From Pseudonocardia humida (GTDB taxonomy: Bacteria; Actinomycetota; Actinomycetes; Mycobacteriales; Pseudonocardiaceae), in NCBI RefSeq assembly GCF_023898865.1, contig NZ_JAGSOV010000011.1:62001-126000 (forward strand): a DNA stretch of 64,000 nucleotides, given 5' to 3'. The notes beneath the pieces were generated by a model, which was not told the origin of the DNA, did no database searches, and saw only the letters and a program-made list of their open reading frames with translations. Position numbers and translations under genes: made by a program. Shown in pieces: positions 1 to 64,000 of the stretch (position 1 is the stretch's first letter; each line of letters begins with the position of its first letter).

Positions 1-1
1 G

Positions 2-430
2 GACAACGTCGTCATCGCCGAGGACGGCGTCGTCGTCGACCTCGTCGACGGCCGCGCGACGATCACCGGGCGGGTCGAGGTGGGCCGGGTGTACGTCGAC
101 GGGCTCGCCGTCGGCGACATCGGCGAGTCCACCCTGGGCGACCGGCTCGTGCTGGGGGAGGGCGGCTTCATCTCGATCTCGGTCGCCGTCGACGCCACCA
201 CCGGGCGCGCGGTCTCGCGCCCGACGCTGTCGGGCCGCGGGTTCTCCGACGACCCCAAGGCGCTCGACGCGGTGCTGCCGCTGGTGGAGGACGAGCTCAG
301 CCGCACCGAGCAGGAGGGCATCACCGACCCGCACCGCATCGCGCAGTCCGTGCGGCGGGTCGTCGGGCGCTGGGTGGGCGAGACCTACCGGCGCCGCCCG
401 ATGATCGTGCCCACCGTCCTCGCGGTCTGA
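2..430 (+). CDS. rnj: Ribonuclease J, C-terminal part (5' end outside window)
   Basis: This is the open frame entering from the left edge and stopping at TGA 428-430; the metallo-beta-lactamase and beta-CASP catalytic domains lie outside the window. The visible part matches the C-terminal dimerisation region of bacterial RNase J. It has a VYVDG..VGDIGE-type beta segment, then the 'SGRGF' turn typical of the end of the family, then a helical domain ending in 'RRRPMIVPTVLAV'. RNase J is an endo/5'-3' exoribonuclease for mRNA decay and rRNA processing. A Uma2-like gene follows 22 bp later. The assignment rests on C-terminal similarity only. Confidence 0.85.
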   Translation, partial: DNVVIAEDGVVVDLVDGRATITGRVEVGRVYVDGLAVGDIGESTLGDRLVLGEGGFISISVAVDATTGRAVSRPTLSGRGFSDDPKALDAVLPLVEDELSRTEQEGITDPHRIAQSVRRVVGRWVGETYRRRPMIVPTVLAV

Positions 431-452
431 GCGGGCGGGGCGAACGGCGACG

Positions 453-878
453 ATGACGCAGGAGAGGGCCGTCGAGCGCCTCCACGACGCGTTCCGGGCC
501 TGGGTCGTGGGCGGCACCGGCCGCGGCGCCGTCCGGCCGGAGCCGGAGGTGGCGGTCCAGGGCGGGCGCCACCACCGGCCCTCGCTGGCCTGGTACCCGA
601 CGGCCGATCCGGGCACCGGGGTGCCCGATCTGGTCGTCGAGGTGCCGCACCGGTCGACGCACCACTTCGAGGTGCTGCACAAGCAGCACGAGTACGCCGT
701 CGCCGGGGTCCGCGAGCTCTGGGTGGTCGACGTGGCGAACGGCCCGCAGGCCCTGGTGTTCCGGGCGACGGGCTCCGCGTGGATGAGCGCCGCCGAGGAC
801 CTCGACGCGGACGGCGTGCTCACCAGCCCCCTGCTGCCCGGGCTGCGGATCGCGCTGGCCGATCTGCGGTCGAGGTGA
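453..878 (+). CDS. Uma2 family (DUF820) putative restriction-endonuclease-fold protein
   Basis: The 141-residue protein has the core of the Uma2/DUF820 family, a PD-(D/E)XK-like fold: 'PDLVVEV' followed by an HxxK region ('FEVLHKQHEYA') and 'GVRELWVVD'. The expected order PD...(E)V...K..EYA..G..E.W is visible around residues 60-100. At 141 residues it is shorter than the usual ~180-190; the N-terminal part seems reduced. It lies 22 bp after rnj on the same strand and could be co-transcribed. The cellular role of the family is not established, so the nuclease function is inference from fold. Confidence 0.75.
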   Translation: MTQERAVERLHDAFRAWVVGGTGRGAVRPEPEVAVQGGRHHRPSLAWYPTADPGTGVPDLVVEVPHRSTHHFEVLHKQHEYAVAGVRELWVVDVANGPQALVFRATGSAWMSAAEDLDADGVLTSPLLPGLRIALADLRSR

Positions 879-909
879 TCCGCACGGCCGGTGGACCGGA
901 TCCCGCGGG

Positions 910-2286
910 GTGCGTCCGCCGAGGGCGGGCACCGCGGTGAGCGGGCCGCCGGGGCTCTGGTTCGACCAGGTCCGCGCGGACGGCGACGACCTGGCGCCGC
1001 GCCCGGCCCTCGACGGCGACACCGACGTCGACGTCTGCGTCGTGGGCGCCGGCTACACCGGCCTGTGGACGGCGCACTCGCTGCTGCGCGCCGACCCGAC
1101 GATCCGGGTGCTCGTCGTCGAGCGGCGGATCGCCGGGTTCGGGGCGAGCGGTCGCAACGGCGGGTGGTGCTCGGCGCTGTTCCCGGCCTCGGCAGCGGCG
1201 CTGGCGCGCAGGCACGGTCCCGCCGCCGCCGCGGCGATGCGGGCGGCCATGCGCGACGCCGTCGACGAGGTCGGCGGGGTGGTCGCCGAGGAGGGGATCG
1301 CCTGCGACTGGGTCAAGGGCGGCACCGTCGTCCTGGCCCGCACCCCCGCCCAGCTCGCCAGGGCGCGGTCCGAGGCGGCGGCCTCCGACGAGGAGCGGCT
1401 GCTCGACCGGGACGAGGCCGCGGCGCTGGTCGGGGCGAGCGGGGTGCTGGGCGCGACGTTCACCCCCGACTGCGCGCGCGTGCAACCGGCCCGGCTGGTG
1501 CGCGGGCTGGCCCGCGCCGTCGAGCGGCGCGGGGGCCGCATCGTCGAGGCCACGGCGGCCCACTCGATCGCGCCGGGCCGCGTGGTCACCGAGCGCGGGG
1601 TCGTGCGCGCCCGCTACGTCGTGCGGGCCACCGAGGCGTGGAGCTCGGCGCTGGCCGCCCGGTCGGTGGTGCCGGTGTACTCGCTGATCGTGGCCACCCG
1701 GCCGCTGCCGTCCTCGTTCTGGGACGGCGCGGGGTTGGCCGGTGGGCAGACGTTCTCCGACCACCGCCACCTCGTCGTCTACGGCCAGCGCACCGCCGAC
1801 GACCGCCTGGTCTTCGGCGGGCGCGGGGCGCCCTACCACTGGCGCTCCCGGATCCGCGCCGAGTACGACCACGAGCCGCGGGTCTTCGCCGGTCTGCGCT
1901 CGGCCGCCCGGGAGCTGTTCCCGGCGCTGGCCCCGGCGGACTTCACCCACGCCTGGGGCGGACCGCTCGCCATCCCGCGCGACTGGCACGCCGGCGTCGG
2001 GCTCGACGGCGACGGCCTCGGCCGGGCGGGCGGCTACGTCGGCGACGGCGTCGGCACGGCCAACCTCGCCGGGCGCACGCTCGCCGCGCTGATCCTCGGC
2101 CGCGACGACCCGATCACCCGGTTGCCCTGGGTCGGGCACCGCTCCCGGCGCTGGGAGCCAGAGCCGCTGCGCTGGCTGCTGGTCAACGCCGGGTTGCGGC
2201 TGATGACGCTGGCCGACACCGAGGAACGGCTGAAGCGGCGCCCGAGCGTCATCGCCACCACCCTGTCCCGGGCCCTCGGCGGCTGA
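910..2286 (+). CDS. FAD-dependent oxidoreductase (DAO family, gamma-glutamylputrescine oxidase-like)
   Basis: 458 residues from GTG 910. A Rossmann FAD-binding motif G46-A-G48-Y-T-G51 is followed by the DAO-family 'FGASGRNGGWCSALFP' segment, where the flavin is usually held. The C-terminal end has 'GYVGDGVGTANLAGRTLA', the second FAD-contacting element. Architecture and length fit amine/amino-acid oxidases of the PuuB-like group, which oxidise an amine using O2; the substrate cannot be told from sequence. An alternative in-frame GTG at 937 gives a shorter N terminus and is equally plausible. A GNAT gene follows 22 bp downstream, suggesting a small operon. Confidence 0.8.
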   Translation: MRPPRAGTAVSGPPGLWFDQVRADGDDLAPRPALDGDTDVDVCVVGAGYTGLWTAHSLLRADPTIRVLVVERRIAGFGASGRNGGWCSALFPASAAALARRHGPAAAAAMRAAMRDAVDEVGGVVAEEGIACDWVKGGTVVLARTPAQLARARSEAAASDEERLLDRDEAAALVGASGVLGATFTPDCARVQPARLVRGLARAVERRGGRIVEATAAHSIAPGRVVTERGVVRARYVVRATEAWSSALAARSVVPVYSLIVATRPLPSSFWDGAGLAGGQTFSDHRHLVVYGQRTADDRLVFGGRGAPYHWRSRIRAEYDHEPRVFAGLRSAARELFPALAPADFTHAWGGPLAIPRDWHAGVGLDGDGLGRAGGYVGDGVGTANLAGRTLAALILGRDDPITRLPWVGHRSRRWEPEPLRWLLVNAGLRLMTLADTEERLKRRPSVIATTLSRALGG

Positions 2287-2308
2287 GCCCCTGCGGGAGC
2301 ATCGAGCG

Positions 2309-2872
2309 ATGACGCCCGAACCCCGCCGCCCGTCCGGTCCGCCGGGCCCGCCGGAGGCCGCGATCCCGGACGTGCGCATCGTGCACCTCGACGGGCCGAC
2401 CTTCCGGGCCCTCGCCGACGGCGACCTCGCCACCGCCAACCGGGTCGGTCCCGTGCCGCTGCCGCCCTACTTCGCCGGCCCGGACTGGCGGGGGGTGTGG
2501 CGGATGCGCACCGAGCAGGTCGAGGCCGACCCGGCCGGCGCCGCCTGGGTCACCGGCGTCATCTGGGACCAGCGGCGGGCGGTGGCCGTCGGGCGGGCCG
2601 GCTACCACGGACCTCCCGACGCCTCGGGCATGGTGGAGATCGGCTACGCGGTCGAGCCCGTGCACCGCCGCCGCGGCTACGCCCGCGCCGCGCTGGAGCT
2701 CCTGCTGCGCCGCGCCGCCGACGAGCCCGAGGTGGGCACGGTGCGGGTCACCATCGGCCCCGACAACTCGCCCTCTCGCCGGCTGGCCGAGCAGTACGGC
2801 TTCGTCGAGGTCGGGACGCGGTGGGACGACGAGGACGGGCTGGAGATCGTCTACGAGGTGCCGGCGGGCTGA
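2309..2872 (+). CDS. GNAT family N-acetyltransferase
   Basis: 187 residues. The acetyl-CoA-binding motif A is clear: 'VEIGYAVEPVHRRRGYARAALELLLRRA' contains the R/Q-x-x-G-x-A pattern as RRRGYA, followed by motif B 'PDNSPSRRLAEQYGFVEVG'. It resembles RimJ/RimL-type acetyltransferases, but the acceptor is unknown. It sits 22 bp after the FAD oxidoreductase and its last 22 bp overlap the end of the convergent membrane-protein gene. Confidence 0.8.
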   Translation: MTPEPRRPSGPPGPPEAAIPDVRIVHLDGPTFRALADGDLATANRVGPVPLPPYFAGPDWRGVWRMRTEQVEADPAGAAWVTGVIWDQRRAVAVGRAGYHGPPDASGMVEIGYAVEPVHRRRGYARAALELLLRRAADEPEVGTVRVTIGPDNSPSRRLAEQYGFVEVGTRWDDEDGLEIVYEVPAG

Positions 2873-3588
2873 CCGGCGGCGCGTCCCCGCGGCGCCGCGG
2901 CGTCGTCCCGCAGCCGGGCCAGGGCCAGCACGTGCAGGGCCAGTGCCAGCGGGACGGCCGCGGTCGGGATCAGCACCAGCGGCAGCAGCCCGACCGGCGC
3001 CGTCGACGGCTCCGCGCCCAGCAGCCCGGCGACCGTGCCGATGGTCAGGGCCACGACCAGGTCGAGGATGCCGAGCCGGTTGAACCACACGGCGCCGCGG
3101 CCGGCGGTGCCGGCGCGCAGCCGCCGGGCCACGAACACCGCCGCCACCCCGACGGCGACGTCGCCGATGCCGGCGGGCAGCGCGAACACCGGGGGCAGCT
3201 CGCCCACGGCCATCACCAGCAGGAACACCCCGCCCACCACCCGCAGCGCCTGCGGCGCCACCAGCAGCGCGGGCGCGTGCGGCACGGCGAGGGCGCGGGC
3301 CACGACCGGGAGCCGGGCGGCGAGCAGCGCGGCCCCCAGCACCCCGGCGAAGGCCACCACGAGCCACGGCCGCACGGCCGACGCGTCCTGCCGGTAGACC
3401 CCCGCGGCGCCCAGCATGCCGCTCACCACCACCCAGCCGAGCCACACCAGCGCGAAGACCGAGCCGACGGCCACCGCCGTCGAGCGCGGCGAGCCCGCGG
3501 TGAGCGACGCCCGGTACAGGCCGGTCGCGATGACCAGGGCGAAGGCCGCGAACCCGACCACGATCACGGTCCACACGATGACGTCCAT
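2851..3588 (-). CDS. Multi-pass membrane protein of unknown function
   Basis: 245 residues starting at ATG 3588, chosen because AAGGAGTCGG sits immediately upstream. Around seven hydrophobic stretches are visible, beginning with an N-terminal 'VIVWTVIVVGFAAFALVIATGLY'; short basic loops (e.g. 'RRLRAGTAGRG') separate them, and the C terminus is Arg/Ala-rich and cytoplasmic-looking. I recognise no catalytic motif. It is divergent from a TetR gene across a 135-bp gap holding a perfect palindrome, so it is probably the target of that regulator. Confidence 0.7.
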   Translation of the reverse strand: MDVIVWTVIVVGFAAFALVIATGLYRASLTAGSPRSTAVAVGSVFALVWLGWVVVSGMLGAAGVYRQDASAVRPWLVVAFAGVLGAALLAARLPVVARALAVPHAPALLVAPQALRVVGGVFLLVMAVGELPPVFALPAGIGDVAVGVAAVFVARRLRAGTAGRGAVWFNRLGILDLVVALTIGTVAGLLGAEPSTAPVGLLPLVLIPTAAVPLALALHVLALARLRDDAAAPRGRAAGQPAGTS

Positions 3589-3620
3589 CGCCGACTCCTT
3601 CGAACGACGTGTCCAATCCT

Positions 3621-3633
3621 GAACACAGTGTTC
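3621..3633. promoter_or_regulatory. Palindromic operator candidate GAACACaGTGTTC
   Basis: A perfect 13-bp palindrome (6-bp arms around a central A) lies in the 135-bp divergent gap between the membrane-protein gene and the TetR gene, 33 bp upstream of the former. Position and symmetry are what is expected of the TetR autoregulatory operator. Binding itself is inferred. Confidence 0.55.
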
Positions 3634-3723
3634 GGTTGCGGCGGTAGGCTGACCACGACCAATGCCGCCCGGACGTGCGGTTCGGGACGGATCGGCGGAA
3701 CCGTCCGGGAACCGGAGGCGCAC

Positions 3724-4290
3724 GTGGCCGACCAGGACCGCCGCGTCCGGCGCACCCGCCGGGCGCTGCACGAGGCGCTGATCGCGCTGGTGCTCGAACG
3801 CGGCTACGACCGGCTGACCGTGCAGGACGTCCTCGACCGGGCCGACGTCGGCCGCTCGACCTTCTACGCCCACTACCGCGACAAGGAGGCCCTGCTCACC
3901 GCCGTCTTCGACGACATGCGCGCGCAGTTGCAGGGCGAGGTCGACGCGCGGGCGCCCGACGACCCCCTCGACCCGGCGCGCCCGGCCGAGCTGCTCTTCG
4001 AGCACGCCCACCGCAACCAGCGGGTCTACCGGGCGCTGTGCGGGCGGCGCGGTGGCGAGGTCGTGCTGCGGCACCTGCACGGGATGACCCGCGAGCTGCT
4101 GCTCGGCCCGCTGCGGACGCGCCGGCCCGATCTCCCGGTCGAGGTCGTCGCGGAGTTCCACGCCAGCGCCACCGTGGGCCTGCTGCGCTGGTGGATCGAC
4201 CAGGACTTCCCGCACGACCCGGCCTGGCTCGCCGCGATCCACCGCGCCCTCGCCTTCCCCGGTCCGGCTGGTCCGTCCGACCGTCTGTGA
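3724..4290 (+). CDS. TetR/AcrR family transcriptional regulator
   Basis: 188 residues from GTG 3724. The N-terminal DNA-binding domain is typical: 'RRTRRALHEALIALVLERGYDRLTVQDVLDRADVGRSTFYAHYRDKEALL', ending with the diagnostic STFYAHYRDKEAL helix. The C-terminal ligand-binding domain is helical and unassignable. The protein is divergent from the membrane protein at 2851-3588 and shares the palindrome at 3621-3633, so it probably represses that gene and itself. A toxin-antitoxin pair follows 66 bp downstream. Confidence 0.9.
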   Translation: MADQDRRVRRTRRALHEALIALVLERGYDRLTVQDVLDRADVGRSTFYAHYRDKEALLTAVFDDMRAQLQGEVDARAPDDPLDPARPAELLFEHAHRNQRVYRALCGRRGGEVVLRHLHGMTRELLLGPLRTRRPDLPVEVVAEFHASATVGLLRWWIDQDFPHDPAWLAAIHRALAFPGPAGPSDRL

Positions 4291-4356
4291 TCGACGGCTG
4301 CCGCGATCCAGATCATGTGGCTCAACGAGTCCTTCCGATGTGGCTACGGAGGGGAC

Positions 4357-4611
4357 ATGGAGATCGGCATCCGTGAGCTTCGCGACGGACTCAGTGCGCA
4401 CCTGGCCGAAGTGCGCCGCGGCCACAGCGTCACCGTGACCGACCATGGCCGGCCGATCGCGAGGATCGTGCCCATCGAGCGGCCGACACGCCTCGAGCAG
4501 CTCCTCGTCGAGGGCCGGGTGCAGCCGGCACGTCATCGCAAGCGCGTGGCACCCGAGCCGGTTCCGACCGCCGGCGAGGTCAGCGACCTCATCGACGACC
4601 AGCGTCGATGA
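4357..4611 (+). CDS. Type II antitoxin, Phd/YefM family
   Basis: 84 residues. I chose ATG 4357 because GGAGGGG precedes it; an in-frame upstream ATG at 4315 lacks a site. The sequence 'IGIRELRDGLSAHLAEVRRGHSVTVTDHGRPIARIVPI' is the Phd/YefM fold that dimerises and binds the operator. The rest ('RVQPARHRKRVAPEP..') is the disordered toxin-binding tail. Its stop codon overlaps the toxin start (ATGA, 4608-4611), so translation is coupled. The complex normally represses its own promoter. Confidence 0.9.
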   Translation: MEIGIRELRDGLSAHLAEVRRGHSVTVTDHGRPIARIVPIERPTRLEQLLVEGRVQPARHRKRVAPEPVPTAGEVSDLIDDQRR

Positions 4612-5036
4612 TCGGCTATCTGGACACCTCAGCACTGGTGCCGCTGCTCGTCGCCGAGCCCACGAGCGCGGCCTGCCGCCGGTTCTGGGACGATTCGGAC
4701 GCGGTCGTGTCCGTGCGGCTCGCCCACGTCGAGGCGGCGGCGGCGCTCGCGCAGGCGAAGCGGATGGACCGCCTCGACGGCGCCGCCCACGGCCGAGCAC
4801 TGCACCAGCTGGACCGGCTGTGGGCGGAGATGGACGTGATCGAGGTCGATGAGCCGCTCACCGCGACCGCCGCCGACATGGCCGACCTGCTCGCCCTGCG
4901 GCGGTACGACGCCGTGCACTGCGCGGCCGCGGCACACCTGGCCGATGACGACCTGGTGGCCGCGGCCGGCGACCAGCGCCTGCTCGCGGCGTGGAGCAAG
5001 GCCGGAGTCGCCACCTACGACACCGCCGCTCCATGA
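4608..5036 (+). CDS. PIN-domain toxin, VapC family
   Basis: 142 residues, starting inside the antitoxin stop codon. PIN-domain acidic residues are in the right places: D6 (YLDTSAL), E42 (HVEAAAAL), D101 (RYDAVH) and D122 (GDQRLL), forming the Mg2+-dependent RNase site. VapC toxins cleave tRNA or rRNA; the target here is unknown. The Phd-type antitoxin with a PIN toxin is a common mixed pairing. All four acidic residues are intact, so it should be active. Confidence 0.9.
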   Translation: MIGYLDTSALVPLLVAEPTSAACRRFWDDSDAVVSVRLAHVEAAAALAQAKRMDRLDGAAHGRALHQLDRLWAEMDVIEVDEPLTATAADMADLLALRRYDAVHCAAAAHLADDDLVAAAGDQRLLAAWSKAGVATYDTAAP

Positions 5037-5040
5037 GTGA

Positions 5041-6576
5041 TCAGAGGCGGAAGTCCTGGTCGGCGGGCAGCACCGCGGTGTCCATCTGGGCCTTCTGCAG
5101 CGTGCCCGCGTAGTCCCAGTTCATCGACTGCCAGCGGGTGAACTGGTCGAGCACCCACACCCCGGACTGGCGGCTGCCGTTGCCCGAGCGGCCGTTGCCG
5201 CCGAAGGGCAGGTGGGCCTCCGCGCCCGAGGTCGAGTTGTTCACGCTGACCATCCCGGCGCGGACCCCCTCGCGGAACCGGAACGCGTGCGCCAGCGTGG
5301 AGGTGTAGATCGACGCGGACAGGCCGTAGCCGTGGTCGTTCGCCAGCGCCAGCGCCTCGTCGAAGGTGTCGAACGCGGCCACGCCCACGATCGGGCCGAA
5401 GGTCTCGGTCCGGTAGATCTCGTCGTCGGCGCGGACGCCGTCGACGATCGTCGGGTGGGCGAACAGCCCGGCGTCGGGGTCGCCCACGAAGCCCTCGCGC
5501 GGGTTGTCCGCGGTGATCCGGCCGGTGCCGGTGGAGCCGTGCAGGGTGTGGTGCGGGCGCACGAGGTCGAGGTGGCGCTCGAACGACTCCAGGAACCGGG
5601 CCGAGATCATCGGGCCGTACAGCACGTCGGCGGTCGGGTCGCCGACGGCGGCGGCGCGCACGGCGGCGTCGAAGCGGCGCAGGAACTCGTCGTGCACGTC
5701 GCGGTGCACGACGACCGTCCCCAGCGAGGTGCAGCGCTGCCCCGCGGTGCCGAAGCCGGAGAAGAGCGCGCCCTCCACGGCCAGGTCGAGGTCGGCGTCG
5801 GGCATCACGACCAGCGGGTTCTTGCCGCCCAGCTCCAGGCAGGGGACCTGCAGGTGGCGCCCGGCCAGCTCGCCGATCCGCACCCCGACCGCCGACGAGC
5901 CGGTGAACCCGATCTTGTCGACCAGGCCGGCGTCCAGGGCCGCGGACAGCCCCTCGAAGGTGGTCGGTCCGTCGGCCGGCACCGTCTGCAGCACGCCGTC
6001 GGGCAGCCCGCCGCGCTGGAACAGCTCGGTGAAGGCGGCGGCGATGGCGGGGGTGTACTCGGCCGGCTTCCAGACCACCGTGTTCCCGCACAGCAGCGCC
6101 GGGACCAGGTACCAGGACGGCACCGCGACCGGGAAGTTGCCCGCGGTCACGATCACCGCCACCCCGACCGGGGTGCGGAAGGTGAACAGCTGCTTGTCCG
6201 ACATCTCGCTGGGCACGGTCTGCCCGTAGAGGCGCCTGCCCTCGCCGGCGAAGAACGTGCAGGTGTCGATGACCTCCTGGACCTCCCCGCGCGACTCCGC
6301 CAGCGGCTTGCCGATCTCGCGCGTCACCAGCCGCGCCAGCGCCTCCTTGTTGGCCTCGAACAGCCGCCCGATCTGCTCGACCACGCGCCCGCGCACCGGG
6401 GCGGGCACGGCGGCCCACCCGCGCTGGGCTCCGCGGGCGGTGCGGCAGGCGTCGACGAAGGCGGCCGCGTCGACCGGCTCGGCCTCGCCGACCACCTCGT
6501 CCGTGCGAGCCGGGTTGACCGAGGTCAGCCGGGTGGTGGAGGGAACTCCGGTCGTCGTCGCTGCGGTCGTCGTCAC
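5041..6576 (-). CDS. pcd: Aldehyde dehydrogenase; probable alpha-aminoadipate-semialdehyde (piperideine-6-carboxylate) dehydrogenase
   Basis: 511 residues from GTG 6576. ALDH features are complete: 'GNFPVAVPSW' and 'WKPAEYTP' for cofactor binding, catalytic Glu in 'LELGGKNP', catalytic Cys in 'GTAGQRCTS', and 'ETFGPIVGVA' near the C terminus. On sequence alone it could be a succinate-semialdehyde dehydrogenase. Its 4-bp GTGA overlap with the lysine 6-aminotransferase gene argues that it oxidises the aminotransferase product (aminoadipate semialdehyde/piperideine-6-carboxylate) to 2-aminoadipate. The reaction assignment is from context; the ALDH fold is certain. Confidence 0.75.
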   Translation of the reverse strand: MTTTAATTTGVPSTTRLTSVNPARTDEVVGEAEPVDAAAFVDACRTARGAQRGWAAVPAPVRGRVVEQIGRLFEANKEALARLVTREIGKPLAESRGEVQEVIDTCTFFAGEGRRLYGQTVPSEMSDKQLFTFRTPVGVAVIVTAGNFPVAVPSWYLVPALLCGNTVVWKPAEYTPAIAAAFTELFQRGGLPDGVLQTVPADGPTTFEGLSAALDAGLVDKIGFTGSSAVGVRIGELAGRHLQVPCLELGGKNPLVVMPDADLDLAVEGALFSGFGTAGQRCTSLGTVVVHRDVHDEFLRRFDAAVRAAAVGDPTADVLYGPMISARFLESFERHLDLVRPHHTLHGSTGTGRITADNPREGFVGDPDAGLFAHPTIVDGVRADDEIYRTETFGPIVGVAAFDTFDEALALANDHGYGLSASIYTSTLAHAFRFREGVRAGMVSVNNSTSGAEAHLPFGGNGRSGNGSRQSGVWVLDQFTRWQSMNWDYAGTLQKAQMDTAVLPADQDFRL

Positions 6577-7931
6577 TGGTCGACCCCCGGAAGGACGACA
6601 TCGGACCCGGCCGCGGCGGCGGTGATCGCCGAGACCGCGAGGCCCAGCTCATCCTCGCCGATCGACAGCGCGGGGCGCAGCCTGATCGAGCGCTCGCCGT
6701 TGGGCAGCACCAGCACGCGCCCCGCGTGCAGCCGCGCCACCACCGCGTCGCGCTCCCCGGGCGTGGGCAGGTCGAAGGCCACGAACAGGCCGCGGCCGCG
6801 GACGTTGTCGATGCCCGGCACCGCGCGCAGGTCGTCGAGCAGCCGCTTGCCCAGCACCGCGGCCCGCTCGACCAGGCCCTCGGCCTCGATGACCTCGAGG
6901 TAGCGCCGGGAGCGGACCATGTCGGTGAGGTTGCCGCCCCAGGTGGAGTTGATCCGCGAGGGCACCTCGAACACGCCGCCCGCCACGTCGTCCACGCGGC
7001 GGCCGGCCATGATCCCGCAGACCTGCAGCTTCTTGCCGAACGCCACCACGTCGGGCTCCAGGCCCAGCTGCTGGTAGGCCCAGGCCGAGCCGGTCATCCC
7101 GCAGCCGGTCTGCACCTCGTCGAGCACGAACAGGGCGTCGTGCGCGCGGCAGAGCGCCTGCACCGCCTGCAGGAACTCCGCCCGCAGGTGGTTGTCGCCG
7201 CCCTCGCCCTGGATCGGCTCGGCGATGAAGCAGGCGATGTCGTGCGGGTGCGCGGCGAACGCGGCCCGCGCCTGCTCCAGCGCGCGCTCCTCGGCCGCGA
7301 CGACGGCGGCCAGGTTGGCTCTGCCCGCTGCACTGTCGTCGAGCGGGAACCGGATCGCCGGCACGTCGATCCGCGGCCAGTCGAAGATCGGGAAGCGCTC
7401 GGTCTTGCGCGGGTCGGTGTTGGTCAGCGACATGGTGTAGCCGCTGCGGCCGTGGAAGGCCTTGCGCAGGTGCAGCACCTTCGTCCCCCGCTCGGGCGGG
7501 CGCCCGTTGGCCGCGTTGTGCAGCCGCTTCCAGTCGAACGCGGTCTTCAGCGCGTTCTCCACCGCCAGCGCGCCGCCCTCGACCAGGAACAGGTGCGGCA
7601 GCGCCGGGTCGCCCAGCACCCGGGCGAAGGTCCGCAGGAACGCCGCCTGCGCGACGGTCGCGATGTCGGAGTTCGACGGCTTGTTCACCGCGATCTCGGT
7701 CAGCTCGGCCAGGAACGCCGGGTCGCCGGTCAGCGCGGGCGGGTTCATGCCCAGCGGCGCCGAGGCGAAGAAGCTGAACAGGTCGAGGTGGCGCGTCCCG
7801 TCGCGGGCGTCGACCAGCCAGGAGCCCCGGCTGGCCCGGGTGTCGAGGACCAGGTCGAAACCGTCGACGAGCATGTGGCGGCGCAGCGTCTCGTGGACGT
7901 CCGCGGCGGTGAGCGGGCCCGGTGAGGTCAT
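6573..7931 (-). CDS. lat: L-lysine 6-aminotransferase (lysine epsilon-aminotransferase)
   Basis: 452 residues from ATG 7931, a length typical of the family. It is a class III PLP aminotransferase: 'EGGALAVENALKTAFDWK', 'HLRKAFHGRSGYTMSLTNT', 'FIAEPIQGEGGDNH', 'FVLDEVQTGCGMTG' (PLP-ring Asp) and 'VVAFGKKLQVCG' (Schiff-base Lys). The 'NKPSNSD' and 'SRINSTWGGNLTDMVR' blocks are specific to the Lat group (Mycobacterium Rv3290c type). It transfers the epsilon-amino group of lysine to 2-oxoglutarate. It is coupled to pcd and divergent from an Lrp regulator, the same neighbourhood as in mycobacteria. Confidence 0.9.
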   Translation of the reverse strand: MTSPGPLTAADVHETLRRHMLVDGFDLVLDTRASRGSWLVDARDGTRHLDLFSFFASAPLGMNPPALTGDPAFLAELTEIAVNKPSNSDIATVAQAAFLRTFARVLGDPALPHLFLVEGGALAVENALKTAFDWKRLHNAANGRPPERGTKVLHLRKAFHGRSGYTMSLTNTDPRKTERFPIFDWPRIDVPAIRFPLDDSAAGRANLAAVVAAEERALEQARAAFAAHPHDIACFIAEPIQGEGGDNHLRAEFLQAVQALCRAHDALFVLDEVQTGCGMTGSAWAYQQLGLEPDVVAFGKKLQVCGIMAGRRVDDVAGGVFEVPSRINSTWGGNLTDMVRSRRYLEVIEAEGLVERAAVLGKRLLDDLRAVPGIDNVRGRGLFVAFDLPTPGERDAVVARLHAGRVLVLPNGERSIRLRPALSIGEDELGLAVSAITAAAAGSDVVLPGVDQ

Positions 7932-7977
7932 GGGAGAAGTGTCGGGAGCGGGCGCGTCGCCGCGCAGCGGGCAGAGC

Positions 7978-7993
7978 GTCGGCATCGGCCGAC
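7978..7993. promoter_or_regulatory. Inverted repeat in lat-lrp divergent promoter
   Basis: GTCGGC-atcg-GCCGAC (6-bp perfect arms) lies in the 81-bp gap between lat and the Lrp gene, 20 bp before the regulator start. It is a likely Lrp binding site controlling both directions; no binding data are visible. Confidence 0.4.
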
Positions 7994-8012
7994 GAACTGC
8001 CACGATTGCCCC

Positions 8013-8453
8013 GTGGCGCCGACGAACCGTCAGATCGACGATCTCGACCGGGCCCTGCTCGCCCTGCTGGCCGCTCACGGGCGCGCCACGATGGCGGAGC
8101 TCGGCCGCGGGGTGGGGCTGTCGCGCACGGCCGTGCTGGCCCGCGTCCAGCGGCTGGAGCGGGCCGGGGTGATCCGCGGCTACCGGGCCGAGGTGGTGCT
8201 GCCCGACGAGCCGCACGCCCACCGGGCCCGGGTCGGCGTCGTCATCCGCACCCCCGACGTCGCCGGGTACGTGCGGCGGCTGATGGCCCTGGACGGCGTC
8301 AGCGAGATCGAGACGGTCGCCGGCGAGTACGACCTGGTCGTCCTGCTGGCCGCGGGCAGCGCCGAGGAGCTCGACACCGTGCTCGACCTGATCTCCGGCT
8401 GGTCGGAGACCGTGCGCACCACGACGTGGGTCGTGCTGCGCCGCTACCGGTGA
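8013..8453 (+). CDS. lrp: Lrp/AsnC family transcriptional regulator of lysine catabolism
   Basis: 146 residues from GTG 8013. The N-terminal winged-helix HTH 'DLDRALLALLAAHGRATMAELGRGVGLSRTAVLARVQRLERAGVIRGYRA' is the AsnC type. The C-terminal RAM (ligand-binding, oligomerising) domain contains 'VAGEYDLVVLLAAGSAEELD'. It is divergent from lat-pcd and presumably controls them in response to lysine, as LrpA does in Mycobacterium. Only the regulator family is directly visible. Confidence 0.88.
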   Translation: MAPTNRQIDDLDRALLALLAAHGRATMAELGRGVGLSRTAVLARVQRLERAGVIRGYRAEVVLPDEPHAHRARVGVVIRTPDVAGYVRRLMALDGVSEIETVAGEYDLVVLLAAGSAEELDTVLDLISGWSETVRTTTWVVLRRYR

Positions 8454-8457
8454 GCCC

Positions 8458-8727
8458 TCACCCGTAGCGGGCCAGCACGAACGCCAGCACCACGACCAGC
8501 ACCAGCAGCAGACCGGCGGCCGCGCCGAGGATCCGGCGGCGGGTGCGGTCGTCCGGTGGTCCGGACGGCGGGGCGTCGGGGCGTCGGGTCGGCGTGGGGT
8601 CGGCGGTGCCCGCGGCCGAGCCGGGGGAGCGCTGCTCGGTCGGGGCGTCGCGGTGCGGCGGGTTCATGAACCACCAGGTGAGTGCGGCGGCCACCACGAC
8701 GGCCACGGCCAGCAGCGTCAGGTCCAC
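8458..8727 (-). CDS. Small two-TM membrane protein of unknown function
   Basis: 89 residues from GTG 8727. An N-terminal membrane segment ('VDLTLLAVAVVVAAALTWWFM'), a ~45-residue Pro/Thr/Arg-rich linker and a C-terminal membrane segment ('ILGAAAGLLLVLVVVLAFVLARYG') give a hairpin topology. There is no recognised domain. Its 3' end is 4 bp from the convergent Lrp gene. Confidence 0.5.
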   Translation of the reverse strand: MDLTLLAVAVVVAAALTWWFMNPPHRDAPTEQRSPGSAAGTADPTPTRRPDAPPSGPPDDRTRRRILGAAAGLLLVLVVVLAFVLARYG

Positions 8728-8955
8728 GGCGCTACCGCCGTGGTCCGTCGCGCGGGTGCGGGCGTCGCCATGGTGGTCGAGTCCTCCGGGTCGGCTGTGC
8801 TCCGGCACGGGTTCGGTGCCTCGTGTCTCCTGAGGGCCGACGGGACCCGGAAATAGGGTGAGCTGGCTCACGGACCGTCCCGGGGACGCGCCACGGGTCG
8901 ATCCCCTCGTGCGTCGCAGCCGGAGTCGATCACCGGTTGCCGATACCGTGAGTGG

Positions 8956-11544
8956 ATGGCAGGACGCGCGACCACCGGCCGGAGTGGCACCGGGAAGAGC
9001 GGCGCGCCCCGGTCGAGCGGTGCGTCCGGCTCGCGGGGGGCGAGCCCGCGCACGCCCGCGCGCCGGCCGTCGGGCTCCACCCGCCGCCCGGCCGCCCGCA
9101 AGCCGGCGCCCAAGCGCGGCCCCGACCTGCTCGACCGCGCCATCGACGGGGTCGGGCGCGGCGTCGCCCGGATGGGGCGCTCGATGGGCAAGGCCGTCGG
9201 GCGCACCCGCGAGCTCGACCCGGCCCACCGCCGCGACGGCGTGGGCGTCGTGCTGATGGTGCTGGCCGTGGTCAGCGCGGCCGGCATCTGGTGGGCCGCG
9301 GGCGGACCGGTCGGGCAGTGGCTGTCCACGGCGATCAGCTACGTCATCGGCCACGGCGCGGTCGTGCTGCCGGTGCTGCTGCTCGGCGCCGGGATCGTGC
9401 TGATGGCCACCGAGCCGAGCCCGGAGTCACGCCCTCGGGTGGCCGTCGGGACGCCCCTGCTGGCGCTGGGCGCGCTCGGGCTGGTGCACCTGGGCTCGGG
9501 CAGCCCGTCCGAGCCCGAGCGGTGGAACGAGGGCGGCGGCGCGATCGGCTACCTGGCGGCGACGCCGCTGGCCACCGGGCTGACCGCGTGGGTGGCCGTG
9601 CCGGTGCTGGTGCTGCTGTCGTGCTACGCGCTGCTGGTGCTCACCGGCACCCCGGTGCGCGCCGTGCCCGCGCGGCTGGGCCGGCTGCTCGGCCGGGGCC
9701 TGGACGAGGACGCCGTCGCGGCCGGCTGGGAGCCGGCCGACGGGGCGGTCGTCGAGCCGGCGACCGACGAGGTCGCCGAGGCGCCGCCCGCCGCCCTGCG
9801 CCGGCCGTCCCGGCGCCGCCAGGCGACCAGGGTCGCCGACCTCGTGGAGGCCGCGGACGACGCCGCGGACGGCCCGCCCGTCCCGGCGATCGAGGCGGCG
9901 CCCGCCGAGGCGGTGCCGTCCCCGGCGAAGTCCCGCCGCACCCCGCCCGCGGCGATCCCGGCCACCCCGCCCGCCGAGCCGGAGCCGGAGGGCGACGTCG
10001 GCGAGCAGCTGCGGCTGACCGTGCAGAGCCGCGAGGGCGAGCCGCCCTACCAGCTGCCCCCCAGCGACCTGCTGCCCACCGGCCCGGTGCCCAAGACCCG
10101 CAGCCGGGCCAACGACGCCATGATCGAGTCGATCACCGGTGTGCTCGACCAGTTCTCGGTCGACGCGCAGGTCACCGGCTTCACCCGGGGCCCGACCGTC
10201 ACCCGCTACGAGATCGAGCTCGGCCCGGCGGTGAAGGTGGAGAAGATCACCGCGCTGACCAAGAACATCTCCTACGCGGTGGCCACCGACAACGTGCGGA
10301 TCCTGGCCCCGATCCCGGGCAAGTCGGCGGTGGGCATCGAGGTGCCCAACACCGACCGGGAGATGGTGCGCCTGGGTGATGTGCTGCGCAGCTCCACCGC
10401 CCGGGCGGAGCAGCACCCGCTGGTGATCGGGCTGGGCAAGGACATCGAGGGTCACTTCCTGTGCGCCAACCTGGCCAAGATGCCGCACCTGCTGGTGGCC
10501 GGCTCCACCGGTTCGGGTAAGTCGAGCTTCGTCAACTCGATGCTGGTCTCGCTGCTGTCGCGGGCCACCCCGGACGAGGTCCGGATGATCCTGATCGACC
10601 CGAAGATGGTCGAGCTGACGCCGTACGAGGGCATCCCGCACCTGATCACGCCCATCATCACCCAGCCGAAGAAGGCGGCGTCGGCGCTGGCCTGGCTGGT
10701 CGAGGAGATGGAGCAGCGCTACCAGGACATGCAGGTCAACAAGGTCCGCCACGTCGACGACTTCAACCGCAAGGTGGCATCGGGGGAGATCACCGCGCCG
10801 CTGGGCAGCGAGCGCGAGTACCGCCCCTACCCCTACATCCTGTGCATCGTCGACGAGCTGGCCGACCTGATGATGACCGCGCCGCGCGACGTCGAGGACG
10901 CGGTCGTGCGGATCACCCAGAAGGCCCGGGCCGCCGGCATCCACCTGGTGCTGGCCACCCAGCGCCCGTCGGTCGACGTGGTCACCGGGCTGATCAAGAC
11001 CAACGTGCCGTCCCGGCTGGCGTTCGCCACCTCGTCACTGACCGATTCGCGGGTCATCCTCGACCAGCCGGGTGCGGAGAAGCTGATCGGCATGGGCGAC
11101 GGGCTCTACCTGCCGATGGGCGCCGGCAAGCCGGTCCGCATGCAGGGCGCTTACGTCGGCGACGACGAGATCTCCTCGGTGGTGGCGTTCACCAAGGACC
11201 AGGCCGAGCCCACCTACACCGAGGGCGTGACCGCGCAGAAGGCCGGCGAGGCCAAGGAGGTCGACCCGGAGATCGGCGACGACCTGGAGCTGCTGGTGCA
11301 GGCCACGGAGCTGATCGTGACCTCGCAGTTCGGGTCGACCTCGATGCTGCAGCGCAAGCTGCGCGTCGGGTTCGCCAAGGCGGGGCGGCTGATGGACCTG
11401 CTGGAGACCCGCGGCGTGGTCGGACCGTCCGAGGGCTCCAAGGCGCGCGAGGTGCTGATCAAGCCCGACGAGCTCGACGGCGTCATCTGGATGATGCGCG
11501 GCGGCGGGGGAGCCGAGCCCGACCCCGACGACGACGAGGGCTGA
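8956..11544 (+). CDS. ftsK: DNA translocase FtsK/SpoIIIE
   Basis: 862 residues from ATG 8956. A basic Arg/Ser-rich N terminus leads into four hydrophobic segments (about residues 95-230). An acidic/Pro linker follows, then the RecA-type motor: Walker A GSTGSGKS at 516-523 and Walker B with D633-E ('CIVDELADL'). Next come '[22 protein letters not shown]' and the C-terminal winged-helix gamma domain ('[28 protein letters not shown]'-like) that reads orienting DNA motifs. It pumps chromosomal DNA through the closing septum and activates dimer resolution. It is monocistronic-looking. Confidence 0.97.
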   Translation: [862 protein letters not shown]

Positions 11545-11607
11545 GCGCGCAAATCGATGGTGACCGCCCGTCACCCGCCGCCAGGATGGCGACCGGGGGT
11601 GGTGACC

Positions 11608-12429
11608 ATGGAGGCGGTCGGACACGCGTCCCGGCTCGGGCCGATGGTCCCGGTCGTGGCGGGCAGCAGGCGCCAGCGCATCGCCGAGCGCGGCATGATC
11701 CTGCGCGTCGTGGTCGGCTCCGAGGTGCACGGCATCTCGCTGGCCGGGCAGGGCGACCGCGACGAGATGGGCGTGTGCGTCGAGCCGCCGGAGACGGTCG
11801 CCGGGCTCTCCCGGTTCGAGCACTACCAGTTCCGCACCCAGCCCGACGGCGCCTGCTCGGGCCCCGGCGACCTCGACCTGGTCGTCTACGGCCTGCGCAA
11901 GTTCGCGACCCTCGCCGCCCGCGGCAACCCCACGGTGCTGCTGCCGCTGTTCGTGCCCGACGAGCACGTCTGCTACCTCGACGAGCTCGGCCGCGAGCTG
12001 CGGGCAGGCCGGCACCTGTTCCTGTCCCGGCAGGCCGGCGCCCGGTTCCGGGGCTACCTGCAGTCCCAGCGCCGCGGGCTGATGGGGCTGCGCTCGGGCG
12101 GCACCCGCAACCAGGGCCGCGCCGACATCCGCGAACGCTTCGGTTTCGACGTCAAGTTCGCCGCGCACATGGTCCGGCTCGGGCTGCAGGGCGCCGAGCT
12201 GCTGCGCACCGGCACGATCACGCTCCCGGTCCCCGAGCCCGACCGGACCTGGCTGCTGGAGCTGCGCCGCGGCGAGCGCACCAAGGAGGAGGCGTTGGAG
12301 CGGGCGGCCGAGCTGGAGGCCGAGATCGAGCGGCTCACGGTGACCTCACCACTGCCCGAGCGGCCCGACACGGCGGCCCTGGACGCCTGGCTCGTCGACG
12401 CCCACCGCCGGCACTGGGGCTGGGTGTGA
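11608..12429 (+). CDS. DNA polymerase beta superfamily nucleotidyltransferase (RlaP-like)
   Basis: 273 residues if it starts at ATG 11608, which has GGGGGTGG a few bases upstream; an in-frame ATG at 11557 would add 17 residues. The region 'LRVVVGSEVHGISLAGQGDRDEMGV' is the G-S...G...D/E nucleotidyltransferase motif. 'RFEHYQFRT' and 'DLDLVVYGLRKFATLAARGNPTVLLPLF' are hallmarks of the PF10127 family linked to RNA-repair operons. No RNA ligase or Hen1 partner is adjacent, so this is a stand-alone member; the substrate is unknown. Confidence 0.75.
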   Translation: MEAVGHASRLGPMVPVVAGSRRQRIAERGMILRVVVGSEVHGISLAGQGDRDEMGVCVEPPETVAGLSRFEHYQFRTQPDGACSGPGDLDLVVYGLRKFATLAARGNPTVLLPLFVPDEHVCYLDELGRELRAGRHLFLSRQAGARFRGYLQSQRRGLMGLRSGGTRNQGRADIRERFGFDVKFAAHMVRLGLQGAELLRTGTITLPVPEPDRTWLLELRRGERTKEEALERAAELEAEIERLTVTSPLPERPDTAALDAWLVDAHRRHWGWV

Positions 12430-12448
12430 CGGGGACCGGCAGCCGCAG

Positions 12449-13276
12449 TCAGCGCAGGGCGCGCTCGGCGAGCCACTCCGTGGCGGTGGTGCCGGCCAGG
12501 TCGCGGAAGTCGCGGGACAGATGGGCCTGGTCGACGTAGCCTGCCTCGGCCGCCACCGCGGCCAGCGACGGCCGGTGGGGTGCGCGCAGCCGGTCGAGCG
12601 CGCCTTCGAAGCGGATCAGCCGGGCGGCCGCCTTGGGGGCGACGCCGGTCTCGGCGCGGAACAGCCCGGCCAGGTGCCGCCGGCTCCAGCCGACCTCGCG
12701 GGCCAGCTCGTCGATGCGCAGGGTGCCGCCGGTCTCGACGAGCCGGTCCCACGCGTAGCCGACCTCCGGGCGGATGCCGTGCTCGCCGGGCCCGTCGGCG
12801 GCGAGCCGGGTGAGCACGGCGTCGAGCAGGTCGAACCGGCTCGACCAGTCCGGCAGCTCGGCCAGCCGCTCCCGCAGCGGCCCGACCCGGCGGCCCAGTA
12901 CGGCGGCGAGGTCGACCGTGTCGCCGGCCAGCTCGGCGGCGGGCAGGCCGAGCAGGGCGCGCGCGCCGCGCCAGGTGAGCTGCAGCTGCAGGCCGGTCTG
13001 CGGCTCGCCCGCGGCGATCTCGGCCGGGCCGTCGTGCAGCCCGGCCACCAGTGCGGTGAAGGTGCCCGGTGGACGGCTGGGGTCGGCGTTCGCGAGCACC
13101 TCGACCGCGCCGTCGAGGCACACGATGAACGTCAGGTGCCCGGACGCCACCCCCTGGTGCACGGCGCGCGGCCCCGCCGGGGTGCGGTACCCCGCGTAGG
13201 CGCTGACGTAGGGGCGCAGCGCGGCCGCGGGCGGGCGGGAGCGCAGCTGCGGCCCCTCGATCGTCGGCGCGGGCAC
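12449..13276 (-). CDS. AraC family transcriptional regulator
   Basis: 275 residues. The C-terminal tandem HTH is clear: 'IDELAREVGWSRRHLAGLFRAETGVAPKAAARLIRFEGAL' and 'AVAAEAGYVDQAHLSRDFRDLAGTTATEWLAER'. The N-terminal ~150 residues are a sensory domain with 'HQGVASGHLTFIVCLDG', typical of the actinobacterial DUF6597/AraC type. It lies 9 bp downstream of the MFS gene on the same strand and may regulate it. The effector is unknown. Confidence 0.88.
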   Translation of the reverse strand: MPAPTIEGPQLRSRPPAAALRPYVSAYAGYRTPAGPRAVHQGVASGHLTFIVCLDGAVEVLANADPSRPPGTFTALVAGLHDGPAEIAAGEPQTGLQLQLTWRGARALLGLPAAELAGDTVDLAAVLGRRVGPLRERLAELPDWSSRFDLLDAVLTRLAADGPGEHGIRPEVGYAWDRLVETGGTLRIDELAREVGWSRRHLAGLFRAETGVAPKAAARLIRFEGALDRLRAPHRPSLAAVAAEAGYVDQAHLSRDFRDLAGTTATEWLAERALR

Positions 13277-13285
13277 GGGTCCAGG

Positions 13286-14467
13286 TTAGGGCCGCCCACC
13301 CACGTCCGCTCCCCGCCCGTTCGGCCCGAGGACCGTCAGGCAGGCGGCGAGGGCCAGCAGGGCGGCGGCCGCGAGCAGCGCCCCGCCGGGCCCGGCGACC
13401 CCGGCGAGCGCGGCCAGGCCGGTTCCGAGGCCGATCTTCCCGGCGTACTCGGCCTGGGCGAGCAGCGAGAGCACCGTGGCGCGGCTGTCGTCGCGGGCCT
13501 CCGCGTTGACCCGGACCACGGCCAGGGTCCGGGTCATGGGCGCGGCACCGCCGAGGAGCAGCACCGCGGCGACGGCGACCGGCGCCGCGGTCGCCACGGC
13601 CAGCCCGGCCACGCCCACGGCCGCACCGCCGCACGCGGCCGCGTACCAGGGGCCCGCCGCGCCGGCGGTGCGCCGTCGCATCGCGAGCGCGCCCAGCAGC
13701 AGCGCGGCGATGCCGAGCGCGCTGAACCAGAGCAGCGGCTCGGTCGGGAACCCGACCGCGACGAGCCGCTGCGGCTGCAGCCGCCCCGACACGTCCAGCG
13801 CGGCCCCGACCAGCGAGGCCGCCGCGAAGACGACCGGCAGCACCCGGCTGCGGCGCACCAGCGCCATCGCATCGAGCAGGACGGCCCGGCCCCGGCGGGC
13901 GGTCGGTACCCGCTGCTCCCGCAACCGCGTCGCGACCCAGCCACCGAGCGCCAGCACCGCGGCCCCGGCCAGCACCATCGTCGGGCCGCGGCCGACCGCC
14001 GAGGCGAGCAGCCCGAGCCCGGCCATGCCGAGTGCGGACCCGAGGAGCTCGACCCGCCCCGCCCGCACCAGCACCGCCGCCACCTCCCGCGGCCGGCCCA
14101 GCTCGTCGCTGACCCAGGCCACGTCCGCGCCGCTGGCGAAGCTCCACGCCAGGCCCCACAGCATCTGCGTGGCGAGCACCGCGGGCAGGTCCGTCACCAG
14201 GCCCGTGGCCAGCATCGCGGTCCCCATCAGGGCGTGCGAGACGACCAGCGACCACTTGCGCCCCACCACGTCGGCGAGCACCCCGGCCGGCACCTCGGCC
14301 ACCAGCGCCGCGGCGCTCTGCGCCACCGCCACGCCCACCGGTCCGGCCGCGTCCAGGCGCGCGTCGACGACGAGGTACACGCTGGTGACCAGCCACCAGC
14401 CGCGGTGCAACCCCGCGCGCAGCCCGGTCCAGCGCAGGAACGCGCGGACGGTGTCGACTTCCCGCAC
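13286..14467 (-). CDS. MFS transporter
   Basis: 393 residues from GTG 14467, with about 12 hydrophobic segments. The MFS loop 2-3 signature reads 'AEVPAGVLADVVGRKWSLVVSHALMG', and the central loop 'RLREQRVPTARRGRAVLLDAM' divides the two six-helix halves. It resembles small-molecule exporters; the substrate is unknown. It is immediately upstream of the AraC gene and 41 bp downstream of argA on the same strand. Confidence 0.8.
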   Translation of the reverse strand: MREVDTVRAFLRWTGLRAGLHRGWWLVTSVYLVVDARLDAAGPVGVAVAQSAAALVAEVPAGVLADVVGRKWSLVVSHALMGTAMLATGLVTDLPAVLATQMLWGLAWSFASGADVAWVSDELGRPREVAAVLVRAGRVELLGSALGMAGLGLLASAVGRGPTMVLAGAAVLALGGWVATRLREQRVPTARRGRAVLLDAMALVRRSRVLPVVFAAASLVGAALDVSGRLQPQRLVAVGFPTEPLLWFSALGIAALLLGALAMRRRTAGAAGPWYAAACGGAAVGVAGLAVATAAPVAVAAVLLLGGAAPMTRTLAVVRVNAEARDDSRATVLSLLAQAEYAGKIGLGTGLAALAGVAGPGGALLAAAALLALAACLTVLGPNGRGADVGGRP

Positions 14468-14508
14468 GGGGGCAGGATCGGTCCGCGCGGGTGCCGCGGT
14501 GAACCGGA

Positions 14509-15006
14509 TTACAGGTGCAGCAGCATCCGCACGTTGCCCAGCGTGTTCGGCTTCACGTGGGCCAGGTCCAGGAACTCCGCCACGCCCGCGTCGTAGGAGC
14601 GCAGCATCGCGGCGAACACGTCCGGGGCGACCGGCGTGCCGTCGATCTCGGCGAAGCCGTGCCGGGCGAAGAACTGCTTCTCGAAGGTCAGCACGAACAG
14701 CCGGCGCAGGCCCAGCTCGCGGGCGCCGTCGATGAGGGCGGAGACCAGCGCGTGGCCCACCCCGCGCCCGACGGCGGACGGGTGCACGGCCACCGTGCGG
14801 ATCTCGCCGAGGTCCTCCCACAGCACGTGCAGCGCCCCGCAGCCGACGACCTCGCCGTCCAGCTCGGCCACCAGGAACTCGGGCACGGCCTCGTAGAGGG
14901 TGACGATCTCCTTGGCCAGCAGGACCCGTCCGGCGTACCCGTCGACCAGGTCCTTGATCGTTCTCACGTCGGCGGTCCTGGCCCGCCGCACGGCCACCGT
15001 AACCAC
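14509..15006 (-). CDS. argA: N-acetylglutamate synthase, stand-alone GNAT type (amino-acid N-acetyltransferase)
   Basis: 165 residues from GTG 15006. The GNAT fold shows '[79 protein letters not shown]', with the acetyl-CoA loop G-R-G-V-G-H. The '[13 protein letters not shown]' block is characteristic of the short mycobacterial-type NAGS (Rv2747), which acetylates glutamate or glutamine in the first step of arginine synthesis. The gene is divergent from rimO with only 41 bp between starts, so the two promoters overlap. Confidence 0.85.
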
Positions 15007-15034
15007 GCGGGGCAGTAGATCACAGGGCGGCGGA

Positions 15035-15040
15035 TACCCT
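15035..15040 (+). promoter_or_regulatory. -10 element placing rimO as a leaderless transcript
   Basis: TACCCT fits the actinobacterial TANNNT -10 motif. It ends seven bases before GTG 15048, so transcription would begin at or next to the start codon, with no room for a ribosome binding site. Confidence 0.45.
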
Positions 15041-15047
15041 GGTGACC

Positions 15048-16544
15048 GTGCCCGACCCCAGTGACCCCCCCGCACCTCCGCGCCGTGCGGCCCTGCTCAC
15101 CCTCGGTTGCGCCCGGAACGAGGTCGACTCCGAGGAGCTGGCCGGCCGGTTGGCGGGCAGCGGGTGGGAGCTGGTCGACGCCGACGGCGGCCCCGGGGGC
15201 GACGGCCCCGCCCCGGACGTCATCGTCGTCAACACCTGCGGCTTCATCGAGCAGGCCAAGAAGGACTCGATCGACACCCTGCTGGCCGCCTCCGACGTGG
15301 TGAAGCAGAGCGGCGGCAAGGTGGTCGCGGTCGGCTGCCTGGCCGAGCGCTACGGCGCCGAGCTGGCCGAGAGCCTGCCCGAGGCCGACGCCGTGCTCGG
15401 CTTCGACCACTACCCGGAGCTGGCCGAGCGCCTCGGCGACGTGCTCGGCGGGCACGCCCCGGCCCCGCACGTCCCGGTCGACCGGCGCACGCTGCTGCCG
15501 ATCAGCCCGGTCGACCGGCCGGCCGCGGCGGGCGACGTCGCGGTGCCCGGCCACGCCTGGGTGCCCGACCTCACCCGCACGCGCCTGTCCGACGCCCCGG
15601 TCGCGTCGCTGAAGCTGGCCTCGGGCTGCGACCGGCGCTGCGCCTTCTGCGCGATCCCGTCGTTCCGCGGCTCGTTCGTCTCCCGCCCGCAGGACGACGT
15701 GGTGGCCGAGGCGGCCTGGCTGGGCATGCAGGGCGTGCGCGAGCTGGTGCTGGTCAGCGAGAACTCGACGTCCTACGGCAAGGACCTGCCCGGCGGCCAG
15801 GGCGCACTGGCCCGGCTGCTGCCGCGGATGGCGAACGTGCCGGGCATCGACCGCATCCGGGTCAGCTACCTGCAGCCGGCCGAGATGCGCCCCGACCTGA
15901 TCAGCGCCATCGCCACGACGCCGGGCGTGGCGCCCTACTTCGACCTGTCCTTCCAGCACGCCAGCCCGGCGGTGCTGCGCCGGATGCGCCGCTTCGGCTC
16001 CCGCGCCGACTTCCTCGACCTCTGCGGGCGCATCCGCGCGCTGGCCCCCGAGGCGGGCATCCGCAGCAACTTCATCGTCGGCTTCCCCGGCGAGACCGAG
16101 GACGACCTCGCCGAGCTGGAGGCGTTCCTGACCGGCGCCCGGCTGGACGCGGTCGGCGTGTTCGGCTACTCCGACGAGGACGGCACCGAGGCCGCGGGCT
16201 ACGAGGGCAAGCTGGCGCCCGAGGTGGTGGCCGAGCGGGTGGCGCGGATCGTGGGGCTGGCCGAGGAGCTGATGGCCCAGCGCGCGGAGGACCGCGTCGG
16301 CACCGAGGTCGAGGTGCTGATCGAGGCGGCCGAGGACGAGGACATGGAGTGCACCGGGCGCGCGGCGCACCAGGCCCCCGAGGTCGACGGCGAGTGCGTG
16401 CTGGAGCGGGGTTCGGGCCTGGGGGTCGGCGACATGGTGCGGGCCGTCGTGGTCGGCACCGAGGGCGCCGACCTGATCGTCTCGCCGCGCGAGCTGATCG
16501 CGCGGTCGGGCCTGGCGCCCGCGGTCGCACGGAGCGCCCGATGA
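15048..16544 (+). CDS. rimO: Ribosomal protein uS12 methylthiotransferase RimO
   Basis: 498 residues from GTG 15048, chosen because the -10 motif just upstream implies a leaderless message; GTG 15042 is the alternative. The N-terminal MTTase domain has '[15 protein letters not shown]' and '[16 protein letters not shown]'. The radical-SAM [4Fe-4S] cluster motif is C194-x3-C198-x2-C201 (CDRRCAFC). '[14 protein letters not shown]' and '[20 protein letters not shown]' are RimO-specific, and a TRAM RNA-binding domain forms the C terminus. It methylthiolates an Asp of ribosomal protein S12. pgsA follows 30 bp downstream, as in other actinobacteria. Confidence 0.95.
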
Positions 16545-16580
16545 GCCCGCAGCGGACAGCCCCATGAGCGCCCGATGAGC
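16532..16580 (+). repeat. 15-bp direct repeat across the rimO stop / pgsA start
   Basis: GAGCGCCCGATGAGC occurs at 16532-16546, containing the rimO TGA, and again at 16566-16580, containing the pgsA ATG at 16575. The duplication also creates an overlapping ATG at 16564 that opens a four-codon reading frame ending just past the pgsA start. Confidence 0.7.
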
Positions 16581-17186
16581 GCCGCGCCGGCCGGTCCACC
16601 GCCCCTGCTCAACATCGCCAACGTGCTCACCGGGCTGCGCCTGGTGCTGGTGCCGGTGTTCCTGGTGCTGCTGATGCACGGCGACGGCACGGACGGCGGC
16701 TGGCGCCTGGGCGCCTTCGCGGTGTTCGCCGTGGCCGCCATCACCGACCGCTTCGACGGCGAGCTCGCCCGCAGCCGCGGCCTGGTCACCGCGTTCGGCA
16801 CCATCGCCGACCCGATCGCCGACAAGGCGCTGATCGGCTCGGCGCTGATCGGGCTGTCGCTGCTGGGGCAGCTGCACTGGTGGGTCACCGTGGTGATCAT
16901 GGGCCGGGAGATCGGCATCACGCTGCTGCGGTTCTTCGTGCTGCGCCACGGGATCATCCCGGCCAGTCGCGGCGGAAAGGCCAAGACGCTGGTGCAGACG
17001 GTCGCGATCGGGCTGTTCGTGCTGCCGCTGGAGTCGGTGCCCGACATCGCCGGCCCGGCCGACGCGCTGCGCTGGGTGATCATGGCGGTGGCGCTGGCGC
17101 TCACCCTGGTCACCGGCGTCGACTACGTGCTGCGCGCGATGCGGCTGCGCTCGACGGCCACCGCCACCGTCCGCGACACGAGCTGA
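16575..17186 (+). CDS. pgsA: CDP-diacylglycerol--glycerol-3-phosphate 3-phosphatidyltransferase
   Basis: 203 residues. The full CDP-alcohol phosphotransferase motif D-x2-DG-x2-AR-x8-G-x3-D-x3-D is present as '[26 protein letters not shown]'. Six hydrophobic segments follow the usual topology. It forms phosphatidylglycerol phosphate at the membrane, the precursor of phosphatidylglycerol and cardiolipin. In many relatives cinA follows; here a PLP decarboxylase on the other strand occupies that place. Confidence 0.92.
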
Positions 17187-17210
17187 GCGCCCGGCGCGGG
17201 CCCGTCCGGG

Positions 17211-18635
17211 TCAGGGCGCGGCGAGCGCCTTCGCGTGCCGGGTCAGCGCGGACACGGCCTCGTCGAGCCGGGCCCGGTCGGTGCGGTGGTTCAGCACGCA
17301 GAGCCGGCCCAGCCGCCGTCCGCGCACCCGGGTGCTGGCCAGGAACACCCGACCCTCGGCGTTCACCCGGCGCAGCAGCTCCGCCGTCCGCGCGTCGACC
17401 TCCTCCGGAGTGCCGGGGCCCGAGCAGTGGAATGCGATGGTCGACAGCTCCGGCGGGCCCAGCAGCGTCAGCGCGTCGACGTCGCGGAGCAGGGCGTAGG
17501 CCGCCGCGGCGAGGTCGAGCTTCTCGTCGAGCGCGGCCCGGAACGCCGCGACGCCGTGCAGGTGCAGCGGCAGCCACAGGCGCAGCCCGCGGGTGTCGCG
17601 GGTGAGCTCGGGGCCGAGCGCGGCGAAGTCGGGCAGCTCCAGCTCGTCGAGGTCGTGCAGGTAGCCGGCCTCGTCCTGGTCGCCGGAGTGCGCGGCGCGC
17701 AGCGCGGCGACGTCGCGGACGAGCAGGGCCCCGGTGCCGAAGGGCAGGAACAGGCTCTTGTGCGGGTCGAGGACCACCGAGTCGGCCCGCTCCATGCCCC
17801 GCAGCCTGCGGGCCCCGCGCTCGGTCAGCGCGAACGCCCCGCCGTAGGCGCCGTCGACGTGGAACCACAGGTCCTCGCGGGCGCAGAGGTCGGCGATCTG
17901 CGGCAGCGGGTCGACCGTGCCGGTGTTGGTCGTGCCCGCGCTCCCGACCACGCAGAACGGCACCCGGCCCGCGGCCCGGTCGGCGGCGACGGCCGCGGCG
18001 AGCGCCCCGACGTCCATGTGCAGGCCGGCGTCGGTGGGCACGATCCGCACGGCGCCGGTCGGGAAGCCGGCCAGCCGGGCGGCCTTGACCACCGCGTGGT
18101 GCACCTGGTCGGTGGCGTAGAGGGTGCCGGCCAGGAAGTCCTCGCCCAGCCGGGCGTGCCGGGCGGTGATCAGCGCCGAGAGGGTGGCGATCGACCCGCC
18201 GGAGGTCAGCAGGCCCCCGGCGCTGGTGGGCAGCCCGACCACGTCGGCCAGCCAGCGCAGCACGTCGGTCTCCAGCGCCACCAGGCCGGGGGCGGGCGCG
18301 GCCATCCCGGTGTAGCGGTTGAGCACGTCGGCGACGAGGTCGGCCAGCCCCGCGCTCACCAGCCCGCTGCCCGGGATGAACGCGAAGTAGCCCGGGCTGG
18401 CCGGGTTCAGCCCGGGGCGGGCGGCCCGGTCGACCACGGCCAGCAGCTCGCCCAGCGCCCGCCCGTCCTCGGGCGGGGGGCGGCGCAGGTCGGGGTCGGC
18501 CAGCAGCTCGTGCGGGACCGAGAGATCGGCCAGCGGCGCGTCGGGGAGCGCGGTGAGGAACCCGCTCAGGTAGTCGACGACCTGCCCGGCCATCGTTCGC
18601 CACTGCGCGTCGTCGGGTTCGAGGGGGCGGTCCAC
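17211..18635 (-). CDS. PLP-dependent group II amino-acid decarboxylase (aromatic-L-amino-acid decarboxylase-like)
   Basis: 474 residues from GTG 18635. The group II decarboxylase order is complete: '[46 protein letters not shown]', '[19 protein letters not shown]', '[21 protein letters not shown]', '[14 protein letters not shown]' (PLP-ring Asp) and '[22 protein letters not shown]' (PLP lysine). Typical substrates are L-DOPA, 5-HTP, tyrosine or tryptophan; which applies here is not visible. It lies between pgsA and clgR on the opposite strand, so it looks inserted into a conserved block. Confidence 0.85.
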
Positions 18636-18804
18636 CGGCCCAGGCTGCCACGCCCCGGGACCGCCCCGTCCGGGGATCGACGGGCCGCGTGTTCGCCCTG
18701 GGCGGACGCGCCCGCACGGCGCTGCCGGCGCCGCGCGGGCGCGGTTGTCGGTACGGTGATCTCACGGTCGGGAGTGCCCGACGGACGTCCACGAGGAGGG
18801 TCGC

Positions 18805-19233
18805 ATGGCGGTGCTGATGCGGGAGGCGATCGGCGGCAGCCTGCGGCGCATGCGGACCGCGCGGCGGCGAACGCTGCGCGACGTGTCCCGGCGGGCGCGG
18901 GTGAGCCTGGGCTACCTGTCCGAGGTGGAGCGGGGGCGCAAGGAGCCCTCCAGCGAGCTGCTGGCGGCCATCTGCGACGCGCTCGACGTCGCCCTGTCCG
19001 ATCTGCTGTCCGACGCGGCCGAGACGCTCGACGCCGCCGCCGCGGCCGACGCGGCCGCGGCACGCCCGCAGCGCCTGGTCGGTCTGCGCCACATGGACCT
19101 GCGCCTGGCCGGCGCGGAGGACGTCGTCACCGGGCCGCTGCACCCGGGCGTCCCGCTGACCCCGGTCGCCCCGGTGGCGCCTGCCCCGCAGCCGACCCCG
19201 AGCCGCGTGGGGGCCGTGCGCGCGGCCGCATGA
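18805..19233 (+). CDS. clgR: ClgR-type XRE transcriptional regulator of Clp proteases
   Basis: 142 residues from ATG 18805, with GAGGAGGG upstream. The Cro/CI HTH '[56 protein letters not shown]' is the ClgR signature. The position between the rimO-pgsA block and pspA matches Mycobacterium (Rv2745c-Rv2744c). ClgR activates clp protease and stress genes and is itself degraded by ClpP through C-terminal alanines. This protein ends ...AVRAAA, consistent with such a degron. The C-terminal half is low-complexity Pro/Ala. Confidence 0.88.
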
Positions 19234-19550
19234 GCCCGTCCCCTCCACGAGCATCCGCAGCCCGGCGGGTCGCCTCCACGGCGGCCCGCCCTGTGGTGTG
19301 CTCGGGGTGGATCGGCCGTTCGGCGGTAGGGCAGGCGGTATCCCGAGTTCCGGGTTCCCCCGACGGCGAGATCGGGATGATCCCCGATATCGTCGGTCAT
19401 CGGTGGAAGCCGGGCGTCTGCGATGCCACGATGGGGTCAGCGCACCGGCATCCGGGTCGGACGGCGCTGCAGGTGGGGGAACGCGCCGTCGGTCCCTCGA
19501 CGGATCGCAGGCGCGATACGTGGTGTCGCACTCGGAGGTAGGCGGAGCAG
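19234..19550 (+). promoter_or_regulatory. clgR-pspA intergenic region
   Basis: 317 bp without a gene. It holds the strong hairpin at 19264-19290 just after clgR; the remaining ~250 bp must contain the pspA promoter. In relatives ClgR or an ECF sigma factor drives pspA. I could not find a convincing ClgR box. A GGCGGAG sequence precedes the pspA start. Confidence 0.45.
19264..19290 (+). terminator. Hairpin downstream of clgR
   Basis: An 11-bp stem (GGCGGGTCGCC with GGCGGCCCGCC, one G-U pair) closes a 5-nt loop (TCCAC), 31 bp after the clgR stop. It has no U-tract, as is usual in high-GC actinobacteria. Likely a transcription terminator or mRNA-stabilising hairpin. Confidence 0.6.
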
Positions 19551-20366
19551 ATGGCCAACGGTTTCACGAAGGCCTGGAAGTACCTGATGGCGCTGTTCTC
19601 GTCCAAGGTCGACGAGTACGCGGACCCGAAGGTGCAGATCCAGCAGGCCATCGAAGAGGCGCAGCGCCAGCACCAGGCGCTCTCGCAGCAGGCGGCGGCG
19701 GTGATCGGCAACCAGCGCCAGCTGGAGATGAAGCTGAACCGCCAGTTGGGGGAGATCGAGAAGCTGCAGGCGTCGGCCCGGCAGGCGCTGGTCATGGCCG
19801 ACCAGGCCCGCGCGTCCGGTGACGAGGTGAAGGCCCAGCAGTACGAGCAGTCCGCGCAGGCCTTCGCCAGCCAGCTGGTCACCGGCGAGCAGTCGGTCGA
19901 GGACCTCAAGACCCTGCACGACCAGTCGATCCAGGCGGCGGGGCAGGCCAAGCAGGCCGTCGAGCGCAACTCGATGATGCTGCAGCAGAAGATCGCCGAG
20001 CGCACGAAGCTGCTCAGCCAGCTCGAGCAGGCCAAGATGCAGGAGCAGGCGGCCGCGTCGTTGCGGCAGATGACCGAGCTCTCCGCGCCCGGCAACACGC
20101 CCTCCCTGGAGGAGGTGCGCGACAAGATCGAGCGCCGCTACGCCAACGCGATCGGCTCGGCCGAGCTGGCGCAGAACTCGGTCCAGGGCCGGATGCTGGA
20201 GGTCCAGCAGGCCTCGGTCGACATGGCCGGAGCGAGCCGGCTGGAGCAGATCCGGGCCTCGCTGCACGGCGGTCCGGTCGCCCCGCAGGTCACCGCGGGC
20301 GAGCAGGCCACCCAGCCGGCCCCGGCGCCGCAGCTGAACAAGCAGCAGCAGCCCGGCACCGCCTGA
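19551..20366 (+). CDS. pspA: PspA/IM30 family membrane-stress protein
   Basis: 271 residues. It begins with an amphipathic helix ('[38 protein letters not shown]'). The rest is almost wholly helical coiled coil, rich in Gln and Ala, through about residue 235. The C-terminal 40 residues are a Pro/Gln tail ending '[11 protein letters not shown]'. PspA oligomers bind and remodel damaged inner membrane; together with ClgR this forms the actinobacterial envelope-stress pair. The region straight after the stop is the anomalous G/C tract. Confidence 0.92.
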
Positions 20367-20380
20367 GCGCACCCGGGAGG

Positions 20381-20530
20381 TGGGGGGGCGGGCGGGGGGG
20401 GGGGGCCCCCCCCCCCCCCGGGGGGGGCGGGGGGGGGGGGGGGGGCGCCCCCGGGGGGGGGGGGGGGCCCCGCGCGGCGCGCGGGGGCGCGCCCGGGGGG
20501 GCGCTACGCCCCCACCCCACCCCCGGGAAG
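20381..20530. other. Almost pure G/C homopolymer tract, probable sequencing or assembly artefact
   Basis: About 150 bp consists nearly entirely of G and C runs: long poly-G, then a poly-C run of about 14 at 20406-20419, then further poly-G runs of 8 to 18 bases. Nothing else in the window resembles it. Two-colour Illumina chemistry calls G when signal is lost, and strong hairpins collapse assemblies, so the true sequence may differ. A real extreme hairpin is the alternative. Confidence 0.8.
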
Positions 20531-20742
20531 GGCCGCGTAGGCGCCGCCGGAGGCGTCTTGAGCAGTGGCTGTCGTGGGCGACGCGCCCACCTCCGGATCG
20601 GGAAGACACCCGCGCGGCGAGCGACCTCGGATCTGTGAGCGTTCGTCGGTGGTGCTCCCGGGTGGAGCACCGGCAGGCTCGATGTCGGTGCCCCGACGGG
20701 ACTCACCTCGGATCTGGCCACTGCGCGTGCGCCCCGACGGGT
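20531..20742. repeat. Non-coding region with short direct repeats and a hairpin
   Basis: No gene is supported here. ACCTCGGATCTG occurs at 20624-20635 and 20705-20716, 81 bp apart. CCCCGACGGG occurs at 20691-20700 and 20732-20741. A hairpin with 7-bp arms (GGTGCTC/GAGCACC, 7-nt loop) lies at 20651-20671. The arrangement suggests a degenerate duplicated element or structured RNA between pspA and the convergent membrane-protein gene. Confidence 0.55.
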
Positions 20743-22008
20743 TCAACGCCGCGCTGCTGGGCTTCCCGCGCGACCTGCGGCCGGGGTCGTGAGCAGCAGT
20801 CGCCGCGTGCGCGGCACCGCCAGCACCACCGCGGCCGGGACCAGCGCGAGCAGCAGCCACCCCGGCCACAGCCACCCCGGCGCACCGCTCGACCCGGTGG
20901 CGCCGGTGGCCGCGGACTGCGCCCGCGCCCAGGCCAGGAACGCGTCGGCCACCGGCAGCAGCCCGAACGCGTAGCGGCGGCCGTCGAACCACGGCACGGG
21001 GAGCGCGAACAGCTCGGCCTGCGCGTCCAGCGTCGCGGCCAGCGCCGCGTCACCTTGCCTGGTCGCGGCCCCGAGGGCCACCGCCGACGCGCTCAGCGAG
21101 ACTCCGGCGATCAGCGGCCCGGAGTCGACGTCGCCCTCCCCCTCCATCCCGACCGGGTACTCGCGCACGCCCACCAGCCCGAGCTCCCGCACGACGAACG
21201 CGTCGACGAAGCGGCGGTAGTCGGCGGCCGCGGACCCCGGGTCGATGTCGGGCAGGAACGACAGCATCAGCGCCTGCGACGACGCCCGCGGCCCGTCCAG
21301 CACCGCGCCGCCGGCGTCGAGCCGGTGCGGCAGCAGGCCGGTCGCCTGGTCGCGCACCGCGCGCGTCCGGTCCGTCCAGCCCGCGACCACCTCGTCGACC
21401 CCGGGCACCGGCCCCAGCGCCCGCGACCTGGCCAGCGCGGCCACCGCGACGACCGTGTCGCACGGCCAGACCTGGCCCGGGTAGGCCTCCAGGAACCCGT
21501 CGTCGTCTGCGACCAGGGCGTCGCGGATCTCCCCCGCACGACGGGCCACGTCGGCCCGGTCGGCGGGCAGACCCGACAGCCGGGCCACCTCCACGGCCAG
21601 CGCCAGCGACCACCCCGCCCAGAACACGCCGTGGGCCGGCGCGGCGGTGTCCGGGAACGGCGCCGTCCCGGCAGGCGAACCGAGCGCGTCCAGGGCCGTG
21701 CGCGCCACGCGCAGGGCGTCGGCGTCGCCCGCGGCGGCGGGCTGCGCGGCGGCGAGACCGGTGAGCACGTGGGAGAAGAAGTAGCCCTCCGGGAAGAGCT
21801 CCTGCATGTCCTGGCCGGCCCCGTCGGCCAGCGCCGACTCGAGGAACCGCAGCTGCTCGGCGCGCACGCCGTCGCCGGCCGGGACGGCGACCACCCACGC
21901 CACCCGGCCCGCGCCCAGCAGGCTCAGCACCACCACCGCCGCCACCAGTACGCGGGCGACGCGACGGCGCGGGCGGGGACGGGCGGCGTCCCGCGGGGGG
22001 TCGATCAC
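20743..22008 (-). CDS. Conserved membrane-anchored protein of unknown function (alpha-toroid-like)
   Basis: 421 residues from GTG 22008. An Arg-rich N terminus precedes a membrane anchor ('[26 protein letters not shown]'), an extracytoplasmic domain of about 330 residues, and a C-terminal membrane segment ('WLLLALVPAAVVLAVP') with a basic cytoplasmic tail. The domain has repeated helical pairs ('GVFWAGWSLALAVEVARL', 'AYPGQVWPCDTVVAVAALAR', 'RASSQALMLSFLPDID', 'DVDSGPLIAGVSLSASAVALGAA'), which suggests an alpha/alpha toroid like those of glycosidases or terpenoid enzymes. I do not recognise a named family; 'VWPCD' and 'DVDSGP' are candidate active-site motifs. Confidence 0.65.
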   Translation of the reverse strand: MIDPPRDAARPRPRRRVARVLVAAVVVLSLLGAGRVAWVVAVPAGDGVRAEQLRFLESALADGAGQDMQELFPEGYFFSHVLTGLAAAQPAAAGDADALRVARTALDALGSPAGTAPFPDTAAPAHGVFWAGWSLALAVEVARLSGLPADRADVARRAGEIRDALVADDDGFLEAYPGQVWPCDTVVAVAALARSRALGPVPGVDEVVAGWTDRTRAVRDQATGLLPHRLDAGGAVLDGPRASSQALMLSFLPDIDPGSAAADYRRFVDAFVVRELGLVGVREYPVGMEGEGDVDSGPLIAGVSLSASAVALGAATRQGDAALAATLDAQAELFALPVPWFDGRRYAFGLLPVADAFLAWARAQSAATGATGSSGAPGWLWPGWLLLALVPAAVVLAVPRTRRLLLTTPAAGRAGSPAARR

Positions 22009-22054
22009 GCCGGGAGCATCGCAGGGCGGAGGGGGCGCCCGACTCCGGCGGAGC

Positions 22055-22074
22055 ACGTACGCAGTTCTACGTAC
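22055..22074. promoter_or_regulatory. Repeated ACGTAC in divergent promoter
   Basis: ACGTAC appears twice, 8 bp apart, in the relatively AT-rich 136-bp gap between the unknown membrane protein and the M15 peptidase gene. It could be a regulator site for either or both; no assignment is possible. Confidence 0.3.
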
Positions 22075-22144
22075 CCGCTGTACATCGCGGAGGCCCGCGC
22101 GGTCTTGTGGACAGGAGTTGACGGACGATCCGCGGAGCTTCGAC

Positions 22145-22975
22145 ATGGCGACATCGCAGAACGGCTGGCCCGCCTCGCCCGACCCGGCCGAGCTGGACAT
22201 CCGCACGTTCGTCGTGCCCGACACCGACGTCCGGCTGCCGCTGCGCGCCGACATCGCCCCGCTGCTGCTGGAGATGGGCCGGTGGTGGCACCACGAGGTG
22301 GAACCGCTGCGGGCCGACTGGTGCCGGGGCTACTCCTACCGCCGCGTGCACGGCGGCGGCGCGCTGTCCAGCCACGCGAGCGGCACGGCGGTCGACTTCA
22401 ACGTCCCGCTGCACCCGGCGGGGCGGGCGGGGACGCTGGGCCCGCACCGGGTCGCGGTGACGCGGAAGGCGGCCTCGCTCGGGCTGCGCAGCGGCGCGCT
22501 GCACCGCCGGCCGGACGAGATGCACGTCGAGGTGATCGCGCCGGCGCAGCGGGCGTCCGAGTTCGTCGCCGCGCTCGCGGCGCAGTGCTCGACACCCCCG
22601 CCACCCGAGCAGGGACCGGTGCTGCGCCGGGGCGCGCGGGACGGGCTGGTCCACGAGGCGCAACGGCTGCTGGACGCCTGGTGCCCGTACCTGCGCCTGG
22701 CCGTCGACGGCGTGTTCGGCCCGGCGACCGAGGTCGCGGTGCGGGAGCTGCAGCGGCGCACGGGGCTGACCGCCGACGGCGTCATCGGCCCGGAGACGCT
22801 GCGCGTGCTCGGGCTCGGCGCGGATCAGCCGTCCAGGCGCAGCATCCGGCACAACGCCGACGCCGTGCCCTCCGGCGACCACCCGGGCCGGCCCAGCGCG
22901 CTGTTCATCGCCCCGAACAGCAGGTCGCGCGCGTCGCGCGGGTCGAGCCCGCCGGCCAGGACCCCGGCGGCCTGA
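22145..22975 (+). CDS. M15-family D-Ala-D-Ala carboxypeptidase/endopeptidase with peptidoglycan-binding domain
   Basis: 276 residues from ATG 22145. The zinc peptidase motif 'LSSHASGTAVDFNVPL' (SxHxxGxAxD) and 'PDEMHVEV' give the His/Asp/His ligands of family M15. A PG_binding_1 repeat follows ('QRLLDAWCPYLRLAVDGVFGPATEVAVRELQRRTGLTADGVIGPETLRVLGL'). There is no signal peptide or membrane segment in any in-frame extension, unusual for a wall hydrolase and more like a phage endolysin. The last ~50 residues (22825-22975) lie antisense inside the convergent TetR gene and have low-complexity composition. The true functional end is probably just after 'LRVLGLG'. Confidence 0.82.
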   Translation: MATSQNGWPASPDPAELDIRTFVVPDTDVRLPLRADIAPLLLEMGRWWHHEVEPLRADWCRGYSYRRVHGGGALSSHASGTAVDFNVPLHPAGRAGTLGPHRVAVTRKAASLGLRSGALHRRPDEMHVEVIAPAQRASEFVAALAAQCSTPPPPEQGPVLRRGARDGLVHEAQRLLDAWCPYLRLAVDGVFGPATEVAVRELQRRTGLTADGVIGPETLRVLGLGADQPSRRSIRHNADAVPSGDHPGRPSALFIAPNSRSRASRGSSPPARTPAA

Positions 22976-23421
22976 GCGTCGGCCACCAGCTCGGTCCACC
23001 GGCCGACGTGGGCGCGGCGCAACCGCGGGAACGCCGCGGCGGCCGGGACCTCTGCGGCGCCCTGCGCGAGCACGACGGCGGCGTAGTCGCCGAGCTCGTG
23101 GAGGGCGCGCAGGTGGGCGCGCACACCGGCGCGCAGCCGGGCCCCGGCGTCGAGGTCGGCCACCGCGGCCAGCGCCTCATCCAGCAGCCGCAGCGACTCG
23201 CGCAGCCCCTCCTCCAGCATCGTGGCGATCAGCTCGTCCTTGGACGCGAAGTGGAAGTAGATGCTGCCGGTCTTCAGCCCGGCCGCCGCGGCGATGCCCG
23301 ACAGGCTCGCCCCGGCCGCGCCCACCCGGGCGACCTCCGCGGCGGCGGCGTCGAGCAGGCGGCGGCGGGTGCGGTCGCCCTTGCTGGTCGACGGCGCTCC
23401 CACGCCCGTCGCACCCGCCAT
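22825..23421 (-). CDS. TetR/AcrR family transcriptional regulator
   Basis: 198 residues from ATG 23421. HTH: 'RRRLLDAAAAEVARVGAAGASLSGIAAAAGLKTGSIYFHFASKDELIATMLEEGL', a typical TetR N terminus with SIYFHFASKDEL. The C-terminal domain is of the TetR_C_33 or similar helical type. It overlaps the 3' end of the M15 peptidase by 151 bp on the opposite strand and is divergent from pta across 147 bp, so pta or its product flux could be its target. The effector is unknown. Confidence 0.88.
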   Translation of the reverse strand: MAGATGVGAPSTSKGDRTRRRLLDAAAAEVARVGAAGASLSGIAAAAGLKTGSIYFHFASKDELIATMLEEGLRESLRLLDEALAAVADLDAGARLRAGVRAHLRALHELGDYAAVVLAQGAAEVPAAAAFPRLRRAHVGRWTELVADAQAAGVLAGGLDPRDARDLLFGAMNSALGRPGWSPEGTASALCRMLRLDG

Positions 23422-23568
23422 CGCCCGCCCCCCTCAGCTGATCCGGCGATCGTGTCCGCGCCGGTGGGGTTCCCGCAACCGCGCCTTCATCACCTTCCCG
23501 GTGGCGGTCCGGGCAGGGCGTCGGCCGGGTCGGCGCTCGCGCCCCGGCCCGCCCGTAGCGTGTGCCGC

Positions 23569-25626
23569 GTGACGCGCACCCTGCTGGCGGTCCCGACCGG
23601 CCGCCGCGTCGGCCTGACCTCGACCTGCCTCGGCCTGGTCACCGCACTCGACCGGGCGGGCGTCGAGGTCGGCTTCGTCAAGCCCATCGCCCAGCCGCGC
23701 CGGGCGGGCCCGTCCGGGGACGGGTCGGCCGCGCTCGTGCGGGCGCTCACCCGGTTGCGCCCGCCCGACCCCGTCCCCGCCGACCAGGCGGCCAGGCTGC
23801 TGGGCGCCGGGCGCCAGGACGAGCTGATGGAGCGGGTCGTCGCCCTGGCCGAGCCGCAGACCGGCAGCGACGTGCTGGTCGTCGAGGGGCTGGTGCCCTC
23901 GCCGGAGCACGTGTGGTCCACCCGGGTCGACTCGGTGCTCGCCGGTGCCCTGGATGCCGACGTGCTGCTGGTCGCGGACGGTTCCGCGGCGGACCCCGCC
24001 GCGCTGGCCGAGTCGGTGGCGATCGCCGCGGCGCCCTACCGCTCCGGCGAGCTGCGCCGCGTGGTCGGCTGCGTGGCGTCCCGGGTGTCGGGCGACCCCG
24101 CCGCCATCGCCGACGCGCTGCGCCGCCACGACATCCCGCTGGTGGGCGCGGTCCCGTTCCGGCCGGAGGCCACCTGGCCGCGGGTGGACGACGTCGCCGA
24201 CGCGCTCGGGGCGCGCACGCTCGTCGCCGGCGACGGTTCGCGGCGGGTGTCGGAGGTGCTGGTGTGCGCGCAGGCCGTGCCGGGGCTGCTGCGGCTGCTG
24301 CGCGACGGCGCGCTGCTGCTCGTCCCGGGCGACCGGCACGACGTCGTCATGGCCGCCTGCCTGGCCGCGATGAACGGCGTGCGGCTGGCCGGGCTGCTGC
24401 TGACCGCGGGCGTCGAGCCGCACCCGGACGTGCTGGCGCTGACGTCGGCGGCGGAGGGGCTGCCGATCCTGGTCGTCGACGAGCTGACCTACCCGACGGC
24501 CGTGCGGCTGCACGACCTCGACCCGGAGCTGTCCACCGACGACCTCGACCGCGCCCGCCAGGTCGGCGCGGCCGTCGCCGACGCCCTCGACCCCGAGTGG
24601 CTGCAGTCCCTGGCCGGGAGCGGGCGGCGCCGCCGGCTCACCCCGGCCGCGTTCCGGCACCGCCTCGTGGAGACCGCCCGCCGCGCCGACGCCCGGATCG
24701 TGCTGCCCGAGGGCGCCGAGCCGCGCACCGTGCGGGCCGCCGTCGTCTGCGCCGAGCGCGGCATCGCCCGCCCGCTGCTGCTGACCGACCCCGCCGCGCT
24801 CGACGCGACCCTGCGCTCGACCGGGCTCACCCTCCCCGACGACGTCGACGTCGTCGACCCGGCGACGGTGGCCGACCACTACGTCGACCGGCTGGTCGCG
24901 CTGCGCGCGCACAAGGGCATGACCCCGGCGATGGCCCAGGAGCGCCTCGGCGACCCGATCACCGTCGGCACCATGATGCTGGCCGCCGGGGAGGTCGACG
25001 GCCTGGTCGCGGGCGCCGTGCACACCACGGCGGCGACGGTGCGCCCGGCGCTGGAGCTGATCAGGGTGGCGCCCGGCGCCCGGCTGGTGTCCTCGGTGTT
25101 CTTCATGCTGCTGCGCGACGAGGTGGTCGTCTACGGCGACTGCGCGATCAACCCCGACCCCACCGCCGAGGAGCTCGCCGACATCGCCGTGCAGAGCGCG
25201 GAGAGCGCGGCCGCCGTCGGCGTCGAACCGCGCATCGCGATGATCAGCTTCAGCACCGGGGCGTCGGGCGCGGGCGCCGACGTGGAGAAGGTGGCCGCGG
25301 CGACGGCGCTGGTCCGCGAGCGGCGCCCCGACCTCGCCGTCGACGGCCCGCTGCAGTACGACGCCGCCGCGGTGGGCTCGATCGGGCACAGCAAGCGCCC
25401 GGGCAGCCCGGTCGCGGGCAGGGCGACGGTGTTCGTCTTCCCCGACCTCAACACGGGTAACACGACCTACAAGGCCGTGCAGCGCAGCGCCGACGTGGTC
25501 AGCATCGGGCCGATGCTGCAGGGCCTGGCCCGACCGGTGAACGACCTCAGCCGCGGCGCCGAGGTCGAGGACATCGTCTACACGATCGCGCTGACCGCCA
25601 TCCAGTCCCGCGCCACGCAGCCGTAG
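23569..25626 (+). CDS. pta: Phosphate acetyltransferase (long form)
   Basis: 685 residues from GTG 23569. Three parts are visible. First, an N-terminal BioD-like P-loop domain in which the ATPase loop reads 'VPTGRRVGLTSTCLGL'. Second, a central DRTGG domain ('VLVCAQAVPGLLRLLRDGALLLVPGDRHDVV'). Third, the catalytic PTA_PTB domain from about residue 365 ('RIVLPEGAEPRTVRAA', 'DGLVAGAVHTTAATVRPALELI', 'AMISFSTGASGAGADVEKV', 'VFVFPDLNTGNTTYKAVQR'). It interconverts acetyl-CoA and acetyl phosphate. No ackA follows, so acetate kinase must be elsewhere. A hairpin repeat lies 55 bp after the stop. Confidence 0.95.
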   Translation: MTRTLLAVPTGRRVGLTSTCLGLVTALDRAGVEVGFVKPIAQPRRAGPSGDGSAALVRALTRLRPPDPVPADQAARLLGAGRQDELMERVVALAEPQTGSDVLVVEGLVPSPEHVWSTRVDSVLAGALDADVLLVADGSAADPAALAESVAIAAAPYRSGELRRVVGCVASRVSGDPAAIADALRRHDIPLVGAVPFRPEATWPRVDDVADALGARTLVAGDGSRRVSEVLVCAQAVPGLLRLLRDGALLLVPGDRHDVVMAACLAAMNGVRLAGLLLTAGVEPHPDVLALTSAAEGLPILVVDELTYPTAVRLHDLDPELSTDDLDRARQVGAAVADALDPEWLQSLAGSGRRRRLTPAAFRHRLVETARRADARIVLPEGAEPRTVRAAVVCAERGIARPLLLTDPAALDATLRSTGLTLPDDVDVVDPATVADHYVDRLVALRAHKGMTPAMAQERLGDPITVGTMMLAAGEVDGLVAGAVHTTAATVRPALELIRVAPGARLVSSVFFMLLRDEVVVYGDCAINPDPTAEELADIAVQSAESAAAVGVEPRIAMISFSTGASGAGADVEKVAAATALVRERRPDLAVDGPLQYDAAAVGSIGHSKRPGSPVAGRATVFVFPDLNTGNTTYKAVQRSADVVSIGPMLQGLARPVNDLSRGAEVEDIVYTIALTAIQSRATQP

Positions 25627-26138
25627 CCGTTCTCCCCTCGCGCTGCCCCACCCGCCACTCCTCCCACCCCGCCCGCTCATGTCAGGGAAGCCACCATCAG
25701 GACGTCCGGCGTCCGCATGGTGGCTCTCCTGACGTCCGCGGGGAGGGGCGGGGAGGGTGGTGGGAGGCGAGGGCGGACGGTCCCGGGTGAGACCGCGACC
25801 GTCCGCGATCGCGCCGCGCGGGAGCCGGGCCGCGACGAGCTGCGGTACCCGCGGTGCCGGGTACCGGCGGCCTGCGGTGATCGGCGGGCGGGCGGCGCCC
25901 TCGCGGCGACGTGCGGCAGGACGAGCGGCAGGGCCCCGACCCGGCCGTGCCCACTCGATCGTGCGCGGCGTTCGTCGCAGGGTGTGGCCCTCCGGCCTCA
26001 GCCGAACGGCGCAGGCCACCCGGACGGGGAAGGGCGCGATTAGCGTCCGGAGCACGAGATAACGAGTTGATCACGCTCGCGGATCCGGGGCAACCTCCCG
26101 CGCCGAAGGCTCCGGACGTGATCGTCGGAAGGACATCC
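25627..26138. other. pta-M23 intergenic region (512 bp)
   Basis: No supported gene. It contains the dispersed hairpin at 25681-25733, a second inverted repeat at 25773-25806 (GCGGACGGTC/GACCGTCCGC, 14-nt loop) and a third at 25844-25865 (GGTACCC/GGGTACC). The last 100 bp, with an AT-richer patch around 26053-26075, must carry the M23 promoter and leader. I looked for a c-di-AMP riboswitch, common before wall hydrolases in actinobacteria, and did not recognise one. Confidence 0.5.
25681..25733. repeat. Dispersed hairpin repeat, copy 1
   Basis: A 53-bp imperfect palindrome with 23-nt arms: GTCAGGGAAGCCACC.. pairs with ..GGTGGCTCTCCTGAC. It sits 55 bp after the pta stop. The arms match copy 2 (32121-32167) almost base for base (core AGCCACCATCAGGAC), so this is a family of intergenic palindromes. 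A terminator role for pta is likely. Confidence 0.8.
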
Positions 26139-27155
26139 GTGGCCCGGCACCGCTCCCCGCACGGCCGGCGCGCCCACCCCCAGCCTCTGCTGGAGGGCGC
26201 GCTGGCCGTGGCCATCCCGCACGTGCACATCGCCCAGCCCGGGTCGGCCGAGACCGGCCCCCGGCCCGGACGGCTGGTGGCGCTGGCCGTCGCCGGCACC
26301 ACCGTCGCCGCCGCGGGCCAGCAGCTGCTGGCCCAGGCCGTCCCGCTGGTCTCGGACGGCACGACCGCGATGCGCACCGCCTTGGGCGACTTCTTCAGCA
26401 CCGATCCCGTCGTCGGCGTCGCCGCGCCCGAGCCGGTCGCCTCGATCGCCGCCGTGCAACCGCTCGTCGTCGACGCCGCCGGGCTCGTCAAGGCGGCCGA
26501 CCTGCAGGCCGCCGCCGCAGCGCGGGCCGCTGAGGAGGCCCGGCTGGCCGAAGCGGCCCGGGTGGCCGAGGAGGCCCGCCGGGTGCAGGAGGCCCAGGCC
26601 GCGCGCGAGGCCGAGGCGCAGGCCGCCCGCGACGCCGAGGTCGCCCGCCGGGCCGAGGAGGCCGCGAAGCCGGCCGCGGAGCCCGCGAGGCCCGCCGCAC
26701 CGCCCGCCGCCGCCCCGAAGCCCGCCGCTGCTCCGAAGCCCGCTGAGCCGGCCGCGCCCGCGGCGAGGGCGGGGTCCGCCCAGCTCGTCGCCGGCCGGGT
26801 CAGCTCCGGGTTCGGCGCCCGCGGCGGGCGCCAGCACCAGGGCCTGGACATCGCCGCCCCGATCGGCACCCCGATCCACGTCCCGCTGGCCGGCACCGTC
26901 ATCGACTCCGGCCCCGCCTCCGGCTTCGGGCTGTGGGTGCGCGTCCGCCACGGCGACGGCACGGTCACCACCTACGGCCACGTCAACCGCTCGTTCGTCA
27001 AGGTCGGCGACCGGGTCGCGGCGGGCGAGGTGATCGCCGAGGTCGGCAACCGCGGCCGCTCGACGGGCCCGCACCTGCACATCGAGGTCACCACGCCGGG
27101 CGGCCAGAAGATCGACCCCCGCCCCTGGCTGCGCGACCGCGGCGTCAACCTCTGA
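26139..27155 (+). CDS. M23 family metallopeptidase (secreted peptidoglycan endopeptidase)
   Basis: 338 residues from GTG 26139, chosen because GGAAGGA lies 6 bp upstream. A membrane segment ('RLVALAVAGTTVAAAGQQLLAQAVPLV') anchors or exports the protein. A long Ala/Glu/Arg coiled coil (about residues 120-190) and an Ala/Pro linker follow. The C-terminal LytM domain has 'GFGARGGRQHQGLDIAAPIGTPI' (HxxxD zinc ligands), 'TTYGHVNRS' and 'GPHLHIEV' (HxH). It should cleave cross-links in the wall stem peptides; the coiled coil resembles EnvC/NlpD-type spacers. Confidence 0.9.
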   Translation: MARHRSPHGRRAHPQPLLEGALAVAIPHVHIAQPGSAETGPRPGRLVALAVAGTTVAAAGQQLLAQAVPLVSDGTTAMRTALGDFFSTDPVVGVAAPEPVASIAAVQPLVVDAAGLVKAADLQAAAAARAAEEARLAEAARVAEEARRVQEAQAAREAEAQAARDAEVARRAEEAAKPAAEPARPAAPPAAAPKPAAAPKPAEPAAPAARAGSAQLVAGRVSSGFGARGGRQHQGLDIAAPIGTPIHVPLAGTVIDSGPASGFGLWVRVRHGDGTVTTYGHVNRSFVKVGDRVAAGEVIAEVGNRGRSTGPHLHIEVTTPGGQKIDPRPWLRDRGVNL

Positions 27156-27527
27156 TGCCCGGCGGCGGTGGGCGGGTGCCTGCGTTCCCGCCGGCGGGCG
27201 CCACCCGAACACCCGACGGGTCCAGCGCCGCCCGAGCGCGCCGACCGCCGTCGGACGGCCGGTAGCGCCGCCGGCAGGACCAGCCCGCCGGCGGCGCATC
27301 CCCGGGCCGGCACGGGGGGCTGCGCCGGCCGGGTACCGCGCGGTCCATCGGCGAGGTAACGGCCCCTCCACCGCCCTCACCTCGGCCGCGGTACCCGAAT
27401 TGTCGTCGCGCCCGCGGTCCGCGGGCAGACCGGCAACCCGGCGGAAAGCCGAGGGTTTCCCCTCACGGTTCGAGGGTCGACCGGCTCGACGGACGCGCCC
27501 GGGTGTGGTCGGTCCGGCTAACACCGC
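27156..27527. other. M23-sensor kinase intergenic region (372 bp)
   Basis: No coding potential that I trust. A perfect 10-bp inverted repeat, GGGTACCGCG at 27331-27340 and CGCGGTACCC at 27387-27396, may be a regulatory site or loop. The AT-richer patch after 27440 probably contains the promoter of the two-component system. Confidence 0.4.
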
Positions 27528-29300
27528 GTGATCGACGACCGACACCAGGGAGTGGCCTCCGAACCGGTGCGCAGCCTGCGCGGGCACCGCCTCGCGTTCG
27601 GCTACCGGTGGGCCATGGGCGTGGTCGGCGCGGGCGCGCTGACCGTACTGATCCAGCTGCCCGCCGTGCGCGACGAGCCGTTCTTCGTCGGCGTCAACGC
27701 CACGGTGGTGATGTCGCTGGTGGCGCTGGGCCACTACCTCGTCGCCCAGCACGAGGAGCGCTTCACGGGGCTGTGCTTCGTCGCGGCGGCGGCCGGGTGG
27801 ATCGTGCTCAGCCTCGACGTGCACCCCACGTGGGGCTCGCTGCCCTCGTGGCTGTTCGGCAGCGCGATCGTCTACACCTCGCTGGGCTGCGGGGTCCTGC
27901 GCTGGGGGCGCTCGCGCCTGGACGCCGACGGCCGCCGGTGGGTGGCGGTCGCGCTGATCGGGACGACCGGCGCGACCATCCCGATCGCGCTGGTGTCGCG
28001 GCCGGAGTGGCTGGGCTTCTCCCCCGCCGCGTTCTGGCCCGCGCCGTGGCCGGACCCGACCGCCAGCACCGCGCTGGCGGTCGTGGCGTCGGCCGGCTTC
28101 GTGGTGGTGGGCGCCTGGTTCGCCCGGGTCGCCCTGCGGCGGCTGCGCTCGGCGACCCCGGCGCAGCGGCGGATCCTGCGCCCGCTGAGCCTGGCCGCGG
28201 CCGGGTGGGGCGGCGCCGCGGCCGTCGTCAACGCGGTGGGCGCGATGTCGCCCGGCCTGCTGCCGCTGCACGCCAACTCCACGGTCGTCGGCCTGCTCTC
28301 GATCGGCGTCACCGCCGCGCTGGCCACCGCGATCAACCGCGGCCGCATCCTGGCCGCGACGTTCGTCGACGCGCTGCCCACCGAGCGGACGCCCGAGTCG
28401 CTGACCGCCTACGCCCGCAGCGCGCTGTCCGACCCGACCGCCGAGCTGCTGTTCGTGGTGCCCGGCAGGCCGATCGTGATCGACGGAGCCGGGCGGCTGC
28501 GCGAGCTGCCCGACACCACCCGCGGCGACCGGTTCGTGCAGTGGATCACCGGCACCGGGGGCGAGCCGGTGGCGGCGCTGGTCGGCGGGCCGGCCCTGCG
28601 CGACGACCCGGCCGCGGTCCGGTCGTTCGCCGCGGTGCTGTCGATCGTGGCCGAGAACCAGCAGCTGCACGCCGTGCTGCGGATGCGGCTGGCCCAGCTG
28701 AACGCGGCCCGCGCGGGCGAGCGGCTGGCCCTGGACCGCGCCCGCGCCCAGTTCCGCCGCGACCTGCACGACGGAGTCCAGCAGACCATCGCCGCCGCCC
28801 GCATGGACCTCGACGGCCTGCTCGACGACCTGCCCGACCGGGGCGGGGACGCCGCCGAGGAGCTGGCCGGCAAGCTGCGCCTCGCGCTCGACCAGATCCG
28901 CGGCCTCGAGCGCGGCACCGCGCCGCCCGAGCTGTCCTCCGGCCTGGACGCCGCGGTCGCCCGGATGGCCACCGAGCTGCGCCTGGACGCGACCCGCCGG
29001 ATCACCGCCGAGGACCTCGGCGTGCTCACCCTGCCCGCCTACTACCTGCTGCGCGAGGCGCTGACCAACGTCCACAAGCACGCGGGCGCGTCCCACGTGG
29101 AGATCGTCGTCGAGCCGTCGGACGGGGTCCTCGAGGTGGTCGTGCGCGACGGCGGCAGCGGCGGGGCCGCGGTGCGCGCCGGGCGCGGGCTCGCCGGGCT
29201 GCGCGACCGGGTGGCCGAGCTGGGCGGCACGCTCACCGTCGAGAGCCCCACCGGCACCGGCACCACGCTGCGCGCGCTGCTCCCGTCGGTGCCGGCCTGA
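27528..29300 (+). CDS. Sensor histidine kinase (HisKA_3/NarL type)
   Basis: 590 residues from GTG 27528. The N-terminal half has about eight membrane segments, an MASE-like integral sensor with a conserved 'FWPAPWPDP' loop. A GAF-like cytoplasmic region follows ('SDPTAELLFVVPGRP'). The dimerisation/phosphoacceptor helix is 'RRDLHDGVQQTIAAARMDLDGL' (His in RDLHDG) and the HATPase ends with 'LLREALTNVHKHAGASHVEIVV' and 'GRGLAGLRDRVAELGGTLTVES'. It is 93 bp upstream of its response regulator. A second kinase at 62232-63977 shares the whole architecture. Confidence 0.9.
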   Translation: MIDDRHQGVASEPVRSLRGHRLAFGYRWAMGVVGAGALTVLIQLPAVRDEPFFVGVNATVVMSLVALGHYLVAQHEERFTGLCFVAAAAGWIVLSLDVHPTWGSLPSWLFGSAIVYTSLGCGVLRWGRSRLDADGRRWVAVALIGTTGATIPIALVSRPEWLGFSPAAFWPAPWPDPTASTALAVVASAGFVVVGAWFARVALRRLRSATPAQRRILRPLSLAAAGWGGAAAVVNAVGAMSPGLLPLHANSTVVGLLSIGVTAALATAINRGRILAATFVDALPTERTPESLTAYARSALSDPTAELLFVVPGRPIVIDGAGRLRELPDTTRGDRFVQWITGTGGEPVAALVGGPALRDDPAAVRSFAAVLSIVAENQQLHAVLRMRLAQLNAARAGERLALDRARAQFRRDLHDGVQQTIAAARMDLDGLLDDLPDRGGDAAEELAGKLRLALDQIRGLERGTAPPELSSGLDAAVARMATELRLDATRRITAEDLGVLTLPAYYLLREALTNVHKHAGASHVEIVVEPSDGVLEVVVRDGGSGGAAVRAGRGLAGLRDRVAELGGTLTVESPTGTGTTLRALLPSVPA

Positions 29301-29393
29301 TCGCCCGATCGGGGGCTACGGTCGATATCCTCCCGGTGACGCACCGTGGAGGGTGCCCACCCGGGCGCCGACGACCCGAAAGCGAGCACCGGC

Positions 29394-30098
29394 GTGCGAG
29401 TCGCCCTGGTCGACGACAACGAGCTGTGGCGCGGCAGCCTGGTGTCCGCCCTGAACAGCCGCGGCATCGAGGTCGCGGCCGACACCACCGACGGCGACGA
29501 GCTGCTCGACCGCCTCGACCGGATCGGCCCGATCGACGTCGCCGTCCTCGATCTGCGCCTGCCGCCCACCTGGTCCGACGAGGGCCTCACCCTCGGCCGG
29601 ACGCTGCGCGAGCGCCTCGGCGACGTCGGGATCATCATCCTGTCCGGCTACGAGCAGGACGTGCAGCTGCGCTACGCCACCCGCGCCCTCGGCGACCTCG
29701 GCGGCACCGGGGGCGTGGGCTACCTGTTCAAGGACCGGGTGAACCGGGCCATGCTCAAGGAGGCGGTGCAGCGCGTCGCGGCGGGGCGCGTCGTCGTCGA
29801 CCCGATGTTCTCCCAGGAGGCCGCCGAGGAGTGGCGCCGGCGCAACGAGGGCGCGACCGACTTCACCGCGCGCGAGGTCGAGGTGCTCGACCTGCTCGCC
29901 CAGGGCCTGTCCAACCGGGAGATCGCCGACAGCCTCTACATCTCGCTGCCGGTCGCCGAGCGGCACCTGACCCGGATCTTCCGCCGGATGCTGCCCGAGA
30001 GCGCCGAGGCCGGCCCGGAGCCGCGCCGCGACAACCGCCGCGTGCTCGCGGTGCTGGAGTGGCTGCGCCGCACCGGTCGGTTGCGCGAGCCCGACTAG
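29394..30098 (+). CDS. LuxR/NarL family response regulator
   Basis: 234 residues from GTG 29394 (GTG 29346 would add 16). Receiver domain: acidic pair D7-D8, phospho-acceptor D53 in 'VAVLDLRLPP', Ser in 'IIILSGYEQD' and Lys in 'GYLFKDR'. The C-terminal HTH 'FTAREVEVLDLLAQGLSNREIADSLYISLPVAERHLTRIFRRML' is NarL-type, although 'LPVAERHLT' replaces the usual 'VSTVKTHV'. It is the evident partner of the upstream kinase. Its last 4 bp overlap the end of the convergent YciI gene. Confidence 0.9.
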   Translation: MRVALVDDNELWRGSLVSALNSRGIEVAADTTDGDELLDRLDRIGPIDVAVLDLRLPPTWSDEGLTLGRTLRERLGDVGIIILSGYEQDVQLRYATRALGDLGGTGGVGYLFKDRVNRAMLKEAVQRVAAGRVVVDPMFSQEAAEEWRRRNEGATDFTAREVEVLDLLAQGLSNREIADSLYISLPVAERHLTRIFRRMLPESAEAGPEPRRDNRRVLAVLEWLRRTGRLREPD

Positions 30099-30391
30099 AA
30101 GTGCGGGGCGAGCGAGCCGGTCACCACGTCCCACTCGGTCGCGACCACCTCCGAGACCAGGCCCTCGACCTGGAACGGATCCTGCTTGAGCAGAGCGAGC
30201 AGCTCGTCCTTCGTGGAGCTGCGGAAGATCAGCAGCGCGCCCGCCGCCTCCCCCTGCGCGTAGGGGCCGGAGACCAGCAGCACGCCCTCGTCGGCCAGCC
30301 CGCGCAGGAACTCGCGGTGCGTCGGGCGGACGGCCGCGCGGGCGTCGGCGGTGTCGTCGGGGTAGGCGTAGGTCACGGCGAAGACGGGCAT
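30095..30391 (-). CDS. YciI family protein
   Basis: 98 residues, a typical size for the YCII superfamily. 'RPTHREFLRGLADEGVLLVSGPYA' carries the conserved His and GP of the ferredoxin-like fold, followed by 'GALLIFRSSTKDELLALLKQDPFQVEGLVSEVVATEW'. Members include dehalogenases and unknown small enzymes; no reaction can be assigned. It converges on the response regulator with a 4-bp overlap. Confidence 0.85.
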   Translation of the reverse strand: MPVFAVTYAYPDDTADARAAVRPTHREFLRGLADEGVLLVSGPYAQGEAAGALLIFRSSTKDELLALLKQDPFQVEGLVSEVVATEWDVVTGSLAPHF

Positions 30392-30522
30392 GGGCCGATC
30401 CTGCCCCGCCGACCGGCAGGCGGGCGAGCCCGGACGGTGCTGCCGTCTCCCGACCGAACCCGGCGGCGAGCAGCAGCCATGCGACCGACGAGAGTCGAGC
30501 GCCGGTGGTATGCCTGTGCCTC

Positions 30523-31428
30523 ATGGACCTGACCGTGACCGGCCTGCGCGTGCTGCGCGAGGTCGCCGAGCGCGGCACCTTCACCGCCGCCGCGGCCGCG
30601 CTCGGCTACACGCAGTCGGCGGTGTCCCGGCAGGTGGCCGTGCTGGAGCGGGCGGCGGGCGGCGCCCTGTTCGAGCGCCGCCGCGACGGCGTGCGGCTCA
30701 CCCCCGCCGGGCTGGCGCTCCTGGGCCACGCCGGCGTCGCGCTGGACGCCCTGGACGCGGCCGAGCGCGAGCTGCGCGGCCTGGCCGCGAGCGGCGGCGT
30801 CGTCCGGCTGGGGATGTTCATCAGCGCCGGGGCCGTCCTGGTGCCGCGGGCGCTGGCCACGCTGCGCCGGTCCCGGCCCGACATCGCCGTCACGACCCGG
30901 GAGGGCACCACGCCCGCGCTGGTCAGGTCCCTGCGCGCGGGCACGCTCGACCTGGCCGTGCTGTCGTCGCGGCCGCCCTTCCGCCCGCCGGACGACGAGA
31001 CGCCCCGCCTGGAGCTGGCGACGCTGGTCGAGTCGACGCTGCGGCTCGCGGTGCCGGCGGGCAGCCCGCTCGCCGCGCACGACACCGTGCCCGTCGAGGA
31101 CCTGACCGAGCTGGCCTGGATCGCCAGCCCCGACAGCGGCGCCGAGCCGCTGCTGGGCGTGTGGCCGGGGCTGGCCGGGCGGCCCCGGGTCGCGCACACC
31201 GCCCGCGACTGGCTGACGAAGCTGCGCCTGGTCGCCGCGGGCTGCGGCGTCACAACCGTGCCGGCCAGCCTGGTCGCCGCGGTCCCGGCCGGGGTCCGGC
31301 TGCTCACCGTGCAGGGCGGACCGGTGGAGCGCCGCCGCTCGGTGCTGGCCCGCAGACCCGGGCAGCCCTCGCCCCCCGTCCGGGAGCTGGCCAGGGCGCT
31401 GCACGAGGCCGCGGCCGAGCTCGTGTGA
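30523..31428 (+). CDS. LysR family transcriptional regulator
   Basis: 301 residues from ATG 30523. N-terminal HTH: 'LRVLREVAERGTFTAAAAALGYTQSAVSRQVAVLERAAGGALFERRRDGVRLTPAG'. The C-terminal periplasmic-binding-like domain follows ('VVRLGMFISAGAVLVPRALATLRRSRPDI', 'AGCGVTTVPASLVAAVPAGVRLL'). It is divergent from YciI and upstream of the DHFR-like gene on the same strand; its target is not obvious. Confidence 0.9.
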   Translation: MDLTVTGLRVLREVAERGTFTAAAAALGYTQSAVSRQVAVLERAAGGALFERRRDGVRLTPAGLALLGHAGVALDALDAAERELRGLAASGGVVRLGMFISAGAVLVPRALATLRRSRPDIAVTTREGTTPALVRSLRAGTLDLAVLSSRPPFRPPDDETPRLELATLVESTLRLAVPAGSPLAAHDTVPVEDLTELAWIASPDSGAEPLLGVWPGLAGRPRVAHTARDWLTKLRLVAAGCGVTTVPASLVAAVPAGVRLLTVQGGPVERRRSVLARRPGQPSPPVRELARALHEAAAELV

Positions 31429-31550
31429 CGCAGGGCATGACCGCGCGTCGATGAGCCCACCACCCGGGTGCGGTCCCACACCTCGACACCACCACGATGC
31501 ACCCGGAAGGCGGCCCGGCCGCACCGGAACGAGCGAGCAGGAGCACCACC

Positions 31551-32102
31551 ATGGGCACGATCAAGGTGCACGAGTTCACCACCCTCGACGGCGTCATCGG
31601 CGCTCCGATGTGGACGATGGACTACCCGTTCACCGAGCAGATGATCGGCGCCGTCGGCCCGCTGACCGCGTCGAGCTCGGCGATCCTGCTGGGTCGCACC
31701 ACCTACGAGATGTTCGGCCCGGCGTGGTCGAGCCGCACCGTCGAGGACGACCCGGGCGCCCCGTTCTTCAACGAGACCCACAAGTACGTCGTGTCCAGCA
31801 CGCTCGAGAAGGGCGACTGGGAGCCCGCGACCATCCTCGGCGGCTACGACGCCGACATGATCCGCGAGTTCAAGGACGGCATCGACGGCGGCATCTACAT
31901 CAGCGGCAGCGGCACCCTGGTCCGGGCGCTGATCGCCGACGGCCTGGTCGACGAGCTGCACCTGTTCGTCTACCCCGTCGCCGTCGGCGAGGGCCCGCGC
32001 CTGTTCCCCGAGGGCGGCCCGCAGACCACCATGGCGCTGATCGGCGCCGAGGGCCTCGACAACGGCGTGGTCCACCTGACCTACGGCCCCGCGAAGGGCT
32101 GA
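31551..32102 (+). CDS. Dihydrofolate reductase-family (RibD C-terminal-like) protein
   Basis: 183 residues from ATG 31551, with AGGAG upstream. The RibD_C/DHFR fold is shown by 'VHEFTTLDGVIGAP', 'ILLGRTTYEMFGPAWSS', 'KYVVSSTLEKGDWEPATIL', 'GGIYISGSGTLVRALIADGLVDELHLFVYPVAVGEGPRLF'. These YwjB/YyaP-like NAD(P)H-dependent reductases are common, but their substrates are mostly unknown; this is not the housekeeping FolA. A strong bidirectional hairpin follows 18 bp after the stop. Confidence 0.85.
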   Translation: MGTIKVHEFTTLDGVIGAPMWTMDYPFTEQMIGAVGPLTASSSAILLGRTTYEMFGPAWSSRTVEDDPGAPFFNETHKYVVSSTLEKGDWEPATILGGYDADMIREFKDGIDGGIYISGSGTLVRALIADGLVDELHLFVYPVAVGEGPRLFPEGGPQTTMALIGAEGLDNGVVHLTYGPAKG

Positions 32103-32120
32103 GCCCCGCACCCACGTGAC

Positions 32121-32167
32121 AGGAAAGCCACCATCAGGACGCCAGGTGTCCTGATGGTGGCTTTCCT
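32121..32167. repeat. Dispersed hairpin repeat, copy 2 (perfect 20-bp arms)
   Basis: AGGAAAGCCACCATCAGGAC (32121-32140), a 7-nt loop, and its exact complement at 32148-32167 form a perfect 20-bp stem. It lies between two converging genes (DHFR-like and Ohr), the ideal place for a bidirectional terminator. The arms share their core with the repeat at 25681-25733. Confidence 0.9.
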
Positions 32168-32214
32168 GACGTTCCGGGCCGGGGGGACGGAGGGGCGGGT
32201 GCGGAGAGGTGGGG

Positions 32215-32640
32215 CTACTCCACGCGGAGGTCGACCTGGATGTTGCCCGCGGTCGCCTTCGAGTACGGGCAGATCGTGTGGGTCTTCTCCATCGCCGCCG
32301 TCGCCTGCTCCCGGGTGAGCCGCGGCGCGTGCAGCGCCAGCTCCACGGCCAGCCCGAAGTTCGGGACCCCGTCGCGCAGGAACGTCACCCGCGCCGTGAC
32401 GTGCGAGTCCTGCAGGGCGTCGGCGGGCAGGTCGAGAGCCGGCACCGCGAAGCGCATGGCGCTGTGGAAGCAGGCCGCGTACCCGGCGGCGAACAGCTGC
32501 TCGGGGTTCGTGCCGGGGCCGCCGTCGCCGCCCATCTCGGCCGGCCGCGAGAGCTGGAGGTCCAGCCGCTCGTCGGAGGACACCACCGCCCCCAGCCGCG
32601 CCCCGTACGCCGTCGCCTCGGCCGTGTAGACCCGCTCCAT
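32215..32640 (-). CDS. ohr: Organic hydroperoxide resistance protein (Ohr/OsmC family)
   Basis: 141 residues. The two redox cysteines are C57 ('GYAACFHSAM', peroxidatic) and C124 ('HTICPYSKAT', resolving); 'GGPGTNPEQLFAAGYAACF' and E47 fit the Ohr rather than the OsmC subgroup. The enzyme reduces organic and lipid hydroperoxides, normally with lipoylated partners. No OhrR (MarR) regulator is adjacent. It converges on the DHFR-like gene across the hairpin at 32121-32167. Confidence 0.9.
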   Translation of the reverse strand: MERVYTAEATAYGARLGAVVSSDERLDLQLSRPAEMGGDGGPGTNPEQLFAAGYAACFHSAMRFAVPALDLPADALQDSHVTARVTFLRDGVPNFGLAVELALHAPRLTREQATAAMEKTHTICPYSKATAGNIQVDLRVE

Positions 32641-32773
32641 CGCGCCCTCCGATCACATCCGCGGTGCGGACACCGAACCACGCCGCGCCGATCAGCGCTC
32701 GTGGCCTGATCGAAGGTCGGGCGCGGGGACCGGGGGCCTGGCCCCGTCTTGCGCCCAGGACCATTGTGGTGGC

Positions 32774-34240
32774 ATGCGCCAACTCGACCGCGAGCAGTCG
32801 GGCCACCTGCGCCACTGGGACGAGCTGTCGCGCCGCCAGCCCAACGACTGGTCGCTGATGCAGGGCAAGGGCACCGGCCAGGACGACTTCGGCGGCTACC
32901 GCTTCCAGCTCGCCTACATGGTCTACGGCCTCGCGCTGACCCACCGCCACCGGCTCCCGGCCGCGCCGGGCCTGTTCCGCCCGATGATGCAGCGGCTGAT
33001 CGACAAGCTGCTGCTGCCCGAGGTGTGGATGTACTGGCGCGACGTGAGCCGGGGCGGCTCGGTGTTCAACGCCCACCTGGCCGACCGGCTGGGCGAGGAG
33101 TGGGACCCGGTCGTCCGCGACAACATCATGTACAGCGCCTACGTGCAGTCCTGCGCGCTGCTGCACGACCACCTCTTCGCCGACGACCGGTACGCCCGGC
33201 CGGGCTCGCTGACCTTCCGGCACTGGTCGTTCTTCTGGGGCGGCGGCGAGAAGCGCTTCGCCTACGACCGCGACTCGCTCACCGAGCACCTGTACTGGCA
33301 GATGGTGCGCAACGGCTACGTCGGCATCGCGTGCGAGCCCAACTGCGTCTTCCAGATCTGCAACCAGCCGGCCATCCTCGGCTTCCGGCTGCACGACCTG
33401 CTCACCGGCGGCACCCGCGCCGACGACGTCGTGGCCGGCTACGAGCGGGCCTGGGCCGAGTTCGGCCGCCTGGACGCCGGCGGCCACTACAACATGATGC
33501 TGGCCGAGGACAGCCGCGCCGTGCGGCCCAACGAGGCGCCCTCGCCGTGGGTCGACGCCTGGTGCGGGACGCTGATGAACACCTGGAACCGCGACTTCGT
33601 CCGGGAGAACTACCCGCGCCAGGTCGCCGACTTCCTCGTCCCCGGCCCGGACGGCACCCTGTCGGTGCGGTCGGCCCCCGCCCGCCAGGTCATGGGGCAG
33701 CCGGTCGTGACCGACACCTGCGACACGGGCTGGGTCGCGGCGTGGGCCTCGGAGATGGGCGACCGCGCCACCCTCGACGGGCTGCTCGCGCACGCCGACC
33801 GGTTCATGGCCCCGACCTGGCGCGACGGCGCGCTCCACTACCCCCGCAACGACACCCCCGCCGACGCCTGCGGCCACCGCACCGAGATCGAGCCGATGAC
33901 CGGCAACGTGCTGCTCGGCTACGCCCGGCTCAACGTCGCGGACGGGCTGTGGGGGCTCTACAACGAGCCGTGGAGCGCCGCGCACCACGCCGAGCCCGCG
34001 CTCGTCGAGGTCGACCGGGACGTCGAGGTGAGCCGGGCCGAGGTCGTCGACGGCGTGCTGCACGCCCGGTTGCGCCGGGAGACGGCCGTGCCCGGCGACG
34101 GCGCGGTGACGATCGGGCGGGTTCCGGCGGGGGCCCGCCTGCTGCTCGGCGGCACCGAGCTCGACGCTCCCGCCGTCGACGGCGGCGTCGTGGTGCGCGT
34201 GCCCGACGGCCCGGCCGTCGACCTGGCGCTGGTGCCGTGA
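32774..34240 (+). CDS. Linalool dehydratase/isomerase-like protein
   Basis: 488 residues. The first ~390 residues look like the alpha/alpha toroid of linalool dehydratase/isomerase (LDI): 'QDDFGGYRFQLAYMVYGLAL', 'GEEWDPVVRDNIMYSAYVQSCALL' and 'GIACEPNCVFQICNQPAILGFRLHD'. The last holds C187-E188 and C196, the same Cys-Glu...Cys spacing as the catalytic Cys170-Glu171...Cys179 of Castellaniella LDI. The catalytic His of LDI seems to be replaced (MYSAY here). Unlike the periplasmic LDI there is no signal peptide. A beta-rich C-terminal ~95 residues is extra. It is translationally coupled (GTGA) to a SCO protein. Substrate unknown. Confidence 0.65.
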   Translation: MRQLDREQSGHLRHWDELSRRQPNDWSLMQGKGTGQDDFGGYRFQLAYMVYGLALTHRHRLPAAPGLFRPMMQRLIDKLLLPEVWMYWRDVSRGGSVFNAHLADRLGEEWDPVVRDNIMYSAYVQSCALLHDHLFADDRYARPGSLTFRHWSFFWGGGEKRFAYDRDSLTEHLYWQMVRNGYVGIACEPNCVFQICNQPAILGFRLHDLLTGGTRADDVVAGYERAWAEFGRLDAGGHYNMMLAEDSRAVRPNEAPSPWVDAWCGTLMNTWNRDFVRENYPRQVADFLVPGPDGTLSVRSAPARQVMGQPVVTDTCDTGWVAAWASEMGDRATLDGLLAHADRFMAPTWRDGALHYPRNDTPADACGHRTEIEPMTGNVLLGYARLNVADGLWGLYNEPWSAAHHAEPALVEVDRDVEVSRAEVVDGVLHARLRRETAVPGDGAVTIGRVPAGARLLLGGTELDAPAVDGGVVVRVPDGPAVDLALVP

Positions 34241-34752
34241 CCGCCCCGCCGATCCGGGCCGCGTTCGACCTGGTCGACCACCACGGGCGGGAGGTCACCG
34301 AGCGCACCTACCGGGGCTCGTGGCTGCTGGTGCAGTTCGGCTTCACGTCGTGCCGGGTGGTCTGCCCGCGGGCGCTGGCGAAGCTGTCGGCCGCGCTGGA
34401 CGCCCTCGACCCGCCGCCCGGCCTCGTCGTCCCGCTCTACGTCACGGTCGACCCCGAGCGCGACACCCCCGACGTCCTGCGCGCCCACCTGGAGGCCGCG
34501 CACCCGCGGTTCACCGGCCTGACCGGCCCGCCCGAGCGGATCGAGGAGGCGAAGCGGGCGTTCCTGGTCTTCGCCCGGCGCCGCCCCGACCCCGACGACC
34601 CCGACGGCTACGCGGTACCGCACACCGCGATCACGTACCTGGTCGACCCGCGGGGCCGCCCGGCGCACCACTGGCCCGACACCCGTGACGCCGCCGACAT
34701 CACCGCCGACCTGCGCCGGCTCGTCCTGAGCCCACCACCAGACGCGCGATAG
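34237..34752 (+). CDS. SCO1/SenC family protein
   Basis: 171 residues starting within the stop codon of the LDI-like gene. A thioredoxin-like fold with the SCO copper/redox motif C39-x3-C43-P ('TSCRVVCP') and distal H129 ('VPHTAITYLVDPRG'), all three ligands present. SCO proteins normally deliver Cu to cytochrome oxidase outside the membrane, yet no signal peptide or anchor is visible, so this may be a cytoplasmic thiol/peroxide-type relative. The coupling to an LDI-like enzyme is unusual. Confidence 0.75.
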   Translation: MTAPPIRAAFDLVDHHGREVTERTYRGSWLLVQFGFTSCRVVCPRALAKLSAALDALDPPPGLVVPLYVTVDPERDTPDVLRAHLEAAHPRFTGLTGPPERIEEAKRAFLVFARRRPDPDDPDGYAVPHTAITYLVDPRGRPAHHWPDTRDAADITADLRRLVLSPPPDAR

Positions 34753-34904
34753 CGTCCGGGTCGGCCGAGCCGCAGCGGGTCCCTCAGCCACGTCGCAGCC
34801 CCGCCCGGCGGATCCTCGCTCACAGCGCGCACTCAGGTGACGCACAGGTCCTGGATCGACCCGCTGCCTACCGTCGGGTCGTACCCGAGTTGCACGGAGG
34901 AACT

Positions 34905-35786
34905 GTGAAGCGGAACCAGGAAGACGGTCGCGTGCCGACCTACCGCGGTCGTGCCCTGCCCAGGCCGCACGAGGACGTCGTCGACCAGGGCCTGGGCTTC
35001 GACATGGCGACGATGGTCGGGCGGCGCCGGGTGCTCAGGGCGCTCGGGTTGGGGACGGTGGCGGTCGGGTTGGCGGCGTGCGGCGCGGGCGCCGGGAGCG
35101 CGACCGCGACGACCTCGACCGGTGAGGTCCCGGACGAGACGGCGGGCCCGTACCCCGGCGACGGGTCCAACGGCCCGGACGTGCTCTCCGAGAGCGGGGT
35201 CGTGCGCAGCGACATCCGGTCGAGCTTCGGGTCGTCGAGCGGCACCGCGGAGGGCGTGCCGATGACGCTCGACCTGACGATCTCCGACCTGGCCGCGGGC
35301 GGGTCGGCGTTCGCCGGTGCGGCCGTCTACGTGTGGCACTGCAGCCGCGAGGGCGGCTACTCGCTCTACTCGGAGGGGGTCGAGGACCAGAACTTCCTGC
35401 GCGGCGTGCAGATCGCCGACGCCTCCGGGAAGGTCCGCTTCACCAGCATCTTCCCGGCCTGCTACGCCGGGCGCTGGCCGCACGTCCACTTCGAGGTCTA
35501 CCCGGACGAGGCGGCCATCGCCGACGCCGCGAACGCCGTGGCCACCTCGCAGGTGGCGCTGCCGCAGGACGTGTGCGAGGTCGTCTACGCCGAGCCGGGC
35601 TACGAGGACTCGGTGGGCAACCTGGCCGACGTCAGCCTGAGCGGCGACAACGTCTTCGGCGACGACGGCGGGGCGCTGCAGCTGGCCACCGCCACCGGCG
35701 ACGTGACCGCCGGCTACGCCGTCTCGCTGGCGGTCGGGGTGGACACCGGCACCGAGCCGTCCGGCGGCGGCGGCCCGTCGCGCTGA
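34905..35786 (+). CDS. Secreted intradiol ring-cleavage dioxygenase-like lipoprotein
   Basis: 293 residues from GTG 34905, with GGAGG upstream. A Tat-like stretch 'GRRRVLRALGLGTVAVG' (residues 39-55) leads to the lipobox LAAC59, so the protein is probably exported folded and lipid-anchored. The dioxygenase domain has 'GPYPGDG', 'AAVYVWHCSREGGYSLYSEG' (Tyr ligand region), 'NFLRGVQIADASGKVRFTSIFPACYAGRWPHVHFEVY' (Tyr, HxH ligands). These are the Tyr/His ligands of non-haem Fe(III) intradiol enzymes. Extracytoplasmic members may cleave lignin- or humic-derived catechols; the substrate is unproven. Confidence 0.85.
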   Translation: MKRNQEDGRVPTYRGRALPRPHEDVVDQGLGFDMATMVGRRRVLRALGLGTVAVGLAACGAGAGSATATTSTGEVPDETAGPYPGDGSNGPDVLSESGVVRSDIRSSFGSSSGTAEGVPMTLDLTISDLAAGGSAFAGAAVYVWHCSREGGYSLYSEGVEDQNFLRGVQIADASGKVRFTSIFPACYAGRWPHVHFEVYPDEAAIADAANAVATSQVALPQDVCEVVYAEPGYEDSVGNLADVSLSGDNVFGDDGGALQLATATGDVTAGYAVSLAVGVDTGTEPSGGGGPSR

Positions 35787-35814
35787 GCCGGTGCGACGTC
35801 GTGGCCGGTGCGGC

Positions 35815-36693
35815 TCAGCCCGGCCCGGCGTCGAGGTCGGGGACGAGGTCGAGGATCCGCGCGGCGATCGTGCGCGCCTCCGGGTCGAGCTCGGAGTAGA
35901 ACGTCCGGAAGACCTCCTGGGCGTGCGCGGCGGGCCAGTCGCGCGGCAGGTGGCGCGCCGGCAGCCGCGGGTCCTGGCGGATCACCTGCAGCCAGTCGGT
36001 CTGCAGCGCGAGGTGCTGGGCGAGGCGGTCGGGCAGCGGGGGGCGCCGCCCGGCCTCCTGCCAGCGCTCGACGAAACCGCGGTAGCGCGCGGCGATGGCG
36101 TCGAGGTCCCACGCGTCGCACAGCAGGCCGTCGAGGTCGGTCGGGGCGAGGGCGCGCGCCTCGAACGCGCGGATGTGCCGGGCCGCCTGCAGTCCCTCGG
36201 TGACCGCGGCGACGTCGGCGTGCGACGGGGAGATCCACAGCCCGTTCTGCAGCGGGCCGAAGCCGGCCCACAGCAGCCGCGAGCGCAGCTCGTGGCGCTG
36301 GCGCTGCCAGGACTCGGGCAGCGAGAAGCCCAGCAGCGTCCAGGTGCCGTCCCACTGCTCGTTCACCGCGCCGGTGTGCCAGACCCGGGTCTCCCCGTCG
36401 CGCAGGATCTCCTGGCTGCGCGTGGTCAGCCCGAGGTAGACCTGGCGGCCGCGGCGGACCCGGCGCAGCAGGTCGCGGCGGGCCATCCGGCTGAGCGTGG
36501 AGCGGGTGGCGTGCTCGGAGACCCCGACGCGGTCGAGCACCTCGATGACGCTGCTGGTGGCCACCTGGACGTCGCGACCGAGCAGGTAGCTGCCGAAGAA
36601 GGTCAGCAGGATGGCCTGCGGACGCGGGGCGCCGTCGGGGGTGGGCCCGTCGAGGTCGGGTTCCGGCTGACCCGCGGCGTGCACGACAGACAC
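35815..36693 (-). CDS. PaaX family transcriptional regulator
   Basis: 292 residues from GTG 36693, which has GGAG five bases upstream; ATG 36723 is the alternative (302 residues). The PaaX order is visible: N-terminal winged HTH ('AILLTFFGSYLLGRD.....VSEHATRSTLSRMARRDLL'), middle domain ('WDGTWTLLGFSLPESWQRQRHELRSRLLWAGFGPLQNGLWIS') and C-terminal domain ending 'HAQEVFRTFYSELDPEA'. PaaX repressors respond to aryl-CoA thioesters such as phenylacetyl-CoA. It is divergent from an MHS transporter, its likely target. Confidence 0.85.
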   Translation of the reverse strand: MSVVHAAGQPEPDLDGPTPDGAPRPQAILLTFFGSYLLGRDVQVATSSVIEVLDRVGVSEHATRSTLSRMARRDLLRRVRRGRQVYLGLTTRSQEILRDGETRVWHTGAVNEQWDGTWTLLGFSLPESWQRQRHELRSRLLWAGFGPLQNGLWISPSHADVAAVTEGLQAARHIRAFEARALAPTDLDGLLCDAWDLDAIAARYRGFVERWQEAGRRPPLPDRLAQHLALQTDWLQVIRQDPRLPARHLPRDWPAAHAQEVFRTFYSELDPEARTIAARILDLVPDLDAGPG

Positions 36694-36841
36694 TCTAGCT
36701 CCGATGATGTTGGGCGAGAACATTGCCGACGGTCAGGAAAGTGCCTAACATTCTGCTCGATTGTGACGCAGCTCGCTGACCGATGGGCGAGTGGACCGGC
36801 CCGTCCCCCAGATCCAGCTCTCCAGCAGACAGGGCACCGCA

Positions 36842-38182
36842 ATGACGCAACCCGACAAGTCGGGCATCCAGCTCCGGCGCGCCGTGCTGTCCAGCTACCT
36901 CGGCAGCGTGATCGAGTACTACGACTTCCTGCTCTACGCGACCGCGTCGGCGGTGGTGTTCAACCGGGTCTTCTTCTCCGACCTCGACCCGGTCGTCGGC
37001 ACCGTGGCCAGCTTCGGCACCCTGGCCACCGGCTACTTCGCGCGCCCCATCGGCGGGCTGCTCTTCGGCCACTTCGGCGACCGGCTCGGTCGCAAGCGGA
37101 TGCTCGTGCTGAGCATGACGATCATGGGCGTGGGCAGCACGCTGATCGGCCTGCTGCCCACCAACGCCCAGATCGGGGCCTGGGCGCCGATCCTGCTGAT
37201 CCTGCTGCGCGTCCTGCAGGGCGTGGCCATCGGCGGCGAGTGGAGCGGCGCGGTGCTGATGTCCGCCGAGCACGCCACCTCCCGGCGCGGGCTGTGGGCC
37301 AGCTTCACCGGGGCGGGCGCGCCCAGCGGCATGGTCCTGTCGACCCTCGTGCTGGCCGCCTCGGCGGCGATCTCCGGCGAGGAGGGCTTCCTGGTCTGGG
37401 GCTGGCGCATCCCGTTCATCCTGAGCATCGCACTGCTGGGCGTCGGCCTGTTCGTCCGGCTGCGGGTCACCGAGACCCCGGTGTTCCGCGAGGCCGCGGC
37501 GGCCGCCGAGCACTCGCGCCCGCCGGTGCTGGAGGTCCTGCGCAACCACCCGCGCAACCTGCTGCTCTCGATCGGCGTCGGCTTCGGGGCGTTCGTCGCC
37601 CAGGGCACGCTCACCGTCTTCGTCATCTCCTACGCGGTGCAGGTCGGCTTCCCGCGCCCGGAGGTGCTCAACGCGCTCACCCTGTCGTCGGTGGTGGCGA
37701 TCTTCGGCACGCTGTTCTTCTCGCACCTGTCCGACCGCTTCGGGCGCCGTCCGATGGTCCTGGCCGGGGCGATCGGCATGACGATCTGGGCGTTCGCGCT
37801 CTTCCCGCTCATCGACTCGGGCTCGGGCTTCCTGCTGATCGTCGCCGTGGTCGTGGGCCAGGGCGTCGTGCACGCGTGCTGGTACGGGCCGCTGGGCGCG
37901 CTCTACAGCGAGCTGTTCTCCACCCGCACCCGCTACACCGGCTCCGCGCTGGGCTACCAGATCGCCGGCATCGGTGCGGGCATCGGCCCGCTGATCTTCG
38001 CCTCGGTGCTGGCCGGGGGCGGCGGCACGTTCGCCGTGTCGGCGGTGATCGCCGCCTGCTGCGTGCTGTCGATCGCCTGCACCCTCGCCCTGCGGGAGAC
38101 GTCGTCGGTCGACCTGACCGCCGACGACCCGACCGCGGCCGCTCCGGTGTCGCGACGTCCCGAGGGGTCCGCCGCGCACTGA
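36842..38182 (+). CDS. MHS family MFS transporter (metabolite:H+ symporter)
   Basis: 446 residues from ATG 36842. It has twelve hydrophobic segments and MHS signatures: 'SVIEYYDFLLYATASAVVFNRVFF', 'FGTLATGYFARPIGGLLFGHFGDRLGRKRMLVLSM', 'LRVLQGVAIGGEWSGAVLM' and 'HLSDRFGRRPMVLAG'. This group carries organic acids such as shikimate, citrate, 4-hydroxybenzoate or proline/betaine. With a divergent PaaX and a nearby ring-cleavage enzyme, an aromatic acid is a reasonable guess. Confidence 0.88.
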   Translation: MTQPDKSGIQLRRAVLSSYLGSVIEYYDFLLYATASAVVFNRVFFSDLDPVVGTVASFGTLATGYFARPIGGLLFGHFGDRLGRKRMLVLSMTIMGVGSTLIGLLPTNAQIGAWAPILLILLRVLQGVAIGGEWSGAVLMSAEHATSRRGLWASFTGAGAPSGMVLSTLVLAASAAISGEEGFLVWGWRIPFILSIALLGVGLFVRLRVTETPVFREAAAAAEHSRPPVLEVLRNHPRNLLLSIGVGFGAFVAQGTLTVFVISYAVQVGFPRPEVLNALTLSSVVAIFGTLFFSHLSDRFGRRPMVLAGAIGMTIWAFALFPLIDSGSGFLLIVAVVVGQGVVHACWYGPLGALYSELFSTRTRYTGSALGYQIAGIGAGIGPLIFASVLAGGGGTFAVSAVIAACCVLSIACTLALRETSSVDLTADDPTAAAPVSRRPEGSAAH

Positions 38183-38267
38183 CCGGCGGGTGGGAGCGGC
38201 TCTCGTCCCCCTCCACGGGATGAGGGCCGCTCCCGTCCACCCACGTACCCGATCCGGCTCGGATCGA

Positions 38268-39143
38268 TCACCCGCGGTGGTGGGCGATCCGGCCCGCCGG
38301 TGGACGCGCCACGGTCGCCGGGTGCAGCGCCCAGGCCAGCGCCTCCACCCCGTCGACCAGCGCGGGGCCGGCCTGCACCACGTAGCCGGCCGAGTCGATC
38401 GCGACCAGCGACACCCCGGGCAGCCGCGCGGCCACCGCCGGGCACTGCGCGAGCGCGGCGGCCAGGTCCATCCCGCACGGGGCCACGACCACCACGTCCG
38501 CCGCGGGCAGCTCGGCCCACGACGCCGCCGTGCTGCGCCCGCCCTCGACCGCGCCGACGGGCTCGCCGCCCGCCCGGCGGACCAGCTCGGGCACCCAGTG
38601 GCCGGGCAGGAAGGGCGGGTCGGTCCACTCCAGGACGAGCACGCGCGGGCGGGGCCGGCCCGCCACCGCCCGGGCCACGGCCGCCAGCCGCGCCCGCAGG
38701 CCGGCGACCAGCGCGGCCGCCACCGCGTCGACACCCGCGGCCCGCCCGACGGCGGTGATCGAGTCGAGCACCTCGTCGAGGGTGTGCGGGTCGAGGGAGA
38801 GCACCTCGGCGTCGGTGCCGATCGCCCGGCAGGCGTCGGCGACCGTGCCCGCCGGCAGCGCGCAGACGCGGCAGAGGTCCTGGGTGAGGATGAGGTCGGG
38901 GTCGAGCGCGGCCAGCGCGGCCCGGTCCAGCTCGTACACCGCCAGCCCGCGCGCGGTCCGGTCGCGCACCCAGGCGTCGATCTCGCCGGGGGTGAGGTCG
39001 GGCGGGATGGCGGTGTCGACGACCACCGGGCGGCGGGCCCGCGCCGCCGCCGCGCACTCGAACGTCACGCAGGCCAGCTGGTCGTCCAGGCCCAGCGCCA
39101 TGACGATCTCGGTGGCCGCCGGCAGCAGGGAGGCGATCCGCAC
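38268..39143 (-). CDS. BtuF-like helical-backbone metal/cobalamin-binding protein without signal peptide
   Basis: 291 residues from GTG 39143. 'IASLLPAATEIVMALGLDDQLACVTFEC', 'DLILTQDLCRVCALPAGTVADACRAI' and 'PRVLVLEWTDPPFLPGHWVPELVRRAGGE' identify the class III binding-protein fold (COG0614), in the subgroup with the conserved LCxVC pair. It begins directly with the fold, with no signal peptide or lipobox, so it is probably cytoplasmic. No ABC permease or ATPase is adjacent. Its ligand is unknown. Confidence 0.75.
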   Translation of the reverse strand: MRIASLLPAATEIVMALGLDDQLACVTFECAAAARARRPVVVDTAIPPDLTPGEIDAWVRDRTARGLAVYELDRAALAALDPDLILTQDLCRVCALPAGTVADACRAIGTDAEVLSLDPHTLDEVLDSITAVGRAAGVDAVAAALVAGLRARLAAVARAVAGRPRPRVLVLEWTDPPFLPGHWVPELVRRAGGEPVGAVEGGRSTAASWAELPAADVVVVAPCGMDLAAALAQCPAVAARLPGVSLVAIDSAGYVVQAGPALVDGVEALAWALHPATVARPPAGRIAHHRG

Positions 39144-39166
39144 CGCGCCCGGTCCCCGCCCCGGCC

Positions 39167-39892
39167 TCAGTCGGCCGAGCCGACCAGGGCCCCGCGGGCC
39201 CGGTCCTCGATCGCCACGGCCGCGGGGGCGGGCAGCCGCCAGCCCGTGCGCTTCTCCAGCTCGGCGAACCGGCCGCGGGCCTGCTCGAAGGCCGTGCGGC
39301 GCTCGGCGTCGAACGGCGAGGACGCCACCACCTCGAGCAGCGTGCGCACCTGGTCGATCAGGGCGCGCTCGTCGTCGCTGAACCCGGAGGCGCCGTGGCG
39401 GCGGGCGGCGTCGACCGCGGCCGTCCACGACCGCTCCGCGCGCTCCACCGCGGCGACGAACTCCCCCGCGTGCGGCGCGCCCGGGTGGTCGTCGGTGAGC
39501 AGCGCCGAGACCTCGGCGAAGGCGTCGACGAACCGGGCCGTGGCGGGCCGGCGCACGTCCACCAGGGCCGGCAGGTCGAGCACCGAGCGCGGGTCGCACT
39601 CGAAGGCCGCGTACTCCGCGGCCACGTCGCCGAACCGGCGCACCGCGTCGTCCCAGTCGGCGGTCGGGGCGGCCGCGACCGGCCGCGGCCGCGCCCGGTC
39701 GACCAGTCGGTCGAGCCACCCGCTGCGCCACAGCACCGCGAGCACGACGACGGCGGCCAGCAGCGTCGCCAGCAGCGCGGGCAGGACGGGCCAGAAGCCC
39801 GGCGCGTCGTGCCAGCCCGGGCCGCCGCGCGGGCCGGGGCCGCCGTGCGGGCCGAACCAGTGGTGGTCGTGCCCGTCCCAGTCGCGTCCCAT
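39167..39892 (-). CDS. Single-TM protein with His/Gly-rich N terminus, function unknown
   Basis: 241 residues. The N terminus is rich in His, Gly and Trp ('WDGHDHHWFGPHGGPGP', six His in ~30 residues), followed by one membrane segment ('VLPALLATLLAAVVVLAVLW') and a ~190-residue helical cytoplasmic-looking domain with Asp/Glu/Arg-rich helices. No known domain is recognised. The His cluster could bind metal. It ends 23 bp before the BtuF-like gene on the same strand. Confidence 0.6.
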   Translation of the reverse strand: MGRDWDGHDHHWFGPHGGPGPRGGPGWHDAPGFWPVLPALLATLLAAVVVLAVLWRSGWLDRLVDRARPRPVAAAPTADWDDAVRRFGDVAAEYAAFECDPRSVLDLPALVDVRRPATARFVDAFAEVSALLTDDHPGAPHAGEFVAAVERAERSWTAAVDAARRHGASGFSDDERALIDQVRTLLEVVASSPFDAERRTAFEQARGRFAELEKRTGWRLPAPAAVAIEDRARGALVGSAD

Positions 39893-39973
39893 GCGACCCC
39901 CCTCCGCCGGCTACTGGCGTGCAGTGTGGCCCGGCCGGGGTGGGACCCGCGAGAGGCGGGTCACAGGAAGGTC

Positions 39974-40873
39974 TCAGCCCGCGGCGCCGCGCCGGGCCGG
40001 CACGCCGAGCAGGGCGCGCGCCTCGACGATGCTCGCCGGGCTGCGCCCCAGCCGCTCGACCAGTGCCACCACCCCGTCGACCAGCTCGCGGTTGGTCGGC
40101 GTGGCCGGGCCGGCGTGGTCCTCCAGCCCGACGCGGACGTGCCCGCCCCTGCGGACGGCGCGCTCAGCGAGTCCACAGGCGACGACGTCGCCGCCGAGCA
40201 CCGCGACCGACCACGGCAGCCCGGAGGGCTCCAGCAGCTCCAGGTAGGCGTCGAGCGCGGCCGCGGTGGGCGGCAGGCCGAACTCCAGCGCGCCGCCGAA
40301 GTACAGCTTCACGATCGCGCCGGGCGGCACCCGCCCGGCCCGGTGCAGCGCCAGCGCGGTGCGCAGGAACCCCGGCTCGAAGATCGAGATGCTGGGCGCG
40401 GCGCCCAGCTCGGCCGTGCGGGCGAGCATGTGCTCGATGTCGGCGTAGGAGTTCTGGTAAGGCCCGTCCGCCGCGGCCGCCGGGACCCCGGCGCGGCTGG
40501 TCATGCCGACGTTGACCGAGCCCGGGTCGACCAGCGTCATCCCGCCCATCCCCCGCCGGGCCAGCTCCTCCACGTGCCCCCACCGGTCGCGCACGTCGAT
40601 CCCCCGCGCGCCGGCGGCCATCGTCGGGTAGAGCAGCGCGTCGGGGTGGCGCTCCAGCACCGGCCCCCAGGCCTGCAGGTAGGGCTCGACGGCGTGCACC
40701 CCGTCGGCGGTGAACATCGGCTCGTCGTTGTGGTTGTGCACGATCGACGCGCCGCGGGCGATGCCCTCCAGCGCGGCCTCGGCGATCTCCTCCGGGCTGC
40801 GCGGGACGTGCGGGTTGACCGAGCGCGGGGTCGGTCCGTTCACGGCCAACTCGATGATCACCGGCGGCGCCAC
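39974..40873 (-). CDS. BKACE family protein (3-keto-5-aminohexanoate cleavage enzyme-like, DUF849)
   Basis: 299 residues from GTG 40873. 'ELAVNGPTPRSVNPHVPRSPEEIAEAALEGIARGASIVHNHND' has the BKACE Zn-binding HxH (H46, H48); 'GSVNVG', 'PSISIFEPGFLRTALAL' and 'GHVRVGLEDH' follow the TIM-barrel order. BKACE enzymes condense a beta-keto acid with acetyl-CoA and split it to acetoacetate plus an acyl-CoA. Kce, in lysine fermentation, is the founding member, but many accept other beta-keto acids. It is 23 bp from the M48 protease gene, probably without a functional link. Confidence 0.85.
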   Translation of the reverse strand: MAPPVIIELAVNGPTPRSVNPHVPRSPEEIAEAALEGIARGASIVHNHNDEPMFTADGVHAVEPYLQAWGPVLERHPDALLYPTMAAGARGIDVRDRWGHVEELARRGMGGMTLVDPGSVNVGMTSRAGVPAAAADGPYQNSYADIEHMLARTAELGAAPSISIFEPGFLRTALALHRAGRVPPGAIVKLYFGGALEFGLPPTAAALDAYLELLEPSGLPWSVAVLGGDVVACGLAERAVRRGGHVRVGLEDHAGPATPTNRELVDGVVALVERLGRSPASIVEARALLGVPARRGAAG

Positions 40874-40896
40874 CGGGCCAGCCTGGCCCGGCGCCG

Positions 40897-41895
40897 CTAC
40901 CAGCGCACCCCGGGGAAGCGCAGCCGGACCGGGGCCGCCACCGGCCGGTACGCGCTCGGGCGCAGGGGCGCGTGGCCGCCCAGGCGGTCGCGGTCGGTGC
41001 GCGGCACCAGCCGGCGCAGCCGCCGCACCCGCTCCTCGGTCGCCGGGTGGGTGCGCAGCAGCAGCGGGTCGGGGGCCCGCCGGTGCGGCACCACCACCCG
41101 CTCCCAGATGCGACCGGTCGCGCGCTCCAGCCGCTCCAGCCCGTCGGCCAGGCCGTCCGGGTCGCCGGTGAGCACGGCGGCCTCCAGGTCGGCGTCGTAC
41201 TCGCGGGAGCGCGACAGCGCCAGCTGCAGCAGGCTGACCACCGTCGGCAGCGCCCCGAGCAGCGCCAGCAGCCACAGCGACGGGTAGTCGCCGCCGAGCG
41301 TCACCGGCAGGCTGACCAGCACCGCCAGCAACCCGCCGTAGGCCAGCGCGTGGGTGACCCGGCCGAGCACGTCGGACAGGTTCATGATCCACAGGTCGCC
41401 TGCCCGGATGTGGCTCACCTCGTGCGCCAGTACCCCGGCCAGCTCGCGGCCGGGCAGGCTGCGCAGCAGGCCGTCGGTCACCGCGATGGCGGCCTCGTCG
41501 CCGCGACCGACGGCGAACGCGTTGAGCATCGGGCTGGCCACGTAGTACAGCCGGGGCACCGCGGGCAGCCCACCCCGCTCGGCCAGCACCCGGACGAAGC
41601 GGTGCAGCTCGGGCAGCACCCAGGGCGGCACCTCCCGGGCCCGGTACATCGACAGCACCAGCCGCGGGGAGGGCACCGGGCGGAACGCGAGCACCACCAC
41701 GGCCGCACCGAGCGCCACCAGCAGCCCGACCGGCCCGAAGAACGCCCACGCCAGCAGCGCGAGCACCGCCACCATCCCGCCGACGATCAGCACGGCCTGG
41801 CTCGCGTTGCGCAGCCGGTGGCGGCGCTGGACGCGCGGATCGAGCACTGGCGACCGACCTCCTTCGACGAGCGCATCGCGCCCCGCCCCGATCAT
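40897..41895 (-). CDS. htpX: M48 family zinc metalloprotease (HtpX-like)
   Basis: 332 residues. Two N-terminal membrane segments ('AVLIVGGMVAVLALLAWAFFGPVGLLVALGAAVVVLAF') precede the catalytic motif 'LAGVLAHEVSHIRAGD' (HExxH form HEVSH). Two more membrane segments and the third zinc ligand in 'SREYDADLEAA' follow. It is a membrane protease for damaged envelope proteins. Its start codon overlaps the stop of the upstream acidic-repeat gene (ATGA, 41892-41895), so the two are co-translated. Confidence 0.88.
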   Translation of the reverse strand: MIGAGRDALVEGGRSPVLDPRVQRRHRLRNASQAVLIVGGMVAVLALLAWAFFGPVGLLVALGAAVVVLAFRPVPSPRLVLSMYRAREVPPWVLPELHRFVRVLAERGGLPAVPRLYYVASPMLNAFAVGRGDEAAIAVTDGLLRSLPGRELAGVLAHEVSHIRAGDLWIMNLSDVLGRVTHALAYGGLLAVLVSLPVTLGGDYPSLWLLALLGALPTVVSLLQLALSRSREYDADLEAAVLTGDPDGLADGLERLERATGRIWERVVVPHRRAPDPLLLRTHPATEERVRRLRRLVPRTDRDRLGGHAPLRPSAYRPVAAPVRLRFPGVRW

Positions 41896-42551
41896 TCGTC
41901 GGGGAGGCGGATCCGGTCCAGCCCGACCCGCTGGCGGCGCAGGCCCGACGGGGTGCCGTCGAGGGTGTAGTCGACGGCGACGGTGGCCCGGTCGCGGTGG
42001 CGGACGTGCGCCTCCCGCCAGCGCCCGCGCACGTCCACCAGCACCCGCTGGCCCGGCTCCAGCGCGTAGCCCGAGACGAGGGCGGGCCGATCCGGCTCCG
42101 GCGCGGGCTCCGGCGTGGCCTCCGGCTCCGGCGCGGCCTCGGGCTCCGGCTCGTCGGCGCCCTCGTCAGCGGGCTCGTCCCCGTCGTCCCCGTCGTCCCC
42201 GTCGTCCCCGTCGAGCGCGTCCTCGTCGTCCGTGTCCTCGTCGTCCGTGTCCTCGTCGTCCGTGTCCTCGTCGTCCGTGTCCTCGTCGAGTGCGTCCTCG
42301 TCGGGCGCGCCTTCGGCGTCCCGGCCCGCGGTCCGCTCCCGCCACGCCTCGACCGTCGACCGGAACCACAGCGCCACGCCGCCGAGCTCGGCGTCGGCGA
42401 AGGGCAGCCCGCCCCTGGCCGCGTCGCGCCACCGGCGCCTGCGGGCGGTGCCCGCCTTCCAGCCCATCGCGTCGTCGATGTCGCCGACCGTCATGCACTC
42501 CGCCAGCGCGCGGCGGATCTGCGCCTCGGTGGGACGGGGGTCGCTCGGCAC
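41892..42551 (-). CDS. Acidic-repeat protein of unknown function coupled to htpX
   Basis: 219 residues from GTG 42551. The N-terminal ~80 residues look like a small DNA-binding or adaptor domain ('PTEAQIRRALAECMTVGDIDDAMGWKAGTARRRRWRDAA'). The middle is a strongly acidic repeat (DEDTD repeated five times, then GDD repeats, then Pro-Glu). The C-terminal ~55 residues form a beta-rich SH3-like domain ('LEPGQRVLVDVRGRWREAHVRHRDRATVAVDYTLDG'). The acidic section is encoded by tandem DNA repeats. Its stop overlaps the htpX start. Confidence 0.7.
   Translation of the reverse strand: MPSDPRPTEAQIRRALAECMTVGDIDDAMGWKAGTARRRRWRDAARGGLPFADAELGGVALWFRSTVEAWRERTAGRDAEGAPDEDALDEDTDDEDTDDEDTDDEDTDDEDALDGDDGDDGDDGDEPADEGADEPEPEAAPEPEATPEPAPEPDRPALVSGYALEPGQRVLVDVRGRWREAHVRHRDRATVAVDYTLDGTPSGLRRQRVGLDRIRLPDE
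42182..42280. repeat. Tandem coding repeats (9-bp x3 and 15-bp x4)
   Basis: CGTCGTCCC occurs three times in a row at 42182-42208; CCTCGTCGTCCGTGT occurs four times without a mismatch at 42221-42280. Both periods are multiples of three, so copy changes keep the reading frame of the acidic protein and only alter the length of its Asp/Glu tract. Confidence 0.9.
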
Positions 42552-42643
42552 TCCCCCAGTCTCCCCGGTTCCGGGCCGCTGCGGGGTGTCGCGACGGCAG
42601 TGGCTCGGACCCGGTGGTGGAGCGTCTCGGCACCCGCCCGCGG

Positions 42644-43405
42644 TCAGCCGAGCAGCACCTCGCGCCAGCGGGCCAGCTCGCCGTCGGTGGCGCCGTGGCG
42701 GCGCAGGTACCCCGTGCTCCCGCCGTCCTCGCGCACGGCGGCCAGCACGGCCCGGATCGGCGCCTCGTCCAGCGGCGGCGACGCGGCCGGGACCGGGATG
42801 TCGGCGTACCCGCCACGGGCCAGCATGGCCCGGCGGACCCGGGCGATCCGCAGCCCGGTCGCCGCGTAGTCGGCGGCGATGTCGTCCTCGTCGACGCCGG
42901 CCGCGGCCAGCAGCAGCGCCACCGCGATCCCCGTGCGGTCCTTGCCCGCCGCGCAGTGCACGAGCACCGGGACGCGACGGGCCGCGACGACGAACCGCAG
43001 GATCTCCACGAGGGCGGGTCCGGCGCCGGCGAGCATCCGGCCGTAGGCGGCGGTGAAGTCGAGGCCGCCGTCCGGTCGCTGCAGCGGCGCGTCGGCGCCG
43101 ACCCGGGTCAGGTCGACCAGCGGCAGGTGCAGCCGCTCGACCGACCGCCCGGCCATCCACCCGCCGGGCTCCGGCCCCTCCTCGACCGCCCGCAGGTCGA
43201 CGACGGCGCGCAGCCCGGTGACGTCGCACAGCTGCGCGGCCGCGGCGTCCGACAGGTCCTCGAGGTGGTCGCCGCGCAGCAGCACGCCGGGGCGCACGGT
43301 GCGCTCACCGGCCCGCAGGCCGCCCAGGTCGCGGACGTTGTGCGCGCCGTCGAGCTCGAGCCACAGCGGCGGCACCGGGGGGAGGGCTTCGGGAACGGCG
43401 CTCAC
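42644..43405 (-). CDS. Protein tyrosine/serine phosphatase (PtpB/DSP3 type)
   Basis: 253 residues from GTG 43405, chosen because a -10 motif just upstream implies a leaderless message. The cysteine-phosphatase loop is HC151AAGKDRTG with R157, matching the PtpB/Y_phosphatase3 pattern HCxxGKDRTG. The conserved start 'GAHNVRDLGGL' of the family lies at residues 20-30. It should dephosphorylate phospho-Tyr/Ser or phosphoinositide. No signal peptide is visible; Mtb PtpB is also exported without a classical one. Confidence 0.88.
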   Translation of the reverse strand: MSAVPEALPPVPPLWLELDGAHNVRDLGGLRAGERTVRPGVLLRGDHLEDLSDAAAAQLCDVTGLRAVVDLRAVEEGPEPGGWMAGRSVERLHLPLVDLTRVGADAPLQRPDGGLDFTAAYGRMLAGAGPALVEILRFVVAARRVPVLVHCAAGKDRTGIAVALLLAAAGVDEDDIAADYAATGLRIARVRRAMLARGGYADIPVPAASPPLDEAPIRAVLAAVREDGGSTGYLRRHGATDGELARWREVLLG

Positions 43406-43411
43406 CGGCGG

Positions 43412-43417
43412 ACGATA
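43412..43417 (-). promoter_or_regulatory. -10 element of a probable leaderless phosphatase transcript
   Basis: Read on the minus strand the hexamer is TATCGT (TANNNT). It ends six bases before GTG 43405, putting the expected transcription start on the G of the start codon. No Shine-Dalgarno sequence is present. Confidence 0.5.
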
Positions 43418-43469
43418 ACCCGCCGGTCGCCACCCCGGACCCCTGCCGACCACCGTCACACGGTCGCGC

Positions 43470-44285
43470 TCAGAACGGGTAGACCTTCACCCAGTCGACG
43501 AGCATCTCCGACTCCCGCACCTCGCCGTCCTCGCCCTCCTCGGGGAACCAGTCGAGCTGGATCGCCAGGTGCATCGGGCCCGGCGGCAGCACCTCCGGGT
43601 CGCTCGTCCGGTACCACTCGCGGCCGTCGAGGTAGGCGACGACGTGCTCGGGCGACCACTCCACCGCCCAGTTGCGCCACTGCGTGCCGTCGGCGAAGAC
43701 CTCGCCCTGCACCTGGGAGTTGTCCTCGCCGTAGTGGACGAAGATCTTGGTCTTCTGCCGCGTCGGTTCGAGCATCTCCATGAAGTCGATCTCGCCGCCG
43801 ACCGGCCAGTCCTCGGCGTCGGGCCAGAGCAGCAGCAGGGCGTGGTAGGTCTCGTCGCCGGCCGGGACCCGCACCCTGGCCTCCCAGCGGCCGTGCAGCT
43901 GGCCGGGGAACAGGGCCATCCCACCGGTGGTACCCCGGGAGTCGCCGGTGATGGTCAGCAGGCCGTCGTCGACCCCGATGGCCTCCGGCGAGCGGATGCC
44001 GTTGCCGACGTGGCCCGGCCCGTCGTAGAGGCGCCATTGGGGGCCGAGCGGGCCGTCGAACTCCTCGACGACGGTCGGCTCGCCCCAGCCCAGCAGGACG
44101 CCCGCGCTGGTGTCCGCCCCCGCGCTCGTCCGCGCCGACTCGCCCGGTCCCGACGCGGTCCGCACGGCCACGACCACCAGGGTCGCCACGAGGGCCGCCG
44201 ACAGCAGGCCGGCGACCAGGGCCATCGGTCGCCGGGACGCGGGTGGCGGGGGCGCGGGGGGCGCGATCACTCGGTCAGCCTCCAT
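43470..44285 (-). CDS. Glycoside hydrolase family 16 protein (membrane-anchored)
   Basis: 271 residues from ATG 44285. One N-terminal membrane segment ('PMALVAGLLSAALVATLVVVAV') works as signal anchor. The jelly-roll domain contains 'VVEEFDGPLGPQWRLYDG', 'HGRWEARVRVPAGDETYHALLLLWP' and the catalytic E165-I-D-F-M-E170 motif, then 'WAVEWSPEHVVAYLDGREWYR'. The double-Glu GH16 site is intact. Targets of GH16 include laminarin, lichenan and other beta-glucans; the substrate is unspecified. Confidence 0.9.
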   Translation of the reverse strand: MEADRVIAPPAPPPPASRRPMALVAGLLSAALVATLVVVAVRTASGPGESARTSAGADTSAGVLLGWGEPTVVEEFDGPLGPQWRLYDGPGHVGNGIRSPEAIGVDDGLLTITGDSRGTTGGMALFPGQLHGRWEARVRVPAGDETYHALLLLWPDAEDWPVGGEIDFMEMLEPTRQKTKIFVHYGEDNSQVQGEVFADGTQWRNWAVEWSPEHVVAYLDGREWYRTSDPEVLPPGPMHLAIQLDWFPEEGEDGEVRESEMLVDWVKVYPF

Positions 44286-44530
44286 AACGCTCGAAACGGA
44301 CTTATCGGGCGGAAGGGTAGCGCACCCGATCGGGGGACATGATCCGGAGGCCGTGCCGCACGGCCGTCGGGGATGCCGCACGGCGCCCGCGAGCCGATCG
44401 GTCGCCCCCGGCAGCGGGCTCGTCGCCGCGGTGGAAGGGTGGCGGCGCCCGGCGCTCGCGCGGATGCTCCAACCCCCTCCCTCGTGCGGCGCAACCCGTA
44501 CGCCGAAGTGGCCCGACGACAGGAACACCG

Positions 44531-47047
44531 ATGGCCGTCGACACCGACCGGCCCCCCGCCGCGGGCCTGACCAGCGCCGAGGCGCTCAGGCGCGCCCGCC
44601 GCGGCGAGTCGAACGCCGCCGTCGCCGGCACCTCGCGCAGCTACGCCACCATCCTGCGGACGAACGTCTTCTCGTTCTTCAACCTGGTGCTGTTCGTCAT
44701 CGGCGTCGCCCTGCTGGGCCTGGGCCGCTACAGCGACGCGCTGATCAGCGTCGGCCTCGGCCTGATCAACGCGATGATCAGCGCGGTGCAGGAGATCCGG
44801 GCCAAGCGCAAGCTCGACCGGCTCCAGCTGCTCGACCGCGCGCCGGTGCTGGTCCTGCGCGACGGCGCCGAGGTCGAGCTGACTCCCGAGGAGGTCGTGC
44901 GCGGCGACGTCCTGCGGGTGCGGGCAGGCGACCAGGTCGTCGTCGACGGGCCGCTGCTCGACGCCGACGGCCGCGTCGAGACCGACGAGTCGCTGCTGAC
45001 CGGCGAGTCCGAGCCGGTGGCCAAGGAGCCCGGCGACGACCTGCGCTCGGGCAGCCTGTGCGTGCGCGGCGCCGGGCACCAGCTGGCCCGCGACGTGGGG
45101 GCGCACAGCTACGCCGGGCGGCTCACCGCCGACGCCCGCCGGGCCAGCACCGACCGGACCCCGCTGCAGCGGCGCATCGAGTTCGTCGTCCGGCTGGTCA
45201 TCGCGCTGGTCGTGCTGATGAGCGGGGCGATACTGGCGCAGGCCGCGCTGGAGGGCTTCACGCTGCTGCGCACGGTGCAGATCACCGCCGTGCTGTCCGG
45301 CCTGGTGCCCTACGGGCTGTTCTTCCTCATCGCCGTCGCCTACACCGCGGGCGCGGCCGCGATCGGCGCGCGCGGCGCGGTGGTGCAGCAGGTCAACGCG
45401 GTGGAGTCGGTCAGCAACGTCGACGTCGTGTGCACCGACAAGACCGGCACCCTCACCACCGGCCGGCTCACCCTCGACGAGGTGGTGCCGGTCGGCGGGT
45501 GGGACGCCGCCGCGGCCCGGGCCGCAGTCGGCGCGTTCGCGCACAGCGCGGGCACGCCCAACCTGACCTCGGCGGCCCTGGCCGACGCGCTGCCCGGCGC
45601 GCCGCTGACCGTGCGCGACGAGGTGCCGTTCGCGTCCGCGCTGCGCTGGTCCGGGGTGGTCGCCGCGGAGGGCACCTGGGTGCTCGGCGCCCCCGACGCG
45701 CTCGCCGCCCGGCTGTCGGGCCCCGAGCTGGCGGCCGTGGTGGCCGAGCGGACCGCGCGCGGCCTGCGGGTGCTCGTGCTGGCCCGCGCCGCCGGCGGCA
45801 CCGCGCTGCGCGACGACGACGGCCGCCCGGAGCTGCCCCCGCTGGAGCCGGTCGCCGTCGTCGCGCTCGCCGACGAGCTGCGCCCCGAGGTCGTGGAGAG
45901 CATCGAGCGGTTCGGCGCCGAGGGGGTGCGGGTCCTGGTGCTCTCCGGCGACGACCCCGCCACGGTCGCCGCGCTGGCCCGACGCGCCGGGCTGGACGCG
46001 GGCGAACCGGTGGCCGGCGCCGACCTCGACGCACTCGACGACGCCGCCCTCGACCGCCTCGTCGCCCGCAGCACGGTCTTCGGCCGGGTCGCGCCCGAGC
46101 AGAAGGAGCGGATCGTGACCGCCCTGCGCCGCACCGGGGGCTACGTGGCGATGATCGGCGACGGCGTCAACGACGCCCGCGCGCTCAAGCGCGCCCACGT
46201 CGGGGTGGCGATGCGCAGCGGCAGCGCCGTCTGCCGCGACGTGGCCGACATCGTGCTGGTCGACGACTCGTTCGCGGCGCTGCTGCCGGCCCGCCGGGAG
46301 GGCAGGCGGATCATCAACGGCATCGCGGTGTCGATGCACGTGTTCCTGGCCCGGGTGGCCACCCAGGGCGTGGTGATCCTCGCGGTGACCATGCTCGGGC
46401 TGGGCTTCCCGTACTCCCCGACGCAGGTCGGGCTCACCCTGCTCACCGTGGGCGTCCCGACGCTGTTCCTGACGTTCTGGGCCCGCTCCGACGAGCCCGA
46501 CCCCGATCTGCTGGGCGACCTCGCCCGGTTCGTCATCCCGGCCGCGCTGGTCACCGCCGCGTTCGGCACGGCCGTCTACGCCTTCCTCTACCAGCGCCTC
46601 TCGCAGGGCCTCAGCGACGACCGCACGCCTGCGGAGGTGATCGCGGAGTTCGAGAGCTACACGGGGCTGACCTACGGCGCCGACACCGACTTCACCGAAG
46701 CCGCGGCGACGATCGGCGCGCAGACCGGGTTGTCGACGTTCGTCGTGCTGGCCTCGTTCATCCTGATCCTGTTCCTGGTCCCGCCGACGCGGTTCTTCGC
46801 CGCGTGGACCCCGCCAACGGCCGACCGGCGCCCGACCGTCCTGGTCGCGGCGCTGCTCGTCGCCTTCGCCGCCGTGCTGTTCGTGCCCGCCCTGTCGGAC
46901 TACTTCGGGCTGACCGGACCGGCGGCACCGGTGTTCACCGCGGTGCTGCCGGCGCTGGCGTCGTGGTTCGCCGTGCTCAGCGCCACCTACCGGTGGAAGG
47001 TGCTGGACCGGGTGCTGGGGCTGGGCGAGCTGCCGCGCCGGGGCTGA
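44531..47047 (+). CDS. Cation-translocating P-type ATPase (CtpE-like, P2 group)
   Basis: 838 residues from ATG 44531, with AGGA upstream. Conserved parts: actuator 'DESLLTGESEPVAK', phosphorylation site D303 in 'CTDKTGTLTTG', and hinge 'MIGDGVNDARALKRAHVGVAM'. It has ten hydrophobic segments, the last six after the hinge. The closest known class is the CtpE/Ca2+ type. The M4 ion-site PEGL of that class reads P260-Y261-G-L here, so the usual acidic ligand is missing and specificity may differ. It is convergent with the CoA-transferase operon (3-bp gap). Confidence 0.85.
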   Translation: MAVDTDRPPAAGLTSAEALRRARRGESNAAVAGTSRSYATILRTNVFSFFNLVLFVIGVALLGLGRYSDALISVGLGLINAMISAVQEIRAKRKLDRLQLLDRAPVLVLRDGAEVELTPEEVVRGDVLRVRAGDQVVVDGPLLDADGRVETDESLLTGESEPVAKEPGDDLRSGSLCVRGAGHQLARDVGAHSYAGRLTADARRASTDRTPLQRRIEFVVRLVIALVVLMSGAILAQAALEGFTLLRTVQITAVLSGLVPYGLFFLIAVAYTAGAAAIGARGAVVQQVNAVESVSNVDVVCTDKTGTLTTGRLTLDEVVPVGGWDAAAARAAVGAFAHSAGTPNLTSAALADALPGAPLTVRDEVPFASALRWSGVVAAEGTWVLGAPDALAARLSGPELAAVVAERTARGLRVLVLARAAGGTALRDDDGRPELPPLEPVAVVALADELRPEVVESIERFGAEGVRVLVLSGDDPATVAALARRAGLDAGEPVAGADLDALDDAALDRLVARSTVFGRVAPEQKERIVTALRRTGGYVAMIGDGVNDARALKRAHVGVAMRSGSAVCRDVADIVLVDDSFAALLPARREGRRIINGIAVSMHVFLARVATQGVVILAVTMLGLGFPYSPTQVGLTLLTVGVPTLFLTFWARSDEPDPDLLGDLARFVIPAALVTAAFGTAVYAFLYQRLSQGLSDDRTPAEVIAEFESYTGLTYGADTDFTEAAATIGAQTGLSTFVVLASFILILFLVPPTRFFAAWTPPTADRRPTVLVAALLVAFAAVLFVPALSDYFGLTGPAAPVFTAVLPALASWFAVLSATYRWKVLDRVLGLGELPRRG

Positions 47048-47050
47048 GGG

Positions 47051-47701
47051 TCAGACCGGCGCCCCCAGCTCGGCGGCGACCCGGAAGGGGGCGGCGGTGT
47101 GCTCGCGGACCCACTCCAGGGTGACGCCCTCGGCCAGGTCGACGAGCTCCAGTCCCCCGTCGTCGACGCGGAAGGTGGCCGCCTCGGTGACCACCACGTC
47201 GACGGGCCGGCGCGCGGTGAGCGGGAAGGTGCACTCCTCGACGATCTTCGCCGAGCCGTCCTTGGCGGTGTGCGTCGTCGCGATGACGACGGTGCGGGCC
47301 CCGACCAGCAGGTCCATCGCCCCGCCCACGCCCAGCACGGGCTTGCCCGGGATCGCCCAGTTCGCGATGCGGCCGCGGGCGTCGATCTGCAGGGCGCCCA
47401 GCACCGCGACCTCGACGTGCCCGCCGCGGATCATCCCGAACGACGCCGAGCTGGCGAAGTAGGAGGCGCCCGGCCGGGCGGTGACCGGCTGCTTGCCCGC
47501 GTGCACCAGGTCGGGGTCGACCTCCCCCGGTCCCGGGGTGGGTCCGACGCCGAGCAGCCCGTTCTCGGTCTGCAGGTGCGCGGCGTGCTCGGGCAGGTGG
47601 TCGGCGACCAGGGTCGGGATGCCGATGCCGAGGTTGACGACGGCGCCGTGCGGGATGTGCGGGACGACCCGGGCCGCGATGCGCTGCTGGACGTCGCTCA
47701 T
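47051..47701 (-). CDS. CoA transferase subunit B (succinyl-CoA:3-ketoacid or 3-oxoadipate type)
   Basis: 216 residues. 'VVNLGIGIPTLVADHLPEHAAHLQTENGLLGVGP' contains the SENG-like active-site Glu (TENGLLG), the residue acylated by CoA during transfer. 'GMIRGGHVEVAVLGALQID' and 'IPGKPVLGVGGAMDLLVGAR' follow. Overlaps subunit A by 4 bp (ATGA). The pair moves CoA from succinyl-CoA to acetoacetate or 3-oxoadipate; sequence does not decide between them. Confidence 0.9.
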   Translation of the reverse strand: MSDVQQRIAARVVPHIPHGAVVNLGIGIPTLVADHLPEHAAHLQTENGLLGVGPTPGPGEVDPDLVHAGKQPVTARPGASYFASSASFGMIRGGHVEVAVLGALQIDARGRIANWAIPGKPVLGVGGAMDLLVGARTVVIATTHTAKDGSAKIVEECTFPLTARRPVDVVVTEAATFRVDDGGLELVDLAEGVTLEWVREHTAAPFRVAAELGAPV

Positions 47702-48384
47702 CGGGTGGCTCCGCTCAGCACCAGGGTGTCCACGAACAGGTGCGGGGTCACGATCTCCTCCGGGTCCAGCGCGCCGACCGGCACCACCTCGTCGACCTCG
47801 GCGATCACCAGGTCGGCCGCGGTGGCCATGTCCGGGTTGAAGTTGCGGGCTGTCTTGGCGTAGACGAGGTTGCCCAGCTCGTCGGCCTTGCGGGCGCGCA
47901 CGAGCGCGACGTCGGCGCGCAGGCTCTCGTGGTAGATGTGCGGCTCGCCCCGGATGACCCGCTCCTCGCGGCCCTCGCCGAGCGCGGTGCCCCAGCCGGT
48001 GCGGGTGTAGAAGCCGCCGATGCCGGCGCCGCCCGCGCGGATCGCCTCGGACAGCGTGCCCTGCGCCAGCAGGTCGATCTCCAGGGTGCCGGCCTGGTAG
48101 GCCGCGACGACGTCGGGGTTGCTGGTGAAGTAGGAGCCCACGGCCTTGCGCACGCGGCCCTCCAGCAGCAGCCGGCCCAGGCCGCGGCCGGGCTCGCCGA
48201 GGTTGTTGCTGATGACGGTGAGGCCGGCGACCGACGTGTACCGCAGCAGGCCCTCGATCAGCGTGAGCGGGGCGCCGACCAGGCCGAAGCCGCCGACCAT
48301 GAGCGTGGCGCCGTCGCGGACGGGCGCCAGCGCCTCGGCGACCTCGCGCACCAGCGGGCGGGTCGGGGTGACGGGAGCGGTCAT
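47698..48384 (-). CDS. CoA transferase subunit A (succinyl-CoA:3-ketoacid or 3-oxoadipate type)
   Basis: 228 residues from ATG 48384. The CoA-binding N terminus reads 'VRDGATLMVGGFGLVGAPLTLIEGLL', then 'SNNLGEPGRGLGRLLLEGRVRKAVGSYFTSNPDV' and 'GGAGIGGFYTRTGWGTALGEG'. Heterodimer partner of the downstream B subunit. A divergent LysR with a dyad in between suggests induction by a ring-cleavage or ketoacid intermediate, which favours the 3-oxoadipate role slightly. Confidence 0.9.
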   Translation of the reverse strand: MTAPVTPTRPLVREVAEALAPVRDGATLMVGGFGLVGAPLTLIEGLLRYTSVAGLTVISNNLGEPGRGLGRLLLEGRVRKAVGSYFTSNPDVVAAYQAGTLEIDLLAQGTLSEAIRAGGAGIGGFYTRTGWGTALGEGREERVIRGEPHIYHESLRADVALVRARKADELGNLVYAKTARNFNPDMATAADLVIAEVDEVVPVGALDPEEIVTPHLFVDTLVLSGATR

Positions 48385-48417
48385 GGTCCCAGCACAGCAC
48401 CGCGCGACCGAGATGTC

Positions 48418-48434
48418 CAACATCTGTTCTGTTG
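48418..48434. promoter_or_regulatory. LysR-type dyad CAACA-N7-TGTTG
   Basis: Symmetric half-sites 17 bp overall lie in the 80-bp gap between the CoA-transferase operon (-) and its divergent LysR (+). Size and place fit a LysR recognition site that would autoregulate and control the operon. Confidence 0.45.
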
Positions 48435-48452
48435 CGACTCAGAGCTGTGCGA

Positions 48453-48458
48453 TATGGA
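48453..48458 (+). promoter_or_regulatory. -10 element of a probable leaderless LysR transcript
   Basis: TATGGA ends six bases before ATG 48465, so transcription would begin at the start codon. No ribosome binding site is visible. Confidence 0.4.
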
Positions 48459-48464
48459 TACCGC

Positions 48465-49376
48465 ATGCGCTTCCGCAGGCTCACCTACTTCGTCGCGGTC
48501 GCCGAGGAGCTGAGCTTCACCCGGGCCGCGGCCCGGCTGCACATGGCCCAGCCGCCGCTCAGCCAGCAGATCGCGCAGCTGGAGAAGGACCTCGGCGCCG
48601 TCCTGTTCGACCGCTCGCAGCGGGCGATCCGGCTCACCGCGGCCGGTGCCGCGCTGCTGCCCGAGGCCCGCAGGCTGCTCGCCGACCTCGACGACACCGC
48701 CCGGATGGTCCGCCGGATCGGCGAGGGCGCGACCGGCAGGCTGGCGATCGGGTTCGTCCCGTCCGCGGTCAACAGCGTGCTACCCGACCTGCTGCGCCGG
48801 TTCCGGGAGCGCCACCCCGACGTGGAGCTGGCGCTGCGGGAGATGCCGCCCGACCCGCTGCTGCGCGCGGTGGACGAGCGCCGCGTCGACCTCGGCGTGC
48901 TCTACCTCCCGGTCGCCGACGCCGCGCTGGCCCGGCGCCGGCTGGCCGACGAGTCGCTGCTGCTGGCGCTGCCCGAGGGGCACCCGGCGGCGCGCGCGCA
49001 GGCCGTCGACCTGCTCGACGTGCGCGACGAGCCGTTCATCCTCCCCGAGCAGCACGACCTGCCCAGCATCCACGCCGCCGTCACCGCCACCTTCGCCGAC
49101 GCCGGCCTGGCCCCCCGGGTGGCCCAGCGCGGGGTGTGGCTGTTCCAGACCGTGCTCGGCCTGGTCGCCGCCGGGCTGGGCCTGGCGGTCGTGCCGTCGT
49201 CGGTGGGGGCGCTGGGCCGGCACGGGGTGGTGCTGCGCCCCATCCGCGGCGCGCACCGCACCGTGCGGCTCGCCGCGTTCTGGCGTCCCGACCACGACTC
49301 CGCCCCGCTGGCCGGGCTGCTCGCCGTGCTCGGGGACGACGCGAGCGGCGACGGCGGTTCCCGCGCGGACGGGTGA
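48465..49376 (+). CDS. LysR family transcriptional regulator (CatR/PcaQ-like)
   Basis: 303 residues from ATG 48465. HTH: 'RRLTYFVAVAEELSFTRAAARLHMAQPPLSQQIAQLEKDLGAVLFDRSQRAIRLTAAG', the 'AQPPLSQQI' form of CatR/BenM-type regulators of aromatic catabolism. Its effector domain includes 'LAIGFVPSAVNSVLPDLLRRFRERHPDVELAL'. Divergent from the CoA-transferase genes, which it probably activates. Confidence 0.9.
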   Translation: MRFRRLTYFVAVAEELSFTRAAARLHMAQPPLSQQIAQLEKDLGAVLFDRSQRAIRLTAAGAALLPEARRLLADLDDTARMVRRIGEGATGRLAIGFVPSAVNSVLPDLLRRFRERHPDVELALREMPPDPLLRAVDERRVDLGVLYLPVADAALARRRLADESLLLALPEGHPAARAQAVDLLDVRDEPFILPEQHDLPSIHAAVTATFADAGLAPRVAQRGVWLFQTVLGLVAAGLGLAVVPSSVGALGRHGVVLRPIRGAHRTVRLAAFWRPDHDSAPLAGLLAVLGDDASGDGGSRADG

Positions 49377-49459
49377 ACCGGCTGGGCCGGGTATCCGCCC
49401 GGCCCGGGCGGCGGTCCTACGCCCGTACCGATGCCGCACGGCTCACGGAGGTGTCCGCC

Positions 49460-51430
49460 ATGGTGGGGACGACGAGGACCGGTGCGCCGCCGCGGCGCAC
49501 GACTCCCGGCGGGACTCCGCTGAGGACGCGGTTCCAGCGCTGGCTCTTCCGCTACGGCCAAGCCGCGCTGGACAGCGGTCACCTCGTGGCGCCCGGGGCG
49601 TTCCTGCGCAGCCTGCGCGCACCCGTCGAGCCCGTCGACGACCTGCGCCCGGGGGTGCTGGTCGTGCAGAAGGACGCGTTCCCGGACGGCGCGGACCTGT
49701 GGATCGGGTGCTACCTGCACGACCTCCCGCAGGACTCGACCGTGGCCGAGATCGTCCTGACCACGGTGGACGGGGGTGCGGTGGTCTGGAGCGGGTCGGT
49801 CGAGCTGCGGTGGTTCGGCATCGAGGCCGAGCGCGAGACCACCGGGCGGCCGTTCGGCAACCGGTTCTTCCACGCCCACTGCGAGGTCCGCGACGGGCTC
49901 GAACCCGATCGCCGGTACCGGGCCTCGGTCGAGGTGCGGGACGCGCCGCACACGGCGACGTGCCTGGTCCGCACCCTGCCCACCGCCCTGGCCCCCGGTC
50001 GCGAGCTGACGGTGTTCGCGGCCTCCTGCTACGACGTCGACACCGATCGCGCCGACGAGTTCGCGTCGGGCTACGCGCGGGTGTTCGGGGAGGGACCCGG
50101 GCCCGACCTGACGTGGCTGTGCGGGGACGCGGTCTACCTCGACGCACCCTGGTGGCACTACGGCACCCTCGCCCGGCACACCCCCCGCACCTACTACCTG
50201 CAGGAGTACTGGACCACCTGGGGCGGCCAGGGGCGCCCCGGCCTGCGCCCGCTGCTGGCCGCGGGCCCCACCTGGTTCCTGCCCGACGACCACGAGTTCT
50301 GGAACAACTGGCCGCACCGGTCGGTCACCGCGCACCACTCGTGGGCGCACATCGGCCGGACGGCGGTCAACGCGGCCAAGCGCAACGCCCCCGGCGCGAG
50401 CGACGAGGGCGAAGCCGCCCGGCCGCTCGACCCGCAGCGGGCGCCCACCGACACCTCGCACCAGAACCTGCTGCCGGTGCACCCCGACGAGTGGGACGAC
50501 TGGAGCCGCGGGGCGTTCGACCTGTTCGGTTCGTTCCAGACCCGCACCGAGCGCGACCGCGCGACGGGGCGGATCACCCTGGGCGAGCGCCCGGACCCCG
50601 AGCGCCCCCCGACCGCGACCGTGCCGCCGCACGGCGCGCACGCTCCGCTGAACCGCGTCGTGCAGCACATCCGCCTCGACCCGGTGCAGGTCGTGCTGCT
50701 CGACACCCGCACCCGTCGCGTGCGCAAGCACGACGAGCCCGGCTGGTCCGCCTTCGTCGACGAACCCGAACTCGATCGCGTGCTGCAGGTGGCCGCGGCG
50801 GCGGAGGTGTTCGTCCTGGTCATGGCGCAGCCGGCGCTGAAGCGGCCCGCCCACCTGCACCGCGGGCTCGCCGACCGGCTCGGCCTCGTCCCCGACCGGG
50901 GCATCGAGGACTACGGCCACCAGTACCACCGGCTGTGGAGCGAGCTGCTGCGCGGGCGGATGGGGCGCCCGACCATCACCGTCGGCGGGGACATCCACCG
51001 CAGCTACGTCGGCTTCGCCGAGACCGAGTCCCTGCTGGAGGTGGTGGCCTCACCCATGTCGCTCGTCCACGGCCTGGGGGTGTTCGACCGGGTGGTCGGC
51101 CTCTGGCGCTCGATCGGCGGCACCGACGACTACGAGCCCGGCGCGCCCCTGGTCGCCATGGCCGACCTCCTCACCCCACCGGACGGCGACGCCCCGGACC
51201 GGTCGGACGTCGCCAGGTGCCTCGCCTCGCTGCCCGACCGGTGCCCGGGCTTCTCCACCCTGCGGTTCGCGCGACCGGAGGCCGAGCCGGACGTGATCCG
51301 GCTCGACGTCACGCTGCACCCGCGCAACGCCCACCAGGCCGACCGGACCCGGACCGAGCGGTTCGCCCTGCGCCTCGGCGCGGAAGGGGTCCCGTCGATC
51401 GAACGCCTCACCCGGCAGGAGGCGCCCTGA
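49460..51430 (+). CDS. PhoD-like phosphatase (alkaline phosphatase D family metallophosphatase)
   Basis: 656 residues from ATG 49460, with GGAGG upstream. An N-terminal beta domain (residues ~40-165) precedes the metallophosphatase core: 'FAASCYDVD', 'DLTWLCGDAVYLD' (GD metal ligand), 'WFLPDDHEFWNNWPH' (PhoD DDHE.WxN motif) and 'VFVLVMAQPALK', then 'TITVGGDIHRSYVGF' (GDxH). There is no Tat or Sec signal, whereas classical PhoD is Tat-exported, so it may be cytoplasmic. Substrate unknown. Confidence 0.82.
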   Translation: MVGTTRTGAPPRRTTPGGTPLRTRFQRWLFRYGQAALDSGHLVAPGAFLRSLRAPVEPVDDLRPGVLVVQKDAFPDGADLWIGCYLHDLPQDSTVAEIVLTTVDGGAVVWSGSVELRWFGIEAERETTGRPFGNRFFHAHCEVRDGLEPDRRYRASVEVRDAPHTATCLVRTLPTALAPGRELTVFAASCYDVDTDRADEFASGYARVFGEGPGPDLTWLCGDAVYLDAPWWHYGTLARHTPRTYYLQEYWTTWGGQGRPGLRPLLAAGPTWFLPDDHEFWNNWPHRSVTAHHSWAHIGRTAVNAAKRNAPGASDEGEAARPLDPQRAPTDTSHQNLLPVHPDEWDDWSRGAFDLFGSFQTRTERDRATGRITLGERPDPERPPTATVPPHGAHAPLNRVVQHIRLDPVQVVLLDTRTRRVRKHDEPGWSAFVDEPELDRVLQVAAAAEVFVLVMAQPALKRPAHLHRGLADRLGLVPDRGIEDYGHQYHRLWSELLRGRMGRPTITVGGDIHRSYVGFAETESLLEVVASPMSLVHGLGVFDRVVGLWRSIGGTDDYEPGAPLVAMADLLTPPDGDAPDRSDVARCLASLPDRCPGFSTLRFARPEAEPDVIRLDVTLHPRNAHQADRTRTERFALRLGAEGVPSIERLTRQEAP

Positions 51431-51480
51431 CGACCGGCCGGGCCGCGCACGATCCGCGGTCGAGCGGGTACTCCCCCGCC

Positions 51481-53079
51481 ATGAGCAGCGGCGGAGCGGT
51501 GCGGGAGCGGCTGGCCCCGTACCGGACCAAGCGCGACTTCGACGTCACCCCGGAGCCGGCGGGCGGCGAGCCGCCCCCGCCGGGGCGCCGGTTCGTCGTG
51601 CAGCGCCACCGCGCCCGCCGCCTGCACTACGACCTGCGCCTCGAGCTCGACGGCGTGCTGGTCAGCTGGGCGGTGCCGCGCGGCCCGACGCTGGACCCGA
51701 AGGCCCGCCAGCTCGCCGTGCACGTCGAGGACCACCCGCTGGAGTACATCGACTTCGAGGGCGTCATCCCGCGCGGCGAGTACGGCGGCGGAGACGTGAT
51801 CGTCTGGGACACCGGCAGCTGGGAGCCGTCCGGCACCGACGACCCCGCCGCCGCCGTCGCCCGCGGCGAGCTGCACTTCGACCTGCGCGGCGACAAGCTC
51901 GCCGGCCGGTTCGTGCTGGTCCGCCGCGGCCGCGACGGCGAGAAGGACTGGCTGCTCCTGCACAAGGACGACGACGCCGCCGAACCCGGCTGGGACCCCG
52001 AGGAGCACCCGCGCTCGGTGCTCAGCGGCCGCACCAACGACGAGGTCGCCGCGGCGCCCGACGCCCTCTGGCAGAGCGGGGTGCCCGCGGCCGAGGCGTC
52101 CGTCCGGCTGGGTCGCGAGCCCACCGCCGCCTGGGCGGCGTCCGAAGAGGAGTTGGCGGCGCTCGACGAACTCGGCCGCGGCGGCCGCTGGACCGTGCGC
52201 GGCCGCGACCTCAAGCTCACCAACCTCGGCAAGCCGCTGTTCCCCGGCCGCGACGGCGAGCCGCCGGTGACCAAGGGCGAGCTCGTCCGCTACTACGCCG
52301 CCATCGCCCCGCACATGCTGCCCTACCTCGTGGGCAGGCCGGTGAACATGCACCGCTACCCCGACGGCGTCGGCCGGCCCGGGTTCTGGCAGAAGGAGGT
52401 CCCCGACCACGCGCCCCAGTGGCTGCCGCGCTGGCACAACGACGCCGCCGACCCGGGCGAGACGGAGTGCTACGCGGTCCCCGACGGGGTCGCGGCACTG
52501 GTCTGGCTGGCCAACTTCGGCGCGCTCGAACTGCACCCGTGGACCTCCGCGCTGCCCGACGTGCGGCGGCCCACCTGGGCGCTGATCGACATCGACCCGG
52601 GTACCGACAGCGACTTCGCCGACGTGCTGGTGCTCGCCCGGCTGTACCGCACGGCGCTGCAGCACCTCGGGGTGGCCGCGGCGCCCAAGGTCACCGGGCA
52701 GCGCGGGGTGCAGATCTGGGTGCCGGTGCGCCCCGGCTACACGTTCGCCGAGACCCGGACCTGGGTGGAGAAGGTGTCGCGGGCGATCGGGCAGACCGTG
52801 CCCGACCTGGTCAGCTGGGAGTGGCAGCGCGAGCGGCGACGCGGCCGGGCCCGGTTGGACTACACCCAGAACGCGATCAACAAGACCCTCGTGGCCCCGT
52901 TCAGCGTCCGTCCCGCCCCCGGCGCCCCGGTGTCGGTGCCGATCACCTGGGAGGAGCTGGACGACCCCGACCTGCGCCCCGACCGCTGGACGCTGCGCAC
53001 CGCCCTCGACCGCGTCCGCGAGGCGGGCGACCCGCTGGCCCCCCTGGTCGGGCAACCCCAAGAGCTCCCCCCGCTCTAG
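51481..53079 (+). CDS. ligD: LigD-like protein: 3'-phosphoesterase plus polymerase domains, no ligase domain
   Basis: 532 residues from ATG 51481. The N-terminal phosphoesterase domain (about 1-195) shows 'QRHRARRLHYDLRLELDG' with its two His and Asp, and 'VIPRGEYGGGDVIVWD'. The C-terminal LigD polymerase/primase domain (about 240-520) has 'LTNLGKPLFP', 'VTKGELVRYY' and the metal-binding 'IDIDPG' aspartates. The ATP-dependent ligase domain with KxDG is absent. It should end-process breaks in NHEJ with Ku and a separate ligase; neither is in the window. Confidence 0.9.
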   Translation: MSSGGAVRERLAPYRTKRDFDVTPEPAGGEPPPPGRRFVVQRHRARRLHYDLRLELDGVLVSWAVPRGPTLDPKARQLAVHVEDHPLEYIDFEGVIPRGEYGGGDVIVWDTGSWEPSGTDDPAAAVARGELHFDLRGDKLAGRFVLVRRGRDGEKDWLLLHKDDDAAEPGWDPEEHPRSVLSGRTNDEVAAAPDALWQSGVPAAEASVRLGREPTAAWAASEEELAALDELGRGGRWTVRGRDLKLTNLGKPLFPGRDGEPPVTKGELVRYYAAIAPHMLPYLVGRPVNMHRYPDGVGRPGFWQKEVPDHAPQWLPRWHNDAADPGETECYAVPDGVAALVWLANFGALELHPWTSALPDVRRPTWALIDIDPGTDSDFADVLVLARLYRTALQHLGVAAAPKVTGQRGVQIWVPVRPGYTFAETRTWVEKVSRAIGQTVPDLVSWEWQRERRRGRARLDYTQNAINKTLVAPFSVRPAPGAPVSVPITWEELDDPDLRPDRWTLRTALDRVREAGDPLAPLVGQPQELPPL

Positions 53080-53089
53080 CCCCCACCCG

Positions 53090-54679
53090 TCAGTCCTCGG
53101 AGAGCCAGAGGTCGGCCAGGCGCTTGCCCTGGTAGATCGGGCTGGGCCAGAGGTCGTGCACGCGGTCGTTCTGGATCGAGTAGTCGAACTTCTGGATCGG
53201 GTACTCGGCCTGGCGGATCACCGTCTCCATCCGCTCCTGCATGCGGCGGAAGACGTCGTCGCGCGCGGCGGGGTCCAGCGCCGCCCGCGACTCGGCCAGC
53301 ATGGCCTCCAGCTCCGGGTCGTCGATCAGCGCGTAGTTCTCGATCGACTCCTTCTGGAAGTCGCGCCAGACCTGGTCGGGCAGGTGCACCCCGCGCAGCG
53401 CCTTGGCCATCGGGAACTGGTGGTCGCGGCGGCGGGCGATGCCGGTGCCCGGGTCGACCACCTCGATCTCCATCTGGATGCCCACCTCGGCCAGGTCGGC
53501 CTGCATCCACTGGGCCTCGCGCACGTCCTCGTCGTCGACGCGCTGGACCACCAGGCTCGTGGCGAAGCCGGTGGGCAGGCCGGCCTGCGCGAGCAGCGCC
53601 CTGGCCCCCTCCGGGTCGAACGGGCGCAGCTCCCGCACCCGGTCCGGGGTGAGCGCCGCGGAGCTGGTGTCCGGGCGCAGCAGCGAGGTCAGGTTGAAGT
53701 TGCCCCGGATGTTCTCGCCCATGCCCTGCCAGTCGATGGCCTGCATGACGGCCTGGCGCACCCGCGGGTCGTCGAAGGGCTCCACGGTGGGGTTCATGTA
53801 GAAGCTGATCGGCGCGCCCGGGGTCTCCTCGACGACGAACCCGCCGGCCCTGGCCAGTTCGTCGGCCACGTTGACGTCGCTGGTGGTGCCCACGTCGAGG
53901 CGGCCGCTGCGCAGCGCCGCGGTGACCGCCGCGGTATCGGTCATGATCGGGCGGCGGATCTCGTCGACGTAGGGGCGGTCCGGGACGTGGTAGTCGGGGT
54001 TCTTGCGCAGCACCCACTCCACGTTCGGGGTGTGCTCGGCCAGGATGAACGGCCCGGTCCCGATGGCCGTCGTGGCCAGGTCGAACTGCCCCTCGATCCC
54101 CTCCCTGGGCAGGATCATGTTGAAGTGGTAGGCCAGGTACTCCAGCAGCGGGGCGTAGGGCTGGCTGAGCCGGAACACCGCGGTGTGCGCGTCGGGCGCC
54201 TCGATCGAGGTGACCGGCTGGACCATCCACTGGTGCACGCGGGTGGCCTGCTTGAGCGCGGTGAACGTGGCGACCACGTCGTCGGCGACGAACGGGCGCC
54301 CGTCGACCGGCGCGATGTCCTGCCACCTGACGTCCTTGCGCAGGTTGAACGTGTAGGTGAGGCCGTCCGGGCTGATCTCCCAGGACTCGGCCAGGTCCGG
54401 CACGACCTCCAGGCCCCGCACGTCGGGCCCGGTCCTGAACTCGACGAGCTTGCCGTAGACCGAGCCCGAGATCAGCGTCATCGCGGTGGGGTCGCTGGAC
54501 ACCAGCGGGTTGAGCCCGTTGGTGATCTCCGCGGGCAGCTGCATCACCAGGGTCCCGCCGGGTCGCGGGGGCCCGGCGTCGGCGGCCGGGGCGCTGCGGT
54601 CCCCGCCGCCACCGCCGCCGCAGGCGGACAGCGCCAGCACGGCGGCGAGGGCGGCACCCAGCAGCGCGCGTCGCTTCAC
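53090..54679 (-). CDS. ABC transporter substrate-binding lipoprotein (family 5, peptide/nickel type)
   Basis: 529 residues from GTG 54679, which overlaps the SDR stop codon. Lipoprotein signal 'VKRRALLGAALAAVLALSACG' with lipobox LSAC. SBP_bac_5 domain: 'GGTLVMQLPAEITNGLNPLVSSD', 'PDLAESWEISPDGLTYTFNLRKDVRWQD', 'GTGPFILAEHTPNVEWVLRKNPDYH' and 'PFDDPRVRQAVMQAIDW'. The protein presents substrate to the permeases encoded upstream in the same operon. It is unusual that the binding protein is the last gene. Confidence 0.9.
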   Translation of the reverse strand: MKRRALLGAALAAVLALSACGGGGGGDRSAPAADAGPPRPGGTLVMQLPAEITNGLNPLVSSDPTAMTLISGSVYGKLVEFRTGPDVRGLEVVPDLAESWEISPDGLTYTFNLRKDVRWQDIAPVDGRPFVADDVVATFTALKQATRVHQWMVQPVTSIEAPDAHTAVFRLSQPYAPLLEYLAYHFNMILPREGIEGQFDLATTAIGTGPFILAEHTPNVEWVLRKNPDYHVPDRPYVDEIRRPIMTDTAAVTAALRSGRLDVGTTSDVNVADELARAGGFVVEETPGAPISFYMNPTVEPFDDPRVRQAVMQAIDWQGMGENIRGNFNLTSLLRPDTSSAALTPDRVRELRPFDPEGARALLAQAGLPTGFATSLVVQRVDDEDVREAQWMQADLAEVGIQMEIEVVDPGTGIARRRDHQFPMAKALRGVHLPDQVWRDFQKESIENYALIDDPELEAMLAESRAALDPAARDDVFRRMQERMETVIRQAEYPIQKFDYSIQNDRVHDLWPSPIYQGKRLADLWLSED

Positions 54680-55644
54680 GGCATCTCCCGGTTCACGTCG
54701 GTGTCGAGGTCCCCGGTCACGTCGAGCGGGATCAGCGGGGCGGGGCCGACGAGGTCGGCGCCGGGCGCGGGGTGGTAGGCGAAGTTCTTGGCCCGCGCGC
54801 CGCCGTCGACGACGAAGTCGCAGCCGGTGACGAGGCGGGCGTAGTCCGAGCACAGCCAGGCGACCATGTGCCCCAGGTCGGTCGGGGTGCCGGTGGTGCC
54901 CATCGGCACCATCGGCGGTCGCTCGCCAGTCCAGCGCGACGGCCGTCGCCACTCCTCGTCGCCGGTGGCGCCGCCGATGCCGGCCTTGCGCGGGCGCTCC
55001 AGCACCCCGCCGGGGCCCTGCGCGGCGATGAGGTCGGGGTTGTCCGGCGTGGGCGCGGTGGGCGTGACGGTGTTGACCCGGATGCCGTAGGGCGCCAGGT
55101 CCATCGCCGCGGCCCGGACGAAGTTGTTCACCCCGCCCTTGTGGAACGCGTAGGCGATCACCCCGGCCGAGCCCGACCAGCCGTTGGACGAGGAGATCGC
55201 CACGACCGAGCCGCGGATGCCGCGCTCGGCCATGTGCCGCCCGACGTGCTTGGTGAACAGGAAGTTGCCCATCGCCGCCACCTCGACGGCCCGCTTGAAG
55301 AACTCGGTGCTCTCGTCGAGCACGCCACGCCCGCCCAGCACGGCCGCGTTGTTGACCAGGATGTCGATCTTCCCGAACCGGTCGACCGTGCGGGTGATGG
55401 CCGCGAGGACCTGCTCCTCGTCGGTGACGTCGCCGGGCACCGCGACGGCGGTGCCGCCGTTGCGCTCGATGCGCTCCACCGACGCCTTCGCGGCCCCGGC
55501 GTCGATGTCGTTGCAGGCCACGGACGCCCCGTAGCGGGCGAGCGCCAACGAGATGCCGCTGCCGATGTTCGGGCCCGCCCCGGTGACCAGGGCGACCCTG
55601 CCCTCCAGTGAGATCTCCACGCTGCTCCTGTCTCGATCGGTCAT
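54676..55644 (-). CDS. SDR family oxidoreductase
   Basis: 322 residues from ATG 55644. NAD(P) motif TGAGPNIGSG (TGxxxGxG), 'NNAAVLGG', catalytic Ser in 'VVAISSSNGWSG' and YxxxK in 'AYAFHKGGV'. After the catalytic lysine there is a longer-than-usual substrate loop ('AAQGPGGVLERPRKAGIGGATGDEEWRRPSRWTGERPPMVP') and a C-terminal extension ending 'TDVNREMP'. Overlaps dppC (ATGA) and the binding-protein gene (GTGA). Its place inside a transporter operon suggests it acts on the imported compound. Confidence 0.85.
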   Translation of the reverse strand: MTDRDRSSVEISLEGRVALVTGAGPNIGSGISLALARYGASVACNDIDAGAAKASVERIERNGGTAVAVPGDVTDEEQVLAAITRTVDRFGKIDILVNNAAVLGGRGVLDESTEFFKRAVEVAAMGNFLFTKHVGRHMAERGIRGSVVAISSSNGWSGSAGVIAYAFHKGGVNNFVRAAAMDLAPYGIRVNTVTPTAPTPDNPDLIAAQGPGGVLERPRKAGIGGATGDEEWRRPSRWTGERPPMVPMGTTGTPTDLGHMVAWLCSDYARLVTGCDFVVDGGARAKNFAYHPAPGADLVGPAPLIPLDVTGDLDTDVNREMP

Positions 55645-56615
55645 CGGGAGTCCGGCTCGTCCTCCGCGGCCTTCGCGAGGCTCGGTGCGAGCCCGGTCGG
55701 GATGCGCTTGCGGCCCCACACGCGCCCGGACGCCTCGCCGACGGGGCGCTGCAGGCGGGGGTCGAGGTGGTCGCGCAGCGCGTCGCCGAGCAGGTTGAAG
55801 CTGAACACCGCCAGCGACAGCAGCACCGACGGCACGATGATCAGCCAGGGGGCGCGGGTCACGTAGCGCACGCCCTCGGACAGCATCAGCCCCCAGGACG
55901 GCGTGGGCGGCGGTGCGCCGATGCCCAGGAAGCTCAGCGCCGACTCGGCGATGATCACCCCGGCGAAGATCAGGCTGCCCAGCGTGAGCACCGGGGCGAA
56001 CAGGTTGGGCAGCACGTGCCGGGCCATGATCCGGGGCAGCCCCGCCCCGGTCGCCCTGGCCGCCTCGACGTAGGGCTCCTGGCGGATGCGCAGGGTCTCG
56101 GCCCTGGCGATCCGGTTGAACGACGGGGTGATCACCACGGTCAGCGCGATCACCGTGTTGCGCGCCGACGGGCCCAGGATGACCGCGATGAACAGCAGCA
56201 GCACGATGCCGGGGACGGCCTGCACCGCGTCCATCACGCGCTGGACCACCACGTCGACGCCGCGGCCGAGGTAGCCGGACACGACGCCGATCGCGGTGCC
56301 CAGGACGAGGCTGACGGCCGTGGTCGAGACCCCGATCAGCAGCGAGGTCCGGGCGCCGTAGAGGGTGCGGCTGAGCACGTCGCGGCCCAGGTCGTCGGTG
56401 CCCAGCAGGAACTGCGCGGAGGGCTCGGCGAGGATGTCGCGGCGGAACTGCTCCAGCGGGTCGTGCGGGGCCAGCACCGGCGCCAGGACCGCGGCCAGCA
56501 CGAACACGGTGATCAGCAGCAGCGCGGTCGCGCCCAGCGGCTGGGCCCGGACGAAGGCCCGCAGGCCGGTCGGGGCGGTCCTGCCGACCGCCGAGGTGGG
56601 GACCGTGGTGGTCAT
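55641..56615 (-). CDS. ABC transporter permease (DppC/OppC type)
   Basis: 324 residues from ATG 56615. It has six hydrophobic segments, an N-terminal OppC_N segment ('ATALLLITVFVLAAVLAPVLAPHDPLEQ') and the EAA loop 'YVEAARATGAGLPRIMARHVLPNL'. 'GTDDLGRDVLSRTLYGARTSLLIG' is the C-type permease signature. It pairs with the DppB-type permease encoded upstream. The start lies at the end of a two-copy 14-bp duplication. Confidence 0.92.
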   Translation of the reverse strand: MTTTVPTSAVGRTAPTGLRAFVRAQPLGATALLLITVFVLAAVLAPVLAPHDPLEQFRRDILAEPSAQFLLGTDDLGRDVLSRTLYGARTSLLIGVSTTAVSLVLGTAIGVVSGYLGRGVDVVVQRVMDAVQAVPGIVLLLFIAVILGPSARNTVIALTVVITPSFNRIARAETLRIRQEPYVEAARATGAGLPRIMARHVLPNLFAPVLTLGSLIFAGVIIAESALSFLGIGAPPPTPSWGLMLSEGVRYVTRAPWLIIVPSVLLSLAVFSFNLLGDALRDHLDPRLQRPVGEASGRVWGRKRIPTGLAPSLAKAAEDEPDSR

Positions 56616-56641
56616 GACGGTGCCTTCATGACGGTGCCTTC
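56614..56641 (-). repeat. 14-bp tandem duplication making two five-codon mini-ORFs between the permease genes
   Basis: ATGACGGTGCCTTC (plus strand) is repeated at 56614-56627 and 56628-56641. Read on the minus strand, the dppB stop overlaps an ATG (ATGA) opening the frame MKAPS-stop. That stop overlaps the next ATG, again MKAPS-stop, whose TGA overlaps the dppC ATG at 56615. The three ATGA junctions form a continuous relay for re-initiating ribosomes. Confidence 0.75.
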
Positions 56642-57599
56642 ATGACAGGGCCTTCCCGGTCCGGATGCGCGGGTCGACCAGCGCGTACAGCAGGTCGAGG
56701 ACGATGATCGTGAGCACGAACAGGCCGGCGTAGAAGATCGTGCAGGCCACCACCACGGGGTAGTCGCGGTCGAGGACGGCCTGGTAGATCAGCTGTCCGG
56801 TGCCCGGGATGGCGAACATCTGCTCGAGGATCACGGTGCCGCCCAGCACCGTGGCCAGCTCCAGGCCGAGCAGCGTGAGCACCGCGGTGGTGGAGTTGCG
56901 CAGGGCGTGCTTGAGCACCACCGTCCGCTGCCGGGCGCCCTTGGCGCGGACGGTGCGGATGTAGTCCGAGCCCAGCGACTCCAGCATCGACGAGCGGGTC
57001 ATCCGGGCGATCGCGGCCATGCCGCCGGTGCCCAGCGCCAGCACCGGGATCGCGATCTGCTGCAGCCAGCCGGTGACGTCCTCGCCGGGTCCGGTGTAGA
57101 CGATGGGCGGCGACCAGGCGAACCAGATCGCCAGCCCGGTGAGCAGCAGCAGCGCGACGACGAAGTTGGGCACCGACAGGAACGCCACCGCGAACAGCCG
57201 CACCCCGCCGTCGACGAGCGAGCCGCGGGTCAGCGCCGCGACCACGCCGAACGCCACACCCAGCAGCGCGCCGATGACCATCGCGAGCAACCCGAGCTGC
57301 ACGGTCACCGGGACGCGCTCCAGGAAGAGCTCGGTGACCGGGGCGCCGCTGTAGAAGGAGGTACCCAGGTCGCCGCGCGCGGCGTCGCCGAGCCACAGCC
57401 ACAGTTGCGTCCACACCGGCGCGTCCAGGCCGAAGTCGGCGCGCAGCGCATCGGCCTCGGCGGCGCTGACCCCGGTGTCCTGCAGCTGCAGGCTCACCGC
57501 GTCGCCCGGCACCAGCCGCATGATCACGAACACGAACACGGTGACCAGCAGCATCACCACGGCGCCGTACCCGAGCCTGCGCAGCACGTAGAGGGTCAC
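56640..57599 (-). CDS. ABC transporter permease (DppB/OppB type)
   Basis: 319 residues from GTG 57599. The start 'LYVLRRLGYGAVVMLLVTVFVFVIMRLVPGDAV' is typical of DppB, as is the EAA loop 'DYIRTVRAKGARQRTVVLKHALRNS'. Six hydrophobic segments. It overlaps the ATPase gene before it by 4 bp (GTGA). Confidence 0.92.
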   Translation of the reverse strand: MTLYVLRRLGYGAVVMLLVTVFVFVIMRLVPGDAVSLQLQDTGVSAAEADALRADFGLDAPVWTQLWLWLGDAARGDLGTSFYSGAPVTELFLERVPVTVQLGLLAMVIGALLGVAFGVVAALTRGSLVDGGVRLFAVAFLSVPNFVVALLLLTGLAIWFAWSPPIVYTGPGEDVTGWLQQIAIPVLALGTGGMAAIARMTRSSMLESLGSDYIRTVRAKGARQRTVVLKHALRNSTTAVLTLLGLELATVLGGTVILEQMFAIPGTGQLIYQAVLDRDYPVVVACTIFYAGLFVLTIIVLDLLYALVDPRIRTGKALS

Positions 57600-58603
57600 C
57601 GGTCGACCTCCAGCAGGTGGCAGGCCGCGGTCCGACCCGGCGCTACCGGGTGCACCACCGGTTCGTCGGTGGAGCAGCGGTCGAAGGCGCGCGGGCAGCG
57701 CGGGTGGAACCGGCAGCCCGACGGCGGCCGGCTGGGGCTGGGCGCCTCCCCGCGCGGGGCCGGGCGCGCCCGCCCGGTGTTCGCCGGGTCGAACTCCGGC
57801 ACGGCCGAGACCAGCATCTCGCTGTAGGGGTGGCGCGGGTCGGCGAACAGGGCGTCGCCGTCGCCGCGCTCCACGATCCGCCCCAGGTACATGACGCAGA
57901 CCTCGTCGGACATGTAGCGCACGACGTTCAGGTCGTGGGCGATGAACAGGTAGGACAGTCCCAGCTCGGCCTGCAGCCGCTTGAGCAGGTTCAGCACCTG
58001 CGCCTGCACCGAGACGTCCAGCGCGGACACCGCCTCGTCGCAGACGATGAGGTCGGGGTCGGTGGCCAGCGCGCGGGCGATGCCGATGCGCTGGGCCTGC
58101 CCGCCGGAGAACTGGTGGGCGAACTTGGTCAGGTCCTTCGCGCTCAGCCCGACCCGCTCCAGCAGCTCGACTACCCGGTCGCGGCGGGCCCGGCCGCGGG
58201 CCAGCCCGTGCACCGACAGCGGCTCGCCCACGGCGTCGAGCACCCGCATGCGCGGGTTGAGCGAGCCGAACGGGTCCTGGAAGACGATCTGCATCCGGCG
58301 CCGCAGCGCCCGCAGCTCGCCGCGCCCGGCGCCGCGCAGGTCGACGCCGTCGAAGCTCAGCTCGCCCGACGTCGGCTCCAGCAGCCGCAGCGCGAGCCGG
58401 GCCACCGTCGACTTGCCCGAGCCGGACTCGCCGACCAGCCCGACCGTGCGCCCGCGCGGGATCGTGAACGAGACGCCGTCGACCGCGCGCACCGTGCTGC
58501 CCCGCGACCGGAAGTGCTTGACCAGGTCGCGGGCCTCGAACAGCGGGGCGGGATCGGTGACGGCCACCGCCCCCGCCGCGCCGGCTCCCGGCTCAGCCGA
58601 CAC
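57596..58603 (-). CDS. ABC transporter ATP-binding protein (DppF/OppF type)
   Basis: 335 residues. Walker A 'GESGSGKST', Q-loop '[15 protein letters not shown]', signature '[15 protein letters not shown]', Walker B '[12 protein letters not shown]'. The C-terminal oligopeptide extension ends in a Cys cluster '[14 protein letters not shown]', the fourth-Cys type that can hold a [4Fe-4S] cluster. It forms the motor with the DppD-type ATPase, whose gene it overlaps by 11 bp. Confidence 0.93.
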
Positions 58604-59603
58604 CGCGCACCCCCGCCACGGTCGACCCCGCGGTCCCGGCGGCGTGCAGCCAGCAGCGGCTGGCCCGACCCGGCCCGATGTCGTGCAGCGGCGGCTCGGT
58701 CGCGCACCGGTCGTGCACCCGCGGGCAGCGCGGGTGGAACCGGCAGCCCGACGGCATGTCCGAGGCGTGCGGGACGCTGCCGGCGATGGCGGGCATCGGT
58801 ACGTCGCGCGGGGTGGCGGGCGTCGGGATGGAGTCGATCAGCGCCCGGGTGTACGGGTTGCCGGGCGCGCCCAGCACCTCGGCCACCGACCCGTGCTCGA
58901 CGACCCGTCCCGCGTACATGACCAGCACCCGGTCGGCCAGCTCGGAGACCACCCCCATGTCGTGGGTGATGAACAGCAGCGCGGTGCCGTGGTCGCGCTG
59001 CACGCGGCGCAGCAGGTCGAGGATCTGCGCCTCGACCGTGACGTCCAGCGCCGTGGTGGGCTCGTCGCAGATCAGCAGGGCGGGCTCGCAGGCCAGCCCG
59101 ATGGCGATCATCACCCGCTGCTGCTGGCCGCCGGACAGCTCGTGCGGGTAGGAGCGCACCCGCCGCTCGGGGTCGGGCAGCCCGACCTCGCGCAGCAGCT
59201 CGACCGCGCGCGCCTTCGCCGTCCTCCGCGGCGTCCGGCGGTGCTCCCGCAGCGCCTCGGCGACCTGGTCGCCCACGGTGAACAGCGGGTCCAGCGAGCT
59301 CATCGGGTTCTGGAAGATCATCGCGATGTCGGCGCCGCGCAGCCGGCGCAGCCGGTCGGGGGCGGCGCCGACGAGCTCCTCGCCGCGGAAGCGGACCGAG
59401 CCGCCCGCGACCCGGCCCGCCCCGAGCAGGCCCAGCACGGCCAGCGCGGACACGCTCTTGCCGGAGCCGGACTCGCCGACCACCGCGACGGTCTCCCCGG
59501 GCGAGACGCTGAAGGACACGCCGGACACGGCGTCGATCGGGCCGGCCGGGGTCGGGAACCTGACCTGCAGGTCGTCGACCTCGAGCAGCGGGGGGCTCGG
59601 CAC
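58593..59603 (-). CDS. ABC transporter ATP-binding protein (DppD/OppD type)
   Basis: 336 residues from GTG 59603. Walker A 'GESGSGKSV', '[18 protein letters not shown]', signature '[19 protein letters not shown]', Walker B '[12 protein letters not shown]'. The C terminus again has a Cys cluster '[14 protein letters not shown]'. It is separated from the upstream UGSC-partner gene by 109 bp that contain a 13-bp tandem repeat. Confidence 0.93.
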
Positions 59604-59628
59604 CGTCGGGACTCCGTTCGTCGGCTGT

Positions 59629-59706
59629 GACGTGGTGGGGCGACGTGGTGGGGCGACGTGGTGGGGCGACGTGGTGGGGCGACGTGGTGGGGCGACGCGG
59701 CTGGGC
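59629..59706. repeat. 13-bp minisatellite in the operon gap
   Basis: GACGTGGTGGGGC occurs five times without mismatch (59629-59693), followed by a degenerate sixth copy (59694-59706). The array fills most of the 109-bp gap between the UGSC-partner gene and dppD. The unit is not a multiple of three and the array is non-coding. On the transcript (minus strand) it reads as repeated GCCCCACCACGTC, which is C-rich and unstructured. Confidence 0.92.
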
Positions 59707-59712
59707 GGGGTG

Positions 59713-60753
59713 TCAGCGCAGCTGGACCGGGTGCGCGGTGCGCGACCACCCGGTGAACCCGAACGGCCGGACGAGCATCGACATGGCCGCGTTGCGGGCG
59801 CCGGCGACGACGATCGGGATCTGCTCGGGGGCGGGCAGCAGGTGCACCGGCTCGTCGGGGTCGGCGTCGGGGCCGCTCTCGTCCTTGCCCGCCCGGTCCA
59901 GGTCGGCGCGGGTGCGCACGGCGTGGTCGTAGAGCCACTGCTGCACGTCGGCCTTGGTGAAGCCCGCGGCGGCCAGGTGCTGGGCGTGCTCGACGCCCAG
60001 CACGAGCCCCGCCGAGGAGCGGTGCCCGATCGCCGCGCCGGTGCGGGCGGCGGTGTCGGCGATGTCCCACAGCAGCCGCTCGGGGTCGTCGGTGTGCCGG
60101 TTGTCGATGAACTCGCAGGTCCGCAGGAGCAGCGCGGACACCGCGTCGGAGCCGGGCGGGAGCCCCAGCTCGACGGCCAGCGGCTCCCAGGGGCTCTCCT
60201 CCTCGTTCTCGCCGATGCACAGCGTGAACCGCCCGGGCACGCCCTGGGTCGCCTGCTCCAGCTCGTGCGGGCGCACGCCGAACGCGTTGCGCACCACCAG
60301 GCCGACGGCGCGGGCGATGGTCGCGTTCGCCCGGAAGCCCGGACCGAGCACGCCGCCGGCGGAGTTGATGCCCAGCGCCGTGCGCACCGGGCCGTTCACG
60401 ACGATCAGCGGGGCCGGCCCGCTGGTGGACTGCCACGCGCCGCCGGTGACGACCCGCTGGGCCATCAGCGCGTCCCACGCGGCCAGCACGACGGGCAGGT
60501 GCTCCGGGCGGCAGCCGGCCATCGCGGCGTTCACCGCGACCAGCTCGACGGTGGCCTCCCGGCCGAGGTTCGGCATCCGCGCGACGACCTCGTCGCGCGC
60601 CCGTGGCGTCGCGGCCAGGAACTCCTCCAGCACGGACGCGGTGACGGGCACGACGGGCAGCCCGTCGGTCCACCCCCGCGCGTACGCGTGCTCGGCCGCC
60701 GCGCGCGCGTGGTCGAGGAGGACGGCGTCGTCGGTGGTCGTGCCCGCGCTCAC
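59713..60753 (-). CDS. Conserved protein of unknown function, UGSC partner
   Basis: 346 residues from GTG 60753, overlapping the UGSC stop by 4 bp. No named enzyme is recognised, but strongly conserved-looking blocks are visible: 'YARGWTDGLPVVP', 'ELVAVNAAMAGCRPEHLPVVLAAW' (C81), 'LIVVNGPVRTALGINSAGGVLGPGFRANATIARAVGLVVRN' and 'GRFTLCIGENEEESPWEPL' (C179). Such proteins recur beside UGSC-family genes and may be their enzymatic or electron-transfer partner. The short linker 'KDESGPDADPDEP' precedes the C-terminal ~45 residues, perhaps a separate lobe. Cytoplasmic. Confidence 0.7.
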   Translation of the reverse strand: MSAGTTTDDAVLLDHARAAAEHAYARGWTDGLPVVPVTASVLEEFLAATPRARDEVVARMPNLGREATVELVAVNAAMAGCRPEHLPVVLAAWDALMAQRVVTGGAWQSTSGPAPLIVVNGPVRTALGINSAGGVLGPGFRANATIARAVGLVVRNAFGVRPHELEQATQGVPGRFTLCIGENEEESPWEPLAVELGLPPGSDAVSALLLRTCEFIDNRHTDDPERLLWDIADTAARTGAAIGHRSSAGLVLGVEHAQHLAAAGFTKADVQQWLYDHAVRTRADLDRAGKDESGPDADPDEPVHLLPAPEQIPIVVAGARNAAMSMLVRPFGFTGWSRTAHPVQLR

Positions 60754-61316
60754 CCGGCCACCGCCCGCTCCGGGACCGCGGACGCCCCCGTGAGCAGGCC
60801 GACCAGCCGGGGCAGCACGGCGACGGCCCGCTCGCGCACGCCGTCGGCGTCCAGCGGGGCCACCGGGTGCGGGGTGAGGGCGAACTCGTAGCCGGGGCTG
60901 TCGCGCAGACCGGCCATGGCCTCGGCGGTGACCCGGAAGGCGTCGGAGCAGATGACCGCGGCGGGCACCCCGGCGGCCTCGAAGGCGATCCCGTCGGCGA
61001 CGGCGGACGCGCTGCAGGAGCCGCAGTCGCCGACCCCGATCACGACGACGTCGCAGAGCTCGACCATCTCGGCCAGCGTCGCGGCCGGGACCGGGTCGAC
61101 GATGCTCGCCTTCGTGCGCCGCACCACGCCCGCCGTGGCGTGCTCGCCGGCCAGCAGCTCGCCCACCGCCTCCAGGAAGGCCTCGGCGTTGCGCTTGGTG
61201 TTCGCCAGCAGCCCGACCGTGAGCCCGTCGAGCCGGTCGGGACGCGCGGCGCGCGGCGCCCCGTCGGTGGCGGACGCGGCCCACCCCCCGGTGGGATCGA
61301 TCATCGATTCGAACAT
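60750..61316 (-). CDS. UGSC family protein (Cys form of the selenoprotein motif)
   Basis: 188 residues from ATG 61316, with GAGGGGAAG upstream. The centre 'VVIGVGDCGSCSASAVADGIAFEAAGVPAAVICSDAF' carries the family motif [U/C]GSC as C98-G-S-C101; the first position is selenocysteine in some bacteria but TGC here. A further Cys (C123) and 'FALTPHPVAPL' are also typical. The fold looks like a Rossmann-type alpha/beta protein with N-terminal 'LTVGLLANTKRNAEAFLEAVG'. The CxxC-like site implies thiol or selenol redox chemistry. It is the first gene of the operon. Biochemical function is not established. Confidence 0.82.
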   Translation of the reverse strand: MFESMIDPTGGWAASATDGAPRAARPDRLDGLTVGLLANTKRNAEAFLEAVGELLAGEHATAGVVRRTKASIVDPVPAATLAEMVELCDVVVIGVGDCGSCSASAVADGIAFEAAGVPAAVICSDAFRVTAEAMAGLRDSPGYEFALTPHPVAPLDADGVRERAVAVLPRLVGLLTGASAVPERAVAG

Positions 61317-61385
61317 CTCGGGCTTCCCCTCGCGGCGCGGAACGGCTCCGGATGACGGAGTGGAACGTCGAGAACGTACGAACGC

Positions 61386-61401
61386 GGTGGCGCGCGCCAC
61401 C
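61386..61401. promoter_or_regulatory. Perfect 16-bp palindrome upstream of UGSC gene
   Basis: GGTGGCGCGCGCCACC, centred about 78 bp before the UGSC start codon. Candidate operator or the start of a hairpin. Confidence 0.45.
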
Positions 61402-61635
61402 ACGCCGCTTTCGCCGGGCGGAAGCCGGGGAACGGCCCGGGATGAATGACGCGACCGCGATTCCGGGAATGTCGCGCGCGGATCGGCCGCAACGGCGACG
61501 GTGGCCGCGACGGACGTCGCACGGGACCGCTACCGGGGAGTTCGTCCGCGAACGGACCAGCGTCGTGCGCTCTCGACACTACGCCGGAAAGGCGAATGCG
61601 CGCGGTCGGTCCGCACCGGGAGGTCAGGTACCGAC

Positions 61636-61651
61636 GATTGCGTGCGCAATC
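61636..61651. promoter_or_regulatory. Dyad GATTGCG-TG-CGCAATC, candidate operator
   Basis: Perfect 7-bp arms spaced by two bases, about 190 bp before the RidA start and 320 bp before the UGSC start. The symmetry and AT-containing arms fit GntR- or MarR-type operators; the regulator is unknown. Confidence 0.45.
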
Positions 61652-61839
61652 AGCGGTGGACCGATCAGGCATTCGGCGATTTCCGCTGGTGTTCGCCGGT
61701 TCGGGGCGGCCCGGGCCGCGCCGCCCGAGTCGCGCCCGGCCCTCCGACCGGGCCGCGCGCCGAGCCACCGGCGGACGACCCGGACCGGCGAGCGGGAAAA
61801 CCGTTGGCGGGTCGTCGCCGGCACCGCCAGTGTCGTGCC

Positions 61840-62226
61840 GTGGAGACGATCGCGCACAACCCGTCCGACGGCATCTACCCCGCGAGCGCCGACTACGTGC
61901 ACGCCATGGAGGTCCGCGGGCACGAGCGCGTGCTCTACGTCGCCGGGACCATGGGCCTGCACCCCGACGGCACCCCCGGCTCGACCCTCGCCGAGCAGCT
62001 CGACCTCATCTGGGCCAACATCGCCACGATCCTCGCCTCGGCCGGGATGACCGTCGACGACATCGTCCGGCTCACCAGCTACCTCACCGACCCGGCGCAC
62101 GCCGGGGCCAACGCCGAGGCCCGGCGCGTCGCGCTGCGCGGACGGGCGGTGCCGACGACCGCGATCGTCGTGCAGACCCTGGTGAGCGAGTGGCTGGTGG
62201 AGATCGAGGTGGTCGCGGCGGCCTGA
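61840..62226 (+). CDS. RidA family protein (reactive intermediate deaminase-like)
   Basis: 128 residues from GTG 61840. 'YPASADYVHAMEVRGHERVLYVAGTMGLHPDGTPGSTLAEQLDLIWANIATILASAGMTVDDIVRLTSYLTD' follows the YjgF/RidA pattern, and the end 'AVPTTAIVVQTLVSEWLVEIEVVAAA' includes the terminal E-I-E segment. The active-site Arg of true RidA (R105 in E. coli, in an xRV.V motif) is not visible: the equivalent stretch reads 'RAVPTTAIVV'. So it may be a non-deaminase relative. It converges on the kinase gene with a 5-bp gap. Confidence 0.85.
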   Translation: METIAHNPSDGIYPASADYVHAMEVRGHERVLYVAGTMGLHPDGTPGSTLAEQLDLIWANIATILASAGMTVDDIVRLTSYLTDPAHAGANAEARRVALRGRAVPTTAIVVQTLVSEWLVEIEVVAAA

Positions 62227-62231
62227 GCGGC

Positions 62232-63977
62232 CTACACGCAGGGGATGCTGGCCCGCAGCGTCGTCCCGCGGTCGGGCGGGCTGTCCAGGACCAGGGTGCC
62301 GCCCAGCTCCTCGACGCGCCGGCGCATCCCGCCGAACCCGCCCTCGACGCCCATCACCGCGCCGCCGCGCCCGTCGTCGCACACCGCGATCTCGACGGTG
62401 CGCCCGTCGGAGTGGACGCGCACCTCCACCGCGGCGGCGGGTCCGGCGTGCTTGGCCACGTTCGTCAGGGCCTCCCGCACGAGCAGGAAGACCGGCAGGG
62501 CCAGGACGCCGAGGCGGGTGCCGGTGACGACGACCCTGGGCGCGAGGCGCAGTGCGGTGGCGGCGCCGTCGATCGCGGTGTCCAGCTCGGCGTCCGGCTC
62601 GGGGGGCGCGGCGACGCCGCCGAGGGAGCGCACCTGGTCGAGGGCGACGGTCATCTTCGCCTCCAGGCCCGCGATCACCGCCTCGGCGCCCTCCAGGGCG
62701 ACCTCGTGCAGGCCGTCGAGGTCCATCCGGGCGGCCGCGATGGTCTGGTGCAGGCCGTCGTGCAGGTCGCGGCGGAACCGCTCGCGCTCCTCGGTGCGGG
62801 CCAGCTCCTCGGCCACGCGCAGCGCGGTCAGCCGGGCGAGCCGGGTGCGCAGCAGCACGGTCGGGCGGACGCTCTCGGCCAGCAGCGCGGCGGCGCGCAG
62901 CCACTCGCGCAGCGCCTCGTCGTCGTCGCCCAGCTCGCTCCGGCCGGTGAACAGCGCGATGCGGGCGCCGTCGGCCCCCGGGACCAGCGCCCAGAACCGG
63001 CCCGGTCGGGTCTCCTCCGCGGCGCTGCGGCGGTGGCCGGTCGCGTCCAGCAGGCCGCCGTCTGGCGAGCAGTACAGCAGCTCGGCGGTGGGGTCGGCGG
63101 TGACCTCCTGGATGTAGGCCGAGACCGTCTCGGGCGTGCGCACCCGGGGCAGCCGGTGCGCGGAGCCTGCGCCGAACCAGCGCCGGGCCGCTCGCAGCAG
63201 CGGTATGCCGACGAGCACCGCGACCACCAGGGCACCGGTCGTCGTGGCGGAGGTGCGGCGGTCGACCGAGCCGGCCATCAGCAGCGAGACCAGCTGCACC
63301 GCGGTCACCCCCATGGCCATGCCGGTGCCGGCGAGCAGGATCGGCTGGTGGCGGCGGCGGGCGCCACCCGGCGGGTGCACGGCCCGCCAGCCCAGCACGG
63401 CCACGTAGCCGGCCAGCAGGCACAGCGTCGCGCGCGCGACCTCCAGCGCGGTGACCGCGGGCAGCGTCCCGGCCCACGGCGCCGGCCACCAACCCTCCGC
63501 CGGGAACCCGATGTCCACGGGGTCCACGAACGGCACCATCGCGATCCGCACGCCCACCGCGAGCAGCAGCCCCACCAGCGGGAACACCCGCTCGAGCCGT
63601 GTCGACGGCGGGCGACGGCCGTAGTGCACGACGCCCAGGCCCAGCGCCACCGCCGGGATCCCGGTCGCCACCCAGGACACGACCGGCCCCCACGGCACGT
63701 ACACGTCCAGGGCGAACGTCAACCAGGCCAGCCCGGCCGCGCCGAACGCCGCCCCGCTCACCCGCTCGCCCGACAGCGCCAACGAGCACGCCAGCACGCT
63801 CGCCGACGCGGCCACCCCGATCGTGACCAGCACGAACCACGGGTGGGTCGGCAGCAGGGGCAGCTGGATCAGCAGCGCGACCAGTGCCACCGCGGTCCCG
63901 ACACCCGCGGTGCGCCACCTCGCCCTGGACGGCGCCCGCGGCTGTTCCGAGGGCGCCGCGGCCGCAGCCGTGCTCAC
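62232..63977 (-). CDS. Sensor histidine kinase (HisKA_3/NarL type), paralogue of the 27.5-kb kinase
   Basis: 581 residues from GTG 63977. Membrane-embedded N-terminal half with eight hydrophobic segments and the loop 'GWWPAPWAGT'. Then 'TADPTAELLYCSPDGG', the His box 'RRDLHDGLHQTIAAARMDLDGL', and the HATPase end 'LVREALTNVAKHAGPAAAVEVRV' and 'EGGFGGMRRRVEELGGTLVLDS'. The architecture and several loops match the kinase at 27528-29300. No response regulator lies downstream (RidA converges), so its partner is upstream beyond the window or elsewhere. Confidence 0.9.
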   Translation of the reverse strand: MSTAAAAAPSEQPRAPSRARWRTAGVGTAVALVALLIQLPLLPTHPWFVLVTIGVAASASVLACSLALSGERVSGAAFGAAGLAWLTFALDVYVPWGPVVSWVATGIPAVALGLGVVHYGRRPPSTRLERVFPLVGLLLAVGVRIAMVPFVDPVDIGFPAEGWWPAPWAGTLPAVTALEVARATLCLLAGYVAVLGWRAVHPPGGARRRHQPILLAGTGMAMGVTAVQLVSLLMAGSVDRRTSATTTGALVVAVLVGIPLLRAARRWFGAGSAHRLPRVRTPETVSAYIQEVTADPTAELLYCSPDGGLLDATGHRRSAAEETRPGRFWALVPGADGARIALFTGRSELGDDDEALREWLRAAALLAESVRPTVLLRTRLARLTALRVAEELARTEERERFRRDLHDGLHQTIAAARMDLDGLHEVALEGAEAVIAGLEAKMTVALDQVRSLGGVAAPPEPDAELDTAIDGAATALRLAPRVVVTGTRLGVLALPVFLLVREALTNVAKHAGPAAAVEVRVHSDGRTVEIAVCDDGRGGAVMGVEGGFGGMRRRVEELGGTLVLDSPPDRGTTLRASIPCV

Positions 63978-64000
63978 CCTGGCATGGTCGGGCCACGACG

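Follow-up and report, generated by a model that had tools for sequence, protein, structure and literature searches.

A linalool dehydratase/isomerase-like protein and a leaderless SCO1/SenC-family protein encoded by overlapping genes in Pseudonocardia humida and recurring as a pair across bacterial phyla

In the window analysed here, a stretch of 64,000 nucleotides from Pseudonocardia humida, two overlapping genes encode a relative of linalool dehydratase/isomerase (LDI) and a leaderless protein of the SCO1/SenC family. The LDI-like gene (32774..34240, +) begins with ATG and specifies a protein of 488 amino acids that carries the Pfam Ldi domain (PF18566) and shows no visible export signal, and the SCO gene (34237..34752, +) begins with GTG and specifies 171 amino acids. 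The GTG start of the latter sits inside the TGA stop of the former, giving the four-base overlap GTGA (34237..34240, +), as could already be seen when an earlier note on this DNA described the two genes as coupled. The genome from which the window comes (G000, 8.29 Mb) contains one Ldi match and one SCO match, and its nearest named relative, judged by the LDI-like protein, is Pseudonocardia lacus (90%). On the other strand, separated from the LDI-like gene by a gap of 133 bases and divergent from it, lies a gene for an Ohr-family peroxiredoxin (32215-32640, -; TIGR03561, E 1.4e-43). Directly downstream of the pair, the gene at 34890-35786 (+) encodes a secreted-looking product that matches PF00775 (E 8e-9), an intradiol-dioxygenase-like domain, and the N-terminus of this product is twin-arginine-like and lipobox-like.

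The LDI-like protein matches the Pfam Ldi family with 372.4 bits (E 2.9e-111), against a gathering score of 26.1. An AlphaFold2 model computed with 27 natural sequences as input reached a pLDDT of 86.1 and a pTM of 0.91, with residues 89-107 poorly modelled, and the best 27 rows of a Foldseek search with this model were LDI chains throughout. When the model was superposed on chain 5i3t_E with VIA-align, 332 residues were aligned with a Z score of 36.2, an rmsd of 2.6 and 21% identity, whereas the next fold listed after LDI, that of a GH105 hydrolase, gave a Z score of only 19.3. The modelling supports the (alpha/alpha) toroid fold of LDI that the earlier note had proposed for this protein. The LDI alignments stop at model residues 402-407, and the C-terminal part beyond the aligned region (residues 405-488; 33986..34237, +) is modelled mainly as beta strands. 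The protein was also thought to lack a signal peptide, and this agrees with its N-terminus, MRQLDREQSGHLRHWDELSRR, which is hydrophilic as judged by eye and begins at the first start of the frame. Lis from Thauera linaloolentis, an LDI relative of 644 amino acids that needs a reductant, is predicted to have four transmembrane segments at its N-terminus (PMC4791888); no such helices are seen in the window protein, in which the Ldi domain starts at residue 43 behind the hydrophilic N-terminus.

The product of the second gene matches the Pfam SCO1-SenC family (PF02630) with 144.3 bits, against a gathering score of 22.8. Its model has a pLDDT of 93.5, and the best structural matches are SCO structures, namely copper-bound Arabidopsis ScoI (E 3.6e-18) and human SCO1. 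The motif of the family is given as CXXXCXnH (PMC9145763), and all three metal ligands previously read from the sequence are in place: the metal/redox cysteines of C39-x3-C43 (34351..34365, +) and H129 (34621..34623, +), which aligns with the third copper ligand, show no substitution in any of the 25 aligned relatives, although identity drops to 47%. Also invariant in the 25 aligned LDI-type SCOs are H145 (34669-34671) and D148 (34678-34680). The window SCO, which is 34% identical to 6n5u, has the thioredoxin-like fold, the C-x3-C pair and the distal histidine in common with SCO1/SenC chaperones such as human SCO1, Arabidopsis ScoI and Bradyrhizobium ScoI; unlike them, it has no visible transmembrane or lipid anchor and is partnered with an LDI-like enzyme. 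Oxidase-assembly SCOs are described as carrying a membrane or lipoprotein anchor (PMC9145763). By hydropathy, no hydrophobic segment that could serve as such an anchor lies upstream of the window SCO domain, where the N-terminus is hydrophilic and the maximum over 17 residues is -0.15, whereas ten anchor-like SCOs, drawn from both paired and other genomes, reach 1.2 to 3.1 by the same measure; this agrees with the reported lack of an export signal in this protein. LDI-type SCOs with at least 200 bits have upstream values of at most 0.86 (L045 being too short to score), and the partial SCO matches L124 and L127 have values of 0.33 and 0.66. A weak full-length match of 29 bits (L119), with a value of 0.62, is a misfit to the anchor split. 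Both the LDI-like protein and its SCO partner are probably cytosolic.

The pairing of the two genes is not due to chance, because it recurs, as the neighbourhood survey called for by the earlier note has made clear. Among 28 named loci searched with tblastn, an SCO gene is present in 26, lying directly downstream of the LDI-like gene in 25 and upstream of it in L034, and none was found by tblastn in L057 and the fragment L059. When named, unnamed and plasmid loci are combined, each of the 49 non-redundant same-locus pairs has both genes on the same strand, the LDI-like gene coming first in 43 and the SCO gene in six. The gap within the pair is 1.3 kb in L034 and about 10 kb (9.9 kb) in Variovorax, and no LDI-SCO fusion was found among the loci examined. 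The occurrence of both gene orders suggests that the arrangement arose more than once. Pairs are found in Actinomycetota, in Alphaproteobacteria and, 10 kb apart, in a Betaproteobacterium; the hosts include Pseudonocardia, Actinomycetospora, Amycolatopsis, Saccharothrix, Streptomyces and Mycobacterium triplex, and also Bradyrhizobium, Rhodopseudomonas and Tardiphaga, together with a conjugative plasmid of Allorhizobium and a plasmid of Variovorax. The bacteria that carry such LDI-like proteins, nearly always with an SCO, are inhabitants of soil and plants, and the hosts of the pair are presumably aerobic, unlike the host of LDI. Evolutionary distances among the SCO proteins correlate with those among the LDI-like proteins (Mantel r 0.738, 48 pairs, 0/999 permutations), shared ancestry explaining part of this correlation. 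At one locus (L086 5077-9030), an LDI-like gene, an SCO gene and a second, divergent Ldi gene stand in a row on one strand, and Cys-Glu-Pro was not found in the second Ldi. A class D Ldi that adjoins the pair in G035 showed no Cys-Glu/Gln-Pro pattern, but the cysteine-bearing L109 went undetected with this pattern too.

The association extends to genomes in which the two genes are not adjacent. Of the 390 genomes sampled from the window's family, 60 contain an Ldi match of some kind, and a strong SCO match is present in all 43 genomes with a full-length LDI-like protein of the paired clade, compared with eight of the other 347 (Fisher 1.6e-49, a statistic that ignores phylogeny); strong here means E below about 1e-25, a threshold chosen by eye that leaves out weaker matches, 100 of the 390 genomes having a match in all. 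The two genes are neighbours in 38 of the 43 genomes, as judged by eye from their coordinates, 1.3 kb apart in one and unlinked in four, and the four unlinked SCOs are of the same leaderless type, with 229 to 268 bits. In three of the eight exceptions (G023, G026 and G284), the SCO gene adjoins an LDI-like gene that is partial, a remnant or frameshifted, and the other five (G036, G197, G253, G376 and G377) have an SCO with a hydrophobic or lipobox-like, anchor-like N-terminus. In G026, a leaderless-type SCO (L120 5427-6097) follows only the C-terminal part of the LDI-like protein (query residues 425-486), so that the enzyme seems to have been deleted there, with the tail and the SCO remaining. 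Nor is the pairing one to one, as G279 and G177 each encode two paired-clade LDI-like proteins but give one SCO match. No SCO adjoins L103, a fragmentary additional copy in G254, and L060 has none within the stretch read and an SCO match 13 kb away; Mycobacterium triplex and Pseudonocardia spinosispora have a single SCO each. Outside the sampled family, Ldi was found in 4 of 248 genomes of the family of Tardiphaga (G390), and across the window's phylum in 7 of 396 genomes, the window's own counted.

These distributions bear on two other accounts of the pair. A role of the SCO in serving cytochrome oxidase is disfavoured, because the anchor is missing and the SCO is nearly absent from relatives without LDI. 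The two genes might also be no more than a mobile cassette held together by transfer, the LDI-like protein having a separate function, as would suit the presence of the pair on a conjugative plasmid and the mixture of phyla within the clade; we consider this very improbable, since both gene orders, the co-occurrence of unlinked genes in four genomes and the joint presence and absence over the 390 genomes argue for selection.

The active-site region retains much of LDI from Castellaniella defragrans (5hlr/5g1u/5i3t), with which the window protein has the Pfam domain and the fold in common. The motif C187-E188-P-N-C191-V-F-Q-I-C196 (33332..33361, +) contains both catalytic cysteine positions of LDI and a third cysteine specific to the clade. 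C187-E188-P189 and C196-N197 align with C170-E171-P172 and C179-N180 of LDI and are invariant in 27 of 27 rows, in agreement with the catalytic spacing that the earlier note had recognised, and M124 of LDI is conserved as well. The same note saw the catalytic histidine as apparently replaced, which is true of the window protein, with Y123 (33140..33142, +) aligned to the active-site His128 of LDI, and of most of its subclade, but not of all paired members, as the SCO-paired L056 and L058 keep the histidine. The loss of this histidine is therefore not tied to SCO pairing. At this position, class A has Tyr in 38 of 40 rows and His in two, class 2 has His in two, Tyr in four, Arg in four and a gap in one, and class B has mostly Trp or Tyr; these classes were set by HMM score, and L056 and L058, although labelled A, group with subclade 1. 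The position of Tyr65 in LDI is taken by F44, with Phe in 38 of 40 class A rows and Tyr elsewhere apart from two gaps. For Asp38 of LDI, MAFFT places a gap, and an ungapped reading gives D16, in a column with D in 20, E in four and A in three of the 27 rows. Rows shorter than 250 amino acids were left out of the alignment and those shorter than 300 out of the tree.

The disulfide of LDI between C48 and C101 is described as essential and as capping the active site, and LDI produced in Escherichia coli as functional in the periplasm only, cytosolic expression giving inactive protein (PMC6600392). Both columns are free of cysteine in every row aligned, whether of class A, 2 or B. As class B is also without the disulfide, its loss is not special to SCO pairing; nevertheless, because a structural disulfide essential in LDI is missing and cytosolic LDI is inactive, the clade looks, from its sequences, as if it had been rebuilt for the cytosol. 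The window protein thus departs from LDI in having no visible signal peptide, no C48/C101 pair, Tyr for His128 and Phe for Tyr65, and in possessing the third cysteine C191, an extra C-terminal beta region and an SCO partner.

The third cysteine, C191, forms C187-x3-C191 in the LDI-like protein. All 51 rows of the SCO-paired classes, among them members with an unlinked SCO and the fragmentary copy L103, have this cysteine, as do three plasmid members (L130, L131 and L132). The class B paralogues have the Ldi domain and keep C170 and C179 in 23 of 23 rows; unlike the paired clade, they have C191 in none of the 23 (Trp in 18), and the 3 to 13 kb read at each of their loci show no SCO. LDI itself has Asn at this position. 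The SCO-paired clade forms a single branch of the tree with support of 100/99, in a tree with long branches for LDI and L109, and since all of its members are on that branch, the association of C191 with pairing counts as one evolutionary event.

Beyond the pair itself, clustering of open reading frames over about 6 kb around 27 loci and the window revealed no widely shared pathway, the largest neighbour clusters among the 11 listed reaching 5 of 28 regions when the pair and antisense shadow frames are left aside; an Ohr reading frame fell into a shadow cluster and is uncounted. Pfam families were assigned to 127 neighbouring reading frames, a subset of 257 called by a script based on codon-position GC, some of which are surely wrong. 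Among the commonest 25 of 124 families, most are regulators (TetR 7, LysR 5), OsmC and P450 account for three of the 127 each, and neither copper transporters nor copper chaperones appear. A few loci are more telling. On the Variovorax plasmid, genes for the SCO, a TetR regulator, a ThDP enzyme, an SDR, an alcohol dehydrogenase, a five-gene ABC importer, a hydrolase and the LDI-like protein lie on one strand in an operon-like array, and ABC-importer genes flank the pair in one Bradyrhizobium and one Tardiphaga locus. A 29-kb plasmid of Rhodococcus erythropolis carries a paired-clade LDI-like gene (C191 present), with no SCO gene on the plasmid, beside genes for an aldehyde dehydrogenase, an alcohol dehydrogenase and an acyl-CoA ligase, a set that resembles the steps from geraniol to geranic acid after LDI. 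These neighbours in Variovorax, Bradyrhizobium, Tardiphaga and Rhodococcus point to alcohol or terpenoid catabolism as the setting of the pair. Within one such pathway the two proteins need not touch, and the SCO could guard against oxidative or copper stress arising from the substrate or the pathway, a role as a peroxidase-like thiol protein being one example. Foldseek lists peroxiredoxins after the SCO structures, and OsmC and P450 proteins among the neighbours, like the Ohr gene just upstream in the window, would fit such a role. However, we regard it as improbable given the small size of the neighbour clusters listed (Ohr being uncounted) and the correlated SCO and LDI distances, to which shared ancestry contributes.

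Partnership between the LDI-like protein and the SCO is well supported, and its nature, including copper, chemistry and substrate, is what we infer here. A redox or copper dependence of the LDI-like protein through its SCO, as proposed, would fit the lack of variation in the SCO ligands and the extra cysteine of the clade, and the near-constant pairing suggests that the cysteines of the enzyme need copper or redox servicing. Copper is normally scarce in the cytosol, which speaks against a copper role. The cysteines of the CuA site in cytochrome oxidase are spaced C-x3-C, and the action of SCO on those of subunit II would serve as a model. CuA is held in subunit II by two cysteines, which an SCO-containing metallochaperone module reduces and metallates (PMC6696091). 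By analogy, an SCO that has shed its membrane anchor may serve the LDI-like enzyme in place of the oxidase, docking in physical contact on the active-site loop and acting on the C187-x3-C191 pair together with C196. Delivery of copper and maintenance of reduced thiols would make the enzyme workable in aerobes. The enzyme itself would be an LDI-fold catabolic enzyme, most likely a hydratase, dehydratase or isomerase of an allylic or tertiary alcohol. Such a cytosolic module, with both copper delivery and reduction, is the explanation to which we incline, tentatively.

Reduction could also be the whole of the matter, the SCO being a thiol-disulfide reductase and the LDI-like enzyme being metal-free, with LDI-type acid/base or thiol-covalent chemistry. 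C170 and C179 of LDI are reported to need to be reduced, LDI to be oxygen-sensitive and to require DTT (PMC6600392), and Lis to be activated by dithionite or DTT (PMC4791888). The thioredoxin-like fold of the SCO makes thiol chemistry possible, and since a third cysteine in the active site would invite trapping as a disulfide in aerobes, a reductase reserved for this enzyme is plausible. A pure reductase, however, would have no need of His129, the copper-ligand position that is invariant in the 25 aligned relatives, and the cytosol already has thioredoxin or mycothiol systems. The enzyme has gained a cysteine within the segment of its catalytic cysteines, and the SCO has kept every copper ligand without an anchor. 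We favour copper transfer with reduction, and hold reduction alone to be somewhat doubtful. In the boldest form of the copper reading, which we think unlikely, C187, C191 and C196 would hold a copper-thiolate centre within the LDI fold and the leaderless SCO would be its dedicated cytosolic metallochaperone; such an enzyme would found a new class of copper enzymes inside the cell, and the SCO would have a client that is neither respiratory nor exported.

In the account given in PMC6600392, LDI stands almost alone in sequence space, and Lis is the only notably similar protein named. No published report of an LDI-SCO pair was found among the matches listed in the open-access literature, a search to which subscription papers are mostly external. 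On this basis, a clade within the Ldi superfamily that lacks several of the features defining LDI, together with an SCO that lacks the anchor, would be a variant not reported before. Disulfide-free, apparently cytosolic relatives of LDI with a maturation partner of their own would matter for alkene hydration chemistry, and a seemingly cytosolic SCO that tracks a single enzyme would offer a clean system in which to distinguish copper transfer from electron transfer by SCO proteins, or to find both.

The class B paralogues have surroundings of their own. Two annotated plasmid cases are 734 and 642 amino acids long. Around loci L094-L109 and L063-L073, 74 neighbour proteins were compared with Pfam, a subset of 195 called reading frames plus two plasmid genes, and the rubber oxygenase-like family MPAB/Lcp accounts for 6 of the 74 and DUF5134 for 5. 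On a Rhodococcus opacus plasmid (L133 4170-7439), a class B Ldi gene is followed by a gene for a Caa3_CtaG oxidase-assembly protein, possibly a membrane counterpart of the SCO pairing; it is a single case, and Caa3_CtaG is absent from the commonest 25 of the 62 families among the 74 neighbours. On an Aureimonas plasmid (L135 3637-6260), a class B Ldi gene overlaps the end of an annotated uppS gene, encoding a polyprenyl diphosphate synthase.
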